Of a DNA stretch of 64,000 nt, positions 1 through 64,000 are shown one piece after another. Source of the DNA: Alistipes sp. (lineage in GTDB: Bacteria; Bacteroidota; Bacteroidia; Bacteroidales; Rikenellaceae); assembly GCA_017416915.1 (NCBI GenBank), contig JAFQAN010000035.1, forward strand, positions 1-64,000, written 5' to 3'. Under the pieces are notes generated by a model, which was not told the origin of the DNA, searched no databases, and saw nothing but the letters and a program-made list of their open reading frames with translations. The position numbers were made by a program, and so were the translations under genes. How positions within the stretch are numbered: position 1 is the first letter of the stretch; each line of letters begins with the position of its first letter.

Positions 1-18
1 AGTTATGTAAAAAATATA

Positions 19-525
19 GTGATGGCGGCACTCGTGGTGTCTATTGCCATACTATGCAATAGTTGCGGCTACAAGGTTACGTATAACCTCTCGGGAGGCT
101 CTATTCCCCCCGAAGCAAAGACCTTCTCGGTAGCCTACTTCCCGAACAACGCACCGATGGTTGCCCCCACGCTGAGTAACGCTCTGACCGAGGGTCTTCG
201 CGACAAGTTCTCGCGCCAGACACGCCTACAACAGGTGGACGAGGGTGGCGACTTCGCGTTCGAGGGCGAGATTGTAAACTACACCTCGACAACATCGTCG
301 GTGTCGAGTGGCGACTACGCCCTACAAAACCGACTCACTATTACCGTGCGTGTAAACTTCCAAAATGCTGTGGACCAGACGCAGTCGTTCAACAACAAGA
401 GCTTCTCGTCGTATGCCGACTACGACTCTTCGCAGCTACTTATCGACGTTCAAGACCAGCTTATCGAGGAGATTGTCGAAGACCTGGTAAACGATATTTA
501 CATGGCAGCTGCTGGCAACTGGTAG
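19..525 (+). CDS. lptE: LptE-family LPS-assembly lipoprotein
   Basis: LptE is the outer-membrane lipoprotein that plugs LptD and helps place lipopolysaccharide in the outer leaflet. The N-terminus has a short hydrophobic stretch ending in a lipobox-like LCNSC, followed by GYKV, the usual opening of mature LptE; the 168-residue length fits the family. The frame is open to base 1 with a lysine codon just upstream, so the start may be ATG 22, GTG 19 or outside the window. One base separates its stop from the next gene, and secG follows, so this is the tail of an envelope operon. The assignment rests on the lipobox, the CGYK start and gene order, not on a strong catalytic motif. Confidence 0.8.
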   Translation: MMAALVVSIAILCNSCGYKVTYNLSGGSIPPEAKTFSVAYFPNNAPMVAPTLSNALTEGLRDKFSRQTRLQQVDEGGDFAFEGEIVNYTSTTSSVSSGDYALQNRLTITVRVNFQNAVDQTQSFNNKSFSSYADYDSSQLLIDVQDQLIEEIVEDLVNDIYMAAAGNW

Positions 526-526
526 G

Positions 527-1006
527 ATGGCATCTAAGCAAGAGATATTCGCAGACTACTCCAACAAGGAGTTAGAGAGGCTCGTTGTCCGCTCTCCGTG
601 GTGCAGCGTAGCCCATCTTGCCCTTGCTCAGCGTGGCGAACAGACGAACAAGACAACACGTCTTGTCGGAGTATTGCACCCCACCGCCCTTATTGCTCCC
701 AAGAGAGTCGATATAGAGCAGCTAACACACCTTACGGCAGACGACGTCATCGACCGTTTTCTGCATCGCGACAGCTATCGCATCACATCCGAAGGCGACA
801 ACGAAGAGGATATGTCGAAGGTAGATATTGAGGCGGAAGAGGACATGGTGAGCGAAGATTTAGCAGAAATTTACGAAAAACAGGGGTTATATTGCGAAGC
901 AATTGACACTTATCGCAAATTAAGTTTGCTAAATTCGGAAAAAAGTGTTTACTTTGCACGTCAAATCGCCGACATTGAGTCGAAGATGGAAAAAACGAAA
1001 CAGTAA
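527..1006 (+). CDS. TPR-like protein of unknown function between lptE and secG
   Basis: A 159-residue protein without signal peptide or membrane segment, so probably cytoplasmic. The last 50 residues (about 110-155) read as a tetratricopeptide-like helical pair, with LAEIYEKQGLYCEAIDTYRK matching the TPR spacing (A..Y...G....A...Y). The N-terminal part (about 1-100) is not recognised; an acidic stretch around residues 85-105 links it to the TPR. The start ATG lies one base after the lptE stop and secG begins 31 bases downstream, so the three are probably co-transcribed. A role in envelope biogenesis is suggested only by that context. Confidence 0.75.
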   Translation: MASKQEIFADYSNKELERLVVRSPWCSVAHLALAQRGEQTNKTTRLVGVLHPTALIAPKRVDIEQLTHLTADDVIDRFLHRDSYRITSEGDNEEDMSKVDIEAEEDMVSEDLAEIYEKQGLYCEAIDTYRKLSLLNSEKSVYFARQIADIESKMEKTKQ

Positions 1007-1037
1007 TTATTAACAAGAATAATTAAATTTATAGATT

Positions 1038-1469
1038 ATGTATACTTTCTGTATTATTATGATTGCTATCGCAAGTATCCTGTTGATACTTGCAGTATTG
1101 GTTCAAAGCCCTAAGAGCGGTATGGCAGCCAACTTCGGCGCAGCTAACCAGACTATGGGTGTTCGTCAGACCACAGACTTCTTGGAGAAGTTCACTTGGG
1201 CGATGGTTGCTGCTATCGTATTTTTCAGTCTTCTCTCTGTAACGGCTATGCCTAAGGAGGTTGTAAACACTGAGGCTAACACCGAGCTTAGCGCTATCGA
1301 GGAGGGTATCAACGGCACCAACCCTAACGTTGAGAGCGAGGTAGAGGGCGAGGCTGCTGACCTAAACGTTACTGCTGAGGCAACCGCTGAGGGCGAGGCC
1401 GCTGAGGCTACCGAGGCTACCGAGGCTGTTGTTGAGACTACCGAGGCGACTGAGACTGTTCAGGAGTAA
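1038..1469 (+). CDS. secG: Protein translocase subunit SecG
   Basis: SecG is the small non-essential subunit of the SecYEG channel. The first 70 residues show the expected two membrane helices (about 3-21 and 50-68) around a cytoplasmic loop holding the conserved VLVQSPKSGMAANFGA stretch. After residue 75 the protein continues as a 65-residue tail rich in Glu, Ala and Thr with repeated EATE units and almost no positive charge, longer than the tail of the E. coli protein. The gene ends an operon with lptE and is followed by a strong intrinsic terminator. Confidence 0.93.
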   Translation: MYTFCIIMIAIASILLILAVLVQSPKSGMAANFGAANQTMGVRQTTDFLEKFTWAMVAAIVFFSLLSVTAMPKEVVNTEANTELSAIEEGINGTNPNVESEVEGEAADLNVTAEATAEGEAAEATEATEAVVETTEATETVQE

Positions 1470-1488
1470 ATTGAACTACCTGTTACAC

Positions 1489-1528
1489 AGAGGCTGGCTA
1501 AAATAGATTTAGCCAGCCTCTTTTTTTG
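1489..1528 (+). terminator. Intrinsic terminator after secG
   Basis: Perfect 14-bp stem (1489-1502 with 1508-1521), 5-base loop ATAGA, then a run of seven T. It closes the lptE-secG operon. Confidence 0.92.
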
Positions 1529-1609
1529 TTTGCATAGAGCAAGGCGGGATAAAACTGACAAGTGGAACAATATTTGATAATAGGCTGAGAAAACACAATA
1601 ATCAAGCCT

Positions 1610-2065
1610 ATGAAACGAATTGCATTTTACATTGCGCCGATAGTACTATGCTTCATTGTTGGATGGTCGGCAATGGTGCTGCAAAGCGACTCCTTGGAGA
1701 TGTGGTATCCACTACTTAACAAGCCGTCGATAACACCACCAAACGCCATATTTCCTATTGCGTGGTCTATAATATATATATGTATAGGTCTCTCGATAGG
1801 TCGCCTTATCGACATTGGCGAACGCGGCTATATTGGACTATGGTTCTTGCAGTTGGCACTCAACTTCCTATGGAGTCCGATGTTCTTCACGCTGCAATCT
1901 CCACTCTCGGGTCTTGTTGTCATCATATTCTTGGATGTGGTTGTAATCACCTACGCCATACTTACGTGGCACGCAAGTAAACTTGCGTCGCTTCTGACAC
2001 TACCCTACATTGCGTGGTTAGTATTGGCAACATACCTTAATTTATATATATGGCTCAACAACTAA
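1610..2065 (+). CDS. tspO: TspO/MBR family membrane protein
   Basis: A 151-residue protein with five predicted hydrophobic helices, the fold of the tryptophan-rich sensory protein / peripheral benzodiazepine receptor family, which binds porphyrins and related ligands in the membrane. Visible family marks are [21 protein letters not shown] near residues 32-52 (the conserved W-Y--L-KP---PP---F--W signature) and [15 protein letters not shown] near 83-97. Rubredoxin follows after 11 bases, so the two may share a transcript. The physiological ligand cannot be told from sequence. Confidence 0.92.
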
Positions 2066-2076
2066 AATTCGATACT

Positions 2077-2241
2077 ATGAAAAAGTATTTCTGCACGGCT
2101 TGCGACTATGTGTATGACCCGTCGAAGGGCGACCCCGAAAATGGCATTGCGCCTGGCACTCCATTCGAAGAGCTACCCGCAGAGTGGGCGTGTCCGTGGT
2201 GCGGTCTTGGCAAGGAGGTATTCGAGGAGGTACGAGAGTAA
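2077..2241 (+). CDS. Rubredoxin
   Basis: A 54-residue one-iron electron carrier. Four cysteines in two CxxC knuckles (CTAC at residues 6-9 and CPWC near 39-42) bind a single Fe; the [20 protein letters not shown] segment between them is diagnostic. The ATG at 2077 is preferred over the in-frame ATG at 2050, which overlaps the end of tspO and would add nine residues absent from the family. It may pass electrons to the rubrerythrin at 30654 or similar oxygen-stress proteins; that link is inference. Confidence 0.95.
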
Positions 2242-2256
2242 CATACATATCGCTCA

Positions 2257-2304
2257 ACAGTGGAGGGTCGGCTAACGTAATTTAGGCGATCCTCCACTGT
2301 TTTT
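2257..2304 (+). terminator. Intrinsic terminator after rubredoxin
   Basis: CAGTGGAGG at 2258-2266 pairs with CCTCCACTG at 2291-2299, followed by five T. The 24-base loop is long for a terminator, but arms and T-run are clear. Confidence 0.8.
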
Positions 2305-2348
2305 CGGAGAGTTAGCGCAATTTTTTAGCATAAAAAAGCGGTCGCAGG

Positions 2349-2379
2349 TTTGCAGAATAAAAAATAATGGTTATCTTTG
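2349..2379 (+). promoter_or_regulatory. Bacteroidetes-type promoter of rpsF-rpsR-rplI
   Basis: TTTG at 2349-2352 and TATCTTTG at 2372-2379 (TAnnTTTG) are 19 bases apart, matching the -33/-7 pattern of the Bacteroidetes primary sigma factor. Predicted leader is about 35 bases. Confidence 0.85.
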
Positions 2380-2420
2380 CACCGCTTTATGCACAAAACT
2401 TTAACTAATTTATTAAACGT

Positions 2421-2768
2421 ATGAACAATTACGAAACCGTTTTCATTGTCACTCCCGTCCTTTCGGATGCACAGGTAAAGGAGGTTGCTGACAAATTCCA
2501 GGGCGTAATCACCGAGAACGGCGGTCAGATTGTGAACTTCGAGAACTGGGGCTTGAAGAAGCTCGCATACCCGATTCAGAAGAAGACCACTGGTTTCTAC
2601 TTCCTTGTAGAGTTCACTGGTGAGGGCTCAATCATCAACACTCTCGAGACGCAGTATCGTCGCGATGAGCGCATCATTCGTTTCTTAACCTTCAAGCAGG
2701 ACAAGTTCGCTGTTGAGTACTCTCAGAAGCGTCGCGCTAAGCTTGCTAACAAATCACAGGAGGAGTAA
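2421..2768 (+). CDS. rpsF: 30S ribosomal protein S6
   Basis: S6 binds with S18 to the platform of the small ribosomal subunit. The 115-residue protein opens with [12 protein letters not shown] and has the [13 protein letters not shown] segment and the [11 protein letters not shown] stretch typical of S6. It leads the three-gene operon rpsF-rpsR-rplI, with the rpsR start two bases after its stop, and has its own promoter. Confidence 0.98.
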
Positions 2769-2770
2769 TT

Positions 2771-3052
2771 ATGGCAGAGAACACACAGCAGGGTGCATCT
2801 GAGATCCGTTATCTCAACCCCGTATCAGTAGATGTTAAGAAGAAGAAGTACTGCCGCTTTAAGAAGCTCGGCATCAAGTACGTAGATTATAAGGACGGTG
2901 AGTTCTTGAAGAAGTTCCTCAACGAGCAGGGTAAGATTTTGCCCCGTCGTCTCACAGGTACTTCACAGAAGTTCCAGAAGAAGGTTGCTCAGGCCGTTAA
3001 GCGCGCCCGCCACCTCGCTATTTTGCCGTTCGTAACCGATTGTATGAAATAA
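2771..3052 (+). CDS. rpsR: 30S ribosomal protein S18
   Basis: S18 is the S6 partner on the 30S platform. At 93 residues it shows the conserved core [30 protein letters not shown]...A.KRARHLA.LPFV. The first cysteine lies in KKKYCRFKK; zinc-binding cysteine sets of some S18 paralogues are absent. Start is two bases after rpsF, so translation is likely coupled. Confidence 0.98.
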
Positions 3053-3071
3053 TTAAGAGGAGGAGAGAACT

Positions 3072-3509
3072 ATGGAAGTAATTCTTATCAAAGACGTAGA
3101 GAACTTGGGCTACGCAAACGACATCGTTAATGTACGCCCTGGCTATGCCAACAACTACTTGATTCCTCAGGGTTTCGCAAAGACTGCTACCGCTTCAGCT
3201 AAGAAGGTACTCGCCGAGAACCTTCGTCAGCGCGCTCACAAGGACGCTAAGATTTTGGCTGACGCACAGGCACTTGCAGAGACTATCGCAAACTTGCACC
3301 TCTCAGTAGCTGTTAAGGCTGAGGAGGAGAAGATTTTCGGTTCGGTTACCGCTGCTGACCTTGCTGCTGCATTGCAGGAGAAGGGCATCGAGGTAGATCG
3401 TAAGAACATCTCGGTTGATGCAGTTAAGACCCTTGGTGAGTACGAGGCTGTTGCCAAGTTGCACCGTGAGGTTAAGGCTACCATCAAGTTCTCGGTTGTT
3501 GCCGAGTAA
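3072..3509 (+). CDS. rplI: 50S ribosomal protein L9
   Basis: L9 sits near the L1 stalk of the large subunit. It opens MEVILIKDVENLGYANDIVNVRPGYANNYLIPQ, the canonical N-terminal domain, followed by the long connecting helix and a C-terminal domain carrying KIFGSVT. Length 145 is typical. It is the last gene of the operon; AGGAGGAGAGAA just before its ATG is a purine-rich site that is stronger than most ribosome-binding sites in this window. Confidence 0.98.
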   Translation: MEVILIKDVENLGYANDIVNVRPGYANNYLIPQGFAKTATASAKKVLAENLRQRAHKDAKILADAQALAETIANLHLSVAVKAEEEKIFGSVTAADLAAALQEKGIEVDRKNISVDAVKTLGEYEAVAKLHREVKATIKFSVVAE

Positions 3510-3533
3510 CATTGCGATAAGCAAACATAACGA

Positions 3534-3565
3534 GCAGCACTCCAATTGGAGTGCTGCTTTTTTTT
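3534..3565 (+). terminator. Intrinsic terminator after rplI
   Basis: GCAGCACTCC (3534-3543), loop AATT, and the complementary GGAGTGCTGC (3548-3557) form a perfect 10-bp stem followed by eight T. Confidence 0.95.
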
Positions 3566-3592
3566 ACAGGGGGATAGTGGGGATACCGTGTA

Positions 3593-3735
3593 GCGCGCGA
3601 TTGGATGAGAACGCCTGAGAAAGACTGAGAAAGACTGGGAACGACTGGGGACGTCTGGGAATGGCTGAGAGGCGCGCGATTGGATGGGAATGACTGAGAA
3701 CGACTGAGAACGACTGGGAGGTACGCCAGCCTACT
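3593..3735 (+). repeat. Period-10 tandem repeat block (repeat element copy A, left arm)
   Basis: Two sub-blocks open with GCGCGCGATTGGATG (3593 and 3672, 79 bases apart). Each is followed by units of exactly 10 bases, such as GAGAACGCCT, GAGAAAGACT, GAGAAAGACT, GGGAACGACT in the first and GGGAATGACT, GAGAACGACT, GAGAACGACT in the second. They are the reverse complement of the 10-base units at 3814-3853, so the block can fold back on itself. Open frames through it merely echo the repeats and are not genes. Confidence 0.85.
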
Positions 3736-3742
3736 ACCACGG

Positions 3743-3802
3743 GACGACGAGACTGCGAGACTGCGAGACCACGGGACCACAGGACCACGAGACCACGAGA
3801 CC
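3743..3802 (+). repeat. Period-8 tandem repeat block in copy A
   Basis: Seven near-identical 8-base units: GACGACGA, GACTGCGA, GACTGCGA, GACCACGG, GACCACAG, GACCACGA, GACCACGA. It fills the gap between the two inverted arms of copy A and has no counterpart in copy B at 41379-41613. Confidence 0.8.
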
Positions 3803-3813
3803 CCTGAAAAACA

Positions 3814-4012
3814 CAGGCATTCTCAGGTGTTCCCAGGCGTTCTCAGTTGTGCGTGGCTGTGCGTGGCAGCTTGGCGTCAGAGTGGTGCAGATGTGGTGCC
3901 AAGTCGAAGTTTGGCTGGATGGGGGTGTACTGGGGCGTACATCCCCATTCAGACGAACGAGCTTGGTGCCGCAGATGCGCCACTATCACGCCAAGCGACT
4001 TATCACAACAAA
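3814..4012 (+). repeat. Structured core of dispersed repeat element, copy A
   Basis: Conserved with 41441-41613 on the same strand. It begins with four 10-base units (CAGGCATTCT, CAGGTGTTCC, CAGGCGTTCT, CAGTTGTGCG; 36 of 40 bases match copy B). Next come a shared TGCAGATGTGGTGC and a 16-bp hairpin (3915-3930 with 3937-3952, loop TGGGGC). A second hairpin follows around AGAT (3966-3983), and the block ends with CTTATCACAACAAA (3999-4012). No gene is visible in 3566-4067. The element may be a non-autonomous mobile repeat or a structured RNA; its function is unknown. Confidence 0.8.
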
Positions 4013-4067
4013 CAAAATAATTATATAATAATTATTGCCATTAATACGTTTATTAAAAAATTATGTG

Positions 4068-4075
4068 TAAATTTG
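4068..4075 (+). promoter_or_regulatory. Probable -7 element of the bamD operon promoter
   Basis: TAAATTTG fits TAnnTTTG; the -33 element is poor (TTTA near 4049). It lies just downstream of repeat copy A in AT-rich DNA, about 50 bases before bamD. Confidence 0.55.
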
Positions 4076-4124
4076 TGCGCTTATTGCACATATAGTGCGG
4101 AGGCGCGAGAAACAGATAACCAAA

Positions 4125-4946
4125 ATGAAGCGTTACTTAGGATATATAGTCATCGGAATTGTGTCGCTTACGACAATTGCGTCGTGCAGCGTGGTGACCA
4201 AGGCTATCAAGAGTGGCAACCCTCAGTATGCCTATGAGCAGGCTCTCGACCTCTATGAGCAAGAGAAGTGGGGACAGGCTTCGGACCTCTTCGAGGCTTG
4301 CCGCCATATTTACGTCGGCTCTCCCCGCGAGGACTCGCTTTCGTTCTACAACGCTCGATGCAAGTTCAAGGAGCGTAAGTGGGAGGAGGCCTCGATGCTC
4401 TTAGATGACTACCGCCGTAAGTTTGGTCGTAGCCCCTTCATCGAGGACGCCGAAGGTATGTACGCCTACTGCTTCTACCGTATGTCGCCAGGCCCCGAGC
4501 GCGACCAGTCGATAACCACACAGGCGATAATTGCCATCACAGAGTTTATGTCGCGCTACCCCGAGTCGGAGAACTTGGGCGAATACAACAAGATGCTCGA
4601 CGACCTCTCGGCACGCTTACAGGAGAAGAGCTACCTTAATGCATACACCTACTACAAGATAGGTCGCTACAAGTCGGCAATAGTAGCCTTCAAAAATGCA
4701 ATAAAGCGCTACCCCGACTCTCCGCGCAGCGAGGAGATGATGTACTACACCACCGTCTCGGCATATCGTCTTGCGGCAAACTCGGTAGAGTCGAAGCAGT
4801 TAGACAGATACCTCGCAATGCTCGACCACTACTACTCGTTCCTCAGCGAATACCCCGAGTCGAAGTACTTAAAGGAGTTGGAGCGTATGGCGCGCGATGC
4901 ACGTAACTTCATCGACAAGAATCGCTCAACCGAAGAGGGCATATAA
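4125..4946 (+). CDS. bamD: Outer membrane assembly lipoprotein BamD
   Basis: BamD is the essential lipoprotein of the BAM complex that inserts beta-barrel proteins. The start at 4125 gives a signal sequence with a lipobox IASC (Cys21); the upstream in-frame ATG at 4095 would put ten charged residues before it. The mature part is a chain of tetratricopeptide repeats, visible as A..LYEQEKW..A..LFE, SLSFYNARCKFKERKWEEA and YYKIGRYKSAIVAFKNAIKRYP. Length 273 is normal. It heads an apparent operon with rpoZ, coaBC and recN. Confidence 0.93.
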   Translation: MKRYLGYIVIGIVSLTTIASCSVVTKAIKSGNPQYAYEQALDLYEQEKWGQASDLFEACRHIYVGSPREDSLSFYNARCKFKERKWEEASMLLDDYRRKFGRSPFIEDAEGMYAYCFYRMSPGPERDQSITTQAIIAITEFMSRYPESENLGEYNKMLDDLSARLQEKSYLNAYTYYKIGRYKSAIVAFKNAIKRYPDSPRSEEMMYYTTVSAYRLAANSVESKQLDRYLAMLDHYYSFLSEYPESKYLKELERMARDARNFIDKNRSTEEGI

Positions 4947-5031
4947 CAGCAAGCAAGACCGAGTAGCAGAGGCTCACAACAGAGCGCACAAAGCAAAATT
5001 AGCTAAGAAACAAACGAAACAAAATAGAGAT

Positions 5032-5352
5032 ATGGAAATTAAGAAGAACATCCCTGGCAACACCATCACACGCAAATTGGTGGATTTGGACGCTCCCACA
5101 GGCAACATCTACGAGAGCATCAACATCATCGCACGTCGTGCAAATCAGATTGCAACGGAGCTAAAGACTGAGCTTAACCGTAAGCTTGCCGACTTCTCGT
5201 CGCCCTCAGACAATGCAGCAGAGGAGACCTTTGAGAACCGTGAGCAGATTGAGATTTCACGTTTCTATGAGCGTCTGCCAAAGCCCGCAATTATCGCTAC
5301 TGAGGAGTTCCTCGATGGCGAGGTATATTTCCGCCACGGCGCAGAGAAGTAG
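5032..5352 (+). CDS. rpoZ: RNA polymerase omega/Rpb6-like subunit
   Basis: A 106-residue protein matching the Bacteroidetes omega-type subunit, which helps assemble RNA polymerase around the beta-prime subunit. Visible marks are GNTITRKLVDLDAPTGNIYE and the IIARRANQIATELKTEL helix, equivalent to the omega segment that contacts beta-prime. ATG 5032 is chosen because upstream in-frame codons encode a lysine-rich stretch outside the family. The position between bamD and coaBC matches the rpoZ-coaBC-recN order common in this phylum. Confidence 0.88.
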   Translation: MEIKKNIPGNTITRKLVDLDAPTGNIYESINIIARRANQIATELKTELNRKLADFSSPSDNAAEETFENREQIEISRFYERLPKPAIIATEEFLDGEVYFRHGAEK

Positions 5353-5404
5353 TTTTGCTAAGGCAGTTCGGCGCCTATGCGACGAGCTACAAAGACTAAA
5401 AAAG

Positions 5405-6598
5405 ATGTTACTCGAAGGAAAAAAGATAATCCTCGGTATTACCGGCAGCATAGCAGCATACAAGGCGGCTATGCTTTGTCGTCTATTGGTCAAGGAGGGT
5501 GCAGAGGTACGTGTAGTGATGACACCACTCGCCAAGCAGTTTATCACGCCGCTGACGATGGCGACACTCTCGAAGCACCCTATACTTGTCGAGTTCTTCA
5601 ACCCCGAGAATGGAGAGTGGAACTCACACGTGTCGCTCGGCGAGTGGGCAGATATGCTACTTATAGCCCCTGCCACGGCAAACACCTTGGCAAAGATGAC
5701 CACGGGCATCGCCGACAACTTGCTGCTGACAACCTATCTGTCGGCACGTGCAAAGGTGGCAGTTGCCCCCGCTATGGACCTCGATATGTATAAGCATATC
5801 ACCACTCAGCAAAACCTCACTACTCTTGCCGAGCGTGGCGTAGCGATAATAGAGCCTACGTCGGGCGAGTTAGCAAGTGGTCTGGTGGGCAAGGGTCGTA
5901 TGGCAGAACCCGAGGAGATAGTAGCGCAGGTGGCTACCCTACTCAACGAAAAAAAAAAGAGCCTCGCAGGTAAGCGCTTCATCGTAACGGCAGGTGCGAC
6001 AATCGAGCCGATTGACCCCGTGCGTTACATTACCAACCACTCGTCGGGAAAGATGGGCTATGCCATTGCCGAGGTGCTGGCAAAGCGTGGTGCAGAGGTG
6101 CGCCTAATAAGTGGTCGCACGGCGTTGGCTTGTCCTAAGGGCGTAGAGCGCATCGACGTACTATCTGCCGAGGATATGTATAATGCAGCGATTAAGGAGT
6201 GGAAAGCTGCCGACGGCGGTGTGATGTGCGCAGCGGTGGCAGACTACACCCCCGAGAGCGTTGCTGACCACAAACTTAAAAAGTCGGATGACGACCTTAC
6301 AATAAAGCTGCGCCGAACGAAGGACATCGCCAAGGAGTTGGGAGCCAATAAGGGAAACAGAGTCCTTGTAGGCTTCGCCCTCGAAACCGACAACGAGCTG
6401 TCAAATGCCGAGGGTAAGCTACAACGCAAGAATTTCAATTTCGTGGTACTTAACTCGTTACGTGATAGCGGCGCAGGCTTCCGTGGCGACACCAACAAGA
6501 TTACGATAGTTGAACACTCCGAACGTACCGAGTACCCACTTTTGGCAAAGAGCGAGGTGGCAGCTATCATCGCCGACAAGATAGAGAGCCTCTTCTAA
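5405..6598 (+). CDS. coaBC: Bifunctional phosphopantothenoylcysteine decarboxylase/synthetase
   Basis: CoaBC makes 4'-phosphopantetheine for coenzyme A. Residues about 1-180 are the flavin decarboxylase (CoaC): GITGSIAAYKAA, the active-site histidine in SHVSLGEWADMLLIAPATANT, and PAMDLDMY (the E. coli motif is PAMN). Residues about 190-397 are the synthetase (CoaB): VTAGATIEPIDPVRYITNHSSGKMGYAIA and AAVADYTPE. The clamp region, which carries a catalytic ACGD cysteine in E. coli, here reads ELASGLVGKGRM without cysteine. ATG 5405 gives the usual length of 397. It lies 52 bases after rpoZ and 16 before recN. Confidence 0.95.
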   Translation: MLLEGKKIILGITGSIAAYKAAMLCRLLVKEGAEVRVVMTPLAKQFITPLTMATLSKHPILVEFFNPENGEWNSHVSLGEWADMLLIAPATANTLAKMTTGIADNLLLTTYLSARAKVAVAPAMDLDMYKHITTQQNLTTLAERGVAIIEPTSGELASGLVGKGRMAEPEEIVAQVATLLNEKKKSLAGKRFIVTAGATIEPIDPVRYITNHSSGKMGYAIAEVLAKRGAEVRLISGRTALACPKGVERIDVLSAEDMYNAAIKEWKAADGGVMCAAVADYTPESVADHKLKKSDDDLTIKLRRTKDIAKELGANKGNRVLVGFALETDNELSNAEGKLQRKNFNFVVLNSLRDSGAGFRGDTNKITIVEHSERTEYPLLAKSEVAAIIADKIESLF

Positions 6599-6614
6599 AC
6601 ACAGTGTTTAAGAT

Positions 6615-8255
6615 ATGCTAAAAAGCCTAACCATAGAGAATTACGCACTTATCGACTCGTTGCAGGTAGAGTGGGACGAGCATCTGAACATCATCACTGG
6701 TGAGACAGGTGCTGGCAAGTCTATCCTGCTCGGCGCTCTTGGCCTGCTATTAGGTGCAAAGAACGAAGGTCAGGCGATAAAAGATATGGGGCGCAACTGT
6801 GTCATCGAGGCGCAATTCTCAATCGAGGGTCTTGGCTTGGAGCAATTTTTCGAGGATAACGACCTCGACTACGAGGCAGATATAACCATCCGACGAACAA
6901 TTACGCCCGCAGGTAAAAGCCGAGCATTTATCGGCGATATACCAGTGCAACTCAGCGTATTAAAGGAGTTATCTACACATCTTGTTGATATTCATTCGCA
7001 ACACCAAAACCTAATACTCGCCGAGGAGCAGTACCGCATCGACATCCTCGACACGTTGGCAACAAATGGACCACGTTTAGAGCGATACACTACCCTGCTT
7101 TCGGCGCTCAACGCACTACGCGCCGAACATCGTCAGCTAAAAGGCGAGATGGAGGCATCGCGCAAAGATGAGGAGTGGCTACGTTATACCGTCGAGGAGT
7201 TGCGCGCCGCAAAGCTCAAAGAGGGAGAGCAGGCAACAACCGAGCAGACTCTCGCAACGTTGGAGAGTGCCGACCGCATTACCGAGACGCTTGGCACACT
7301 GCGTAATGCGCTCGATGACGAGCAGTTAGGGGCATTGGTAAGCCTTTCACAGTCGGCAAAGGAGTTACGTGCCATAGGCGATAAGTATCCCGCGGGTGCA
7401 GCACTTGCCGAGCGCATACACTCCGTGGTCGAGGAGCTTAAAGATATTAGCGCAACAGCTGCTAATGAGGCAGAGCGCATAGATGCCGACCCCGAAAAGT
7501 TGCAGAAGCTCAGCGACAGGCTAAACACCATATATTCGCTCGAAATGAAGCATCGAGCCGAGTCGTACGACGACCTTTTACGTAAGGCAGCAGAGTTCGA
7601 GAGGCGACTATCAGCAATTGACAACAGCGACACCGCCCTTCGCGAGATGGAGGAGCGCATCGCTGCTGCCGAGACAGAGTGTCGCAAGGCGGCAACAGAG
7701 CTAAGCGAGGCACGTCGCAGCGTATGCAACGAGCTGAAACACAACATAGAAGAGATGTTGGTGCGTTTAGGCATCGAGGATGCGTGCTTCGAGGTCGAGA
7801 TTAGCGCTACCGAGCAGTTCACGCCGTCGGGATGTGATAGTGTGGCGTTCCTATTTACCGCCAACCGCACATCTAAGCCCGCACCGATAGAGCGCGTGGC
7901 ATCGGGTGGTGAGCTATCGCGCGTGATGCTTGCCATCAAGGCGATGCTTGCCGAGAGAAAGATGTTGCCGACGGTGATTTTCGACGAGATTGACACGGGT
8001 GTTTCGGGTCGCATAGCCGATGCTATGGGCGACATCATATCATCGTTAGCGCGCTCGATGCAGGTCATAGACATAACGCATCTGCCACAGGTAGCAGCCA
8101 AGAGTGGAGCGCACTTTGTTGTATATAAGAGCGAGGGACTCAGCAACATACGACGCCTGAGCAAGGCAGAACGTGTGGATGAGATTGCCAAGATGCTCTC
8201 GGGCAGTGAGATTACCGAGGCTGCACGAAAGCAGGCGCGAATACTACTTGCGTAA
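6615..8255 (+). CDS. recN: DNA repair protein RecN
   Basis: RecN is an SMC-like ATPase for double-strand break repair. Visible parts in order: Walker A GETGAGKS (residues 29-36), a long coiled coil interrupted in the middle (about 150-390), the signature ASGGELSRVMLAIK, Walker B TVIFDEIDTGVSG and the D-loop/His region DITHLPQVAAKSGAHF near the end. Length 546 is typical. It is the last gene of the bamD-rpoZ-coaBC-recN run and is followed by a strong hairpin. Confidence 0.97.
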   Translation: MLKSLTIENYALIDSLQVEWDEHLNIITGETGAGKSILLGALGLLLGAKNEGQAIKDMGRNCVIEAQFSIEGLGLEQFFEDNDLDYEADITIRRTITPAGKSRAFIGDIPVQLSVLKELSTHLVDIHSQHQNLILAEEQYRIDILDTLATNGPRLERYTTLLSALNALRAEHRQLKGEMEASRKDEEWLRYTVEELRAAKLKEGEQATTEQTLATLESADRITETLGTLRNALDDEQLGALVSLSQSAKELRAIGDKYPAGAALAERIHSVVEELKDISATAANEAERIDADPEKLQKLSDRLNTIYSLEMKHRAESYDDLLRKAAEFERRLSAIDNSDTALREMEERIAAAETECRKAATELSEARRSVCNELKHNIEEMLVRLGIEDACFEVEISATEQFTPSGCDSVAFLFTANRTSKPAPIERVASGGELSRVMLAIKAMLAERKMLPTVIFDEIDTGVSGRIADAMGDIISSLARSMQVIDITHLPQVAAKSGAHFVVYKSEGLSNIRRLSKAERVDEIAKMLSGSEITEAARKQARILLA

Positions 8256-8274
8256 GCATAACGGAAGATTGACT

Positions 8275-8318
8275 AATAAGGCTGACCAAAAATATGTTTT
8301 GGTCAGCCTTATTATTTG
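8275..8318 (+). terminator. Hairpin terminator after recN
   Basis: A 17-bp perfect stem (8275-8291 with 8297-8313, loop ATATG), followed by TATTTGTT rather than a pure T-run. Confidence 0.8.
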
Positions 8319-8330
8319 TTAGCCGTATAA

Positions 8331-8386
8331 ATCGCCTCCTAACAATCCTTAATTCCTAAAAATCAACACATTTCATCGCCTCCTAA
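8331..8386 (+). repeat. Paired direct repeat upstream of the accessory lipoprotein locus
   Basis: ATCGCCTCCTAA occurs at 8331-8342 and again at 8375-8386, 44 bases apart (about four helical turns). Both lie upstream of the promoter at 8417-8446, so they may be operators; no regulator is assigned. Confidence 0.4.
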
Positions 8387-8416
8387 AAAGGTCCCAATTA
8401 GGTCCAAAACAGTTCA

Positions 8417-8446
8417 TTGTCAGTTATATTGTGTGATTTATCTTTG
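8417..8446 (+). promoter_or_regulatory. Promoter of the 8509-11381 locus
   Basis: TTG at 8417-8419, 19-base spacer, and TATCTTTG at 8439-8446 fit the Bacteroidetes consensus. The leader would be about 60 AT-rich bases. Confidence 0.8.
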
Positions 8447-8508
8447 TAGTAGTAATAAACATTACACATTTAATAACACAAACCTATTAACATTTAACAA
8501 TTATCACT

Positions 8509-8964
8509 ATGAAAAAGCTCGTATTATTAGCTTGCATCGCTACTTATGCAGCATCGTGTTCTATCCCTGCCAAATTGGTAAATAGCGCATCACACAGTAA
8601 GGCTGAGGCAACAAAGCCCGTGGCCGCCGTATTCGCCGACCTAAAAGTCTCTCCTGAGAAGATTTCGTTCTTCTACATTCCTACTAAAACCGTATTGGAG
8701 TGCGGCTATGACAACGTTGTAAATAGCGCCGTACGCGAGGCGTTGGCTGCCAATGGCAATGCCGATATGCTCGTTGCTATGGAGACACAAGTTAAATACA
8801 ACAACAAAGGCGCGATAGCATCAATCACCATAACTGGCTATCCCGCGACATACACCAATTTCCGCAACGCTGGCGACGACTATTTGAAGACGCTGCCCGT
8901 AGCTCCCAAAGAGGATAAAAGCGGAGGGTTGTTTGGAGGTCTCAAACTCGGCAAAAAGAGATAA
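8509..8964 (+). CDS. Small lipoprotein of unknown function
   Basis: A 151-residue protein with a lipoprotein signal (MKKLVLLACIATYAASC, lipobox AASC, Cys17). The mature part alternates hydrophobic and polar residues, suggesting a compact beta-rich domain (SFFYIPTKTVLECGYDNVVNS). It ends in a glycine/lysine tail GGLFGGLKLGKKR. I do not recognise the family. It starts a run with the next two genes (3 bases to the following start) behind a clear promoter, and the locus is AT-richer than its neighbours. Confidence 0.8.
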   Translation: MKKLVLLACIATYAASCSIPAKLVNSASHSKAEATKPVAAVFADLKVSPEKISFFYIPTKTVLECGYDNVVNSAVREALAANGNADMLVAMETQVKYNNKGAIASITITGYPATYTNFRNAGDDYLKTLPVAPKEDKSGGLFGGLKLGKKR

Positions 8965-8967
8965 TTT

Positions 8968-10050
8968 ATGAAGAGGTATATAATCCTAATTCTCTGCGTC
9001 ATAACCTCATTTACGAGTATGGCGCAGAGTACTCGTTTGGTAAAGGGCGTTGTGCTGGATAGCGACAACAACCCTCTATCGGGAGCAACTGTAAGCGATG
9101 CTTATAATAGTATCGTTGTCGATAAAACGGGTAAGTTCGAGCTATCGGTCGATATGAATTCCCGCTACATCAAAGCTTGGTTGGTTGGCTACGAGGAGCA
9201 GACGATGGAAATTGATGGCTCTTATCTCATCTTTAACCTCAACATGGATAAAAAGTATGCCTCCGAGAGAGCAAAAGCAGAGAAAGAGGCTGCTAACAAG
9301 GCTAAGTTAGAGGAGCAGCAACGCTTAGAGACAGAAAAGCAAGCAGCAAAAGAGGCTGAAAGTAAGGCTAAATTAGAGGAGAAGCAACGCTTAGAGGCAG
9401 AAAAGCAAGCAGCAAAAGAGGCTGAAAGCAAGGCTAAGATAGAGGAGAAGGCTCGACTGGCGTCGCTCTCGAAAGAGGAGCGAAAGAGCGAGCTAAAAGC
9501 ATTGTTTGCAAAGAGGCATAGCGGCTACGGCTCGATAGTCGATATATCATACCTATACGCTAAAATCAGCAATGGTAATGACGACGGCATCAACATCAGC
9601 TACATTGGCGGTTATCGTTTCAACAACCACATCTTCTTGGGTTTGGGCGTAGGTGCAACAATGTCATTAGGCGACGACGTTAAACTATTAAAGGGAGAGG
9701 GGTCGGCATTGCCCCGTGGCAAGTTCAATTTCCCAGCATATATCCATTTTAGATATAACATCCTAAATCGTCGCTGTACGCCATTCTTCGCTGTTTCGGC
9801 AGGTGGGTACTACGCCTTACAGAGGTCTATACAATTGGAGTTGAAAGAGTATCAGTATGGAGGTTTCGGCATTTTGGCAAATCCGCAAATTGGCGTTAGC
9901 TACCGATTGACACCCAAGAGCAGCATAAATTTAGCGATAGGCTTCAATCTATATACGTCTTCATACTGTGAGACGAACAATGGTTTAACCCCAACGATGA
10001 GCAATAATCTGCGTTATGCACTCGATGCTCATATTGGCTTTACATTCTAA
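8968..10050 (+). CDS. CarboxypepD-reg / coiled-coil / outer-membrane beta-barrel protein
   Basis: 360 residues with a Sec signal ending SMAQS (about residue 20). Residues 22-95 resemble a carboxypeptidase-regulatory-like domain (VKGVVLDSDNNPLSGATV...DKTGKFEL), common at the N-terminus of Bacteroidetes outer-membrane proteins. Residues about 95-170 are a highly charged helix built from a 22-residue repeat (RLE.EKQAAKEAESKAK.EEK). Residues about 185-360 look like an eight-strand barrel ending in phenylalanine (DAHIGFTF). The helix could cross the periplasm or form a trimeric coiled coil. The exact role is unknown. Confidence 0.82.
   Translation: MKRYIILILCVITSFTSMAQSTRLVKGVVLDSDNNPLSGATVSDAYNSIVVDKTGKFELSVDMNSRYIKAWLVGYEEQTMEIDGSYLIFNLNMDKKYASERAKAEKEAANKAKLEEQQRLETEKQAAKEAESKAKLEEKQRLEAEKQAAKEAESKAKIEEKARLASLSKEERKSELKALFAKRHSGYGSIVDISYLYAKISNGNDDGINISYIGGYRFNNHIFLGLGVGATMSLGDDVKLLKGEGSALPRGKFNFPAYIHFRYNILNRRCTPFFAVSAGGYYALQRSIQLELKEYQYGGFGILANPQIGVSYRLTPKSSINLAIGFNLYTSSYCETNNGLTPTMSNNLRYALDAHIGFTF
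9321..9452 (+). repeat. In-frame 66-base tandem repeat encoding coiled coil
   Basis: Two adjacent copies (9321-9386 and 9387-9452) of a 66-base unit encoding 22 residues, with a partial diverged unit before them (about 9265-9320). The low divergence between copies suggests recent unit gain and likely length variation among strains. Confidence 0.85.
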
Positions 10051-10061
10051 CATTAAACCGT

Positions 10062-11381
10062 ATGATACAAAACTTATTAAAGAGTACGCTAATCTGCACT
10101 CTCCTTTGCCTTTTTGGTTGCGATGGGGGTCCCGATGATAACAATTCTACACCCAATCAGAGCGACGAATTTATAACACTAAGCCAGACTGAGGTAGATG
10201 TTCCCAGTAGTGGCGGCAAATACAACATTGTAGTTACAGCTCTCTGCGATTGGGAGTTTGAGTCTGACGCAGAGTGGTTGATTGCTACGCGCATAGATGA
10301 CACCTTGGAGATTACCGTAGAGCCAAGTTACGAATCGCATGAGCGAAATGCCTCAATACGAGTATATAACAGCTACTACGAACAAGAGAAAACTGTATGC
10401 TTCACCCAGCATATATATACACCTGATTTGAGTGTCGATAAAGAGGAAATTATCGCTAAGATGTTTGTCGATTCGACATTTGATATTGAGGTTACATCCA
10501 ATACAACATGGGTTGCAGAGAGCCAGGATTGGATAACATTAGACAAGACGACAGGTAATGCTGGAACCACAAAGGTAAAGGTTTCAGTTAAAGGCTCCGA
10601 TAAACTGCGTACAGGTAAAATAACCATAAAGCCAGCCCACGGAGACTCGCTAACCAATGCAAGTGTTTCAGTCATACAGGATTGTTGCGGCACAATACAC
10701 AACACAAAGGATGGCAATAATTTCGATAACGATGCTATGATGCGCCTCATTGAGGACAATGTAATAGTTGCTTATGATGTCAATCTAAGTCAAGGCGATA
10801 ATATATACTTTTATCTTCATAACAGGAGTGTTAATGAACGAGAATATCGCCTAATTTGGTACTCAGATGGCATTCCCAATAACTCGTCATTTAGCGTATT
10901 TTATGACGGTGTATTAGATGTCCCAATCGCTGAAACTGGCACTTACGATATATATTTTGATGTAACTAACACTACCTACAAGGTGTATTTAATGGAGAAG
11001 GGGACTCAACGCCTCGCGGCAAATCACTACATAGGAACTCCAAGCAATTGGGAGTTGGTGTACGAAAATGGCAGTCGTTTTCCTATGTACCAATATCTGT
11101 TATGGGGCGAATATTATGACAAAGTATTCGTTGCTCCACATACGTATATGCCCTCAAATACGGGATTCGCATTTTTCAATAAAGCCGAGCAGTCATATTA
11201 TGGATTTGCTGGTAACGATGTAAATAGCAATGAAGATGGCTGGTACTATATATATAGAGATATGTCAGAAAATTCCATACTATATACTGGCGAAGACACG
11301 TACGTGGATATACCACTTCTAATAGACAAACAACATAACACACTTTGTGGTATAAACCAAGACGGACGTTTTCTTTATTAA
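10062..11381 (+). CDS. BACON-domain surface lipoprotein
   Basis: 439 residues with lipoprotein signal (lipobox LFGC, Cys20) followed by DGGPDDN, an acidic run of the type that sends Bacteroidetes lipoproteins to the cell surface. Two BACON-type immunoglobulin-like modules follow (about 38-122 and 126-220), recognisable by SSGGKYNIVVTALCDWEFESDAEWL and TSNTTWVAESQDWITLDKTTG. The C-terminal half (220-439) is an unrecognised beta-rich domain. BACON modules often accompany glycan- or mucin-binding proteins; that role is inference. It is the last gene of the locus and ends at a perfect palindromic terminator. Confidence 0.85.
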   Translation: MIQNLLKSTLICTLLCLFGCDGGPDDNNSTPNQSDEFITLSQTEVDVPSSGGKYNIVVTALCDWEFESDAEWLIATRIDDTLEITVEPSYESHERNASIRVYNSYYEQEKTVCFTQHIYTPDLSVDKEEIIAKMFVDSTFDIEVTSNTTWVAESQDWITLDKTTGNAGTTKVKVSVKGSDKLRTGKITIKPAHGDSLTNASVSVIQDCCGTIHNTKDGNNFDNDAMMRLIEDNVIVAYDVNLSQGDNIYFYLHNRSVNEREYRLIWYSDGIPNNSSFSVFYDGVLDVPIAETGTYDIYFDVTNTTYKVYLMEKGTQRLAANHYIGTPSNWELVYENGSRFPMYQYLLWGEYYDKVFVAPHTYMPSNTGFAFFNKAEQSYYGFAGNDVNSNEDGWYYIYRDMSENSILYTGEDTYVDIPLLIDKQHNTLCGINQDGRFLY

Positions 11382-11400
11382 GAGAGTTAAGAAACAAACG

Positions 11401-11442
11401 TAAAACATTCGGGCGTATGACATACGCCCGAATGTTTTATAT
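11401..11442. terminator. Bidirectional terminator between the BACON gene and tsaB
   Basis: A 39-base palindrome, 19-bp arms around one central A (11420): TAAAACATTCGGGCGTATG and its complement. Flanking A and T runs let it serve both convergent genes. Confidence 0.9.
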
Positions 11443-11468
11443 ACGCCCACATCGGTTATTCGCAACGA

Positions 11469-12182
11469 TTACAGCAGCCTCTTTTTTGAGGGGATAACGA
11501 TAAAATCTTTGAGGTAGAATGGCTCGAAGTAGGCAATGTCCTCTACCCTACCTGCATTGAAAGCCTCCTCTGCCAAGCGCACAATACCTCGTGCCGACGG
11601 CGCGACTTCAATATACTCGGCATCAGAAAGCAGCTCGGCACACTTCTTTGCGCCATTACCAAATATCACAAAGCGGCGATTCCTACCACGCCACTCGGAA
11701 AAGCTATCAGCGGTAACAACCTCAGCACTAACATCCGTAAGAGCCTTACCCTGAGCGTCGAACAGACGTGTATATACCTCCATTCGACGAGCATCAACCA
11801 TAGGACAGAGATATGCCGACTGCCACTCATCGTCCTCCAAGTCGATAATGCCTGCATCGAAGTCCTCGCGGGCAACCTCCATCAGAGCATCCAGCGAGCC
11901 AACAGCCAACAGTGGGATATTTAGGGCGTAGCACATACCCTTAGCAAACGAGACGCCTATACGCAGACCCGTATATGAGCCTGGTCCCATACCCACAGCC
12001 ACAGCGTCAAGGTCGTCGGGCTGCACACCAGTCTCGCGCAACAGCTCATCGACAAATACCGCCACCTTGCGGGCGTGGTCTCTGCCCTCGTCGCTCTCGC
12101 GCAGTGCCATAAGTTCGCCATCATTCGCCAACGCAACAGAGCATACGTCGGTACCTGTCTCTATCGAAAGTATTAGTGCCAT
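11469..12182 (-). CDS. tsaB: tRNA threonylcarbamoyladenosine biosynthesis protein TsaB
   Basis: TsaB is the non-catalytic Kae1-like partner of TsaD in making t6A37 on ANN-decoding tRNAs. It opens ILSIETGTDVCSVAL and has the family motif GPGSYTGLRIGVSFAKG near residues 68-84, with the shortened C-terminal half that distinguishes TsaB from TsaD. Length 237 is normal. It starts three bases after the end of smpB on the same strand, so the two translation-quality genes are probably co-transcribed. Confidence 0.95.
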   Translation of the reverse strand: MALILSIETGTDVCSVALANDGELMALRESDEGRDHARKVAVFVDELLRETGVQPDDLDAVAVGMGPGSYTGLRIGVSFAKGMCYALNIPLLAVGSLDALMEVAREDFDAGIIDLEDDEWQSAYLCPMVDARRMEVYTRLFDAQGKALTDVSAEVVTADSFSEWRGRNRRFVIFGNGAKKCAELLSDAEYIEVAPSARGIVRLAEEAFNAGRVEDIAYFEPFYLKDFIVIPSKKRLL

Positions 12183-12185
12183 AGT

Positions 12186-12650
12186 CTATCTTCGGTTGTT
12201 TTTCATCGCCTTGTCCATCTCGCGGCGAGCATCGTTCTCCTTCAAATATTCGCGCTTATCGTACGACTTACGACCACGTGCCAAGCCAACAACAATCTTT
12301 GCCAAGCCCCTCTCGTTGATAAACAGACGCAAGCCAACAACGGTCAAGCCCCTATCCTGCAATGCACGTTGCAACTTCGTAAGCTCCTTACGGTTAAGCA
12401 ACAACTTACGGTCGCGCTTAGGGACGTGATTGTTACACGTACCCCACTGATACTCCGCTATATTTACATTGCGTATCCACAGCTCGCCCTGCTCGAAGTA
12501 GCAATACGAATCTGTAAGAGATGCCTTACCCAGACGCAACGACTTTATCTCAGTTCCAACAAGCACAACACCTGCGATGTACTCCTCCAAAATCTCGTAG
12601 TCGAACGTCGCACGCTTATTGCGAATATTTATATTTTTATAATCTGCCAT
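12186..12650 (-). CDS. smpB: SsrA-binding protein SmpB
   Basis: SmpB carries tmRNA to stalled ribosomes in trans-translation. The 154-residue protein has [29 protein letters not shown] at the start, the LLLNRKEL..L middle segment and a basic C-terminal tail ([10 protein letters not shown]-like, ending NRR) that enters the mRNA channel. No tmRNA gene was seen in this window. tsaB follows immediately. Confidence 0.97.
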
Positions 12651-12906
12651 AATCTATATCATACCCTACTCGTCGCACCCATCTCGAAATATTTGTCGCA
12701 CCACTTCGGCATAGGTTTTGAAGTCGAAAATGTGGGTGGATCGGATAAGGTAACTAATTCTTTTATCTTTGATATGTTTTACACATCTTTCTGTTTATTT
12801 TCTGTTTGCACACTGCCAGCGTAGCGATACGTTGGTCTCCGGTCCACCTCTTTTTTCGCCCTACACGCCTTTCACACGACGTCTCCTCAACCATCAATAC
12901 ACTGTT
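12651..12906. other. Gene-free gap between dnaG and smpB
   Basis: 256 bases with no supported gene, terminator or RNA. On the plus strand TATCTTTG (12764-12771) looks like a -7 box pointing into the 3' end of dnaG, but no -33 element lies at the right distance. Confidence 0.5.
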
Positions 12907-14901
12907 CTATATCAGGCGATTTGACATCTTTGAAATCTTCGTGCGCGCTGCATTATATACCGACATCTGCTCCATAATGGATGCCATCTCCTCTTCGTCG
13001 GTACACGTCGCAAGGCGCGCCGACAGGTCGGCAAGACGCCTATCGACAACACGCCACTTGTAGAGCGTCATCGTCTGCGGCACTGCCTCAGCCAACTGCT
13101 CTTCATCACTCTCGATATGCACATCTTTCTGCTCCCAAATCTTGCTGATAATGTAGTTATCATCGGCAGTAAGCAGATCCACCGACACCATATTCACTTC
13201 GGGGTTGTGGTGGCACACAAACGAGTGCGTAGGGACCTCAACACCCTCGCCAAGCTGCTGCCACAACTCACGGTAGGTAGCAAGAATCTCGCGATAGACG
13301 GGTATATCGAAGTTCAAACCATCCTCATCCAACGAGTCAAATATATACCCTGCGACATTGTAGCGCACCACCTGCCTATCCTCCAACACCTCGAAGTCAA
13401 GATGTCCAAATTTTAGCAGATACTTCGACAGTGTACGCTCCAACGTCTCAACGGACGAGCCTGCCGACACAGCAGGGATATCTGTCGGAGTTACGGCAGG
13501 GGTGGTATATAGCGGCGACGAGGGCGCCGACTGCTGACGTTCGCGCTGCTGCTGACGGCGTATGAAGTCCGAAGCCTCTCTATCGCCACGTATGCCGTCG
13601 CGGTTACGCGCCACCTCAACGCCGAGGGTCTGCTCATCGACCTGCATAATGCCTGCGCAATACTTTACATACTCCGCGCGCTTGATATTATCTGGGATAA
13701 GGGCGATAGATTGCACCATATCGCGTATCGCCTCCGAGCGTCGCATCGGGTCCTCGGTAGCCTCTCCAAGAAGCAGTTGCGCCTTAAACGCCAAGAAGTC
13801 CTGAGCGTGCTCCGCGATGTAGCTTTGCAACTCGTCGGAAGAGTGCGCACGGGCAAACGTGTCGGGGTCGTGTTCCTCGGGAAGTAGCACGATACGCACA
13901 TTCATATCGGCTTTGAGGATAAGATCTACGCCGCGTATAGCCGCCTTAACACCCGCCGAGTCGCCATCATACATTATCGTAATATTGCGCGTAAAGCGCC
14001 CCAAGAGGCGTATCTGGTCCTCGGTAAGTGATGTGCCTGACGAGGCAACAACATTCTCGACACCAGCCTGATGCATCGAGATAACATCGGCATAGCCCTC
14101 AACCATAATGGCGTAGTCGAGCTGCTGGATAGCCTTCTTTGCAAAGAAGAGACCGTAAAGTTCACGGCTCTTGCTATATATCTCGCTCTCGGGAGAGTTC
14201 TGATACTTGGCAACCTTCTTGTCGGTGCGCAGGGTACGACCGCCAAAGGCTACAACACGTCCCGAGACGTTGTGTACGGGGAATATTACGCGGTCATAGA
14301 AGCGGTCGCGTAGTGCGCCATCACCCTCGCGCTGCAACGAGAGACCCGTCGAGAGCAGAAACTCCTCCTTATATCCCGCAGCGCGCGCATCCTCCGAGAA
14401 GCGATTACCACGCGAAGGGCAATAACCCAAGCCAAACTTTCGTATAGTGGCGTCCGAGAAGCCTCTATGCGACGAGAAGTATGCGAGTGCCACGCTACGA
14501 CCCTCCTCCTCGTTGAACATATAGCGTGTAAAGTAGTCGGCAGCCCACTGATTGAGGGCAAACATACTCTCTCGATTGTTGTTACGCTCAATCTGCTCGG
14601 GCGTAAGCTCCTCATCTTTAACCTCGATACCGTAACGCTTAGCCACGATTTTGAGCGCTTCGGGATAGCTGACATTCTCGCTCTCCATAATGAAGTTAAT
14701 GGCATTGCCACCCTTACCACATCCAAAGCACTTGTAGATACCGCGCGAGGGGGATACCACAAACGAGGGCGTCTTCTCCTGATGAAAAGGGCAACACGCC
14801 TGATAGTTTACGCCCTTACGTTTGAGCGTAACATAGTCGCCAACAATATCTACGATATTGGCAGCGGCAAATATTCTATCTATGGTATCACGGTCAATCA
14901 T
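12907..14901 (-). CDS. dnaG: DNA primase DnaG
   Basis: DnaG makes RNA primers at the replication fork. Residues about 35-65 form the CHC2 zinc finger (CPFHQEKTPSF...YKCFGCGKGG). The TOPRIM catalytic core includes MVEGYADVI near 255 and YDGDSAGVKAA near 305, with its acidic metal ligands. The C-terminal 200 residues are the diverged helicase-interaction region. Start codon at 14901 (MIDRDTIDRI) is preferred over the in-frame ATG at 14937, because a -7 box lies between them. Length 664 is typical. Confidence 0.97.
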   Translation of the reverse strand: MIDRDTIDRIFAAANIVDIVGDYVTLKRKGVNYQACCPFHQEKTPSFVVSPSRGIYKCFGCGKGGNAINFIMESENVSYPEALKIVAKRYGIEVKDEELTPEQIERNNNRESMFALNQWAADYFTRYMFNEEEGRSVALAYFSSHRGFSDATIRKFGLGYCPSRGNRFSEDARAAGYKEEFLLSTGLSLQREGDGALRDRFYDRVIFPVHNVSGRVVAFGGRTLRTDKKVAKYQNSPESEIYSKSRELYGLFFAKKAIQQLDYAIMVEGYADVISMHQAGVENVVASSGTSLTEDQIRLLGRFTRNITIMYDGDSAGVKAAIRGVDLILKADMNVRIVLLPEEHDPDTFARAHSSDELQSYIAEHAQDFLAFKAQLLLGEATEDPMRRSEAIRDMVQSIALIPDNIKRAEYVKYCAGIMQVDEQTLGVEVARNRDGIRGDREASDFIRRQQQRERQQSAPSSPLYTTPAVTPTDIPAVSAGSSVETLERTLSKYLLKFGHLDFEVLEDRQVVRYNVAGYIFDSLDEDGLNFDIPVYREILATYRELWQQLGEGVEVPTHSFVCHHNPEVNMVSVDLLTADDNYIISKIWEQKDVHIESDEEQLAEAVPQTMTLYKWRVVDRRLADLSARLATCTDEEEMASIMEQMSVYNAARTKISKMSNRLI

Positions 14902-14906
14902 TCTTG

Positions 14907-14914
14907 CAAAGATA
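14907..14914 (-). promoter_or_regulatory. Candidate -7 box of dnaG, almost at the start codon
   Basis: TATCTTTG on the minus strand ends five bases before the dnaG ATG, predicting a nearly leaderless transcript. No good -33 element is seen at 19-21 bases. Confidence 0.5.
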
Positions 14915-14961
14915 CAAATAAAAATGTAAACCCGCACTGCTATTGCAAAAAATTAGCGAAG

Positions 14962-14993
14962 TTTGCATTTTTCAAAAAGATTTTATATCTTTG
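14962..14993 (+). promoter_or_regulatory. Promoter of glyA
   Basis: TTTG (14962-14965), 20-base spacer, TATCTTTG (14986-14993). It lies in the same short gap as the divergent dnaG promoter; predicted leader about 40 bases. Confidence 0.85.
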
Positions 14994-15039
14994 TTTGATA
15001 ATTTTTGCATAAAATAGACTTAAAACCAACTATACTAAA

Positions 15040-16320
15040 ATGAACAAAGATTTACAGATTTTTGACCTGATCGCCGAGGAGCGTTCACGTCAGATGAAAG
15101 GTATCGAGCTTATTGCATCGGAGAACTTCGTGAGCGACCAGGTAATGGCAGCTATGGGTTCGGTATGCACCAACAAGTATGCTGAGGGTTATCCCGCAGC
15201 CCGCTACTATGGCGGTTGCGAGGTGGTTGATAAGATTGAAAATCTCGCTATCGAGCGCATCTGCAAGCTCTACGGCGCAGAGTACGCAAACGTACAGCCC
15301 CACTCTGGCGCTCAGGCAAATATGGCAGTATTTTTCGCCGTTATGCAGCCTGGCGATACGTTTATGGGTCTCGACCTCTCGCACGGTGGACACCTCTCAC
15401 ACGGCTCGCCTGTAAATATGTCGGGTAAGTACTTCAACGCCGTAGGCTACAAGCTCTCGGAAGAGACTGGAAACATCGACTACGACGAGATGGAGCGCTT
15501 GGCATTGGAGCATAAGCCAAAGCTCATCGTGGGTGGTGCTTCGGCATTCTCTCGTGAGTGGGACTATAAGCGTATGCGCGAAATCGCCGATAAGGTAGGC
15601 GCTCTGTTGCTCGTAGATATGGCTCACACCGCAGGTCTTATCGCAGCAGGTCTGCTGTCTAACCCCGTAGAGTATGCTCACATCGTAACATCTACAACCC
15701 ACAAGACCCTGCGTGGTCCTCGTGGCGGTATTATCCTTATGGGTAAAGACTTCGACAATCCGTGGGGCTACACCACCCCTAAGGGCGTCGTTAAGAAGAT
15801 GTCAGCAATACTGAACTCTGCCGTATTCCCTGGTATTCAGGGCGGTCCATTGGAGCATGTTATCGCAGCTAAGGCCGTAGCATTTGGCGAGGCCCTCACC
15901 CCCGAGTACAAGGAGTACCAGAAGCAGGTTGTCAAGAACTCGAAGGCTTTGGCTGAGGCTCTTACAAAGCGTGGCTACAAGATTGTATCGGGCGGCACCG
16001 ACAACCACCTTATGCTTGTCGATTTGCGCACCAAGTTCCCAGAGCTTACTGGTAAACTTGCCGAGAAGTGCCTCGTAGCAGCAGACATCACTACCAACAA
16101 AAATATGGTTCCGTTCGACTCACGTACTCCGTTTACCACCTCGGGCTTGCGCTTCGGTACTCCCGCTATCACAACACGTGGTGTGAAGGAGGATAAGATG
16201 GACTACATTGCCGAGCTTATCGACCGAGTACTCTCTGACCCCGAGAACGAGCAGAACATCGCAGCAGTACGCAAGGATGTAAATGCCATGATGGCAGAGT
16301 ATCCGCTCTTCGCTTGGTAA
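15040..16320 (+). CDS. glyA: Serine hydroxymethyltransferase
   Basis: GlyA converts serine and tetrahydrofolate to glycine and 5,10-methylene-THF using pyridoxal phosphate. Visible marks: [10 protein letters not shown] near residue 22, the [18 protein letters not shown] segment, and the PLP-lysine motif [15 protein letters not shown] near 222-236. Length 426 is standard. It connects to the formimino-THF producing enzyme at 56614 through the one-carbon pool. The gene has its own promoter and ends at an unusual hairpin. Confidence 0.98.
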
Positions 16321-16358
16321 ACTTCTTGTGATAGCGGCGCATCAGCGACGCTTGAAGC

Positions 16359-16412
16359 ATCGGGGCGACCGGGAGATACGCAAGTATGTCCCACCCGCCC
16401 CGATTTCATTTA
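16359..16412 (+). terminator. Highly ordered GCAA-tetraloop hairpin after glyA
   Basis: The 46-base hairpin spans 16359-16404. ATCGGGGCG pairs with CGCCCCGAT, then comes a symmetric ACC/ACC internal loop, GGGA with TCCC, one G-G mismatch, and ATAC with GTAT closed by a GCAA tetraloop. TTTCATTT follows, so termination is the simplest role. Confidence 0.65.
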
Positions 16413-16447
16413 ATTGCCACACGCTACAACAATTAAATCTTCTTCTG

Positions 16448-17125
16448 ATGAAAGATATTCTCAATTTTCTTAGCGACCTGCACGACAACAACAACCGCGA
16501 GTGGTTTAGCGCCAATAAGGAGCGTTACCGCGCCGCTTTGGCAAAGCACAACCAGAACGTCGAGCAGCTTATATCGGCCATTGCAAAGTTTGACCCCACA
16601 ATAGAGGGCATAACCGTCGCGGAGAGTACCTATCGCATATACCGCGACACCCGCTTCTCGACAGACAAGAGACCCTACAAGGACTTTTTTAGCGCCTTCA
16701 TCGTGCGCGGTGGCAAGCGTAGCGGCTTTGCAGGCTACTATCTGCACATATCGCCCAAAGGTAACACCTGGGGCGAAGGGTCGTTCCTTGCGGCGGGCAA
16801 CGTGTGTCCAGAGCCATACGTACTACGCAGTATGCGCGAGGAGATTGAGGATAACGCCGAACTTATGGAGCGCAACATTCTATCGAGCGGCTTCTCGCTT
16901 GACCGCAACAATGCACTCAAACGTACACCGCGAGGCTTTGAGGTTGCACCCGAGTATGAGTATCTACTGCGACAACGGGAGCTATGTCTAAGCTACCCAC
17001 TCAACAACGAGTGGTTTATGGCTAACGACTGGCAGGAGCGTACCGTCGAGATGTTCCGCCGCGCAAAGCCATTTATCGACCAAGTAAACCGCGCCATAGA
17101 GTACGCCTACGAGGAGTATCGATAA
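16448..17125 (+). CDS. DUF2461 family protein
   Basis: 225 residues matching the TIGR02453/DUF2461 family of unknown function: LNFLSDLHDNNNREWFSANKERY at the start, YRIYRDTRFSTDKRPYK near residue 60, and GYYLHISPKGNTWGEG. No signal peptide or membrane helix. Start at 16448 is used because earlier in-frame codons run back over the glyA hairpin and encode unrelated residues. It ends at a bidirectional terminator facing the calcium ATPase. Confidence 0.9.
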   Translation: MKDILNFLSDLHDNNNREWFSANKERYRAALAKHNQNVEQLISAIAKFDPTIEGITVAESTYRIYRDTRFSTDKRPYKDFFSAFIVRGGKRSGFAGYYLHISPKGNTWGEGSFLAAGNVCPEPYVLRSMREEIEDNAELMERNILSSGFSLDRNNALKRTPRGFEVAPEYEYLLRQRELCLSYPLNNEWFMANDWQERTVEMFRRAKPFIDQVNRAIEYAYEEYR

Positions 17126-17134
17126 AAAGAGCAA

Positions 17135-17176
17135 ATAAAAAGATGTAGTTTACGAGCCCAAACTACATCTTTTTAT
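17135..17176. terminator. Bidirectional terminator between DUF2461 gene and P-ATPase
   Basis: ATAAAAAGATGTAGTTT (17135-17151) pairs perfectly with 17160-17176 around an 8-base loop. A/T runs at both ends serve the two convergent genes. Confidence 0.88.
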
Positions 17177-17200
17177 TCACTATCAATATACTACAAACTT

Positions 17201-19813
17201 CTATCGGCTAACCACTCGCGTTAAAAGTTTACACAACTCACTAATAATCAGCACGCCCACCGCAAAGCCAACAGTAATCCACCACTGAGTGGTCGTTAAG
17301 ACAGACAACTTAAATAGCGACTGCATAGAGGGGATAAGCATCACCGCAAGAGTCATACATATAACCAACACGATAGTTGCCCACAGCCAGCGGTTAGAGA
17401 AAAATCGCTGCGTAAACCAACCTTCGCCGCTACGAATACTGAAAATCATAGTAAACTGCGAGAAAATCATAACCGCAAAGGTCATTGTTCGCGCCGTATC
17501 AACCGAGGTCTGCAAACCTATGAGATAAGCCGCTATCGTCGCAACACCAAGTATCAATGCTTGTGTAACAACTCTAATAGTAAACGGCTTGGTAAAGATA
17601 CCCTGATTAGGGGCAATAGGCTTACGGTTCATAATATCCTTTGCTGCGTGATCGACACTAAGCGCCAACGACGGAAGACTGTCGCCTACGAGATTGATAA
17701 ATAGCAGCTGAATAGGCAATAACGGCATATCAAAATTTAGCAGCACGGCTACAAGCAGCAACACAATCTCGCCGAGGTTTGTCGATATCATAAATTGTAT
17801 CGACTTGATAAGGTTGTCGTAGATGCGGCGACCTTCACGCACCGACTGCACGATGGTCGCAAAGTTATCGTCAGCCAAAACCACATCGGCCGCCTCTTTC
17901 GACACATCCGTACCCGTAATACCCATTGCCACACCGATATTAGCAAGTTTCAACGCGGGAGCATCATTCACACCATCGCCCGTCATTGCCACAACATTGC
18001 CGAGTTTTTGGTATGCCTCAACAATACGCACCTTATGCTCGGGTGCTACACGCGCAAAGACCGAAACGCTACCTGCAACATCGCGCAACTCTTCATTGCT
18101 CATATTCTCCACCTCGCTACCCGTAAGCACCTTATCCCCTGCGGTCATAATACCGAGACTCTGCGCAATGGCAGAGGCAGTAATCTTGTGGTCTCCCGTA
18201 ATCATAACGGGCTTGATACCCGCCGCCTTACACTGCTCAACAGCCACTCTCGCCTCCTCACGCGGCGGGTCAATCATACCAACCATACCGACAAAGATTA
18301 GCTCCTGCTCAGCTTGAATAGTTATGTCATTGAGATACTCTTCGTTCAACTCGCTATCAACTTTCACCTCTTTATACGCCATACAGAGTACTCGCAGAGC
18401 CTTTTCTGCCATTCGGGCATTAACAGTTGCAAGCGTCTCTCTATCACTATCTGCAATAGCTCTAATCGTGCCATCAGCCTCTATGCGATTGCACCTTGCC
18501 AACAGCTCATCAAAACCACCTTTTGTGGCAACCATTATGGTATGTGCATCTTTACGATGGAGCGTGGTCATTAGCTTTCGCTCCGAGTCGAACGGCATCT
18601 CCGAGATTCGCGGATAGCTATTATTCAACTCTACCTGCGCCAAATTATGCTGCTCGGCAAAAGCCACCAAGGCTGTCTCGGTGGGGTCACCAAACAACCC
18701 GCCATCACCACCTTGCGTAGTATCGTTACACAACGACCCGATGGTCATTATGATATTCGACACGTTGGGATAACACTCGACCACGGTCATCTTATTTTGC
18801 GTAAGAGTTCCCGTCTTATCGGAACATATAACCGTAGTACTACCGAGCGTCTCCACTGATGGCAGATTGCGCACAATGGCATTCTGTTTAGCAAGACGCT
18901 GAACACCCAACGCCAACACAACCGTAGAGACAGCGGGCAGACCCTCGGGGATAGCTGCCACAGCAAGGCTCACTGCGGTCATAAACATCTCCATAAGACC
19001 ACGACCATAGCACATACCAATAACGAAAATCACAACACAGACAGCAAGGCTGATGATTGCCAACACCTTGCCGAGTTTATCGAGACGCACCTGCATAGGA
19101 GTACGCATATCGGGTACTGACTGAATCATTGCTGCAATTTTGCCTACCTCGGTATGCTCACCCGTGGCTACAACTACACCCAAGCCTCGGCCATAGGTTA
19201 CGCTACACGAGCTAAAAGCCATATTCGTACGATCGCCAATAGGCACATCGCCATCTATGGGTTCAACGCTTTTCTCCACTGGCAACGATTCACCCGTAAG
19301 TGCTGCCTCCTGAATTTTAAGGTTTACACTCTCCACAAGGCGCAGGTCAGCAGGCACACTATCGCCAGTCTCTATCTCAACAATATCGCCTACCACCAAC
19401 TCGCGCGACTCTACAACTTTATGTTCGCCATTACGTAACACCTTGCAGTGCGGGGCAGACAGCTTTTCGAGTGCATCGAGCGCATTTTCAGCCTTTGCCT
19501 CTTGAAACACGCCAATAATAGCATTGACGATAAGTATCGAGAGTATAATAACCGCATCGGTTATTCCCTCGCCATTCATATAGCCCGTGACGCCCGATAT
19601 TACCGCCGCAACAAGCAGCACGATAATCATAAAGCTCTTGAACTGAGAGATGAACTTCTGCCAAAGCGAGGTATGCTTCTTTTTGGCGAATTCATTAAAG
19701 CCATCGCGTTGTTGTCGTGCGACAACAACATCATTCGATAAGCCCTCTTCGATGTTTGTGGTGAACGTACGAACAATCTGTTCGATACTCTCGTTGTAGT
19801 GTTTTTGTGTCAT
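17201..19813 (-). CDS. P-type calcium-translocating ATPase (PMCA/SERCA-like)
   Basis: 870-residue cation pump of type P2. Motifs in order: TGES of the actuator domain near residue 178, the phosphorylation site CSDKTGTLTQNKM near 330, a nucleotide-binding domain with KGGFDELL, GDGVNDAPALK of the hinge, and about ten membrane helices (four before, six after the large cytoplasmic part). The N-terminal cation-ATPase domain is present. Ca2+ export is the usual role of this group, but Mn2+ is possible. Start 19813 (MTQKHYNES) lies downstream of a -7 box at 19844-19851. It is divergent from an AraC regulator. Confidence 0.93.
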   Translation of the reverse strand: MTQKHYNESIEQIVRTFTTNIEEGLSNDVVVARQQRDGFNEFAKKKHTSLWQKFISQFKSFMIIVLLVAAVISGVTGYMNGEGITDAVIILSILIVNAIIGVFQEAKAENALDALEKLSAPHCKVLRNGEHKVVESRELVVGDIVEIETGDSVPADLRLVESVNLKIQEAALTGESLPVEKSVEPIDGDVPIGDRTNMAFSSCSVTYGRGLGVVVATGEHTEVGKIAAMIQSVPDMRTPMQVRLDKLGKVLAIISLAVCVVIFVIGMCYGRGLMEMFMTAVSLAVAAIPEGLPAVSTVVLALGVQRLAKQNAIVRNLPSVETLGSTTVICSDKTGTLTQNKMTVVECYPNVSNIIMTIGSLCNDTTQGGDGGLFGDPTETALVAFAEQHNLAQVELNNSYPRISEMPFDSERKLMTTLHRKDAHTIMVATKGGFDELLARCNRIEADGTIRAIADSDRETLATVNARMAEKALRVLCMAYKEVKVDSELNEEYLNDITIQAEQELIFVGMVGMIDPPREEARVAVEQCKAAGIKPVMITGDHKITASAIAQSLGIMTAGDKVLTGSEVENMSNEELRDVAGSVSVFARVAPEHKVRIVEAYQKLGNVVAMTGDGVNDAPALKLANIGVAMGITGTDVSKEAADVVLADDNFATIVQSVREGRRIYDNLIKSIQFMISTNLGEIVLLLVAVLLNFDMPLLPIQLLFINLVGDSLPSLALSVDHAAKDIMNRKPIAPNQGIFTKPFTIRVVTQALILGVATIAAYLIGLQTSVDTARTMTFAVMIFSQFTMIFSIRSGEGWFTQRFFSNRWLWATIVLVICMTLAVMLIPSMQSLFKLSVLTTTQWWITVGFAVGVLIISELCKLLTRVVSR

Positions 19814-19843
19814 ATTTGATATTATATTTCGGTTTCGACGATG

Positions 19844-19882
19844 CAAAGATATTGCTTAATCATAGGAAATATATTATATTTG
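19844..19882. promoter_or_regulatory. Overlapping divergent promoters (ATPase minus, araC plus)
   Basis: The minus strand carries TATCTTTG at 19851-19844 for the ATPase. The plus strand carries TTG at 19852-19854, 20 bases and TATATTTG at 19875-19882 for the AraC gene. The elements abut, so the promoters should compete or be controlled together. Confidence 0.75.
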
Positions 19883-19902
19883 TAGGCAAAAAAGTTTATA
19901 AA

Positions 19903-20790
19903 ATGTCGCATATGCAAAATTTTACGGTTAATGTCAAGGAGATTAATATTCACGACATTGTATATGGTGGACACGCCAACGAGCTATTTATACATTCTAA
20001 TACGACGCCATCCAGCAACAACGATACCGAGAGGGTAAAATTTCTCAATGGCATCATTATTCTTCTATGCAAAACAGACGGTGGACAACTAACATTGAAC
20101 GGCAAGACACGTCGCCTACACAAAAACAACATTATTCTCCTACCAGAAAATCACATAATCGAGCAAGTGAACGCAATGTGCCTGAGCGAACACTACTACA
20201 TTGCTGTTTCGACAGACTACATCCTCAATATGCCATCACCCATAGACACCTCGATTTTTGGATACTCACGCTACCTATCAGTGATTCCTATTAGCGACAC
20301 AAAATACGATGATTTGGCAACCTACTATAAATTTATAGATAAGGAGAACAGAGAACAGAGTAAATATCAGAACGAGATTATACGCTCCATATTCTATGCC
20401 CTTATACTCGAAATTGTGGCGGAGTGTGAGAAAGTTCTCGATGTGAATGGTAGCGATAGTATTAAGGCAGACAATTTATCGGATAGTTTTTTCAGACTAC
20501 TTGCGACATATTACAAGAAAAATCGCTCGGTAAAATTCTATGCCGAGCGACTAAACATAACACCTAAATATTTATCTGCCGTGGTTAAACGCGCAACTGG
20601 ACGACCTATATTGGAGTGGATACACGAAGCGGTACTCATCGAAGCAAAGATGCTACTATGCACCTCCGAACTTACAGTGCAACAGATAGCCGATCAGCTC
20701 AATTTTTCGAGTTCTTCCGCCTTTATTCAGTTTATCAAAAAACACTTAGGCACAACACCTAAGAGATTGGAGCAAAGCAACGGGGCATAG
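19903..20790 (+). CDS. AraC-family transcriptional regulator
   Basis: 295 residues. The N-terminal 180 residues resemble a cupin-type sensing domain (GGQLTLNGKTRRLHKNNIILLPENHII). The C-terminal 100 residues hold the two helix-turn-helix motifs of AraC: FYAERLNITPKYLSAVVKRATG and QQIADQLNFSSSSAFIQFIKKHLG, ending TTPKRL. The ATG at 19903 lies 20 bases after its -7 box. Target genes and ligand are unknown; the divergent P-ATPase is the obvious candidate. It is AT-rich compared with its neighbours, which is usual for Bacteroidetes regulators. Confidence 0.93.
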   Translation: MSHMQNFTVNVKEINIHDIVYGGHANELFIHSNTTPSSNNDTERVKFLNGIIILLCKTDGGQLTLNGKTRRLHKNNIILLPENHIIEQVNAMCLSEHYYIAVSTDYILNMPSPIDTSIFGYSRYLSVIPISDTKYDDLATYYKFIDKENREQSKYQNEIIRSIFYALILEIVAECEKVLDVNGSDSIKADNLSDSFFRLLATYYKKNRSVKFYAERLNITPKYLSAVVKRATGRPILEWIHEAVLIEAKMLLCTSELTVQQIADQLNFSSSSAFIQFIKKHLGTTPKRLEQSNGA

Positions 20791-20804
20791 ACCAATGGCC
20801 TATT

Positions 20805-22067
20805 CTACGCCTCCTCTTCGGTTTCGACGTCGGCAGCTGCAAGAGCCTTTGATGTTTGGTGCTTTTTGGTCGGAAGCCCCAACTTTTTAAGACGCTCGCC
20901 GAGGCGAACAATATTGTTATTTCCCGTATGCAGACGCTTATACGCCTCGTCGTAGCGCGTCTTTGCAACATCCAACGCCGCGCCGACACCCTCCAACTGC
21001 TCTGTAAAGGTTACCAACTGCTCGTATAGCTTTGTCGCCTTCTCCACTATTTCTGCCTGATTCTTATTCTGAGCATCACGACGCCACATATCGCCGACCA
21101 TCTTCAACAGCGCAAAGAGGTTGGTGGGCGACGAGATAATAATCTTCTTGCGATAGGCATCCTCCCAGATGGCTTGGTCCTCCTTCAAAGCCTCCAAGAA
21201 TGCTGGCTCGGTGGGGATAAACATAATCACAAAGTCGGGCGAATTTACCAACTTCTGATACTCCTTGGCGGCAAGTTCCTGGACGTGCTTGCGCACCGAC
21301 TGCACGTGTTCGGCTCGTGCCACACGACGCTCGGCATCGGTCTGTGCCTCGCACGAGCGCATATACGCCGTAAGCGACACCTTAGAGTCGATGACTATCG
21401 AACGCTCCTCGGGCAGCGATAGCACCACATCGGGACGCATATTTGCGCCATCCTCTCCCTTGAAGTTCTGCTGTATGTGATAGTGGAGACCTTTGGTTAG
21501 ACCCGTACTCTCCAAGATAGTCTCCAAATAGACCTCTCCCCAATCACCCTGCACCTTCGAGTTGCCTCGCAAAGCGTCGGTAAGGTTTGCCGCCGACGCG
21601 GTCATCTGCATATTGAGTTTCAGTAGGTTATCAAGTTCATTCTTCAACGCTCCGCGCTGTTCATTCTCGGTGGCATAGATACGCTCTACACGCTCTCTAA
21701 ACTCCGTAATATTATCCCTAAACGGCTTCAACAGCACATCCAACGTATCGCGGTTTGTTTGGCGCAAGTCGTGCGTATGCTGCATCAGCAGCTCGTTGGC
21801 AAGGTTCTTAAACTCGGTCTTCATCACCCGCTCGCGCTCTTCGCGCTCACGCTGCAAGGTCTCCTGCTCGCGCTGCGACTGCTCGACAACGCTACGCAAG
21901 GCGTCGCGCTCGCTCTCGGCACGCGTGCGCGAAATACGCTCCGTGTTAAGCTCTTCGTTTAGCTCTGTAATGCGCTTCGTATGCACATTACCCTCTCTAA
22001 GCCATAGGGTTACAACAGCCACAACCGCTACGACGAGCAACAATATAGCAATGATATATCCAACCAT
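20805..22067 (-). CDS. rmuC: DNA recombination protein RmuC homologue
   Basis: RmuC limits inversions at short inverted repeats and has a PD-(D/E)XK-like nuclease core. The 420-residue protein has one N-terminal membrane helix (VGYIIAILLLVVAVVAVVTLW), a long coiled coil (about 30-170), and the core containing SKVQGDWGEVYLETILES, PDVVLSLPEERSIVIDSKVSL and FVIMFIPTEPAF. Start 22067 is used because a promoter box (22096-22103) lies within the longer alternative. It converges on the AraC gene with only 14 bases between them and no terminator. Confidence 0.95.
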   Translation of the reverse strand: MVGYIIAILLLVVAVVAVVTLWLREGNVHTKRITELNEELNTERISRTRAESERDALRSVVEQSQREQETLQREREERERVMKTEFKNLANELLMQHTHDLRQTNRDTLDVLLKPFRDNITEFRERVERIYATENEQRGALKNELDNLLKLNMQMTASAANLTDALRGNSKVQGDWGEVYLETILESTGLTKGLHYHIQQNFKGEDGANMRPDVVLSLPEERSIVIDSKVSLTAYMRSCEAQTDAERRVARAEHVQSVRKHVQELAAKEYQKLVNSPDFVIMFIPTEPAFLEALKEDQAIWEDAYRKKIIISSPTNLFALLKMVGDMWRRDAQNKNQAEIVEKATKLYEQLVTFTEQLEGVGAALDVAKTRYDEAYKRLHTGNNNIVRLGERLKKLGLPTKKHQTSKALAAADVETEEEA

Positions 22068-22095
22068 AAACAATCCTCTTAAATTACCACTTTTG

Positions 22096-22103
22096 CAAAG
22101 ATA
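22096..22103 (-). promoter_or_regulatory. -7 box of rmuC
   Basis: TATCTTTG on the minus strand; predicted leader a little over 20 bases to the ATG at 22067. Confidence 0.6.
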
Positions 22104-22148
22104 CAAAACAATTCGCAGAATATGGGTCGAAAATTGAAAGTTATTTTG

Positions 22149-22156
22149 TAAATTTG
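22149..22156 (+). promoter_or_regulatory. Candidate -7 box of rpe
   Basis: TAAATTTG fits TAnnTTTG about 75 bases before rpe; no -33 element at the right distance. Confidence 0.45.
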
Positions 22157-22231
22157 TGGGTTATTAGCCGACAACGGCTCGTAACCGATAATTTTTTAGT
22201 AACCGACAACCTAAAACTTCAACCATAAAGT

Positions 22232-22885
22232 ATGAAAAGAATTATTGCTCCTTCGGTACTTTCAGCCGACTTCGGACACCTCGAACGCGACATCAAGATG
22301 CTTGACCGCTCACAAGCCGAGTGGGTACACGTCGATGTGATGGACGGTGTATTTGTCCCCAACATTTCGTTTGGCTTTCCGCTGATGAAGCCTATGCGCA
22401 AGGCTACCAACAAGGTATTGGATGTGCATCTTATGATTACCGCCCCCGAGAAGTACGTTACACGCTTCGTCGAGGCGGGCGCCGACTACGTTACGTTCCA
22501 CTACGAGGCTACCGACAACATTGCAGAGTGCATCGACCTTATCCGCAAAGCGGGCGCAAAGGTGGGTATCTCGATTAAGCCTGGAACAGAGCCTCAGGTG
22601 CTTGATGAGTGGATTGACAAGATTGACCTTATCCTCGTGATGAGCGTTGAGCCTGGCTTTGGCGGTCAGAAGTTTATGCCTTCGGCGATAGATAAGTGCG
22701 CCTACCTTGACAAGGTAAAGCGTGAGCGCGGCTTACACGATGTCATCATCGAGGTCGATGGCGGTATCTCGGCAGCTAACTCACGTCTGCTGTTTGACGC
22801 AGGCGCCGAAGCACTCGTAGCTGGCAGTTCGGTATTTGGCGCAGAGAACCCCGAGCAGGCAATTATAGATATGCTTAACTCATAA
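22232..22885 (+). CDS. rpe: Ribulose-phosphate 3-epimerase
   Basis: Interconverts ribulose 5-phosphate and xylulose 5-phosphate in the pentose phosphate pathway. A 217-residue TIM barrel with APSVLSADFGHLERDI at the start, the metal/catalytic WVHVDVMDGVFVPNISFG, HLMI, the second acidic segment MSVEPGFGGQKF, and VDGGIS near 175, followed by the phosphate-binding VAGSSVF. One base separates its stop from the ABC-F gene. Confidence 0.98.
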   Translation: MKRIIAPSVLSADFGHLERDIKMLDRSQAEWVHVDVMDGVFVPNISFGFPLMKPMRKATNKVLDVHLMITAPEKYVTRFVEAGADYVTFHYEATDNIAECIDLIRKAGAKVGISIKPGTEPQVLDEWIDKIDLILVMSVEPGFGGQKFMPSAIDKCAYLDKVKRERGLHDVIIEVDGGISAANSRLLFDAGAEALVAGSSVFGAENPEQAIIDMLNS

Positions 22886-22886
22886 T

Positions 22887-24824
22887 ATGATTTCGTTAGA
22901 CAACCTCACCATAAGCTACGGCGGCTGGACGCTATTTGACGGCATATCGTTTCTTATCAACCCCAAAGACCGTATCGGTCTGGTGGGTAAGAATGGTGCT
23001 GGCAAGACGACTCTACTGCGCGTGATAACGGGCGAACAACAACCCACCGAGGGCGCAGTAACCATCAACGGCGAGTGTACGATTGGCTACCTGCCACAGC
23101 AGATGCGCGTGGCGGACACCACATCGCTCGTGGAAGAGACCGCAAAAGCCTTCGACGAGGTGTTGCGCATCGAGGCAGAGATTGAACACCTTACCGCCGA
23201 GATAGCCTCACGCACCGACTACCAATCTGCCGAGTACGAAGAGCTTATACACCGCCTCAACATCGCCAACGACCGATACCACATCCTCGGTGGCGACACC
23301 CGCGAGGCAGACATCGAGCGCACGTTGCTTGGCTTAGGCTTCAAGCGCTCGGACTTCGAGCGCCCCACACGCGAGTTCTCGGGAGGTTGGCGTATGCGTA
23401 TCGAGTTAGCGAAGTTGCTGCTGCGACGTCCCTCGATATTTCTACTCGACGAGCCGACAAACCACCTCGACATCGAGAGTATCCAGTGGCTGGAAGAGTA
23501 CCTTAAAAACTATAACGGGGCTGTGCTGCTAATATCGCACGACCGCGCCTTTTTGGATAATGTTACAACACGTACCGTAGAGCTTTCGTTGGGCAAGATT
23601 TACGACTACAAAGTACCCTACTCGAAGTTTGTGGAGCTACGTGCCGAGCGTCGCGCACAGCAGATGGCGGCATACCAAAATCAGCAGCGACTAATCGAGA
23701 AGACCGAGGAGTTTATCGAGAAGTTCCGCTACAAGCCCACAAAGAGTAACCAGGTGCAGTCGCGCGTAAAACAACTCGAACGCTTGGAGCGTATCGAAGT
23801 AGATGAGGAGGATTTGTCGAGACTCAACATCAAGTTTCCACCCGCACCACGCTCGGGACAGATTGTCGCCGAGGTTAAGGAGGTGGGCAAGGCGTTTGGC
23901 GAGAAGCGCATATTCTCGGGAGCGGAGTTTACCATCGAACGCGGACAGAAGATAGCACTTGTAGGTCGCAACGGCGAGGGTAAGACGACATTCGCACGTA
24001 TGCTTATCGGCGAGTTGGAGCCTACCGAGGGTACCATACGCCTCGGTGCAAACGTAAATATCGGCTACTACGCGCAAAATCAGGACGACCTGATGGATGG
24101 CGAGTTTACCGTATTCGATACCCTCGATAGGGTTGCCGTGGGGGACATACGCACGCGCCTACGCGACATTCTTGGAGCATTTCTATTCCGTGGCGAGGAT
24201 ATTGACAAGAAGGTAAAGGTACTGTCGGGCGGCGAGCGTTCACGCCTTGCAATGGCACGCTTAATGCTCGAACCCTACAACCTGCTTGTTCTCGACGAGC
24301 CGACAAACCATATGGATATGCGCTCGAAGGATATTCTTAAAAACGCGTTGCAGAAGTACGACGGCACGGTGGTCGTAGTATCGCACGACCGTGAGTTTTT
24401 GGATGGCTTGGTGGATCGCATCTATGAGTTCCGCGACGGCGGCGTAAAGGAGTATCTGGGAGGCATCTACTACTTTTTGGAGAAGCGCAAGTTGGAGTCT
24501 ATGGCAGACATCGAGCGTAGCGACAAGCCCACAACATCGCAGGCAAAGAGCGCAGATAGCACATCGACGGGCAAGCTATCCTACGAGCAGAAGAAAGAGC
24601 AGGAGAAGCTACTACGCAAGCTACGCAAGGCAGTGGAGAGCATCGAAGAGGAGCTTGCCGCAGTGGAGAGAGAGATTGCCGAGTACGACGCACGATTTGC
24701 CACTGCCACGGAGTACAACAGCGACGACTACGCCAAGTACAACGCCCTCAAAGAGCAGTACGACAGGCTTATGCACGAGTGGGAGAAGGCGTCCTACGAG
24801 TTAGAGATAACCGAACTCGGATAA
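22887..24824 (+). CDS. ABC-F family ATPase (Uup/EttA-type)
   Basis: 645 residues, two ATP-binding cassettes on one chain and no membrane domain, the layout of ABC-F proteins acting on ribosomes. First cassette: Walker A GKNGAGKTT (near 38) and REFSGGWRMR signature with LLDEPTNHLD. Linker near 240-310 is charged and helical (the P-site tRNA interaction motif region). Second cassette: GRNGEGKTT, LSGGERSRLA and LDEPTNHMD. The C-terminal 90 residues form an acidic coiled coil as in Uup. Immediately follows rpe and may be co-transcribed. Confidence 0.95.
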   Translation: MISLDNLTISYGGWTLFDGISFLINPKDRIGLVGKNGAGKTTLLRVITGEQQPTEGAVTINGECTIGYLPQQMRVADTTSLVEETAKAFDEVLRIEAEIEHLTAEIASRTDYQSAEYEELIHRLNIANDRYHILGGDTREADIERTLLGLGFKRSDFERPTREFSGGWRMRIELAKLLLRRPSIFLLDEPTNHLDIESIQWLEEYLKNYNGAVLLISHDRAFLDNVTTRTVELSLGKIYDYKVPYSKFVELRAERRAQQMAAYQNQQRLIEKTEEFIEKFRYKPTKSNQVQSRVKQLERLERIEVDEEDLSRLNIKFPPAPRSGQIVAEVKEVGKAFGEKRIFSGAEFTIERGQKIALVGRNGEGKTTFARMLIGELEPTEGTIRLGANVNIGYYAQNQDDLMDGEFTVFDTLDRVAVGDIRTRLRDILGAFLFRGEDIDKKVKVLSGGERSRLAMARLMLEPYNLLVLDEPTNHMDMRSKDILKNALQKYDGTVVVVSHDREFLDGLVDRIYEFRDGGVKEYLGGIYYFLEKRKLESMADIERSDKPTTSQAKSADSTSTGKLSYEQKKEQEKLLRKLRKAVESIEEELAAVEREIAEYDARFATATEYNSDDYAKYNALKEQYDRLMHEWEKASYELEITELG

Positions 24825-24858
24825 TAGCTCCTACGACAAGACATATTATAATAAGAGG

Positions 24859-24866
24859 TAAGTTTG
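24859..24866 (+). promoter_or_regulatory. Candidate -7 box before guanine deaminase
   Basis: TAAGTTTG fits TAnnTTTG, 25 bases before the ATG at 24892; no clear -33 element. Confidence 0.4.
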
Positions 24867-24891
24867 TCCGATTTTTGATTAACGAAGGATT

Positions 24892-25407
24892 ATGGTAACA
24901 GACAAACAAAATGGTCTGCCCGAGAGAACAGACTACTCGGCAGAGGATAGACGATTTATGCAGATGGCAATAGAGCTATCGGAGAGAAATATCGACGAAG
25001 GGGGAGGTCCTTTTGGTGCTGTCATCGTGCGCGACGGCAAGGTTGTGGCGTCGGGCGCAAACCGTGTAGTACCCAACAACGACCCTACGGCACACGCCGA
25101 GGTGATGGCGATACGCAACGCCTGCCGTGAGTTGGAGACCTTCGACCTCTCGGGATGCACCGTATATACCTCTTGTGAGCCGTGTCCTATGTGCCTCAGC
25201 GCGCTATATTGGGCGGGTATCGAGCGTATATGCTATGCCAACACCAAACGCGATGCAGCAGCGATAGACTTCGACGACTCGTTCATATACGACCAGCTGC
25301 GTCTGGACTACGACCGCCGCTCGATACACTGCGAACACTTTATGCGCGACGAGGCAATGGCGGCATTTCGCAAGTGGAACGACAAACTCGACAAAGTGGA
25401 ATACTAA
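24892..25407 (+). CDS. guaD: Guanine deaminase (CDA-fold)
   Basis: Converts guanine to xanthine. The 171-residue protein has the zinc site of the cytidine-deaminase fold: HAEVMAIR (His and catalytic Glu) and CEPCPMC (two Cys). Features shared with the B. subtilis-type guanine deaminase rather than tRNA adenosine deaminase TadA are GGGPFGAVIVRDGKVV, NDPTAHAE, the FDDSFIYDQL stretch and a C-terminal aromatic EY. The purine permease at 26230 and purA at 27632 support a purine role. Start 24892 leaves about 15 extra N-terminal residues; a later start cannot be excluded. Confidence 0.88.
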   Translation: MVTDKQNGLPERTDYSAEDRRFMQMAIELSERNIDEGGGPFGAVIVRDGKVVASGANRVVPNNDPTAHAEVMAIRNACRELETFDLSGCTVYTSCEPCPMCLSALYWAGIERICYANTKRDAAAIDFDDSFIYDQLRLDYDRRSIHCEHFMRDEAMAAFRKWNDKLDKVEY

Positions 25408-25426
25408 CGCCGAATAACCAACTAAA

Positions 25427-26206
25427 ATGAAGATACTCAAACTTTTGACATTAGCCATAGCGCTATGTAGCACACTCGGTAGCTCAGCACAACAAATAGT
25501 CGCACACCGCGGACACCACAGCGCAAAGGGAGCTGTCGAGAACAGCATTGCCGCCTTGCGCGCCGCATCCGACGCGGGTATTGATGTCGTAGAGTGCGAC
25601 CTCAATATGACCGCCGACGGCGAAGTGGTGGTTATCAACGGTCCGTGGCTCGGCGAGAGGGGTGATGCCGACCGACTAAACATTCAGCGTAGCGACCTCG
25701 TAACGATACGCTCAAAACAGCTCGCAAATGGCGAAAAGGTGCCGACATTGGATGAGTATCTAAGCGAATTTTCCACTTTAAGTAACATCCGATTAGTCAT
25801 TGAGATAAAAGAGCATAGCACTCCACAAGACGAGACCAAAATTGTACGCAAAGTATTAGATGCCGTAAAGAGCCATCGCCTTGGCGACCGCGTGGAGTAC
25901 ACCTCCTTGCGCGAACATATCTGCAACGAGCTTGTGCGTCTCGCACCAGCCGACACTCGCGTCTCGTATCTCAACGGTACGCTTACACCCGAGTATGCCA
26001 ATGGCTTAGGCTACACGGGTATCAGCTATCAGTTGGACGTACTAAAACGCATACCTCGCTGGATAAAGGAGGCACACCGCCTCAATATGACCGTAAATGT
26101 GTGGACGGTAAACCAGCCGAGCGATATTATGTGGTGCATAGCCAACGGCGTGGACTACATAACTACCGACCGTCCCGACCTTGTTAAAGAGCAGATAGGC
26201 AAATAA
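25427..26206 (+). CDS. GDPD-like glycerophosphodiesterase with altered HD motif
   Basis: 259 residues with a Sec signal ending SSAQQ, so probably periplasmic. The TIM-barrel GDPD fold is recognised by IVAHRGHHSAKGAVENSIAAL (first catalytic His, metal Glu), VVECDLNMTADGEVVV (metal Glu/Asp), LVIEIKEH and the C-terminal NVWTVN....W...NGVDYITTDRPD. Where active enzymes have the second catalytic histidine (HD after VV), this reads INGPWLG, so His appears replaced by Asn. It lies 19 bases after guaD and 23 before the permease. Activity is therefore uncertain. Confidence 0.85.
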   Translation: MKILKLLTLAIALCSTLGSSAQQIVAHRGHHSAKGAVENSIAALRAASDAGIDVVECDLNMTADGEVVVINGPWLGERGDADRLNIQRSDLVTIRSKQLANGEKVPTLDEYLSEFSTLSNIRLVIEIKEHSTPQDETKIVRKVLDAVKSHRLGDRVEYTSLREHICNELVRLAPADTRVSYLNGTLTPEYANGLGYTGISYQLDVLKRIPRWIKEAHRLNMTVNVWTVNQPSDIMWCIANGVDYITTDRPDLVKEQIGK

Positions 26207-26229
26207 ACGACTAAAAACGTGAACTTACG

Positions 26230-27486
26230 ATGAAGCTAAAATACAGCATTGACGACCGTATGCCCGCAGGGCAGCTCGCCATTTATGCCATTCAGTGGTT
26301 TATTCTTGCGGTGGCAGTAGTTGCCACAAGCGTATGGATAGCACCTCCCGAGGAGCGTCTATTCTTCGCACAGAAGCTATTTGGCGTAATGGGCATCGCG
26401 GGGCTTATTCAGCTGCTCTTCGGACACCGTATGCCCCTTGTTGTAGGACCTGCCGCCGTGCTTCTTGTCGGCGTAGCGGCGTCGGTTAGGGCTGGCGCAT
26501 CGACAGATGCCATATACTCTTCGATGGCAGTAGGTGGCGCACTTATCACACTACTCACGTTTGGCAATGTTATGCACTACGTACAGCGTTGGTTCACCCC
26601 CCGCATCGTGGTTGTAATACTTATGCTCATCGCCTTTACGCTGACCCCTGTAATATCTAACAACTTAGTATTCAGCGTCCACCCTACCGATAGTCGCCTC
26701 TTCGGGCTTATCTTTGCGCCCATAGGGTGTCTGGGAATGGTGATTCTCAACCGCACACTGCGCGGCGTAGGTAAGAGCCTGGTAATACCCATTGCTCTTG
26801 TCGTAGGTAGCGCGGCGTACTACCTCATATACCCCTCCCCTGAGGCAGCCACGGCAACCGCATCGTGGAGAGGGTTGTTTATCGGCAGCTTCTCGCTCGA
26901 CTGCGGGCTTATCATCGCCTTTGTGATATGTTATATTGCACTGCTTATCAACGATATTGGCTCAATAGAGTCGCTCGGCGCTATGCTACAAACCGACAAT
27001 ATGCCTCGCCGCATGAAACGTGGCGTTAGGATTACGGGCATAATGAATATTGTGTCGGGAGCGATGGGTGTCCTCGGGCCTGTAAACTTCTCGATGAGTC
27101 CAGGCGTTATCGCCTCGACGGGGTGCGCCTCACGCTATGCGTTAATTCCTGCGACGGTGCTTCTTGCGCTGTGCGCACTATCGCCCGACCTTATTTGGGT
27201 ACTGATAAACATCCCCAACCCCGTCATCGGTGTCATACTGCTCTTCCTGATGGGTACGCAGCTCGCCGCCGCCTTCGAGATGCTACACTCAACAAAGGCG
27301 GTGCAGTCCTTCGCGGATGCACTGACCGTAGGTCTGCCGCTGATGGTCGCTATGCTCTTTACGATGATGCCCAAAGGTATTGCCCCCGCGATGTTGGAGC
27401 CATTGGTGGGCAACGGCTTTGCTATGGGCGTGATTACTGTAATGCTGCTTGAACACGTGGTTAATCGTCAGTCAAAGGCAAAGTAA
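26230..27486 (+). CDS. NCS2-family purine/pyrimidine permease
   Basis: 418 residues and about 12-14 hydrophobic segments, matching the nucleobase:cation symporter-2 family. Visible marks: LIQLLFGHRMPLVVGPAAVLL near 60 (helix 3 substrate region), DIGSIESLGAMLQTD near 240, and GPVNFSMSPGVIASTGCASRYALIPA near 280, equivalent to the signature before helix 9/10. Guanine deaminase upstream and purA downstream suggest guanine/xanthine or hypoxanthine uptake; substrate choice is inference. Confidence 0.88.
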   Translation: MKLKYSIDDRMPAGQLAIYAIQWFILAVAVVATSVWIAPPEERLFFAQKLFGVMGIAGLIQLLFGHRMPLVVGPAAVLLVGVAASVRAGASTDAIYSSMAVGGALITLLTFGNVMHYVQRWFTPRIVVVILMLIAFTLTPVISNNLVFSVHPTDSRLFGLIFAPIGCLGMVILNRTLRGVGKSLVIPIALVVGSAAYYLIYPSPEAATATASWRGLFIGSFSLDCGLIIAFVICYIALLINDIGSIESLGAMLQTDNMPRRMKRGVRITGIMNIVSGAMGVLGPVNFSMSPGVIASTGCASRYALIPATVLLALCALSPDLIWVLINIPNPVIGVILLFLMGTQLAAAFEMLHSTKAVQSFADALTVGLPLMVAMLFTMMPKGIAPAMLEPLVGNGFAMGVITVMLLEHVVNRQSKAK

Positions 27487-27573
27487 CGATACCACAAAAC
27501 GGAAGATACAATATTATTAATAAAGTGTTGATAATTTCGCGGAAGGAGGCTTTCGCAGATAATATTTTTTTGA

Positions 27574-27581
27574 TACATTTG
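27574..27581 (+). promoter_or_regulatory. -7 box of purA
   Basis: TACATTTG fits TAnnTTTG about 50 bases upstream of purA, with a degenerate TTTC near 27551. A small hairpin (27539-27556) just upstream could end the permease transcript. Confidence 0.55.
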
Positions 27582-27631
27582 CATCTGTAAAACTATGCCG
27601 CAACGAGAGTGGCAAAAAAATAACTGAAACT

Positions 27632-28915
27632 ATGAATAATACATTGGTTGTTGTAGGAGCTCAATGGGGCGATGAAGGTAAGGGTAAAATCACCGACTTC
27701 TATGCTGGGGGTGCTGACGTTGTAGTACGCCATCAGGGCGGTAACAACGCAGGACACACTATCGTCTTTGACGGCAAGAAGTTCGCCTTGCAGTCTATTC
27801 CGTCGGGCGTATTCAACCCCCACATCATAAACATTATGGCGAACGGTATGGTCATCAACCCCGTGTCGCTCTTCGAGGAGCTTGACCGCCTGCACAAAGC
27901 GGGTATCACCGACTACAAGCTCTTTATCTCGGACCGTGCAGCGTGCGTTATGCCCTACCACTCGATGCTCGATGGCGCATACGAGGCATTGAAGGGTGGA
28001 CGTCAGATTGGAACAACCAAGAAGGGTATCGGTCCTGCATATACCGACAAGTATAGCCGCGTCGGCATCCGCATCGGCGACCTTTTGGATAAGGAGTACT
28101 TTGCCGAGAGACTGCGCGACGCCTTGGCACAGAAGAACTTAGAACTCACATCGCTCTGTATGGAGCCTTGCGACTTCGATACCATATACAACCAATACCT
28201 CGAACTCGGCGAGAAGCTACGCCCGATGATTTGCGATACGTCGGTGCTTCTCAATAGTCTATTGGAGGAGGGCAAGAAGGTGTTGTTTGAGGGCGCTCAG
28301 GGCGTTATGCTCTGCATCGACCACGGCACATTCCCCTTTGTTACCTCGTCAAGCCCCACAGCAGCAAGCGTACCTCTTAACGCAGGTATTGCACCTCGCT
28401 ACGTAAACAATGTTATGGGTGTAGCTAAGGCATATACCACACGTGTTGGCGAAGGTCCATTCCCCACAGAACTCTTCGACGACAAGGCAAACTACATCCG
28501 TGAGCGCGGACACGAGTACGGCACCGTTACAGGACGTCCCCGTCGCGTAGGCTGGTTAGACTGCGTAGTACTCAACCACGTGCGTCGCATCAGCGGCATC
28601 AACTACCTCTCGCTGATGCTCTTCGACGTACTCTCGGGCTTGGAGAAGATACGCATCTGCACAGGCTACAAACTCGACGGCAAGCATATCGATTACGTAC
28701 CCTCAACTATCGCACAGCTATCACGTGTCGAGGCAGAGTACATCGAGTTGGACGGCTGGTCTGAGGATATTACCGCCATAAAGAGCTACGACGAGCTACC
28801 CGAGAATGCGAAGGCCTACATCCGCAAGGTGGAGGAGCTTACCCACACCGAGGTTGCCGTAGTATCGGTAGGACCCGACCGTGAGCAGACCATCATCCGC
28901 AAGGATATTTTCTAA
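27632..28915 (+). CDS. purA: Adenylosuccinate synthase
   Basis: Joins IMP and aspartate with GTP in the first step toward AMP. The 427-residue protein opens VVVGAQWGDEGKGKITDFYA, the GTP-binding and catalytic loop, followed by VVRHQGGNNAGHTI, and later carries GTTKKGIGPAYTDK, the FEGAQGVMLCIDHGTFPFVTSS segment and GTVTGRPRRVGWLD. All key residues are visible and the length is standard. It closes a run of purine-related genes, although it has its own promoter. Confidence 0.99.
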   Translation: MNNTLVVVGAQWGDEGKGKITDFYAGGADVVVRHQGGNNAGHTIVFDGKKFALQSIPSGVFNPHIINIMANGMVINPVSLFEELDRLHKAGITDYKLFISDRAACVMPYHSMLDGAYEALKGGRQIGTTKKGIGPAYTDKYSRVGIRIGDLLDKEYFAERLRDALAQKNLELTSLCMEPCDFDTIYNQYLELGEKLRPMICDTSVLLNSLLEEGKKVLFEGAQGVMLCIDHGTFPFVTSSSPTAASVPLNAGIAPRYVNNVMGVAKAYTTRVGEGPFPTELFDDKANYIRERGHEYGTVTGRPRRVGWLDCVVLNHVRRISGINYLSLMLFDVLSGLEKIRICTGYKLDGKHIDYVPSTIAQLSRVEAEYIELDGWSEDITAIKSYDELPENAKAYIRKVEELTHTEVAVVSVGPDREQTIIRKDIF

Positions 28916-28932
28916 ACTAAACACTACAAATA

Positions 28933-28964
28933 CAAGAGGCTGACTTTTTAGGGTCAGCCTCTTG
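28933..28964. terminator. Hairpin between purA and the GadC-like antiporter
   Basis: CAAGAGGCTGAC (28933-28944) pairs with GTCAGCCTCTTG (28953-28964). It lies between convergent genes but lacks a strong T-run on either side. Confidence 0.6.
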
Positions 28965-28981
28965 CGTTATTATACCATACT

Positions 28982-30436
28982 CTACTTTGCATCACTCTCG
29001 AAGGGGGCGAAGTCGGCATCCGCAGAGCGCCACGACGGTTTGCGGCAAGCGTAGATGATAAACGGAGCGACAACAACGACAATCGCACCGATGATAAGCA
29101 CCGAGAACCACACCGTCGTACTACCCACAGCAATCTGTGCAGGAGGTATGAAGCTCAGCACAAAGGCGAGCAGCGAGCCACAGAAGCCCAGGCCACCAAG
29201 CAACCACATCAGCCAATTACCCTTACCGAGGCGGAAGGGGCGCTCCATACGCGGTAGCTTATAGCGCAACGTGATGGCGGCGGCGAACATCAACATATAC
29301 ATAATAAGGTATAGAAGCACGGTGAGCTGCGACATAATCTGATAGAACGACTGTACCGAGGGCATAACAACAAACAACAGGCTGAGGATAGTAACGATAC
29401 ATCCCTGCACAAGCAGTATATTACGCTGCACGCCACGGCTATTGGTGCGCTGGAAGAAGGGTGGCAGATAGCCTGCACGACCCACCATGAAGATACCCTT
29501 CGACGGACCAGCAACCCACGTAAGTACACCTGCAAGCACACCAAAGACCAGAGCCACCGCCATTACAGGACCTGCCCAACGAATATGGAAGTAGGCAAAG
29601 TATCTATCGAAACCATAGAGCAGCGACTGTGTGAGCGATATATCCTTTGCGGGGATGATAAAGCCGAGCGAGAAGGTGCCAAGCACGAAGATAATCACCG
29701 TAACGAGCGAGCCGATAATAATAGCGCGCGGATAGTTACGCTTAGGCTTATCGACATCCATAACGTGGATACCCATCATCTCCATACCAGCATAGAAGAG
29801 GAATATCGAGCTGGCAAGCACCAAATTATCGAAGTTGGCAAGGTCGGGGAAGAAGCTCTCGTGCATATTCATATAGTTGTGTCCACCAGAGAAGATATAG
29901 ACAGCGCCTAAGATGATAAGCAGCGCAGCGGGGATAATAGTTCCGATAATACCACCCCACTTGCTGACCTTGCCGACCCAGCCCAAACCGCGTAGCGAGA
30001 TAAACGTAGCTCCCCAATATATGGCAAGTACGACGATAAGCGTGAAGAGCCTATTCGAGGCAAGGGCCGCATCTGCTGTGGGGTTAAAACCGATAAAGGC
30101 GATACTAACAGCACCAAACGTTAGCACCGTGGGATACCATATAGTCGATTGTATCCACTGCAACCATATCGCCAAGAAGCCGACACGCGCTCCAAAAGCC
30201 TCGCCAACCCAACGAAAGACACCGCCCTGCTTCGACGAGAACATCGCTGCAAGCTCGGCGGCGACCATTGCCGTAGGGATGAGAAAGACAAGAGCTGCAA
30301 AGAGGTAGTAAAAGGCCGAGGCAGGACCATATATCGCCTCGGTAGCAAGTCCGCGGAGGCTGACCACCGCCGTCACGTTCATTATGGCGAGGGTCATCAC
30401 ACTCAGCCTAAATGTGTTTTTTGATGTTGTTTGCAT
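28982..30436 (-). CDS. GadC-like amino acid antiporter (APC superfamily, GGA group)
   Basis: 484 residues with about 12 membrane helices. Marks of the glutamate:GABA antiporter group include SSKQGGVFRWVGEAFGARVGFLAIWLQWIQSTIWYPTVL near 68-105, FLFYAGMEMMGIHVMDVDKPKRNYPRA near 215, and WVAGPSKGIFMVGRAGYLPPFFQ near 300. Substrates are probably glutamate or glutamine against GABA or another amino acid; none is proven by sequence, and no decarboxylase gene is adjacent. It is divergent from rubrerythrin. Confidence 0.88.
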   Translation of the reverse strand: MQTTSKNTFRLSVMTLAIMNVTAVVSLRGLATEAIYGPASAFYYLFAALVFLIPTAMVAAELAAMFSSKQGGVFRWVGEAFGARVGFLAIWLQWIQSTIWYPTVLTFGAVSIAFIGFNPTADAALASNRLFTLIVVLAIYWGATFISLRGLGWVGKVSKWGGIIGTIIPAALLIILGAVYIFSGGHNYMNMHESFFPDLANFDNLVLASSIFLFYAGMEMMGIHVMDVDKPKRNYPRAIIIGSLVTVIIFVLGTFSLGFIIPAKDISLTQSLLYGFDRYFAYFHIRWAGPVMAVALVFGVLAGVLTWVAGPSKGIFMVGRAGYLPPFFQRTNSRGVQRNILLVQGCIVTILSLLFVVMPSVQSFYQIMSQLTVLLYLIMYMLMFAAAITLRYKLPRMERPFRLGKGNWLMWLLGGLGFCGSLLAFVLSFIPPAQIAVGSTTVWFSVLIIGAIVVVVAPFIIYACRKPSWRSADADFAPFESDAK

Positions 30437-30577
30437 AAATTCTCTTTTTTAGTTTGCCGTACCTCTAACAATTATAGTGCCGAGAAGCAGCCTCGCTCTA
30501 TCAGCCATTTTTAAGCACATCAACCCTTAGTATAAATAATACTTATACATAGATAGGAAGAAATGATTGAAAATATA

Positions 30578-30607
30578 TTGCAAATAATTATAAACATATT
30601 ATCTTTG
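30578..30607 (+). promoter_or_regulatory. Promoter of rubrerythrin
   Basis: TTG (30578-30580), 19-base spacer and TATCTTTG (30600-30607), a near-ideal Bacteroidetes promoter. The leader is about 40 bases. Confidence 0.85.
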
Positions 30608-30653
30608 CAGTACGAAACAGAAAGATTTACAAACCTAATAAAGCTTAAAGATT

Positions 30654-31190
30654 ATGAAAGAGTTGAAAGGCTCAAAGACTGAGCAAAATTTATGGACCGC
30701 ATTTGCTGGCGAATCACAGGCTCGCAACAAGTACACCTACTTTGCATCAAAGGCTAAGAAGGACGGATATGTTCAGATAGCAAAGATTTTCGAAGAGACA
30801 GCCGCTAACGAGAAGGAGCATGCTGAGATTTGGTTCAAGCTTTTGGGTGGCATCGGCAACACCGCCGAGAACCTCAAATCGGCTGCCGAGGGCGAGAACT
30901 ACGAGTGGACCGACATGTATGCCACTATGGCTAAGGAGGCTCACGAGGAGGGCTTCGAACACATTGCATTCCTCTTCGAGCAGGTTGCAAAGATTGAGAA
31001 GGAGCACGAGGAGCGTTACCGCAAACTGCTGGCTAACGTAGAGGGCGGCTTGGTATTCTCACGCGACGGCGATATGATTTGGCAGTGCTCTAACTGTGGC
31101 CATATCCACGTTGGCAAGAAGGCACCCGAGATGTGTCCTGTATGCGCTCACCCGCAGGCTTACTTCGAGCTTAAAAAGGAGAACTACTAA
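30654..31190 (+). CDS. rbr: Rubrerythrin
   Basis: Non-haem di-iron peroxidase that protects anaerobes from hydrogen peroxide. The 178-residue protein has a four-helix ferritin-like domain with the iron ligands [37 protein letters not shown] and [10 protein letters not shown]-terminal rubredoxin domain has CSNC (about 144) and CPVC (about 160) knuckles. It has a strong own promoter and terminator. Electron supply may involve the separate rubredoxin at 2077. Confidence 0.98.
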
Positions 31191-31209
31191 TATTTGACAT
31201 ACTAAATCG

Positions 31210-31240
31210 AACAGACTCAATTTCGATTGGGTCTGTTTTT
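31210..31240 (+). terminator. Intrinsic terminator after rubrerythrin
   Basis: AACAGACTCAA (31210-31220) pairs with TTGGGTCTGTT (31227-31237) with one G-U pair, loop TTTCGA, then five T. Confidence 0.9.
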
Positions 31241-31269
31241 GCATAGAGCAATTAACAACATAGTGAACA

Positions 31270-32046
31270 ATGGAGATTGCAACAATACTTATCACACCCT
31301 TTCTTGGTACGTTGGTTGGTGCCTCGACAGTGCTTTTTGCACGACACGCAATATCGGCACGACTGCATAAGGCGTTACTGGGCTTTGCTGCGGGCGTAAT
31401 GGTTGCCGCATCTGTTTGGTCGCTGATAATACCCGCTATCGACCTATCGGCAGATATGGAGCGTCTGAGCTGGGTACCTGCCGCCGTGGGCATCATCCTC
31501 GGTATGTTGTTCTTGCTGACCCTCGACAGCCTTGTGCCACACCAGCACCTCTCGTCTAATAGCCCCGAGGGGTTAAAGTCGGGCTTGGGTAAAAGACAGA
31601 TGCTGATGCTTGCCGTAACCTTACACAACATCCCCGAGGGTATGGCGGTGGGTGCTGTGGTTGCGGGAGCGCTGAATGGCGACGTAGGAATATCGCTTGC
31701 TGCCGCCTCAGCACTTGCAATAGGTATGGCTATACAGAATATGCCCGAAGGGGCGATTATCTCCCTACCGCTACGTGCCGACGGGGCGTCGCGCAGCCGT
31801 TCGTTCGTATATGGCACATTATCAGGCATTGTCGAGCCTATCGCCGCCTTGATGATGATACTTTTGTACGAGTATATCTCGCCATCGCTACCCTACCTCC
31901 TGGCATTCTCAGCGGGCGCGATGCTCTATGTTGTTGTCGAAGAGCTTATTCCTGAGACGCAGCAAGGCAGGCATACCAACACTGGCACAATTGCCTTTGC
32001 CATAGGTTTTGTCGTGATGATGATATTAGATGTGGCCCTCGGGTAG
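31270..32046 (+). CDS. ZIP-family metal transporter
   Basis: 258 residues with eight hydrophobic helices. The metal-binding signature of ZIP proteins is visible in TLHNIPEGMAVGAVVAGAL (near 115, helix IV) and AIGMAIQNMPEGAII (near 155, helix V). A short variable loop with HQHLSS lies before helix IV. It resembles the ZupT/GufA branch that imports Zn2+ and other divalent metals. Its end faces an O-methyltransferase on the other strand across a shared terminator. Confidence 0.93.
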   Translation: MEIATILITPFLGTLVGASTVLFARHAISARLHKALLGFAAGVMVAASVWSLIIPAIDLSADMERLSWVPAAVGIILGMLFLLTLDSLVPHQHLSSNSPEGLKSGLGKRQMLMLAVTLHNIPEGMAVGAVVAGALNGDVGISLAAASALAIGMAIQNMPEGAIISLPLRADGASRSRSFVYGTLSGIVEPIAALMMILLYEYISPSLPYLLAFSAGAMLYVVVEELIPETQQGRHTNTGTIAFAIGFVVMMILDVALG

Positions 32047-32053
32047 GTCTTAC

Positions 32054-32084
32054 AGACAAAAAAAAGCGTTTAACAACGCTTTTT
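32054..32084. terminator. Bidirectional terminator between ZIP and O-methyltransferase genes
   Basis: AAAAAGCGTT, loop TAAC, AACGCTTTTT (32061-32084), with an eight-A run on the left that gives a T-run for the minus strand. Confidence 0.88.
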
Positions 32085-32091
32085 ATTGTAA

Positions 32092-32727
32092 CTATTTGAC
32101 ACGAATAAGATTTATTCCGTCGCGAATAGGGATAATAACATTATCCACACGTTCGTCCTCGACCACCCTACGATTAAACTCTTTGATAGCCTCGGTATGC
32201 TTATCGTTGTGCGCCGTAGGCTCTGCCACCTTACCGTACCACAAAATATTGTCGGCTAACAACATCGTGCCGCTATGCACATAGCCACCGTCCATCAACA
32301 TATCGTAATAGGCGGGATACTCGCGCTTGTCGCCATCGATAAATACCATATCGTAACACTCGCCCAAGCGCGGCACAACGTCTAATGCCGAGCCAACGTG
32401 CTGACGTATGCGGCTGCCGTATGCCGACTCCGCAAAGAAGCGGGCGGCAATCTCCTCTAACTCATCATCGACCTCGATAGTGTCGATGTAGGCGCCATCA
32501 TCCAGACCGCGAGCGATGCTCAACGCCGAATAGCCCGTAAACGTTCCAATCTCCAACACGCGCTTAGGGCGCATCATACGCACCAGCATCTCCAACAACT
32601 TACCCTGCAAGTGTCCCGAAATCATTCGCGGGTTGATAACACGCAGGTAGGTCTCACGCTCCAAGCGGTGCATAAGCTCCTCCTCGGGCTTAGTGTTATC
32701 CAAGATATATTGCTCCAAATTATCCAT
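32092..32727 (-). CDS. SAM-dependent O-methyltransferase (family 3)
   Basis: 211 residues resembling the COMT/CCoAOMT-like bacterial family. Motif I for SAM binding is VLEIGTFTGYSALSIA near 60-75; the acidic residue IDTIEVDDELEE follows, and DMVFIDGDKREYPAYYDMLM near 130-150 holds the metal-binding aspartate. The substrate is unknown; small catechol-like compounds are usual in this family. Possible promoter TATTTTTG lies on the minus strand at 32754-32747. Confidence 0.92.
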   Translation of the reverse strand: MDNLEQYILDNTKPEEELMHRLERETYLRVINPRMISGHLQGKLLEMLVRMMRPKRVLEIGTFTGYSALSIARGLDDGAYIDTIEVDDELEEIAARFFAESAYGSRIRQHVGSALDVVPRLGECYDMVFIDGDKREYPAYYDMLMDGGYVHSGTMLLADNILWYGKVAEPTAHNDKHTEAIKEFNRRVVEDERVDNVIIPIRDGINLIRVK

Positions 32728-32785
32728 ACTCCGTATTTACTCTGCACAAAAATACAAAATTTTGCAAAACAACACCCCTAAACCG

Positions 32786-32821
32786 ACAAAAAAGTGGGTA
32801 TCACCTTGAAATGACACCCAC
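32786..32821 (-). terminator. Terminator of the 32845 outer-membrane protein gene
   Basis: On the minus strand a stem of GTGGGT plus TCA paired across one mismatch (32794-32803 with 32812-32821) is followed by six T. Confidence 0.8.
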
Positions 32822-32844
32822 CCACTCTTCAACGATATGATTGT

Positions 32845-33396
32845 TTAGAAATAGAGCTTAACACCGACAGACGGTCTTATTGTCAGACCTAAATCTACGG
32901 TATTGAGGACCACTCCACCCGATGCAAGCAGATTATAGTCTAACGACAACAAGCTACCCGAAATACCGACACGCTCACTCGGACGGTACTCAACAGCGAA
33001 GACCGATGCGCTTAGACCAAAGCCTGGGACTCCACTACCATCGGCAGCGAGCAGACAAAAACCAACTTGCAACGAAGGCGTATAATAGAGCTTCTCGCAG
33101 AGCGGCACATAATAGGCCAACTTAGGACCAACAAAGAGCGTATGCGTCGTGTCTGAGGAAACAGATTCGAGTTCGTAACCTACACTAAAACCGAGCATAA
33201 GGTTATCTATGGGGAAGAAGCCCACCTCGGGCTGAACAGCAAAGGCAACACCCGTAGCACTAACATCCTGAACAATAGCAGATGTTACGCCCAAGCCCAA
33301 ATTGCCACTCATATATTTATCTCCCTTCTGTTGTGCAGAAGCATCATAGGTGGACAACGCTAAAATAGCGACCAAACAATAGAAAAATTTTCTCAT
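32845..33396 (-). CDS. Small outer-membrane beta-barrel protein
   Basis: 183 residues with a Sec signal ending DASAQQ. The mature part reads as an eight-strand barrel of the OmpA-like/porin type: alternating hydrophobics, MSGNLGLGVTSAIV, FFPIDNLMLGFSVGYELE, FVGPKLAYYVPL, and a C-terminal strand ending VGVKLYF, the aromatic end needed for BAM insertion. No extra periplasmic domain. The function is unknown; it is a single-gene unit with promoter and terminator. Confidence 0.85.
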   Translation of the reverse strand: MRKFFYCLVAILALSTYDASAQQKGDKYMSGNLGLGVTSAIVQDVSATGVAFAVQPEVGFFPIDNLMLGFSVGYELESVSSDTTHTLFVGPKLAYYVPLCEKLYYTPSLQVGFCLLAADGSGVPGFGLSASVFAVEYRPSERVGISGSLLSLDYNLLASGGVVLNTVDLGLTIRPSVGVKLYF

Positions 33397-33489
33397 AACA
33401 ATTAACGATTAGATTGGGGGGCTAAAATATTTTGCCATTAGCGAGTAGCCAGACCCCTTAAAGCCACTGCTAAGGTCTCTCTGTTTATA

Positions 33490-33497
33490 CAAAGATA
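33490..33497 (-). promoter_or_regulatory. -7 box of the 32845 gene
   Basis: TATCTTTG on the minus strand, about 90 bases before the ATG. A G8 tract (33553-33560) lies about 55 bases further upstream. Confidence 0.6.
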
Positions 33498-33614
33498 GCA
33501 AAACTTTTTTGAATTTAGCAACAAATCCTCGTCAATTTTCGTAGAGTGTATCGGGGGGGGTAATTTACTTATTATCAGCAGTATAACCAATACAAATGTT
33601 TTTCAGCCACCCCG

Positions 33615-34832
33615 CTACTTATAGATAAGCTTCGACAGGTTAGATAGCGAGTCGGCAGCAACCTCGATAAGTTGTTCGGAGGTTAGTGCCATAACCTTAC
33701 GATACGCCTCCTCCAATGTATCAATATCCTTATAAATCAGATAGCTCTTGCCCGCACCTAACATATAGCCCTCATTAGACTCCATCGAGATAGCCATCTG
33801 GGCGATAAACTGTCGCTTTGCAATAGCCATACGGCGGGGCGTAACAGCCTCACGCGCAAGGCGCGCCGTCTCCTGCTCGATAAGTTCGATACACTGCTCG
33901 GCGTTGCCGTGGTCCGACGAGAAGTATATGCCCACAATACCGCTATCGGAGTAGGGGGTATAGCTTGCCTCGACATTATACGACAGACCATAGCGCTCTC
34001 GAAGCATAAGATTAAGGGTCGAGTTCGCCGAGGGTCCACCGAGGATATTTACCAACAGGGCGAGGGGCAGACGGCGTTCATCGGTGATGCCGTAGCCACG
34101 AGCGCCAAGGATGCCGTGCGCCTGATGCGTATGCTTCGACAGTCGCACATCAAACTGCGGCGACAGAACAGGCTGTTGGCGGCTGAACTTACGCTCGGTA
34201 GGTGCAAACCCCGACAGGTAGCGCTCGGCGACACTACGCGCCGTTGCCACCGAGAAGTTTCCGATAGACGAGAAGACCATCTGGTCGGTGGTATAGGTGC
34301 GCTCGACAAAGCGCGCTATATGCTCGGTAGAGATACGCGCAATGGACGACTTAGTACCGAGAATATTGTGTCCGAGTTCCGAGTCGGAGAAGAGCATATC
34401 CTCGAACGAATCATAGATAAGCTCCGAAGGCGAATCTTTGTAGGTGTTTATCTCGTCGGCGATGACCTCGCGCTCCTTGCGCAGCTCACTCTCGGGGTAG
34501 GTCGAGCGAAAGATAACATCGGCGATAAGCTCTACGGCACGCGAGAAGTCGTGGCGCATAACAGTAGCGTGAAGCGTAGTATCCTCCTTGGTTGTATAGG
34601 CATTAAGCTCGCCACCGAGATTTTCGAGGCGACAGTTTACCTGATACGCACGACGCCGCTTAGTCCCCTTAAAGAGGGCGTGTTCGGTAAAGTGCGCGAT
34701 ACCATACTCCGAGGGCAGTTCGTCGCGACTACCAGCATTGACAACAAGGGCGCAGTGCGTAACGCCGCTACGTACCTGGCGGTGGATGCCTCGAATACCG
34801 TTAGAGAGTGTATATGTCTCAAACTCCTTCAT
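33615..34832 (-). CDS. M16-family zinc metallopeptidase
   Basis: 405 residues of the pitrilysin/processing-peptidase family. The inverted zinc motif HFTEH (His47, Glu50, His51) and the third ligand region ELRKEREVIADEI are present, so the subunit should be active. It has two homologous halves, the second near 180-400 with the YGLSYNVEASY stretch. No signal peptide, so probably cytoplasmic. Its ATG overlaps the uvrA stop (TAATG), making it the last gene of a tight five-gene run. Confidence 0.94.
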   Translation of the reverse strand: MKEFETYTLSNGIRGIHRQVRSGVTHCALVVNAGSRDELPSEYGIAHFTEHALFKGTKRRRAYQVNCRLENLGGELNAYTTKEDTTLHATVMRHDFSRAVELIADVIFRSTYPESELRKEREVIADEINTYKDSPSELIYDSFEDMLFSDSELGHNILGTKSSIARISTEHIARFVERTYTTDQMVFSSIGNFSVATARSVAERYLSGFAPTERKFSRQQPVLSPQFDVRLSKHTHQAHGILGARGYGITDERRLPLALLVNILGGPSANSTLNLMLRERYGLSYNVEASYTPYSDSGIVGIYFSSDHGNAEQCIELIEQETARLAREAVTPRRMAIAKRQFIAQMAISMESNEGYMLGAGKSYLIYKDIDTLEEAYRKVMALTSEQLIEVAADSLSNLSKLIYK

Positions 34833-37618
34833 TAGCGCTGTTCGTTGTGTTGTTTTAAGAATTGTCCCGTATAGCTGCGCTCACATGCCATAACATCCTC
34901 GGGGCTACCCTGCACGACAACCTCGCCGCCCTCCAAGCCCGCCTCGGGGCCGAGGTCGATGACGTGGTCGGCACACTTGATAATCTCCATATTATGCTCC
35001 ACTACGACGACGGTGTGTCCGCGCTCGATAAGTGCATCGAACGCCGCCAAAAGACGTCCTATATCGTGGAAGTGCAACCCCGTAGTAGGCTCGTCAAAGA
35101 TGAAGAGCAACTTATCTTGCGAGCGCTCCTTCGTGAGGTACGAGGCGAGCTTCACACGTTGCGACTCGCCACCCGACAGCGTAGAACTCGACTGTCCGAG
35201 CTTAACATAACCCAAGCCAACCTGCTGCAATGGACGGATACGCTCGACAATACGGCGACAGGTGGCATTTTCGGCATCCTCGGAGAAGAACTCAATAGCC
35301 TCATCAATAGACATCTCCAATACATCGTAGATGCTCCTACCACGATACTTGACCTCCAATATCTCAGGCTTAAAGCGCATACCGCCACACGACTCACACG
35401 TAAGCTCCACATCCGCCATAAACTGCATACTAACCTTGATAACACCCTCGCCCTCACACTCTTCGCAGCGACCGCCTGGCATATTGAACGAGAACGAGGT
35501 GGCGGGAATACCCGTATGTACGGCATAAGGTTGATCGGCATAGAGACGGCGTATCTCGTCGTATGCCTTGATATATGTTACAGGGTTGGAGCGTGTCGAT
35601 TTTCCGATTGGCGACTGCGACACCATTTCCACGTCGTGCAACAGTTGCAAATCGCCCGACAGAGAGTCGTGGTCGCCAGGCGTGAGCGTCGTCTCCGAGA
35701 GGCGACGTTTAAGCGCAGGAAAGAGGATGTCATCAGCCAACGACGACTTACCCGAGCCAGAGACTCCCGTGATGCAGGTCATCACACCCAGAGGTATGCT
35801 GACATCAATATTTTTGAGGTTATTGTGGCGAGCGCCATGTATCATGATATGTCCCGCAGCAGCACGACGGCGCGTAGGAATAGGTATCGAACGGCGGTGA
35901 GTAAGGTAGTCTGCTGTAAGCGACTTCGACGCCTTCTCTATCTCTGACGCAGGACCATTATAGACGACCTCGCCGCCGCCAACACCCGCCTCAGGACCCA
36001 TATCAACAATCCAGTCGGCGGCGCGCATAACCTCCTCCTCGTGTTCGACGACGATAACCGTATTATCCAAGTCGCGTAGCTGCTTCAATACGCCAATAAG
36101 GCGGTTTGTATCGCGCGGATGCAGACCGATACTCGGCTCATCGAGGATATACATCGACCCCACAAGGTTGCTGCCGAGCGACGTCGATAGATTGATGCGC
36201 TGCGACTCGCCACCCGACAGCGTAGCCGAGAGGCGATCCAACGTAAGGTAGTGCAGCCCCACATCCATCAAATAGCGCAGGCGGTTGCGTATCTCGGTAA
36301 GCACACGCTCAGCTGTCTTTGCGTCATGCTCATCGAGGCTCAGCTCCGAAAAGAATTTCGACAACTCGCCAACGGTCATCTGCACCAACTCGGCAATATT
36401 ACGTCCCCCCACACGCACATAAAGTGCCTCCTTGCGCAGACGTGCGCCGTGGCACTCGGGACACAACGTCTTGCCCATATATCGCGATTTAAGCACTCGG
36501 TACTGCACCTTATGGCGCTGAGTATCGACATAGGCGAAGAAGTCGTCGATGCCGTGGAAATAGTCGTTACCACGCCACAGCAGCTCCCTATCAGCATCGC
36601 TAAGGGCGTGATATGGCGTATGTATCGGGAAGCCGAAATTCGATGACGCCAGCACCAACTCGTTGCGCCAGCGACCCATAGTAGCACCATTCCAGCAGGC
36701 AACAGCGCCATCATAAACACTCTTCGACTTATCTGGAATAACAAGATTCTCGTCGATACCCACGACCTTGCCATAACCCTCACACGTAGGACAAGCACCG
36801 ATGGGGTTATTGAACGAGAAGAGGTGTTCGGTAGGTCGCTCAAAGGAGATACCCTCCTCGTCATAGTGCGACGAGAAGCTCTCGACGTGGTCGGTGATAA
36901 TATGCACCGTACCCGAGCCATAGCCCATAGCACGTGCCACAGAGTCCGAAAGACGCGACACGGTATCCTGCTCGTGGCTTAGCTTCAAACGATCGACAAC
37001 GACCATCACATCATCGAGCGACATAGTGTCGTTAATCAGCGGCATAAACTTCTCAACGAGCATAATCTCATCACGATAGCGCACCCTATTTACGCCATCC
37101 TCCATAAGCGTAAGCATACGCTCTACAATGCTCTCGGAGTGCTTCATAAGCAGCGGTGCAGCAATGACAATGCGGCTGTCATCATCCATCGTGAGCATAT
37201 AATCGACAACATCATCGACCTCATAGCACCTCACCTCACGACCTGTCGAGGGGGAGTAGGTGCGACCTATACGCGCAAAGAGGAGTTTTAGGTAGTCGTA
37301 AATCTCGGTGGTCGTACCCACCGTAGAGCGTGGGTTACGCGACGTTACCTTCTGCTCGATAGCAATAGCGGGGGCAATACCCTCAATCATATCGACATCG
37401 GGCTTCTGCACACGTCCTAAAAACTGTCGGGCATATGCCGAGAGGCTCTCGACATAGCGACGCTGACCCTCCGCAAAGATGGTATCAAAGGCCAATGTCG
37501 ATTTTCCCGAACCCGACAAGCCCGTTACAACAACGAGCCTATTGTGCGGTATCTCGACATCCACATTTTTGAGGTTATGCACACGCGCACCTCGTATCGT
37601 TATCTTGCTATCTGCCAT
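34832..37618 (-). CDS. uvrA: UvrABC system protein A
   Basis: Damage-recognition ATPase of nucleotide excision repair. The 928-residue protein has two ABC modules: first Walker [16 protein letters not shown] near 32, second [13 protein letters not shown] near 630, and two signature regions LSGGESQRI / [12 protein letters not shown]. Zinc fingers appear as [20 protein letters not shown] and the CEECEGEG...CESCGG pair. The start at 37618 ([10 protein letters not shown]) gives the family length; the longer in-frame start at 37723 lies inside the preceding gene. It follows yigZ after 11 bases. Confidence 0.98.
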
Positions 37619-37629
37619 ACCATTAACCT

Positions 37630-38232
37630 CTATTTTACATCGAACGTAGCACCTCCGACCTTCGACAAACGTCCCGTAAGTTGTTCTGCCTCGCTCCGAC
37701 GTATAGCAAGTGTCATACGACACAGATTATCGAACTGTTGGCTGATAATACGCGGCTGCATATCCTTGACAATACGCATAACATCGTTCATAGCGATATA
37801 CGAGAACTCCAACTCGATAACGCTATCCACCGTGCGCTCTACGACCTCGCACTCTGCCAAGACCAACGCCGCCGACTCCTTATAGGCAGCGATAAGCCCT
37901 GGAACGCCCAGCTTCGTACCTCCGAAGTAGCGCACCACAACAATCAGGCAGTTGGTAATATCCTGCGAGAGTAGCTGACCCAAGATAGGCTTTCCTGCTG
38001 TCGAGGATGGTTCGCCATCGTCGTTTGCACGAAACTGCTCGCCGTGAGCGCCCAAGCGCCAAGCGTAGCAGTGGTGCGTGGCGTCGTACCACCTCTTGCG
38101 CAGAGCATCAAGCAGCTCTTTGATTTGCTCCTCACTCTCGACAGGATAGGCATACGCCAAAAACTTGCTGCTCAGCTGACGATAACTCGTCTCGGCAGCA
38201 CGAACGATTGTTTTGTAGCTATCTGATGCCAC
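37630..38232 (-). CDS. YigZ/IMPACT family protein
   Basis: 200 residues of the UPF0029/IMPACT family. The N-terminal domain has [52 protein letters not shown] and [20 protein letters not shown], all conserved. A smaller C-terminal DUF1949-like domain follows. The molecular function is poorly known; roles in translation control are proposed for the eukaryotic relatives. It lies between lepB (2-base gap) and uvrA. Confidence 0.94.
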
Positions 38233-38234
38233 CG

Positions 38235-39704
38235 CTATTTGATTGACTTAAACATTCTATCCCAACGAATCTCGCCCGTATCGGGATTTTTCGAGAACCA
38301 CACATACGACGCCTTACCTACGATATGGTCCTCGGGTACAAAGCCCCAGAAACGCGAGTCGAGCGAGGCGTGGCGATTATCACCCATCATAAAGTAGTGG
38401 TCCATAAGGAAGGTGTAGTGCGTCGCCTCCTTGCCATCAATATAGACCTTTCCATCGCGCTGCTCCAACAATCGCTGCTCATAGACGGCGATACAGCGAC
38501 CATAGAGCGCCAACGTACGATCGTTAAGTTCGATGCTCTCGCCCGCCTTGGGTATCCATATAGGTCCAAAATTATTGAGCGTCCACTGCGCCGTATCGCC
38601 CACTGCAAGGTGCGGTATAAGCTCCCCAGGAAGCGGGGTGTCTATCTTCGTAAGTGCATAGCGCGTAGTATCGGCATACGACGCAAGCTCCGAGTCGCGC
38701 AAAAGACGCTCCGAGACAGCCCCCGTGCGTACATTTTCGACATTGTAGTAGTACTGCTTATTCGCCACCTCAGCCTCCGCCTCGTCGCCGTGATATACCA
38801 CGCCATCACGTACCGAGAGCATATCGCCAGGCATACCCACGCAGCGCTTAATGTAGTTCTCCTTCTTATCCAACGGGCGCACAACAACGGTAAAATTATC
38901 GGCGAGAAGCTTACGACGCTCCGCCTCGGTAGCACCAAACCTCTTATCGCGCAACAGCTGATAGTAGCTCTGTGCAGGCATCTCCATAACTACGGTGTCG
39001 CCCTCGGGGAAGTTGAAGACAACGATGTCGCCACGACGCACCTGATCGGTACCCGCCAAACGGCGATACGAGCGCTCCCACGTAGTAGTAAACGACGGCT
39101 TGCTATCGTTAAGCGGCATAGTGTTATGCACAAACGGAAACGATAGCGGCGTCATAGGCACACGAGGGCCGTACGACACCTTGTTTACAAGGATATAGTC
39201 GCCCGTCATAAGCGTACTCTCCATAGAGCCTGTGGGGATGACAAACATCTGAAACCAGTAGAGCTGAATAAGCGTTGCCACGACCGTAGCAAAGAGTATG
39301 GCGTGTACCCAGCCATATATCCACTTGTAAATCTTGGTTTCGGTTTTCAGCTCATTCCATAGCGCATAAGCCGCAACCACCGCAAACGTAAGCAGAAAGA
39401 TACCCTCCCAACGAAAGAGAAGCATATGGAGGATAACACCCACAACCAACGCAAAGACAAGAGCGCACCATACGCCATAGGCGATGCGCCACCAGCCATA
39501 GCGCTTCATCATCGAGTGATGCCAACGACGAATATAGCCCGAAATGTAGTAGTCGTAAACGAGTGGTAGAGCCACAAAGAGCGACCACCACGCACCATAC
39601 CACACGGCGAAGAGCGCGACGATAACAGCAACAAACGTAAATGCCAACCACTTAGAGGCAAAAAAGTTGCGTATTGCGACGTATATATTTTTCAACTTTT
39701 CCAT
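38235..39704 (-). CDS. lepB: Signal peptidase I with extended N-terminal membrane region
   Basis: Cleaves Sec signal peptides at the inner membrane. The catalytic serine lies in VIPTGSMESTL and the lysine base in KKENYIKRCVGMPGD; the C-terminal box GDNRHASLDSRFWGFVPEDHIVGKA is intact. Before the catalytic part are about 150 residues with four or more hydrophobic helices, and a large insertion (about 310-400) separates the conserved boxes. The result is 489 residues, against about 320 in E. coli. This layout is usual in Bacteroidetes. dapB precedes it by 28 bases. Confidence 0.95.
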   Translation of the reverse strand: MEKLKNIYVAIRNFFASKWLAFTFVAVIVALFAVWYGAWWSLFVALPLVYDYYISGYIRRWHHSMMKRYGWWRIAYGVWCALVFALVVGVILHMLLFRWEGIFLLTFAVVAAYALWNELKTETKIYKWIYGWVHAILFATVVATLIQLYWFQMFVIPTGSMESTLMTGDYILVNKVSYGPRVPMTPLSFPFVHNTMPLNDSKPSFTTTWERSYRRLAGTDQVRRGDIVVFNFPEGDTVVMEMPAQSYYQLLRDKRFGATEAERRKLLADNFTVVVRPLDKKENYIKRCVGMPGDMLSVRDGVVYHGDEAEAEVANKQYYYNVENVRTGAVSERLLRDSELASYADTTRYALTKIDTPLPGELIPHLAVGDTAQWTLNNFGPIWIPKAGESIELNDRTLALYGRCIAVYEQRLLEQRDGKVYIDGKEATHYTFLMDHYFMMGDNRHASLDSRFWGFVPEDHIVGKASYVWFSKNPDTGEIRWDRMFKSIK

Positions 39705-39732
39705 ATCTAATCTTTCTTATTAGTTTGCTCGT

Positions 39733-40443
39733 TTAGAGAAGATTATCCATTGTATGCACACCTCGTTTATCGGCAAGATACTCGCCCGCAACCACAGCAC
39801 CCATAGCCAATGCACGACGATTCGTGATAGAGTGTTTAAGCTGCAAGAAGTCGTTTTCCGAGGTGTATGTTACGGTGTGTATGCCAGGAATCATACCCTC
39901 ACGGAACGACTCTATCTCCAATACGGAGCTATCCTCCGACGGCTCGTTTGCCCACGACGTCTTACGCTCCACACTCTCGATGATGCCCTCGGCAAGGGTT
40001 ATCGCCGTGCCACTCGGAGCATCCTTCTTCCACATATGGTGGGTCTCCTCAATGCGCACATCGTACTCCTCATAAGGGTTCATCAACTCGGCAAGACGCC
40101 TATTGAGACGAAACATCATATTTACGCCTATCGAAAAGTTCGAGGCGTAGAACAACGCACCACCCTTCTGCTCAGACAACTGCTCCATACGTTTAAGACC
40201 CGCAAGCCATCCCGTAGTGCCACACACTACCCTGCCACCAGCCGACAGCACGGTCTCGACATTTGCCAATGCCGTGTCGGGCGTGGTAAACTCAAAGGCA
40301 ACATCTATGCCTCTGAGCGCCTCTGCGTTAAGTTCCGAAGCATTCGCCTCGTCGATGATAAGAGCCACGCTATGACCACGTTCTAAGAGTATGCGCTCAA
40401 TCTCGCGTCCCATCTTGCCATGACCTATAATTGCACACTTCAT
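39733..40443 (-). CDS. dapB: 4-hydroxy-tetrahydrodipicolinate reductase
   Basis: Reduces 4-hydroxy-tetrahydrodipicolinate in lysine and diaminopimelate synthesis. The 236-residue protein has the nucleotide-binding GHGKMGREIE at the start, FEFTTPDTALANVETVLSAG, VCGTTGWL, the substrate signature EETHHMWKKDAPSGTAI near 140-156, and a C-terminal HSITNRRALAMGAVVAGEYL. It leads a near-gapless run dapB-lepB-yigZ-uvrA-M16 peptidase. A TATCTTTA box at 40494-40487 on the minus strand lies 44 bases upstream. Confidence 0.97.
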   Translation of the reverse strand: MKCAIIGHGKMGREIERILLERGHSVALIIDEANASELNAEALRGIDVAFEFTTPDTALANVETVLSAGGRVVCGTTGWLAGLKRMEQLSEQKGGALFYASNFSIGVNMMFRLNRRLAELMNPYEEYDVRIEETHHMWKKDAPSGTAITLAEGIIESVERKTSWANEPSEDSSVLEIESFREGMIPGIHTVTYTSENDFLQLKHSITNRRALAMGAVVAGEYLADKRGVHTMDNLL

Positions 40444-40495
40444 ATTTTTTAGAATAGTTTATCTACATTAAAAATTATTAACGCGGTAAAGATAC

Positions 40496-40526
40496 AAAAA
40501 AAAGTGAGAAGTATTCTACTTCTCAC
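40496..40526 (-). terminator. Terminator of truA
   Basis: On the minus strand GTGAGAAGTA, loop GAA, TACTTCTCAC (40526-40504), then eight T, followed at once by the dapB promoter box. Confidence 0.88.
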
Positions 40527-40558
40527 CCATAATTTAGCATCAACACTACTACACCGCG

Positions 40559-41293
40559 CTATTCGTAACGCACATCCGAGAGAAAAAGCCCACACGCAGG
40601 TGCGCCAGCGCTCGACCGCGACAGGTCGCGCGAACGGATAATATCTTCAAACTCCTCAACGCTATAACGCCCCCTGCCGACATCGACCAACGTACCAACG
40701 ATAGCACGTACCATATTGCGCAAAAAACGGTCTGCACGTATTGTAAAGCGTAACGTGAGGTCATCCTCCACAACCCACTCTACATGAGATATATGGCAGA
40801 TGTTTGTTTTGTTGTTGGAGTTGAGTTTAGCGAACGATGTGAAGTCGTCATATCGAAGCAATCTTTGCGCCGCCTCGTTCATCTTTACGACATCCAAATC
40901 GACGGCAAAATACCACGCCGAAAAGCGACGAAACGGCTGCTTGTAGGGTGTGATAAAGTAGGTGTATTCGCGCTGCCGTGCATCGAAGCGTGCGTGCTTG
41001 GCGGCATCAACCTCGTAGATACGCTTTATGGCGATGTCGTCGGGCAGCACACGGTTGAGCTTATAGGTTAATTGCTCACAATCTTCAATCGGTGTATCAC
41101 TATCGAAATGCGCCACATAGAACGAAGCATTAACGCCCGTATCGGTACGTCCTGCACCCACAATCTCGGTAGGCACACGGCGAAGCATCGACAATCGCTG
41201 CTCGATAGTCTGCTGCACGGTCGGAGCGTCGGGTTGTCGTTGCCATCCGCAGTAGGCGGCACCGTCGTATTGTAGCTCAACAAAGTAGCGCAT
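40559..41293 (-). CDS. truA: tRNA pseudouridine synthase A
   Basis: Makes pseudouridine at positions 38-40 of the tRNA anticodon stem. The 244-residue enzyme has FVELQYDGAAYCGWQRQPDAPTVQ at the start, the catalytic aspartate in GAGRTDTGVNA near 52, ARFDARQREYTYFI near 105 and a C-terminal RFTIRADRFLRNMVRAIVGTLVDVGRG. Length and motifs are standard. Upstream of it on the minus strand lies repeat element copy B. Confidence 0.97.
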   Translation of the reverse strand: MRYFVELQYDGAAYCGWQRQPDAPTVQQTIEQRLSMLRRVPTEIVGAGRTDTGVNASFYVAHFDSDTPIEDCEQLTYKLNRVLPDDIAIKRIYEVDAAKHARFDARQREYTYFITPYKQPFRRFSAWYFAVDLDVVKMNEAAQRLLRYDDFTSFAKLNSNNKTNICHISHVEWVVEDDLTLRFTIRADRFLRNMVRAIVGTLVDVGRGRYSVEEFEDIIRSRDLSRSSAGAPACGLFLSDVRYE

Positions 41294-41378
41294 AGCGATA
41301 TAAAGGGTTAAACGTCGTAAAACAAAGTCAGCTCATAGCGGCTAAGAGGCGAACGAACAGCTAAAACAGCCTCGCATC

Positions 41379-41613
41379 GCTGGAAGCGACTGGAAGCGAT
41401 GGGGCGACTGGATTTTATATAGTAGCGAACAACGCTTCCTCAGTCATTCTCAGGCGTTCTCAGGCGTTCTCAGCTGTGCGGAGCGGCTTGACATCAGAAG
41501 GATTGCAGATGTGGTGCTATCCCAAAAGCTGACTGGATGGGGGTGTACTTGGACGTACATCCCCATTCAGACGAACAAGCTTGGTACCGCAGATTGCGGC
41601 TTATCACAACAAA
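41379..41613 (+). repeat. Dispersed structured repeat element, copy B
   Basis: This fills nearly all of the 320-base gap between truA and lpdA, where no gene is seen. The left arm (41379-41411) has GCGACTGGAA-type 10-base units. The right arm (41441-41480) has four exact 10-base units: CAGTCATTCT, CAGGCGTTCT, CAGGCGTTCT, CAGCTGTGCG. The 16-bp hairpin is at 41533-41548 with 41555-41570 (loop TTGGAC; stem identical to copy A). The second hairpin CCGC-AGATT-GCGG is at 41587-41599. The end CTTATCACAACAAA (41600-41613) abuts the lpdA stop codon. Flanking genes run on the minus strand, the reverse of copy A's setting. Confidence 0.82.
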
Positions 41614-42993
41614 TTATACGTGGATAGCACACCCCATCGCATCCTCGGCTGCCTCCATTACCGCCTCGTGCATCGAGGGATGCGCGTGAATGGTGCGAGC
41701 AATACGATGTGCAGTAATACCGAGGCTCTTAGCAAGCGTAGGCTCGCCAATCATCTCCGTTACGTTATGACCTACGAAGTGTGCGCCCAACAACTTCTCC
41801 TCTGCATCGAAGATAAGCTTAACGAAGCCATCGCGCTCACCCGCTGCCGTAGCCTTGCCCGACGCGGTATAGGGGAATTTACCCACCTTATACTCAATGC
41901 CCATATCGCGTACCTGCTGCTCGGTAAGACCTACCGATGCCACCTCGGGAGAGGTAAATATGCACGACGGGATAGTCGAGTAATCGACATCCTCGGGGTT
42001 AAGACCGCAGATATGCTCAACGCAGTGGATAGCCTCTGCCGAGGCTACGTGTGCCAATGCGGGGGTTGCGATAATGTCGCCTATGGCATAGACACCATCA
42101 ACGTTTGTCTTGTAGTGGTTATCGACCTTAATCTTGTCGCGCTCAACCTCGATGCCAAGCTCCTCCAAGCCGATACCCTCGATATTAGACTTGATGCCGA
42201 CAGCCGAGAGAACGACATCCGCCTCCAAGGTCTGGGCGCCCTTCTTACCCTCGACATCGACAACACACTTCCCATCCTCGCGCACCGACACCTGCTTAAC
42301 AGTGGTAGATGTCATCACCGTAGCGCGTAGCTTGCGGAAGGCGCGCTCCATAGCCTTCGCCGTATCCTCATCCTCCAAAGGCATAATCTGAGGCATATAC
42401 TCAACGATGGTAACCTTAACACCCATCGTGGCGTAGATATAGGCAAACTCCGAGCCGATAGCGCCCGAGCCAACAACAATCATCGTCTCGGGCAACGAGG
42501 GTAGCACAAGAGCCTCCTTCGACGAGATGATATGCTCGCCATCGATAGGCATAAAGGGCATAACACGAGGACGTGCGCCCGTGGCAAGTATCACATTATC
42601 AGCCTCGTACTCCACGCCATCGACATCGACTACGTGTGCCGATTTGAGCTTGCCGAAGCCTGCGATAACGTCGATATTGTTCTTCTTGAAGAGGAACTGG
42701 ACGCCCTTGTTCATCGTTGTAGCGACCATACGTTCACGCTCCACCATCTTCGTCCAATCGGGCTTCACCTCGCCCTCAATAGCCACACCAAAGGTTGCGG
42801 CAGCCTTACAATCGGCATAGACCTGTGCCGAGCGCACCAATGCCTTGGTGGGGATACAGCCCCAATTAAGGCACACACCACCAGCATCTGCCTTCTCAAC
42901 AACGGCTACTCGCTTACCGCACTGCGCAGCACGGATAGCAGCAACATAACCACCAGGACCCGAGCCTATTACGATAATATCATACTTTTCCAT
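41614..42993 (-). CDS. lpdA: Dihydrolipoyl dehydrogenase
   Basis: FAD- and NAD-dependent E3 component of 2-oxo-acid dehydrogenase or glycine-cleavage complexes. The 459-residue protein has GSGPGGYVAAIRAAQ (FAD site), the redox disulfide GGVCLNWGCIPTKAL near 41-55, GSGAIGSEFAYI (NAD site), YAIGDI and the C-terminal HAHPSMHEAV with the catalytic His-Glu pair. No E1/E2 genes are adjacent, so the partner complex is not shown. It starts 39 bases after the C69 dipeptidase gene. Confidence 0.97.
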   Translation of the reverse strand: MEKYDIIVIGSGPGGYVAAIRAAQCGKRVAVVEKADAGGVCLNWGCIPTKALVRSAQVYADCKAAATFGVAIEGEVKPDWTKMVERERMVATTMNKGVQFLFKKNNIDVIAGFGKLKSAHVVDVDGVEYEADNVILATGARPRVMPFMPIDGEHIISSKEALVLPSLPETMIVVGSGAIGSEFAYIYATMGVKVTIVEYMPQIMPLEDEDTAKAMERAFRKLRATVMTSTTVKQVSVREDGKCVVDVEGKKGAQTLEADVVLSAVGIKSNIEGIGLEELGIEVERDKIKVDNHYKTNVDGVYAIGDIIATPALAHVASAEAIHCVEHICGLNPEDVDYSTIPSCIFTSPEVASVGLTEQQVRDMGIEYKVGKFPYTASGKATAAGERDGFVKLIFDAEEKLLGAHFVGHNVTEMIGEPTLAKSLGITAHRIARTIHAHPSMHEAVMEAAEDAMGCAIHV

Positions 42994-43032
42994 ATATCTC
43001 TGTTTTAATTTGTTCGTCAGTCTATTTTACAA

Positions 43033-44661
43033 TTACTTTACCACTTTGAGAATATCGCCCTTATCGGCGGCCACAGCACGTTTCCAAGCCTCGGTATAGC
43101 CAGGCTGCTCAATCTTACCAGGAATATCCTTGCCGTTGCCATTGTCAATGAAGCCGTTGGCATCCTCGCCCTTAACATTACCGTCGATATACTTGACCAT
43201 AAGATACTTATCCAGCTCTACCCACTTATCGAACAGGCGCTGTGCCGTACCTACCGAGAACTCAGTAGCCACCTTGCGCTGCTTCTTTACGTTAGAGGTA
43301 TTGGCAATAGCCTCGTCAATCTGCTCAACCAAGCCAAATGCCTCGTTCTCCCACTTATCGACTACCGAGCGCACGTGCTTGCCTACATTGTTGTAACGAA
43401 GGTATGCAAATTGGGCGATACGGTTGGTAATCCAGAACATCGAAGTATCAGAGTACTTCAACATCGAGCCATTGCCCTCCTTCAAGCACTCGGGGACCTC
43501 GGTAGAGGTAACATAGATAGGCGTTAGGGGCGATGTAGCGGCATCGTCAGTACCAAACCAGAGGATACCGACCTTACCAGGACGCGCCTGACCTACAAGC
43601 CAGAAGCCCGTCTGCTGTGTTGCGGTTGCGCGCTCGTTGCAGTACTCCACGCCATCAACCTCGAAGTACATAGGACGCCAACGGTAGGGGCAGCCCTCGC
43701 CGCCAGCACCAATATCGGTAGTCATATCCATCTTCGTACCCTCGTAGTGGTCGCGCATACAATCCATAAGCACCTTGGGCGACACCTTCTTTGAGGGCTT
43801 AACCCAGAGAGGCATACGATTCTCCTTGTTGTGTCCCATAGCGTAGTCCTCGTACTGGTCCATATCATCGGCTACGGTACGGAAGAATGCCCATACACGA
43901 GCCTCACAGCCACGCAACGCACCGAAGTCGGCGGGAGCATACGCCTCCGAGAAGCTGAAATCCTTATCTTCGCCCTCAAACCAGCCGAACTTACGTGCAA
44001 CATCTGCAACATCCTTAGCATAGAGGCAGTTCTCGGGTTCATCCCACGGGAAGGTGGTGATACGCGCCTGATTAGCGTGTGCCGACACATAGCCGTCGGG
44101 GATGCGACGTGCCACCCATACGATACCCTTATCCTCGGGACCCTTGCCGATAAGCTCCATAATCCACGCCTCCTCGGTGTCGATAATCGAGAATGACTCG
44201 CCCGACGAGCAGTAGCCATAGGTGTTTGCCAACTCAACGATAACATCGATTGCCTCACGCGCTGTCTTGGCACGCTGCAACGTAATATAGATAAGTGAGC
44301 CATAGTCGATACCGCCATTCGGATCCTCCAACTCGTGGCGACCACCAAAGGTTGTCTCGGTGATGAAGAGCGAGTGTTCGTTAGAGTTGCCGAGGGTACG
44401 ATAGGTAACAGGTGCTTGGCTAATCTTGCCGATATAACGACCTGTATCCCACTCGGTAACATCCATCCACGGGGTATATTTACCTGGGACATACTGATAC
44501 AAAGCACCGTAGAGCTGATGCGAATCAGCCGCATAGGTTACCATATTCGAACCATCGGTCGAGGCACCGCGTGTAATAATGAAGTTGGTGCAGGCATCGG
44601 CATTAGCAATAGAGCCGATAAGTGCGCCCACAAGGGCGAGTGTCTTGAATAGTTTACGCAT
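43033..44661 (-). CDS. C69-family dipeptidase (PepD-like, secreted)
   Basis: 542 residues. A signal peptide ends ANADA, and cleavage or autoprocessing leaves Cys24 (ACTNFIITRGASTDGS) as the N-terminal nucleophile of this Ntn-hydrolase family. Other family marks are MVTYAADSHQLYG, GNSNEHSLFITETTFGGRHEL and GSLIYITLQRAKTAREAI. It probably cleaves dipeptides in the periplasm. The gene has its own -7 box and reads toward lpdA, which may be co-transcribed though functionally unrelated. Confidence 0.93.
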   Translation of the reverse strand: MRKLFKTLALVGALIGSIANADACTNFIITRGASTDGSNMVTYAADSHQLYGALYQYVPGKYTPWMDVTEWDTGRYIGKISQAPVTYRTLGNSNEHSLFITETTFGGRHELEDPNGGIDYGSLIYITLQRAKTAREAIDVIVELANTYGYCSSGESFSIIDTEEAWIMELIGKGPEDKGIVWVARRIPDGYVSAHANQARITTFPWDEPENCLYAKDVADVARKFGWFEGEDKDFSFSEAYAPADFGALRGCEARVWAFFRTVADDMDQYEDYAMGHNKENRMPLWVKPSKKVSPKVLMDCMRDHYEGTKMDMTTDIGAGGEGCPYRWRPMYFEVDGVEYCNERATATQQTGFWLVGQARPGKVGILWFGTDDAATSPLTPIYVTSTEVPECLKEGNGSMLKYSDTSMFWITNRIAQFAYLRYNNVGKHVRSVVDKWENEAFGLVEQIDEAIANTSNVKKQRKVATEFSVGTAQRLFDKWVELDKYLMVKYIDGNVKGEDANGFIDNGNGKDIPGKIEQPGYTEAWKRAVAADKGDILKVVK

Positions 44662-44694
44662 AAGTTATTATAGTTTTAGTCTGTTTCCAATCTT

Positions 44695-44752
44695 CAAAGA
44701 TACAAATTTATTTCGAAATAGTTGCTCCGAAACGCGATATTTTATACTTTTG
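44695..44752. promoter_or_regulatory. Divergent promoters of the C69 dipeptidase and yggS
   Basis: The minus strand has TATCTTTG at 44702-44695. The plus strand has TTG at 44722-44724, 20 bases and TACTTTTG at 44745-44752. Both fit the Bacteroidetes -7 consensus. Confidence 0.7.
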
Positions 44753-44773
44753 TAGTATAAAACAGCAAAACTT

Positions 44774-45433
44774 ATGAGCGTAAGCGAACGATTACATAAA
44801 ATTCTCGACACTCTACCCGAGGGCGTCAAGCTCGTTGCCGTGTCGAAATTCCACCCTGCCGAGCGTCTGCAAGAGGCATACGACGCAGGACAGCGCATCT
44901 TTGGCGAGAGCCGTCCGCAGGAGATGGCGGCAAAGTATGAGCAGCTACCCGCCGACATAGAGTGGCATATGATTGGCCATCTGCAAACCAACAAGGTAAA
45001 GATGATTGCGCCATTCGTAGCGATGATTTCGTCGGTGGACTCGGAGCGTCTTATCGAGGAGATAGAGAGGCAGGCAGCGCGCAACAATCGCACGATAGAG
45101 ATACTCTTGGAGGCACACGTTGCCGACGAGCAGACAAAGTCGGGTTGGTCGCCCGACGAGCTGAAAGCCTACGTCGCAAGTGGCGCGCTTGCAGCGATGC
45201 CCCATATCCGCGTACGCGGCTTGATGACCATCGCCACAAACACCGATAACGAGGGCATCATTCGCCGTGATTTTCAGCATATTCGCGACCTCTTCGAGGA
45301 GCTTAAATCGCACTTTGACAGCAACTTCGACACCCTATCAATAGGTATGTCGGACGACTACCCCATCGCCCTCGAATATGGCTCGACAATGGTACGCATC
45401 GGCACTGCTATCTTCGGCGCAAGAGAGTACTAA
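44774..45433 (+). CDS. YggS-family pyridoxal-phosphate homeostasis protein
   Basis: 219-residue alanine-racemase-like barrel without the C-terminal domain. The PLP lysine lies in LVAVSKFHPAERLQEAYDAGQRIFGESRPQE; HMIGHLQTNKVK, the EAHVADEQTKSGW segment and LSIGMSDDYPIALEYGSTMVRIGTAIFG are characteristic. It buffers and controls PLP and affects amino acid metabolism. Single-gene unit with promoter and terminator. Confidence 0.96.
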   Translation: MSVSERLHKILDTLPEGVKLVAVSKFHPAERLQEAYDAGQRIFGESRPQEMAAKYEQLPADIEWHMIGHLQTNKVKMIAPFVAMISSVDSERLIEEIERQAARNNRTIEILLEAHVADEQTKSGWSPDELKAYVASGALAAMPHIRVRGLMTIATNTDNEGIIRRDFQHIRDLFEELKSHFDSNFDTLSIGMSDDYPIALEYGSTMVRIGTAIFGAREY

Positions 45434-45468
45434 ACTACCGCTTTTGGCACACTTAGCAATGACACTTC

Positions 45469-45485
45469 ACTGACAAAATGTCAGT
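45469..45485 (+). promoter_or_regulatory. Perfect inverted repeat upstream of dnaK
   Basis: ACTGACA-AAA-TGTCAGT, a 7-bp perfect dyad 169 bases before dnaK. It is not a CIRCE element. An operator for a heat-shock regulator is possible, but it lies before the yggS terminator. Confidence 0.4.
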
Positions 45486-45525
45486 TATCGAGTTCAATTT
45501 GGCATACATATATATAATAAATAGT

Positions 45526-45554
45526 AAAAACGCGTCAGTTTTGGCGCGTTTTTT
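45526..45554 (+). terminator. Intrinsic terminator after yggS
   Basis: AAAAACGCGTCA pairs with TGGCGCGTTTTT (one G-U) around GTTT at 45526-45553, with a T-run. Confidence 0.85.
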
Positions 45555-45653
45555 CGTTTGGTATGCGGTTTGTTCATAGGCGGAGTGTTCGACAAGGAGT
45601 CGTAACAAGAAGTGTAAAAAAATAATAATTAACAAATAAAAACATTTAAGATT

Positions 45654-47555
45654 ATGAGCAAGATTATTGGTATTGACTTAGGCACAACGAACTCGTGTGT
45701 TGCCGTTATGGAGGGTAACGAGCCTGTGGTAATTCCCAACGCTGAGGGACACCGCACCACGCCGTCGGTTGTAGCATTCACCGAGGGTGGTGAGCGCAAG
45801 GTGGGCGACCCTGCAAAGCGTCAGGCTATCACCAACCCCAAGCGCACGGTATTCTCTATTAAGCGCTTTATGGGCGAGCGTTACGACAACGTAACATCAG
45901 ATATTTCACGCGCTCCCTACGCCATTATCAAGGGCGAGAACAACACCCCTCGTGTGGAGATTGACGGTCGTCAGTACACCCCACAGGAGATTTCGGCGAT
46001 TACTTTGCAGAAGATGAAGAAGACCGCGGAAGACTATTTAGGTCAGGAGGTTACCGAGGCGGTTATTACCGTACCTGCATACTTCTCTGATTCGCAGCGT
46101 CAGGCAACAAAGGAGGCTGGCGAGATTGCAGGTTTGAAGGTGCGTCGTATCATCAACGAGCCTACCGCAGCAGCCCTCGCCTACGGCTTGGATAAGAAGC
46201 AGGACGACGTGAAGATTGCCGTTTATGACCTCGGTGGTGGCACATTCGATATCTCGATTTTGGAGCTTGGCGACGGCGTATTCGAGGTAAAATCTACCAA
46301 TGGCGATACCCACCTCGGCGGCGATGACTTCGACCACGTACTTATCGACTATATGGCAGAGGCCTTCAAGGCAGAGCATGGCATCGACCTTCGTCAGGAC
46401 CCCATGGCATTGCAGCGTTTGAAGGAGGCTGCCGAGAAGGCAAAAATCGAGCTGTCGTCGGCAACATCTACCGACATCAACCTGCCCTATATCATGCCCG
46501 TAAACGGCATTCCTCAGCACCTTGTAATGTCTCTTACACGTGCTAAGTTTGAGCAGTTGTGCGACCACCTCATCCAGAAGACTATCGAGCCTTGTCGCAT
46601 AGCTCTGCGCGATGCAGGTTTGCAGGCAAGCCAGATTGACGAGGTCATCCTCGTAGGTGGCTCGACACGTATCCCCGCAATTCAGAAGATTGTAGAGGAG
46701 TTCTTCGGCAAGACCCCTAACCGCTCGGTAAATCCCGACGAGGTAGTTGCCGTAGGTGCTGCTATTCAGGGCGGTGTACTCACAGGCGAGGTTAAGGATG
46801 TGCTTCTGTTGGACGTTACTCCCCTGTCGCTCGGTATCGAGACCTTGGGTGGCGTATTTACCAAGCTTATCGAGGCAAACACCACCATTCCTACCCGCAA
46901 GAGCGAGGTATTCTCAACGGCTGCCGACAACCAGCCTTCGGTAGAGATTAACGTATGTCAGGGCGAGCGTCCTATGGCACGCGATAACAAGTCTATCGGT
47001 CGCTTCCACCTCGACGGCATCCCCGCAGCTCCCCGTGGCGTTCCTCAGATTGAGGTTACGTTCGACATCGACGCTAACGGTATCCTCAACGTATCGGCTA
47101 AGGATAAGGGTACGGGCAAGGAGCAGAAGATTCGCATCGAGGCATCGAGCGGTCTTACCGAGCAGGAGATTCAGCGTATGCGCGACGAGGCAAAGGCAAA
47201 CGAGGAGAAGGATAAGGCAGAGAAGGAGCGCGTAGATAAGGTAAACGCTGCCGACTCTAACATCTTCGCTACCGAGAAGCAGCTCAAAGAGTATGGCGAT
47301 AAGCTCCCCGCTGACAAGAAGGCAGCTATCGAGGAGGCTCTCGGCAAGTTGAAGGAGGCTCACAAGGCTCAGGACCTTGCAGCTATCGACTCGTCAATCG
47401 AGGCTCTCAACGCCGCTTGGCAGGCAGCATCGCAGGACATCTACGCTCAGCAGCAGGCTCAGCAGGCACAGGGACAGCCCAACGGCGGCGCCCAGGCAGG
47501 CGGCGAGCAGGCAAAGCAGCAGCCCGAAGATGTTGAGTTCGAGGAGGTAAAGTAA
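45654..47555 (+). CDS. dnaK: Chaperone protein DnaK (Hsp70)
   Basis: ATP-dependent chaperone. The ATPase domain (1-385) has [26 protein letters not shown] and [11 protein letters not shown]; the linker reads [19 protein letters not shown], followed by the substrate-binding beta domain and a helical lid. The C-terminal tail is rich in Gln and Gly and ends DVEFEEVK, close to the usual EEVD-like acidic end. Length 633. No grpE or dnaJ is adjacent. No TAnnTTTG box lies just upstream, which may reflect heat-shock control. Confidence 0.99.
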
Positions 47556-47593
47556 TCTTCTGCACAGAGTAAACCAACAAATAATTTTTTCGT

Positions 47594-47626
47594 AAGAGCG
47601 CGTCATTTTTGACGTGCTCTTTTTTA
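47594..47626 (+). terminator. Intrinsic terminator after dnaK
   Basis: AAGAGCGCGTCA (47594-47605) pairs with TGACGTGCTCTT (47610-47621; one G-U), followed by T-rich sequence. Confidence 0.92.
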
Positions 47627-47742
47627 TATGTTTGCGTTTAGCGACAAAATAGGTTACACAGCATTACAACGACAACAGGTCATAAGTTCTCCTAAAATAG
47701 CGAATTTGGGTGGTGTTATTTCTTCTTTTGATAATTTTTTAC

Positions 47743-47750
47743 TAACTTTG
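47743..47750 (+). promoter_or_regulatory. Candidate -7 box of the steroid-reductase operon
   Basis: TAACTTTG fits TAnnTTTG in the 328-base gap after dnaK. The -33 element is unclear; the leader would be about 130 bases, room for regulation. Apart from this box and the dnaK terminator I see nothing defined in the gap. Confidence 0.55.
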
Positions 47751-47883
47751 CGTGATTATACGCGCGCTCGTACGTAGCGGACATATCTTAAAAAGATATA
47801 CACTCCCACACTACTGCACCGCAACGCGCTTATGAACAGTAAAAAGCAGACAAAACGACTATTACAAACCAAACAAAATAAGT

Positions 47884-48666
47884 ATGTTCTCGGAGATTAT
47901 CTCGTTGGAGTGCTATAACACATTTCTTGTCGTAATGGCGGCAATAGCCCTTGTGGTATTCGTAGCTCTCTACTTCGTGGAGGCAGGATATGGCTATCTG
48001 TTTAACCCGAAATTCGGCTTTCCCGTACCCAACAAGGTTGGCTGGGTATTGATGGAGTGTCCCGTATTTATCGCAATGGCGATACTATGGTGGCTCTCGC
48101 CCGTGAAGTTCGAGACCGCCCCACTGCTGCTATTCATAATCTTCCAGACGCACTACTTCCAGCGCTCGTTCATCTTCCCGATGCTTATTCGCGGCAACTC
48201 GAAGATGCCAGTGGGCATAATGCTTATGGGAATGGTATTCAACACGCTGAACGCCATAATGCAGGGCGGTTGGATATTCTACTACGGCCCCGAAATGGGA
48301 TATTACGACGATTGGATGTCGAAGCCGTACATCTACATCGGCGTTGCGATATTCCTCTTCGGCTTCATCACAAATCTACACTCCGACTACATCATACGCA
48401 ACCTGCGTAAGCCAGGCGACACGAAGCACTACATTCCCAAGGGTGGTATGTTCCGCTACGTATCGTCGGCAAACTACTTTGGAGAGTTTATGGAGTGGGT
48501 AGGCTTCGCCATAGCGTCGTGGTCGTGGGCAGGCGCCGTCTTCGCTTGGTGGACATTTGCCAACCTCGGACCTCGCTCGGCGTCGCTCTACAAGCGCTAC
48601 GAGAGGGAGTTTGGCGAGGAGTTCACATCACTCAACCGCAAGCGCATAATACCCTTTATCTACTAA
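47884..48666 (+). CDS. Steroid 5-alpha-reductase family protein (SRD5A-like)
   Basis: 260 residues with about seven membrane helices, closely resembling mammalian SRD5A1. The C-terminal third carries NLHSDYIIRNLRKPGDT, IPKGGMF.YV..ANYFGE..EW and an IIPF end. The two residues that handle the enone in human 5-alpha-reductases have counterparts: Glu58 (in LMECPV) and Tyr91 (in THYFQR). It should use NADPH to reduce a delta-4 3-oxo steroid or bile acid to the 5-alpha (allo) form. An OYE reductase and an SDR follow at 20 and 6 bases, supporting a bile-acid pathway. The exact substrate is inference. Confidence 0.88.
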   Translation: MFSEIISLECYNTFLVVMAAIALVVFVALYFVEAGYGYLFNPKFGFPVPNKVGWVLMECPVFIAMAILWWLSPVKFETAPLLLFIIFQTHYFQRSFIFPMLIRGNSKMPVGIMLMGMVFNTLNAIMQGGWIFYYGPEMGYYDDWMSKPYIYIGVAIFLFGFITNLHSDYIIRNLRKPGDTKHYIPKGGMFRYVSSANYFGEFMEWVGFAIASWSWAGAVFAWWTFANLGPRSASLYKRYEREFGEEFTSLNRKRIIPFIY

Positions 48667-48686
48667 GCATAAACCGAAAATAAGAT

Positions 48687-49934
48687 ATGGATAATCAGAA
48701 AAAACTCGAAGAGTCAAAGCTCTTTACCCCCTACAAGCTCGGCAATACAACGCTCCGCAACCGTGTGATACGCTCGGCAGCATTTGAGTCGATGGGTAAG
48801 GACTTTGCACCGACCGAAGCGCTAAAAAACTACCACGTCAGCGTGGCTCGTGGCGGCGTAGGTATGACTACGGTGGCATACGCCTCGATAAACCGTAGCG
48901 GCATATCGTTTAACAAGCAGTTGTGGCTGCGTGACGAGATAGTACCCGCACTGCGCGACCTTACCGACGCCGTGCATAACGAGGGTGCTGCCGTAGGCAT
49001 ACAGCTCGGACACTGCGGCAATATGACCCACTGGTCAACGGCGGGTAGCTTCCCCGTGTCGGCATCCAACGGCTTCAACCTCTACTCGCCCACGTTCCAC
49101 CGTCGTATGCGCAAGAGCGAGATAGTGGAGTTTGCCAAAGATTTTGGCAAGGCAGTAGAGACCGCCTACAATGCAGGCTTCGACTCGATAGAGGTACACG
49201 CAGGCCACGGATACCTCATTTCGCAGTTCCTATCGCCCTACACCAACCACCGCCACGACGAGTATGGCGGCACGTTGGAGAACCGTATGCGCTTTATGGA
49301 GATGTGCCTCTCGGAGGTGATGGAGGCGGCACGTAAGCGCGGTATGGGCGTACTTGTAAAACACAATATGGAGGATGGCTTCAAACGCGGCATACAGATT
49401 CCCGAGTCGATAGAGATTGCAAAGCGCATAGAGTCATTCGGCGTGGATGGCATCGTTCTTTCGTCGGGCTTCGTATCGAAGGCACCGATGGCAGTAATGC
49501 GCGGACGTATCCCCACAAAGACTATGGGCTACTATATGGGCTGGAACGAGTGGCTACAAAAGATTGTGGTATCGCTCTTCGGACAGTGGCTTATCAAGCA
49601 GTACGACTTCGAGGAGTGCTACTTCTTGGAGAACGCCAAGAAGTTCCGCGCGGCGTTGAAGGGTCCGCTGGTATATGTCGGCGGCTTGGTATCGCGCGAA
49701 GGCATCGAGCGCGTTCTGGATGAGGGCTTCGAGCTTGTGCAGATGGCACGTGCATTAGTAAATGACCCCGCCTTTGTCAATAAGCTCAAAGCGGGTGATA
49801 TGGATACACGTAGCGGCTGCGACCACCGCGACTACTGCATGGCACGTATGTACTCGGTGGATATGCAATGTTGCCACAACTGCAAGGAGCATATCCCCGA
49901 GCGTCTATGGAGGGAGATAAACAAGATAAAGTAG
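48687..49934 (+). CDS. Old-Yellow-Enzyme-family NADH:flavin oxidoreductase
   Basis: 415-residue FMN barrel. Family marks: LRNRVIRSAAFESM near 25, GIQLGHCGN near 103, HAGHGYLISQFLSPYTNHRHDEYGG near 172-196 with ENRMRF, and VYVGGLVSREGIERVLDEG near 330. A cysteine-rich tail (CDHRDYC, CCHNC) may bind a 4Fe-4S cluster as in 2,4-dienoyl-CoA reductase and BaiCD/BaiH relatives, but the second flavoprotein domain of those larger enzymes is absent. Between a 5-alpha-reductase and an SDR it is a good candidate for a delta-4 or delta-1 bile-acid or steroid reductase. Confidence 0.9.
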   Translation: MDNQKKLEESKLFTPYKLGNTTLRNRVIRSAAFESMGKDFAPTEALKNYHVSVARGGVGMTTVAYASINRSGISFNKQLWLRDEIVPALRDLTDAVHNEGAAVGIQLGHCGNMTHWSTAGSFPVSASNGFNLYSPTFHRRMRKSEIVEFAKDFGKAVETAYNAGFDSIEVHAGHGYLISQFLSPYTNHRHDEYGGTLENRMRFMEMCLSEVMEAARKRGMGVLVKHNMEDGFKRGIQIPESIEIAKRIESFGVDGIVLSSGFVSKAPMAVMRGRIPTKTMGYYMGWNEWLQKIVVSLFGQWLIKQYDFEECYFLENAKKFRAALKGPLVYVGGLVSREGIERVLDEGFELVQMARALVNDPAFVNKLKAGDMDTRSGCDHRDYCMARMYSVDMQCCHNCKEHIPERLWREINKIK

Positions 49935-49940
49935 CCAGAT

Positions 49941-50759
49941 ATGTGTCTTTCAAAGAGAAAACGTGGCGAGATAGCACGTGGCTCGGCGTGGGCAATGGTT
50001 ACTGGCGCTGCCATGGGCATCGGCAGGCAGTATGCTGAGCGATTGGCGCTTTTAGGCTACAACCTCCTGCTTGTCGATATTCGCGAGGAGGTCGAGCGTG
50101 AGGCAGAAATTATCGCGCACACCCACCGCATCAAGTGCGACTACAAGGTTATGGACCTTGCAACACTCGATGCTGCACAGCGTCTGCACGACTACACCGT
50201 CAATCAGGGCTATGAGTTTGACATCGTGATAAATAACGCTGGCATATTCTCGTTCTGCGACATACTAAATACCTCAACGGAGCGTTTAGAGCGTATAATA
50301 CTGCTCCACGATATGACACTTACGATGATGTGCCGCCTCTACGCCGCCGATATGGTCAAGCGTGGCAAGGGTCGCATCCTCAATATGTCGTCATACTCGA
50401 TATGGATGCCATTTCCAGGATTGGCTGCATATAGCGCAAGCAAGGCGTATATCAAGAGCTTCTCGGAGGCTTTTGCAAAGGAGCTGCGCAAGACGGGTGT
50501 AACAATAACTGCGATATGTCCTGCGGGCATCGCCACCGACCTATATGGGCTATCCAAAGGGCTACAAAAGTTCGGCGTAAAGTCGGGAATACTTATGTCG
50601 CCTAAGAGCTGCGCTCGACGCGGCTTAAACGCGATGTTCCGTGGCAAGCGCGTGGTGGTACCCGACTGGTGGTACAGACTACTTATACCGATGTGTATGT
50701 ATCTGCCAGGCTTCATCATCCGCCCCTTGCGCAACTTCACGATGAAGTGGCAAAAATAG
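49941..50759 (+). CDS. Short-chain dehydrogenase/reductase, candidate hydroxysteroid dehydrogenase
   Basis: 272-residue Rossmann enzyme: TGAAMGIG cofactor site (about 21-28), NNAG near 95, catalytic Ser in NMSSYS near 152 and YSASK near 165-169. The acidic residue after strand 2 (LLLVDIREE) favours NAD(H). The C-terminal 50 residues are hydrophobic and basic (WWYRLLIPMCMYLPGFIIRPL), suggesting membrane association as in 17-beta-HSD12-like enzymes. It begins six bases after the OYE stop. A 3-alpha/3-beta-hydroxysteroid dehydrogenase role is inferred from context. Confidence 0.87.
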   Translation: MCLSKRKRGEIARGSAWAMVTGAAMGIGRQYAERLALLGYNLLLVDIREEVEREAEIIAHTHRIKCDYKVMDLATLDAAQRLHDYTVNQGYEFDIVINNAGIFSFCDILNTSTERLERIILLHDMTLTMMCRLYAADMVKRGKGRILNMSSYSIWMPFPGLAAYSASKAYIKSFSEAFAKELRKTGVTITAICPAGIATDLYGLSKGLQKFGVKSGILMSPKSCARRGLNAMFRGKRVVVPDWWYRLLIPMCMYLPGFIIRPLRNFTMKWQK

Positions 50760-50785
50760 AGAACAACACCTAAATAGAGACTTCT

Positions 50786-53401
50786 ATGGCTAACGACAAC
50801 AATCTAAAAGGCGAGAACAGCGAGGCTCAAAGCAGCAAGCCGCGCCGCCGATGGCTTAAACGCACGCTCATAGCCTTGGGCTTAATACTACTATTGGTTA
50901 TAGTTGCCATAGCCGTAGTACTATGTTACTTAGGACCTATTGTTGAGAGATATGTCGAGAAGAATGACATCGAGCTAATAGGTCGCCGCTTAGAGATGGA
51001 CGACCTCTCGATAAACCTATTTAAGGGCAATGCGACGGTGGATAATGTGATACTATACGAGGATGACGACACCACCCCATTTGCCGAGATTGGACGTGCG
51101 GAGCTGAGCCTCGACATCTGGGATATTCTCGATGAAGAGATACACGTTACCCGTGCGCACTTCGTAAACCCCGTAATACGCATCGACCAGTATGGCGAGA
51201 GGTTTAACTTTGACGATATGTTGATGTATATCATCGCCAAGTACATCATGCCCGAAGATGACGACGATAGCGAGTGGCAGGTAACCATCGAAAACGTATC
51301 TATCGAGGGCGGCAACTTGGTATATCACGACCACGACATCGATCAACGTTGGGAGCTGAGCGATATGCAGCTATCTACCCCTAATATCGTCATAGGCAAC
51401 GCTATGAGCCATATCGACGCCTCGATGCGTATCAACGAGGCGGCACGGTTGGAGGGCAAATTGGATATTAACTGCGACAACTTCGACTTTCTGTTTGACG
51501 GCTCGTTGGCAGAGTTTGCGCTCGCCGACACCTACAAATATTGGACCCCCTATTTTAACATCAGCAACGTGGGCGGCATAGCAGATGCTACAATGCTACT
51601 CGAAGGCAACGTGCTGGATATATTTTCGATGAACATTTCGGGCAAGCTGACTGCCCGCGACTTTGCCATAAGCGACCGTCGTGGCGGCAACCTACTGAGT
51701 GCCACAACACTTAGCACCGATATTGAGGAGCTGAACATCAACGCGGAGCGCTACATCCTGCGTACGCTTCACGCCGAGGGCTTCGCTACACAGATGCTTA
51801 TCGCCAACGACGGCACAACAAACTTCGACGACCTATTTTACGGCGAGCCAGAGGTATCGGTGGAGACCACCACCGAGAGCCTTGGCGACGATATGTACGA
51901 TGTTAGGGAGCGCGTAACTATAACCACAACAGAGGAGGTGGCGCCGTTTAGCGATATGACACTACGCATTGGCGATATGCGACTCAATGGTGGCAACGTA
52001 CTCTTTGCCGACAAGACTATGCACAAGCCATTTGAGTATCGCCTGCGCAACATAAGCATCGAGAGTCAGAACTTCGACCTTATGACGAAGAACACGCTGA
52101 CGTTGCGCGCCAACCTGCAACACCAAGGCTCGGCACTTATTCAGTGGGAAGGCTCGCTTACGGACTTCTACAACCAAAATCTCTTGGCGATGCTTACCAA
52201 TGTCGATATGCGCGACTTCTCACCCTATGTTGAGCATTTCACGGCATTCCCAGTTACGGCGGGCAACCTCACGTTCCGAAGCCAAAATGTGGTAACAAAT
52301 GGCGAGCTGAGTGGCGTAAACAACCTCGGCACGCACAACTTCAACGTAGGCAAGAAGGATAGGTCGCTCGACGCAGAGTACAACCTACCGATGAAGCTCG
52401 GCATCTTCATCCTCACGGACAACAAGCAGAATATATCGCTCGACCTCCCCATCACGGGACGCATCGACTCACCAGAGTTTTCGTATCGCAAGATTATAAT
52501 GAAGGCTATTGGCAACGTGCTACTTAAAGTTGTAGCAGCACCCTTCGCGTGGATGGCTGGCGACAAGCAAAATGCCTTCAAGCATATAGACGTCGATTTA
52601 TTGGAGGCGGGCTTCAATGCTGAGCATTATGCACGTATGGACGAGATGGCGGCAGCCCTCAAAGAGGACAACACCATAAAGGTACGCCTCACTCAGCGAG
52701 TAAACTACGACCGTGCGCGCTATCGTCTTGCCGACTTAGACCTCAAAATCGCCTACTATAACTCTACGCAGCAAAATGCCGACGAGCGTATGGATATGCT
52801 TGACTTTGAGCGTATTCGCCAGATGCGACTCTCGCGCAAGGAGGTAGCAGCCTTTGCCGACTCTCAGCTACTTGCGCGCGGCATCGACCCCTCGCATCTT
52901 TCATCCGAGAATAAGGCGATGGCACTCTACGGCGATATGGTCGATAAGCAGCTCTGCGACCTTATGACACACCGCAACCGTATTTTGCGCGACTATATGG
53001 AGTTCCAGCACAGCGATATGCCCAGCGAAGCATTCGCAATTAATGATGTGGTGTTGGAGGATATGAAGAGCTACGTCGGCAAGGACCGCTACACCGTGAC
53101 GCTCATCATCGACGACGAGGAGATAGAGCTTGCACCTACCGAGGAGCAGATTAGCGACGAGCAGTTAGACTACTACGACGCCTATATACTCGAAGATGAA
53201 GAGGCGACAGCTGAGCAAGAGGGCGTAGAGGAGGCAACGACCGAGCAGACGATTTCCGAGCAGACAGAGGAGTGTGTGATTGAGAATACGGCAGAGGACG
53301 GCACCTCGACCGACACCACCACTCTCGGCACAGATATTGCAACGAGCAACGATGCAACCGAGAGCGAGACGCCATCGCAAACAGAAGAACAAAACAACTA
53401 A
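50786..53401 (+). CDS. AsmA/DUF748-like envelope protein
   Basis: 871 residues with a basic cytoplasmic start, one membrane helix (about 28-52) and a large periplasmic part of repeating beta segments. Motifs such as ISLNLFKG-type DLSINLFKGNATVDNVILYE, FVNPVIRIDQYGERFNFDDML and NGGNVLFADKTMHKPFEYRLRNI recall DUF748/AsmA proteins, which build periplasmic grooves for lipid transport or affect outer-membrane assembly. The last 60 residues are a Glu/Thr-rich tail. It starts 26 bases after the SDR and may share its transcript; a link to bile-acid work is not implied. Confidence 0.82.
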   Translation: MANDNNLKGENSEAQSSKPRRRWLKRTLIALGLILLLVIVAIAVVLCYLGPIVERYVEKNDIELIGRRLEMDDLSINLFKGNATVDNVILYEDDDTTPFAEIGRAELSLDIWDILDEEIHVTRAHFVNPVIRIDQYGERFNFDDMLMYIIAKYIMPEDDDDSEWQVTIENVSIEGGNLVYHDHDIDQRWELSDMQLSTPNIVIGNAMSHIDASMRINEAARLEGKLDINCDNFDFLFDGSLAEFALADTYKYWTPYFNISNVGGIADATMLLEGNVLDIFSMNISGKLTARDFAISDRRGGNLLSATTLSTDIEELNINAERYILRTLHAEGFATQMLIANDGTTNFDDLFYGEPEVSVETTTESLGDDMYDVRERVTITTTEEVAPFSDMTLRIGDMRLNGGNVLFADKTMHKPFEYRLRNISIESQNFDLMTKNTLTLRANLQHQGSALIQWEGSLTDFYNQNLLAMLTNVDMRDFSPYVEHFTAFPVTAGNLTFRSQNVVTNGELSGVNNLGTHNFNVGKKDRSLDAEYNLPMKLGIFILTDNKQNISLDLPITGRIDSPEFSYRKIIMKAIGNVLLKVVAAPFAWMAGDKQNAFKHIDVDLLEAGFNAEHYARMDEMAAALKEDNTIKVRLTQRVNYDRARYRLADLDLKIAYYNSTQQNADERMDMLDFERIRQMRLSRKEVAAFADSQLLARGIDPSHLSSENKAMALYGDMVDKQLCDLMTHRNRILRDYMEFQHSDMPSEAFAINDVVLEDMKSYVGKDRYTVTLIIDDEEIELAPTEEQISDEQLDYYDAYILEDEEATAEQEGVEEATTEQTISEQTEECVIENTAEDGTSTDTTTLGTDIATSNDATESETPSQTEEQNN

Positions 53402-53423
53402 ATATTAATTAAACATTACAAAG

Positions 53424-54476
53424 ATGAAGAAAATTATCTCTATTATCGCTATTGTAGCGATAACGATGTCGAGCCTCACGGCGTGTGGCGACGACAAGCC
53501 CAAGAAGCGCGGCAACAAGATACCCGTAGCCGCTGGTCAGATTGACACGCTCTCTTATATGCTGGGCGTAAACTTCGGTACGATGGCAAAACAGCAGTTT
53601 GGCATCTTCAACCCCGACATCGAGCAGGTGAAGATGGGTATCAACGACTTCCTCCTAACTGGCGACGTTGAGGAGCAGTCTTTCTTGGATGGTCATCAGC
53701 AGTTTATGGCGTTTATGAACGACAGCAAGACGCAGAGCTTCGGACGTGCAAAGTTTGAGCGCGACAGATACCAGGGCGACCGTCCCGACACACTCCCTGC
53801 ACTCCCCGAGCTTTACACCAAGGAGAATAGCCGCACTGAGATTTCGTATATCATCGGTACGCTTATCGGTGCCGATATTAAGATGAGCGTTACGGAGGAT
53901 GACGAGCTATCTCGCGCTTGGGTTATCGAAGCATTCAGCGATGCTCAGAACATCGAGAACTTCCAAGAGGCTGACAAGCACCTCAACATCCCTGCACAGG
54001 AGATTAACGAGTTCTACGTTCGCTATATGCAGGAGCGTCGTATGCGCGAACACGAGAAGGCTATGAAGGAGTTGGAGGAGAACAAGGCAGCTGGCGTAGA
54101 GTGGCTCAAAGAGGTTGAGCAGCAGGAGGGTGTGCAGAAGACCGAGTCGGGTATTCTCTATCGCATCGAGCGTCAGGGTAACGGCACCTTCCCCACTAAG
54201 GATGACGATGTGGTACTCGTAAACTACGAGGGCAAGGTGCGCACAGGCGACATCTTCGATTCGAGCTACGAGCGCAACGAGCCTATCTCATTCCCCCTCA
54301 ACGGCGTAATTAAGGGCTGGACCGAGGGTATGAAACTTATCGACGAGGGCGGCGAGATTACGCTGTGGATACCCTCAGACCTGGCATACGGCGACCGTCG
54401 TCGTAGCGATGTTATCGGTCCTGGCGAGGCTCTTATGTTTAAGGTAGAACTACTTGAAGTAAACCCCGAGAAGTAG
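53424..54476 (+). CDS. FKBP-type peptidyl-prolyl isomerase lipoprotein
   Basis: 350 residues with lipoprotein signal (lipobox LTAC, Cys21). An N-terminal FKBP_N-like dimerisation helix region (about 40-240) is followed by a C-terminal FKBP domain with ILYRIERQGNG, VLVNYEGKVRTGDIFDSSYERNEPISFPLNGVIKGWTEGM and LWIPSDLAYGDR, the active-site shell residues. It acts in envelope protein folding. It lies 22 bases after the AsmA-like gene and ends at a strong hairpin. Confidence 0.94.
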   Translation: MKKIISIIAIVAITMSSLTACGDDKPKKRGNKIPVAAGQIDTLSYMLGVNFGTMAKQQFGIFNPDIEQVKMGINDFLLTGDVEEQSFLDGHQQFMAFMNDSKTQSFGRAKFERDRYQGDRPDTLPALPELYTKENSRTEISYIIGTLIGADIKMSVTEDDELSRAWVIEAFSDAQNIENFQEADKHLNIPAQEINEFYVRYMQERRMREHEKAMKELEENKAAGVEWLKEVEQQEGVQKTESGILYRIERQGNGTFPTKDDDVVLVNYEGKVRTGDIFDSSYERNEPISFPLNGVIKGWTEGMKLIDEGGEITLWIPSDLAYGDRRRSDVIGPGEALMFKVELLEVNPEK

Positions 54477-54500
54477 TTTACTTTCTGATACATACATATT

Positions 54501-54531
54501 AAAATAGCCACCGTCAAGCGGTGGCTATTTT
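54501..54531. terminator. Bidirectional terminator between FKBP and stomatin genes
   Basis: AAAATAGCCACCG, loop TCAAG, CGGTGGCTATTTT: a perfect 13-bp stem with A and T runs, serving both convergent units. Confidence 0.92.
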
Positions 54532-54548
54532 AATGTATATAGGCCCTA

Positions 54549-55535
54549 CTACTTTTGCTTTTTCACCAACTCGGTAAGCGAGCCGAGAGCGCCTACGAGG
54601 TTGCTCGCCTCAAAGGGCAGGAAGACCGTCTTTGTCTGGTCGCCCGAGCCTATCTCACGAAGCGTCTCAACATACTTCATAAGGAGCATATAGGTTGCGG
54701 GGTCGGTCTTAGATGCAGCAACAGCCTCAGCAACCTTACGTATAGCCTCAGCCTCGGCAGTAGCCTGCAAAATCTTAGCATCAGCCTCACCCTGCGCCTT
54801 CAAAATCTGTGTTTGCTTCTCTGCCTGAGCCTGGTTAATCTGCGACTCCTTCTCGCCCTCAGACTGCAAAATCATCGCCTCCTTATGACCCTTTGCCTCC
54901 AACACCTTAGCACGGCGCTCACGCTCTGCCTGCATCTGCTGCTCCATAGCACGACGCACCGACTCGGGAGGTGTAATATCCTGCAACTCAACACGATTAA
55001 CCTTAACACCCCACTTGTTTGTAGCGTCGTCCAACACCACACGAAGTTTCGAGTTGATGGTATCGCGCGATGTGAGCGTCTCGTCCAACTCCAACTCTCC
55101 GATAACGTTACGCAACGTGGTCTGCGTCAGCTTCTCGATAGCGTTGGGCAGGTTATCAATCTCATAAACAGACTTCACGGGATCGACAATCTGGAAGTAG
55201 AGCAAGGCGTTGATGGTCGTCGTTACGTTATCCTTCGTAATCACGCTCTGCTTCGGGAAGTCGTAAACCTGCTCACGTAGATCAATACGCGATGTGGTAC
55301 GCAGAACTACACTCTTCGAGCCATCGCCATAAACCACCTCGTCGCGCTGGCACACCTCACGCGCACGGTCGATAATGGGAAAGAGGTAGTTGATACCCGA
55401 CTGCAAGGTACGGTCATAGCGACCCAAGCGCTCAACGACGCGTGTCTCCGACTGCGGGATAATCTTAAAACCTTTAAGCACGTAGATTACCGCGATAAGG
55501 GCAATCACAAGAACAATTGATAAACTCGTTGACAT
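54549..55535 (-). CDS. SPFH/Band-7 (stomatin-like) protein
   Basis: 328 residues: one N-terminal membrane helix (4-22), the SPFH domain (ETRVVERLGRYDRTLQSGINYLFPIIDRA, NALLYFQIVDPVKSVYEI) and a long helical coil with repeated QAEKQTQILKAQGEADAKILQA. Such proteins form membrane-anchored ring scaffolds that control proteases and membrane domains. The nfeD gene lies immediately upstream (2-base gap), the classic NfeD-stomatin pair. Confidence 0.96.
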   Translation of the reverse strand: MSTSLSIVLVIALIAVIYVLKGFKIIPQSETRVVERLGRYDRTLQSGINYLFPIIDRAREVCQRDEVVYGDGSKSVVLRTTSRIDLREQVYDFPKQSVITKDNVTTTINALLYFQIVDPVKSVYEIDNLPNAIEKLTQTTLRNVIGELELDETLTSRDTINSKLRVVLDDATNKWGVKVNRVELQDITPPESVRRAMEQQMQAERERRAKVLEAKGHKEAMILQSEGEKESQINQAQAEKQTQILKAQGEADAKILQATAEAEAIRKVAEAVAASKTDPATYMLLMKYVETLREIGSGDQTKTVFLPFEASNLVGALGSLTELVKKQK

Positions 55536-55537
55536 AA

Positions 55538-55975
55538 CTATACTTTTTTAACGATTAATATTACACTATCCACAGCAACTATCTCGACGTGCGTACCCTC
55601 GGTAATAGGCTCATCCTCCACCGAGCGAGCCTTCCAATCGACCCCGTCGATAACCACACGACCACTATCCGTCGAGTCGATGGTGTTGCACACAATACCT
55701 CGTCTGCCTACCATAGCATTAACATTTGTAGGCACCTTCTCGCCATTGCGATAGAACGAGCGTTTGAGGACAGGACGCACCGCAGCCAACGCCACGAGCG
55801 ACACCAAAGCAAAGATAACTAATTGCCACTCCAACGACATATCGCAGGCTGCCGCGATAGCGCCACCCGCACAACCTACGGCAAGACACAATACGGCAAA
55901 GCCCGTAGTAAACATCTCGATAATAAAGAGCAGCAAGGCTGCCAAAATCCATATATGCCAAATCTCCATAAGCAA
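55538..55975 (-). CDS. NfeD-family membrane protein
   Basis: 145 residues: two or three hydrophobic helices (about 5-65) and a C-terminal OB-fold (VGRRGIVCNTIDSTDSGRVVIDGVDWKARSVEDEPITEGTHVEIVAVD), the short NfeD form without the serine-protease domain. It works with the adjacent stomatin-like protein at the membrane. It is transcribed first, from the promoter at 56074-56105. Confidence 0.94.
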   Translation of the reverse strand: MLMEIWHIWILAALLLFIIEMFTTGFAVLCLAVGCAGGAIAAACDMSLEWQLVIFALVSLVALAAVRPVLKRSFYRNGEKVPTNVNAMVGRRGIVCNTIDSTDSGRVVIDGVDWKARSVEDEPITEGTHVEIVAVDSVILIVKKV

Positions 55976-56073
55976 AAATATTTTGAGTTTTAATTTTCAA
56001 GTTTAACAAAATGACACGGACTACGGCGTAGCCATCAACAATCCTCTAACCATCGCATAAATAAAGAGTTGTT

Positions 56074-56105
56074 CAAAGTTACAAATTTTTCCTCAAACCG
56101 CCAAA
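56074..56105 (-). promoter_or_regulatory. Promoter of the nfeD-stomatin operon
   Basis: On the minus strand TTTG (56105-56102), 20-base spacer, and TAACTTTG (56081-56074). The leader is about 90 bases. Confidence 0.8.
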
Positions 56106-56217
56106 ATATATCACAACATTTCGCACGCGCGAACGCACATTGCCCACACGCGCAATAAAATATAGGTATCACCTCAAAAAAGAGGGGTAAAACGCTTCGT
56201 TATTCACAAATAATACG

Positions 56218-56225
56218 TATATTTG
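56218..56225 (+). promoter_or_regulatory. -7 box upstream of the Dabb gene
   Basis: TATATTTG fits TAnnTTTG. It ends one base before an in-frame ATG at 56227 and so supports the start at 56257. Confidence 0.55.
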
Positions 56226-56256
56226 TATGATTGAACCTAAAACTAATACTAACCGT

Positions 56257-56556
56257 ATGATTAGACATATCGTAATGTGGAAGTTTCGCCGCGATTTGGA
56301 GCAGAACCCCCTTGACGTGGCGCGTGAAATGAAGGAGCGTTTGGAGTCGCTACGCGGCAAAATCGACGGATTAAATAGTATCGAAGTAGGCATCAACTGC
56401 CGCGAGTCGAAATCGTCTTATGACGCCGTACTTATAGCCGACTTTGCATCGTGGGAGGCTCTCGATAGCTACAAGACAAGCCCACTGCACGTACCCATCA
56501 GCGAATATTGCAAGTCGTGCCGCGAAGCACGTGTCGATGTAGATTACGAGATTTAG
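56257..56556 (+). CDS. Dabb (stress-responsive A/B barrel) domain protein
   Basis: 99-residue dimeric alpha/beta barrel protein: MIRHIVMWKFRR at the start, LRGKIDGLNSIEVGINC and DAVLIADFASWEALDSY..SPLHVPISEYCKSC. Start 56257 fits the family and the promoter. The function is unknown; some relatives are stress-induced or act in small-molecule cyclisation. It precedes the histidine-degradation genes by 57 bases and might be co-transcribed. Confidence 0.92.
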   Translation: MIRHIVMWKFRRDLEQNPLDVAREMKERLESLRGKIDGLNSIEVGINCRESKSSYDAVLIADFASWEALDSYKTSPLHVPISEYCKSCREARVDVDYEI

Positions 56557-56613
56557 CTCCCCATTGACAAGAATTCTGAATAAAAATAAGATATAAACTA
56601 AAATAAAATCATC

Positions 56614-58320
56614 ATGCAGAAAAGAATTATTGAGTGTGTACCCAACTTCTCGGAGGGTCGCAATTTGGAGACTATCAAACAGATTACCGACGTCATCGAG
56701 GCGCAGAAAGGTGTAAAGCTCTTGGATGTTGATCCAGGCGAGGCAACAAACCGCACCGTGGTAACCTTCGTTGGCGAACCCGAGGCAGTTGTTGATACCG
56801 CCGTAGCGGCTATCAAGCGCGCCATTGAGCTTATCGATATGCGTCAGCACAAGGGCGCCCACCCTCGTATGGGTGCTTGCGACGTATGTCCTCTAATTCC
56901 CGTTTCGGGCATCACGTTGGAGGAGTGCGCAGAGTTGGCTCGTGGCTTAGCAAAGCGTATCGCCGAGGAGCTTAACGTCCCCACCTACTGCTACGAGGCT
57001 GCCGCCTTCACCCCTGAGCGTCGCAACCTTGCAGTATGTCGTGCAGGCGAGTATGAGGCACTGCCCGAGAAGATGCAGAACGAGGAGAAGAAGCCCGATT
57101 TTGGCGCACGTCCCTACGACGAGGGTGTAGCACGCACTGGTGCTACGGCTGTGGGCGCACGCGACTTCTTGGTTGCCGTAAACTACAACCTCAACACCAC
57201 CTCTACACGCCGCGCCAATGCAATTGCGTTCGACGTACGCGAGAAGGGTCGCCCTATGCGTGAGGGTAACCCCATCACAGGTAAAATTATGAAGGATGAG
57301 AAGGGCAATACCATCATGAAGCCTGGTACGTTGAAGGCTTGCAAGGCTATCGGTTGGTTTATCGAGGAGTATGGCATCGCTCAGGTGTCGATGAATATGA
57401 CCAACCTCTCGGTAACGCCCCTACACGTTGCCTTCGACGAGGTATGCCGCGCTGCTGACGCTCGTGGAGTACGTGTAACAGGCGCCGAGATTGTAGGTTT
57501 GGTGCCTAAGAGCGCATTGGTAGATGCAGGTCGCCACTTCCTACGCAAGCAGAATCGCTCGACGGGTCTTCCCGAGAGAGAGTTGGTGCGCATCGCCATC
57601 GAGTCGATGGGTCTCTCGAACCTCAAAGAGTTCAAACCCGAGGAGAAGGTCGTAGAGTACATCCTCGAAGCCGAGGAGTCGAAGGGCAAGAAGCGACTCG
57701 TAAATATGACCTGCACAGGCTTTGCTGAGGAGACCGCAAGCGAATCGCCCGCACCTGGTGGTGGCTCGATTTCGGCATATATGGGCGCTTTGGCTGCGGC
57801 TCTTGGCACTATGGTAGCAAACCTCTCGTCGCACAAGGCGGGCTGGGACGACCGCTGGGAGTTCTTCTCGAACTGGGCAGACAACGGTATGGCAGTGATG
57901 AACGAGTTGCTCTTCTTGGTGGATGAGGATACCGAGGCGTTCAACAAGATTATGGCGGTATTCGGTATGCCTAAGGGTACCGACGAGGAGAAGGCCGCTC
58001 GTGCCGAGGCAATGGAGGCAGCTACGCTCTACGCTACGCAGGTACCCCTGCGCACGATGAAGGCGGCATACAAGGCTTTCGACGTGGTACGCGCAATGGC
58101 CGAGGAGGGCAACCCCAACTCTGTATCGGATGCAGGTGTAGGCGCTTTGGCAGCCCGCTCGGCAGTGATGGGCGCTTGTCTCAACGTAAAGATTAATGCC
58201 GCAGGCTTGAAGGACCGTGCAACAGCAGATAAACTCGTAGCCGAGGCAGAGCAGATTCAGGCATTGGCACAGAAGGCCGAGGCTGAGATTTTGGCAGTTG
58301 TAGAGAGCAAGATTAAGTAA
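56614..58320 (+). CDS. ftcD: Glutamate formimidoyltransferase / formimino-THF cyclodeaminase fusion
   Basis: 568 residues with two enzymes on one chain, as in animals. Residues 1-330 are the formiminotransferase (RIIECVPNFSEGRN at the start, DVDPGEATNRTVVTFVGEP, KGAHPRMGACDVCP with the catalytic His). Residues about 365-568 are the all-helical cyclodeaminase (SESPAPGGGSISAYMGALAAALGTMV). Together they move the formimino group of formiminoglutamate onto THF and release ammonia, giving methenyl-THF and glutamate. It is the first gene of the hut run and replaces hutG. Confidence 0.96.
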   Translation: MQKRIIECVPNFSEGRNLETIKQITDVIEAQKGVKLLDVDPGEATNRTVVTFVGEPEAVVDTAVAAIKRAIELIDMRQHKGAHPRMGACDVCPLIPVSGITLEECAELARGLAKRIAEELNVPTYCYEAAAFTPERRNLAVCRAGEYEALPEKMQNEEKKPDFGARPYDEGVARTGATAVGARDFLVAVNYNLNTTSTRRANAIAFDVREKGRPMREGNPITGKIMKDEKGNTIMKPGTLKACKAIGWFIEEYGIAQVSMNMTNLSVTPLHVAFDEVCRAADARGVRVTGAEIVGLVPKSALVDAGRHFLRKQNRSTGLPERELVRIAIESMGLSNLKEFKPEEKVVEYILEAEESKGKKRLVNMTCTGFAEETASESPAPGGGSISAYMGALAAALGTMVANLSSHKAGWDDRWEFFSNWADNGMAVMNELLFLVDEDTEAFNKIMAVFGMPKGTDEEKAARAEAMEAATLYATQVPLRTMKAAYKAFDVVRAMAEEGNPNSVSDAGVGALAARSAVMGACLNVKINAAGLKDRATADKLVAEAEQIQALAQKAEAEILAVVESKIK

Positions 58321-58342
58321 AACCGCTAAAAACACAACCTTT

Positions 58343-60358
58343 ATGACAGACTTTCAGAAAGATATATTAGCAGGTATTCCCGACCCGCTACCCAAGCCCA
58401 AGGCGTACGACCCTACGGCTAACCACGCGCCGAAGCGCAAGGATATTCTTACCGACGAAGAGAAGAAGCTCGCCTTGGCAAACGCCCTGCGTTACTTCCC
58501 CGAGAAGCACCACGCGGAGTTAGCTCCCGAGTTTTTGGAGGAGTTGAAGCAGTATGGACGTATATATATGTATCGTCTGCGCCCCGACTACGAGATGTAT
58601 GCTCGTTCGATAGACGACTACCCTGCTCGTTCGCGTCAGGCAGCGGCTATTATGCTGATGATACAGAACAACCTCGACAAGGCTGTTGCTCAACATCCCC
58701 ACGAGCTTATCACCTATGGTGGTAACGGTGCAGTATTCCAGAACTGGGCGCAGTATCGCTTGGCGATGAAGTACTTGGCAGAGATGACCGACGAGCAGAC
58801 ACTTGTGATGTACTCGGGACACCCCCTTGGCCTGTTCCCCTCGCATAAGGATGCCCCGCGTGTGATTGTTACCAACGGTATGGTTATCCCCAACCACTCA
58901 TCGCAGGACGACTGGGAGCGCTTCAACGCTATGGGCGTGTCGCAGTATGGTCAGATGACCGCTGGCTCGTATATGTATATCGGTCCTCAGGGCATCGTTC
59001 ACGGCACGACGATTACGGTTATGAACGCTGCACGTAAGCGTATGAAGCCTGGGCAAAAGGATCTGCGCGGTATGCTCTTCGTAACGGCAGGTCTTGGCGG
59101 TATGTCGGGCGCACAGCCCAAGGCGGGTAACATCTCGGGCGTGGTCAGCATTACTGCCGAGGTAAACATCGCCGCTGCCGAGAAGCGCCATAAGCAGGGC
59201 TGGGTGGATGAGCTTTACTCGTCGCTCGACGAGCTTATTCCTCGCGTTAAGGAGGCGGTTGCCAACAAGGAGGTCATCTCGTTTGCCTACGTAGGCAACG
59301 TTGTGGATTTGTGGGAGCGTCTTGCCGAGGAGCATATTAACGTCGATTTGGGCTCTGACCAGACATCGCTACACAACCCGTGGGCGGGCGGCTACTACCC
59401 CGTAGGTTACTCGTACGAGGAGTCTAACCGAATGATGGCAGAGGAGCCTGAGCGCTTCCACGAGTGCGTACGCGAGTCGTTGCGTCGTCAGGTGGCAGCT
59501 ATCAACAAGCTCACAGCTCGCGGTATGTACTTCTTCGACTACGGCAACGCCTTCCTCTTGGAGTCATCGCGCGCAGGTGCCGATATTATGGGCGAGGATG
59601 GCAAGTTCCGCTATCCTTCGTATGTTCAGGATATTATGGGTCCTATGTTCTTCGACTATGGCTTCGGTCCCTTCCGCTGGGTATGTACCTCGGGTAACGA
59701 GCGCGACCTCGAAACTACCGACCGCCTGGCTGCCGAGGTGTTGGACGATATGTTGCGTAACTCGCCCGACGAGATTAAGGGACAGCTCGAAGACAACCTC
59801 CACTGGATACGCGAAGCGAAGCAGAATAAGCTCGTTGTAGGCTCACAGGCACGTATTCTCTATGCCGATTCGGAGGGTCGCACACGCATCGCCCTCGCCT
59901 TTAACGAGGCTATCAAGCGCGGAGAGATTTCGGCTCCCGTGGTACTCGGCCGCGACCACCACGACGTATCGGGTACCGACTCACCCTACCGCGAGACATC
60001 TAACATCTATGACGGCTCGCAGTTCTGTGCCGATATGGCGGTACACAACGTCATCGGCGACTCGTTCCGTGGCGCTACGTGGGTGTCGATACACAACGGC
60101 GGCGGCGTAGGCTGGGGCGAGGTGATGAACGGTGGCTTCGGTATGGTCATCGACGGCTCGGAGGAGTCGGCACGCCACATTGAGGATATGTTGCTTTGGG
60201 ATGTAAACAACGGTATTGCACGTCGTAGCTGGGCGCGCAACGAGGGTGCTATATTCGCCATAAAGCGACAGATGGAGCGCACACCGTTACTCAAAGTTAC
60301 ACTCCCCAACCTTGCCAGCAAGGAGCTTATCGACGAGGTTTTCAACAGCAACAAGTAG
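58343..60358 (+). CDS. hutU: Urocanate hydratase (long Bacteroidetes form)
   Basis: Converts urocanate to imidazolonepropionate with tightly bound NAD+ as electrophile. At 671 residues it is longer than the ~555-residue proteobacterial enzyme, with extra N-terminal sequence and insertions. The family core is clear: ITYGGNGAVFQNWAQY, MYSGHPLGLFPSH, GPQGIVHGTTITVMNAAR, GGMSGAQPKA and the late DRDHHDVSG-like GRDHHDVSGTDSPYRET. It lies 22 bases after ftcD and 25 before hutH. Confidence 0.96.
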   Translation: MTDFQKDILAGIPDPLPKPKAYDPTANHAPKRKDILTDEEKKLALANALRYFPEKHHAELAPEFLEELKQYGRIYMYRLRPDYEMYARSIDDYPARSRQAAAIMLMIQNNLDKAVAQHPHELITYGGNGAVFQNWAQYRLAMKYLAEMTDEQTLVMYSGHPLGLFPSHKDAPRVIVTNGMVIPNHSSQDDWERFNAMGVSQYGQMTAGSYMYIGPQGIVHGTTITVMNAARKRMKPGQKDLRGMLFVTAGLGGMSGAQPKAGNISGVVSITAEVNIAAAEKRHKQGWVDELYSSLDELIPRVKEAVANKEVISFAYVGNVVDLWERLAEEHINVDLGSDQTSLHNPWAGGYYPVGYSYEESNRMMAEEPERFHECVRESLRRQVAAINKLTARGMYFFDYGNAFLLESSRAGADIMGEDGKFRYPSYVQDIMGPMFFDYGFGPFRWVCTSGNERDLETTDRLAAEVLDDMLRNSPDEIKGQLEDNLHWIREAKQNKLVVGSQARILYADSEGRTRIALAFNEAIKRGEISAPVVLGRDHHDVSGTDSPYRETSNIYDGSQFCADMAVHNVIGDSFRGATWVSIHNGGGVGWGEVMNGGFGMVIDGSEESARHIEDMLLWDVNNGIARRSWARNEGAIFAIKRQMERTPLLKVTLPNLASKELIDEVFNSNK

Positions 60359-60383
60359 TACAAACAACCTAAATCTTAAAACT

Positions 60384-61874
60384 ATGATTCATTATATAAG
60401 TGCCGAACATCTTACTATCGCTCGCGTTGAGGAGATTCTCACGAAGGGTTATAAACTTGCCCTCAGCGACGACGCCAAGAGACGCATCAACCACTGCCGC
60501 GAGTACCTCGACAAGAAGATGGAGAATGCAGGTCGCCCCATCTATGGCGTTACCACGGGCTTCGGCTCGCTGTGCAACATCTCGGTAGAGAAGGAGGGTC
60601 TGTCGCAGTTGCAGAAGAACTTGATGATGTCTCACGCTTGCGGCACAGGACAGCGCGTACCGTCGGAGATTGCTCGTCTGATGATACTTCTCAAAGTGCA
60701 GTCGCTCTCTTATGGCCACTCGGGCGTACAGCTTATCACCGTGGAGCGTCTTATCGAGATGTTCAACAACAATATCATCCCCGTAGTATATGAGCAGGGT
60801 TCGCTGGGTGCTTCGGGCGACTTGTCGCCTTTGGCGCATATGTGCTTGCCCCTCTTGGGTCTTGGACACGTGGAGATTGACGGCGAAGTTGTCGAGGGTA
60901 AGGTGATGATGGAGAAGATGGGCTGGGAGCCTATCACGCTCTGCTCGAAGGAGGGTCTTGCGCTGCTTAACGGCACACAGTTTATGTCGGCATACGGCGT
61001 ATATTCGCTTATCAACGCACAGCGTCTCAGCCGTTGGGCAGACCACATCGGCGCAATGTCGTTAGATGCCTTCGACGGTCGTATGGAGCCTTTCGAACAC
61101 AACGTACACGCCATACGCCCCCACAACGGACAGATTACCACGGCGCGCAACTTCCGCGAGCTGTTGGAGGGTAGCGAGATTGGTCGCCAGCCCAAGCAGC
61201 ACGTACAGGACCCCTACTCATTCCGCTGCATACCGCAGGTACACGGCGCATCGAAGGATACTATCGCCTACGTAGCAAGCGTCTTGGAGACTGAGATTAA
61301 CTCTGCTACGGACAACCCCACCATCTTCCCCGATAGCGACGAGGTTATATCGGCAGGCAACTTCCACGGTCAGCCTATCGCCGTAGCTATGGACTTCCTC
61401 GCCATTGCCGTTGCCGAGTTGGGCAACATATCGGAGCGTCGCACCTACAAGCTCATTTCGGGTGCGCGCAACCTGCCCAACTTCCTTGTTGCCAACCCTG
61501 GTCTGAATAGTGGCTTTATGATTCCGCAATATACCGCCGCTTCGATTGTCAGCCAGTCGAAGGGTCTATGCTGGCCCGCATCGTGCGACTCTATACCCTC
61601 GTCGCAGGGTCAGGAGGACCACGTAAGTATGGGATCGAACGCCGCTACTAAGCTGTGGCGCGTAGTGCAGAACACCGAGCGTGTGTTGGCCATCGAGCTG
61701 ATGAACTCGGCACAGGCATTGGAGTTCCGTCGTCCTATGCGTTCGTCAAAGAAGATTGAGGATATGTTTGAGGCATACCGCAAGGTTGTTCCCTTCGTGG
61801 ATAACGATACGGTGATGTATCCGCATATTGCTACATCTGTAAAATTCCTCAACGACTATGAGCCTGCTTGTTAA
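60384..61874 (+). CDS. hutH: Histidine ammonia-lyase
   Basis: Removes ammonia from histidine to give urocanate, the first step of the pathway. The 496-residue enzyme contains the Ala143-Ser144-Gly145 triplet (SLGASGDLSPLAH) that cyclises into the MIO electrophile, plus YGVTTGFGSL near 54 and the RTYKLISGARNLPNFL segment. ATG 60384 is preferred over an in-frame ATG at 60312 inside hutU. Its last 17 bases overlap hutI, suggesting translational coupling. Confidence 0.97.
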   Translation: MIHYISAEHLTIARVEEILTKGYKLALSDDAKRRINHCREYLDKKMENAGRPIYGVTTGFGSLCNISVEKEGLSQLQKNLMMSHACGTGQRVPSEIARLMILLKVQSLSYGHSGVQLITVERLIEMFNNNIIPVVYEQGSLGASGDLSPLAHMCLPLLGLGHVEIDGEVVEGKVMMEKMGWEPITLCSKEGLALLNGTQFMSAYGVYSLINAQRLSRWADHIGAMSLDAFDGRMEPFEHNVHAIRPHNGQITTARNFRELLEGSEIGRQPKQHVQDPYSFRCIPQVHGASKDTIAYVASVLETEINSATDNPTIFPDSDEVISAGNFHGQPIAVAMDFLAIAVAELGNISERRTYKLISGARNLPNFLVANPGLNSGFMIPQYTAASIVSQSKGLCWPASCDSIPSSQGQEDHVSMGSNAATKLWRVVQNTERVLAIELMNSAQALEFRRPMRSSKKIEDMFEAYRKVVPFVDNDTVMYPHIATSVKFLNDYEPAC

Positions 61875-63096
61875 GAACATAGGCACGTTAATTGGCATCG
61901 ACGAGAGCCACAGAGAGTGGGTCGAGGGCAAGGCGATGTCCGAGATTGGGACCATCGAAAATGCTTGGCTACTCACCGACGGCTGTCGCATCGCCGACTA
62001 CGGCACAATGGATAGTGTACCCAGCATCGAGGGCTGCGAAGTCCTCGATGCCGAGGGCGGCTGGCTCTTTCCGTCGTTCTGCGACTCGCACACACATCTT
62101 GTATGGGCGGGTAGCCGCGACCAAGAGTTTCTGGATAAGCTCAACGGCCTCTCGTACGAAGAGATAGCCAAGCGTGGCGGTGGCATCCTCAACTCGGCAG
62201 ACCGTCTGCACGACACCTCCGAGGATGAGCTATATCGTCAGGCGATGGAGCGTGTCGAGGAGATTATCGCAAACGGCACTGGCTTGGTAGAGATTAAGTC
62301 GGGCTACGGCCTTACGTTGGAGGACGAGTTGAAGATGTTGCGCGTTATTCGCCGCATCAGCCAAACATCGCCTATTGCGGTGCGCGCCACCTTCCTCGGC
62401 GCTCACGCAGTGGGTCGTGCCTACGCAGGACGTCAGCAAGAGTATGTCGATTATGTATGCCGCGATATGCTCCCCGCAGTTGCAGAGCAGGGCATAGCAC
62501 AATTTGTCGATGTCTTCTGCGACCGCGGCTTCTTTACCGTCGAGCAGACAGCGCAGATTATGAAGGAGGCGGCAAAATATGGCATCCGCGCCAAGATACA
62601 CGCCAACGAGCTTGCCGTGTCGGGCGGCGTAGAGGTCGGTGTCGAGCATAACGCACTCTCGGTGGACCACTTGGAGTCGATGGGCGACGAGCAGATTGCT
62701 GCACTCAAAGGGTCAAAGACGATGCCCACGATGCTGCCTGGCTGCGCCTTCTTCCTCGGCATCAGCTACCCTCCTGCACGTAAGATGATTGAGGGAGGTC
62801 TTCCCGTAGCTCTCGCCTCGGACTTCAACCCTGGCACTGCGCCTTCGGGAAATATGCGTTTTGTGGTAGCGTTGGCGTCTATTAAGATGAAGATGACCCC
62901 TGCCGAGGCCATAAATGCAGCTACGCTCAACAGCGCATACGCTATGGGCGAGAGCCGCGACTATGGCTCAATCACACGCGGCAAGGTAGCTAACTTCTTC
63001 ATCACTAAGCCTATGCCCTCGTTGGCATATATCGCTTATGCGCACCAGACACCAATCATACGACACATAGTACTAAATGGTGAACATATAAAATAG
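61858..63096 (+). CDS. hutI: Imidazolonepropionase
   Basis: Hydrolyses imidazolonepropionate to N-formiminoglutamate, the FtcD substrate. The 412-residue amidohydrolase has the metal site CDSHTHLVWAGSRDQEF near 80, EIKSGYGLTLEDELKMLRVI near 140, HANELAVSGGVE (His ligand), SVDHLESM and ASDFNPGTAPSGNM (final Asp). With hutH, hutU and ftcD it completes histidine to glutamate. It overlaps hutH by 17 bases. Confidence 0.97.
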   Translation: MSLLVKNIGTLIGIDESHREWVEGKAMSEIGTIENAWLLTDGCRIADYGTMDSVPSIEGCEVLDAEGGWLFPSFCDSHTHLVWAGSRDQEFLDKLNGLSYEEIAKRGGGILNSADRLHDTSEDELYRQAMERVEEIIANGTGLVEIKSGYGLTLEDELKMLRVIRRISQTSPIAVRATFLGAHAVGRAYAGRQQEYVDYVCRDMLPAVAEQGIAQFVDVFCDRGFFTVEQTAQIMKEAAKYGIRAKIHANELAVSGGVEVGVEHNALSVDHLESMGDEQIAALKGSKTMPTMLPGCAFFLGISYPPARKMIEGGLPVALASDFNPGTAPSGNMRFVVALASIKMKMTPAEAINAATLNSAYAMGESRDYGSITRGKVANFFITKPMPSLAYIAYAHQTPIIRHIVLNGEHIK

Positions 63097-63103
63097 AGGT
63101 ATT

Positions 63104-63769
63104 ATGAATAGGTTTATAAGAACTGCGATGATGGCCGTTGTAGCCATTACGATAGTAGGCTGTTGCCAGACAAAGTGCGACAAGCAGAGCAACACCGAGG
63201 AGTGTTGCAACCCTGAGACCGCCAGTAAGAGCGAGATAGTCATTGATAATATGCTATCGCGTCGCTCGATACGCGACTATAAGCCCGAGGCTGTGGACCG
63301 CGAGCAGATGGCTAAGGTCATTGAGTGCGGCATATATGCCCCCAACGCGATGAACGCTCAGACGTGGGCTGTGCGCGTGGTTGATGCTCCCGACTTTATC
63401 AACGGTGTAACCGACATCTACAAGTCAAAAAATCCCGCTGCGGCGGAGGATGCAAACTTCAAAAATGTCTTCCGCAACGCCCCTACCGTGGCATTTATCG
63501 CCTGCCCGACGGAGAGTTATAGTGGCGAGTATGACTGCGGACTGCTTTCGGAGAATATGATGCTTGCCGCCTGGTCGATGGGCATCGGCTCGTGCTGCTT
63601 GGGTAGCGTAGTACCCCTCATGAACTCCGAGGAGGCGAAGCCCTACTTGGAGCGTTTGCAGCTACCCGACGGTTACAAGCTACTTGTGGCCATTGCCTTT
63701 GGCTACCCCGAGGGTGAGATACCCGTAGCCCCTGAGCGAGACCAGTCGAAGGCATTTTACATAGAATAA
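63104..63769 (+). CDS. Nitroreductase-family lipoprotein
   Basis: 221 residues with lipoprotein signal (lipobox IVGC, Cys20) followed by a cysteine-rich segment (CQTKC, CCNPE). The FMN nitroreductase domain starts near residue 45: MLSRRSIRDYKPEAVDREQMAKVIECGIYAPNAMNAQTW, later SENMMLAAWSMGIGSCCLGS and a C-terminal AFGYPEG. Membrane anchoring outside the cytoplasm is unusual for a flavin nitroreductase, although such lipoproteins occur in Bacteroidales. It starts seven bases after hutI, so it may be read with the hut genes; its substrate is unknown. Confidence 0.9.
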   Translation: MNRFIRTAMMAVVAITIVGCCQTKCDKQSNTEECCNPETASKSEIVIDNMLSRRSIRDYKPEAVDREQMAKVIECGIYAPNAMNAQTWAVRVVDAPDFINGVTDIYKSKNPAAAEDANFKNVFRNAPTVAFIACPTESYSGEYDCGLLSENMMLAAWSMGIGSCCLGSVVPLMNSEEAKPYLERLQLPDGYKLLVAIAFGYPEGEIPVAPERDQSKAFYIE

Positions 63770-63814
63770 CAGATAACAAACTATAATACAATTTATTAAC
63801 CAAACAAAAATCTT

Positions 63815-64000
63815 ATGAAAAAGCTATTTACAGCTCTTTTTGTAGGCGTCGCAGCACTATTGGTTGGCTGCCACGATCCCTACGATGATACGGCTATTAA
63901 CGACCGTATCGACAACCTCGAAGACCGAGTAACAACTCTGGAAGAGGCTTGCAAGAAGATGAACACCAACATCTCTTCATTGCAGACCATCGTCGAGGCA
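63815..64000 (+). CDS. N-terminus of a DUF4988-like surface lipoprotein (cut by window end)
   Basis: Open frame from ATG 63815 to the window end (62 codons). A lipoprotein signal with lipobox LVGC (Cys19) is followed by HDPYDD and a heptad-patterned helix: INDRIDNLEDRVTTLEEA and more. This start is typical of Bacteroidales DUF4988-type lipoproteins, where a short coiled coil precedes a surface domain. The remainder and function lie outside the window. Confidence 0.75.
   Translation, partial: MKKLFTALFVGVAALLVGCHDPYDDTAINDRIDNLEDRVTTLEEACKKMNTNISSLQTIVEA

What the first reader, a model, noticed from the sequence alone, without database searches (positions are those of the whole stretch)
3814..4012. 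Dispersed structured repeat element with two copies in 64 kb
3814-4012 and 41441-41613 are clearly homologous but surrounded by unrelated genes. Shared parts in order: four 10-base units, TGCAGATGTGGTGC, a 16-bp hairpin, a second hairpin around AGAT, and a common end CTTATCACAACAAA. Copy A lies between plus-strand genes; copy B has the same strand sense but lies between minus-strand genes. A gene-specific leader is therefore unlikely, and a non-autonomous mobile element or free-standing structured RNA more likely. I know of no named element with this layout.
Basis: partly seen in the sequence, partly recalled or inferred. Interest (0 to 1): 0.8.

Follow-up and report, generated by a model that had tools for sequence, protein, structure and literature searches.

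The report
Hairpin repeats at gene stop codons
Many genomes of one gut-bacterial group carry dozens of copies of a 125-letter hairpin that usually sits, in one fixed direction, right against the stop codon of genes read in the direction of DNA replication; how it spreads and what it does are unknown.

Summary
Copy A is a 126-nt near-perfect hairpin (3870-3995), copy B a homologue (41487-41613), and a third copy lies at 16322-16433, minus strand. A covariance model matches 41 of 61 genus genomes; 97 distinct strong places are listed for this genome. 26 of 34 predicted pairs show changes on both sides. One strand is the structured one: it folds better in 132 of 143 distinct copies. The hairpin's 3' end abuts the stop codon of a convergent gene: 75 of 79 clusters in other genomes, 27 of these 75 at 0 nt. 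Orientation follows replication as inferred from base skew: 39 of 46 and 57 of 63 copies in sampled stretches of two genomes. Orthologous stop codons often carry different hairpins. No Rfam match; no Y1 transposase match in 9 genomes; no RVT_1 match in the own genome. Best reading: a new family of structured interspersed repeats anchored at stop codons of leading-strand genes. Spread or exchange by template switching of the leading-strand polymerase is my preferred, unproven mechanism.

The parts
3603..3729 (+). left part of copy A: 10-bp tandem units (GACTGAGAAC type), complementary to the 10-bp units at 3814-3850
   Evidence: the repeat finder D1 and inverted pairs I2-I4
3728..3807 (+). 8-bp tandem array GACNNCGR
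   Evidence: the repeat finder D2; by eye, also left of most copies printed
3814..3869 (+). 10-bp units CGTTCTCAGG type, then TGTGCGTGGC units
   Evidence: sequence; by eye, same order in most copies printed
3870..3995 (+). copy A hairpin module, type T1
   Evidence: covariance model R1 113.8 bits, E 7.3e-26 (the copy is one of the 36 model sequences); fold z -10.5
3996..4012 (+). probable relic of an older module's 3' arm (CTTATCACAACAAA end)
   Evidence: sequence; the last 14 nt are identical to the end of copy B; the relic reading is inference
16318..16320 (+). stop codon TAA of the serine hydroxymethyltransferase gene (15040-16320)
   Evidence: Pfam SHMT
16322..16433 (-). copy C, a partly decayed hairpin module, antisense to the SHMT gene, 1 nt after its stop codon
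   Evidence: R1 47.9 bits, E 1.2e-9
41441..41477 (+). 10-bp units of copy B
   Evidence: sequence, alignment
41487..41613 (+). copy B hairpin module, antisense to the gene on its right
   Evidence: R1 65.6 bits, E 5.3e-14
41614..41616 (-). stop codon TAA of the dihydrolipoyl-dehydrogenase-like gene (41614-42993), directly abutting copy B
   Evidence: Pfam Pyr_redox_2 / Pyr_redox_dim

Best explanation
A genus-wide, often high-copy family of structured repeats. Shown: a 122-127-nt hairpin with conserved internal loops and tip on top of covarying stems. Its better-folding (+) strand is usually antisense to a gene whose stop codon it abuts, and mostly lies on the C/A-rich strand, which I read as the lagging-strand sense and so the template of leading-strand synthesis. 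Inferred: when the leading-strand polymerase finishes such a gene, the folded (+) template blocks it at the base of the hairpin, that is at the stop codon. The nascent strand can then switch to the same strand of another copy, copy that hairpin, and switch back farther on. This would put a new hairpin next to the stop codon, leave fragments of older ones beyond it, swap hairpin types at a fixed site, fix the orientation relative to the fork, and need no transposase. Stem-arm correction by the same process would help to keep pairing. A function of the hairpin for the host, if there is one, is not shown. Nothing here explains well how a site without a copy acquires its first one.
For: Structure: 26 of 34 pairs with both-side changes in 36 sequences chosen below 0.80 pairwise score. 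Strand: + folds better in 132 of 143 distinct copies with RNA parameters, G-U pairs 745 on + against 60 on -; 141 of 143 with DNA parameters. Stop codons: 75 of 79 clusters in other genomes with a called right-hand gene have it convergent, 27 of these 75 at 0 nt and 61 of 75 from -10 to +5. Polarity: among the 150 best-listed matches, in multi-site contigs 2 of 71 sites (G000) and 3 of 42 (G064) are in the minority orientation, against 23 and 14 expected at random; in nine other genomes 5 of 49, 12.8 expected (rows). Against skew-defined strands 39 of 46 and 57 of 63; coding DNA is about 50:50 between strands in the G000 sample. Exchange: at the lpdA-like stop codon 6 of the 10 closest species (own included) have a hairpin, of several types (by eye); of pairs with proteins at least 98% identical from different genomes, 7 pairs (4 genes) have different hairpins and 1 a similar one. 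No Y1 transposase match in 9 genomes. A strand bias of palindrome template switching in E. coli is reported, with a cited title calling it leading-strand specific (PMC7202029 passages).
Against: No insertion or exchange event was observed. The model does not explain a first insertion. Relics of both arms (21 of 5' type, 18 of 3' type) occur on the far side, and 32 relics stand alone, whereas my simplest version predicts loss of the stop-proximal arm only. Conserved G-U positions look more like RNA than DNA selection. Contigs of G022, G062, G075 and G082 and of G000 and G064 hold both orientations, and copy C in the window runs against copies A and B. In the own genome 8 of 34 right-hand genes are not convergent, and only 6 of the 26 convergent ones are at 0 nt. 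Leading/lagging was inferred from base skew, not from a mapped origin. Module definition (loop and tip motifs in my finder, exact tip in the pattern) selects intact copies.
Confidence: 0.36

Rival explanations
1. A functional RNA barrier. Transcripts running antisense (head-on to replication) towards a leading-strand gene fold into the hairpin just before they would enter the coding region, and are terminated or cut there. Selection for this position explains stop-codon anchoring, strand of folding and polarity; copies spread by an unknown means.
For: + strand selected as the folded strand with conserved G-U pairs and loops; position right at the coding end; antisense copies at 19 of 190 and 27 of 157 leading-strand genes against 4 of 204 and 4 of 162 lagging-strand genes, and sense copies at 0 of 394 and 3 of 319 genes, in sampled stretches of G000 and G064.
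Against: Only a weak excess of TAnnTTTG on the + strand (10 against 5.3 expected in 45 regions where the left gene is on -; 3 against 2.6 in 23 others). Only 30 of 146 modules have a U-run in the 3' half on + (46 on -), so most are not intrinsic terminators. No expression data.
Confidence: 0.27
2. A non-autonomous mobile element moved by a transposase or reverse transcriptase that I did not test for or that lies outside the assemblies, with strand-biased insertion into replicating DNA near stop codons.
Against: No Y1_Tnp match in 9 genomes, no RVT_1 match in the own genome or in 5 of 8 relatives, PF07282 (TnpB-type) in 2 of 9. Terminal sequences vary between copies, so no fixed terminal repeat. 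Other transposase families were not tested.
Confidence: 0.22
3. A REP/BIME-like DNA element kept for chromosome organisation (gyrase or another protein) or as a polar chromosome mark; anchoring at gene ends reflects where such sites are tolerated.
For: Palindromic, at gene ends, polar along contigs.
Against: The strand-specific pairing bias and the 0-nt spacing are not expected for double-stranded binding sites; GTAG or CGTC at an end in only 8 and 0 of 143.
Confidence: 0.1

Closest known systems
BOX elements of Streptococcus pneumoniae (PMC3049150, passages read)
   Same: Modular, foldable as RNA, between genes, over-represented between convergent genes; 36 annotated genes there end in a stop codon encoded by BOX
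   Different: BOX follows the coding-strand bias (60.8% leading) and its mobility is proposed to rest on terminal repeats like those of ISSpn2; here about 85-90% polarity in two genomes, antisense abutment to stop codons and no fixed terminal repeat
REP / BIME with RAYT transposases (PMC3733652, abstract and passages read)
   Same: Extragenic palindromes in high copy, arrays and mosaics
   Different: REPs are 20-40 bp with GTAG or CGTC tags and often RAYT genes; here ~125 nt, tags at an end in 8 and 0 of 143, no Y1 transposase match
Integron attC sites (recalled; papers seen only in the listing)
   Same: Imperfect palindromes after a stop codon whose strand antisense to the gene folds better, conserved in structure rather than sequence
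   Different: The R-box pair is present in 0 of 143 copies; the neighbours I looked at are scattered chromosomal genes, not cassette arrays
Palindromic candidate RNAs of Bacteroidetes such as HMP2_4205, 132 bp (PMC8040213, section 8 read)
   Same: Similar length, palindromic, Bacteroidetes
   Different: HMP2_4205 is predicted there to be an intrinsic terminator; sequences not available to me, so identity is untested
Neisserial intergenic mosaic elements (recalled; only a search listing seen)
   Same: Mosaic arrays of repeat units between genes
   Different: Not compared by sequence; I do not know of stop-codon abutment or polarity there

Membership tests
Any Rfam family | covariance-model match at the gathering score | tested here: not met
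   Window: 0 matches. 12 loci with copies or relatives at E up to 1: one weak hit, 18.4 bits against a cut-off of 34.
REP/RAYT system | GTAG or CGTC tag at one end | tested here: not met
   8 and 0 of 143 distinct modules
REP/RAYT system | Y1 (IS200/IS605-type) transposase in the genome | tested here: not met
   0 of 1 own and 0 of 8 copy-rich relatives; 5 of 14 control genomes match
Integron attC | RYYYAAC ... GTTRRRY boxes at the ends | tested here: not met
   0 of 143
MITE | fixed terminal inverted repeats and target-site duplication | tested here: inconclusive
   Ends vary and covary; weak excess of shared flank words, 1.62 against 1.34
Retroelement / group II intron | reverse transcriptase in a carrier genome | tested here: inconclusive
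   No RVT_1 match in the own genome (92.8% complete); 3 of 8 relatives have one
Intrinsic terminator | stem followed by a U-run | tested here: not met
   A U-run in the 3' half in 30 of 146 on + and 46 of 146 on -; types T4 and T5 look like terminators by eye, most others do not
BOX | boxA-boxB-boxC sequence | not tested
   No sequence comparison made

The most novel reading that the evidence does not exclude
The hairpin is a self-propagating piece of single-stranded structure without any enzyme of its own. It halts the leading-strand polymerase at the end of a gene and is copied from site to site by template switching, so that stop codons of leading-strand genes act as docking sites where hairpins replace each other like cassettes.
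Probability: 0.22. Interest if true: 0.92.

Novelty: new variant of a known kind. Interest (0 to 1): 0.74.

Why it matters
As far as I know, bacterial interspersed repeats are usually tied to a transposase or a target sequence, or show no strict rule of position. Here a family with strongly covarying structure follows two rules at once: abutment to a stop codon in antisense, and replication-linked polarity. Of the enzymes tested, none that would move it was found in the own genome. If the template-switching reading is right, it gives a testable case of a repeat that spreads through replication alone. If the RNA-barrier reading is right, it points to a genome-wide shield of leading-strand genes against head-on antisense transcription.

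Tried and rejected
Rfam, phage and plasmid records (no match) and a viral collection (one contig, only a 33-nt tip match of 21.4 bits, taken as chance) gave no known family. RAYT, reverse-transcriptase and TnpB-type explanations were tested by family search. attC and REP tags were tested by motif. A gene-strand explanation of polarity was set aside because coding DNA is evenly split in the G000 sample. My idea that only 5' arms of older copies survive was not borne out (21 of 5' type and 18 of 3' type on the far side, 6 on the stop side, 5 in between, 32 isolated). Mutational C-to-T bias as the cause of the G-U excess was set aside by reasoning only. Paper searches that ran did not list a paper on this element; one earlier survey of palindromic candidate RNAs may contain relatives. 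The set of 39 chosen model sequences lost 3 (type T5) before the model was built. For lpdA 2 of 30 loci, and for rplI the 18 of 30 loci printed as 'none' (L222-L234 and L236-L240), were not read by my motif.

Full report
Observation. Copies A and B are present as described. Copy A is one continuous hairpin, z -10.5 against shuffles; copy B is weaker, z -3.6. Copy A's left side carries inverted 10-bp arrays and an 8-bp array, a shell that by eye most copies printed share. The five neighbouring proteins tested (L9, YfiO/BamD-like, tRNA pseudouridine synthase, dihydrolipoyl-dehydrogenase-like, SHMT) are ordinary housekeeping proteins.

Copy number and range. Blastn gives 52 matches in the own genome and matches in 12 of 61 genomes, own included, all in the genus, some of them short. 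Of their 112 titles, one is a Paludibacteraceae bacterium (L170), one a 'Bacteroidales bacterium' (L087), the others Alistipes or Rikenellaceae MAGs, mostly from herbivore guts. From these and the G-handle loci I extracted 146 modules, 143 distinct; the finder requires loop and tip motifs, so their conservation is partly built in. Over the order, 4 of 295 genomes match at 1e-6: the own one and one in each of three other families, weaker; two genomes of the same family but another genus do not. In two loci of one of these (L268, L272) an open frame of 502 and 421 codons ends 10 and 13 nt inside the hairpin, antisense; in L269 a frame ends 6 nt and in L270 54 nt before it. Three contig lengths of G064 equal those of SIG174 records, so G064 is probably that genome.

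Structure. Outer stem TTTnnnGT/ACnnnAAA, an internal loop YAG/AUC, a loop with GA on both sides, variable arms and a tip GTAC-n-CGTAC. 26 of 34 consensus pairs have changes on both sides. The arms come in clearly different types (my labels T1-T6, note), some with runs that make them look like terminators. In 11 loci the hairpin is followed by a shared GAACGACAAAAT end; in 7 of the 8 with enough upstream sequence it is part of a predicted multi-branched structure of 235-306 nt, while L136 keeps only the hairpin and this end.

Which strand. With each strand folded on its own, the + strand is more stable in 132 of 143 modules and holds 745 G-U pairs against 60 on the other. DNA parameters give 141 of 143. 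So one strand appears to be selected to fold, but RNA and single-stranded DNA cannot be told apart here.

Position. In other genomes 75 of 79 clusters with a called right-hand gene have that gene convergent; 27 of 75 at 0 nt and 61 of 75 within -10 to +5 (6 of 85 clusters had no called gene; at least one place, L063/L156, is counted twice). In the own genome 26 of 34, with broader distances: 6 at 0 nt, 20 of 26 within -10 to +20 (5 of 39 clusters had no called gene). Stop codons beside hairpins: TAA 36, TAG 11, TGA 1 of 48, against 383, 258 and 72 of 713 ORFs in sampled stretches.

Polarity. Among the 150 listed matches, 2 of 71 sites (G000) and 3 of 42 (G064) in multi-site contigs are in the minority orientation; random orientation gives 23 and 14, and 0 of 100,000 simulations reached the observed values. 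In nine other genomes, from the rows listed, 5 of 49 sites in 20 contigs are in the minority, 12.8 expected, P 0.0006; the five lie in G022, G062, G075 and G082. Gene-corrected four-fold-site skew in element orientation is negative for T-A in 20 of 21 and for G-C in 17 of 21 G000 stretches, and coding DNA is 50.4% on the opposite strand. With leading strand defined by skew alone, 39 of 46 (G000) and 57 of 63 (G064) modules have their + strand on the lagging sense; the G064 stretches were chosen around known copies. Antisense modules at stop codons occur at 19 of 190 and 27 of 157 leading genes against 4 of 204 and 4 of 162 lagging genes. Against this, copy C opposes A and B in the window.

Turnover. 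Behind the lpdA-like gene, 6 of the 10 closest species (own included; one degenerate) have a hairpin directly after the stop codon, of several types, and 4 have none (by eye). Behind rplI, 2 of the 9 closest (own included) have one. Over 728 ortholog pairs (redundant), 550 have no hairpin on either side, 127 on one, 44 on both with different sequence and 7 on both with similar sequence, 3 of these 7 being the same genome read twice. Of pairs at least 98% identical from different genomes, 7 (4 genes) differ in the hairpin and 1 is alike. Relic arms near full copies lie mostly on the side away from the stop codon (39 against 6), with both arm types, and 32 stand alone; since the stop side has almost no room, this partly restates the anchoring.

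Mechanism. No Y1 transposase match in 9 genomes, no RVT_1 match in the own genome but in 3 of 8 relatives, and PF07282 in 2 of 9. Template switching at quasipalindromes with a strand bias is reported in E. coli (PMC7202029, passages); template switching can create and repair hairpin stems (PMC8794818, abstract), so covariation alone does not prove a function. A folded leading-strand template would stop the polymerase at the stop codon, which fits position, polarity, strand and exchange. This is inference, and a first insertion stays unexplained. The RNA-barrier rival fits the strand and position equally well but has only a weak promoter signal and no expression data.

Known systems. BOX elements are the nearest in behaviour (PMC3049150, passages), REPs in palindromic nature (PMC3733652, abstract start and passages). 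A Bordetella repeat is described as not co-oriented with replication (PMC3110155, passages). A survey listed palindromic candidate RNAs in Bacteroidetes (PMC8040213, section 8), and some could be relatives. I call this a new variant of the known kind 'structured interspersed repeat', with two positional rules that I did not see together in the passages read. Confidence values were not changed by the recount.

Noticed in passing
window 3072-3509 and G000:C35:4727-5161: The genome has two rplI copies, 92% identical at protein level, on different contigs: probably admixture of a related species in the assembly.
   Followed up: no
L096, L118, L122, L126, L135, L141, L159 (also L072, L073, L080, L136 in part): A larger conserved element: GAATAAAAAG... 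outer stem, a first hairpin domain with or without a ~70-nt insert, a T6 hairpin and the end GAACGACAAAATACACTTTTTATTC.
   Followed up: partly
L059, L184-L192 in part, and other intergenic regions: Arrays of 9-10-bp units with inverted second arms between genes, with or without the hairpin, for example TTAAGGGTTA or GTGAAAAGT types, differing between species (by eye).
   Followed up: no
L018 7180-7810, L015 1430-2300: In two copies the 8-bp array is followed by an inverted array around AAAAAAATGCGGGCATCGCCCGC, as if part had been inverted.
   Followed up: no
L214 (G017, behind rplI): An intrinsic-terminator-like hairpin carries a tip similar to that of the element, which might mean exchange between terminators and the element.
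   Followed up: no
L199, L200, L202, L235, L242: More distant members of the genus have larger hairpins, some with a similar tip, near gene ends (by eye).
   Followed up: no
flanks of 121 clusters: A small excess of words shared by both flanks (1.62 against 1.34 +/- 0.10 shuffled), unexplained; it may come from arrays.
   Followed up: no
L170 (JAFYSB010000041.1): The tip pattern also occurs in a contig titled Paludibacteraceae bacterium: either a wider range or a misbinned contig.
   Followed up: no
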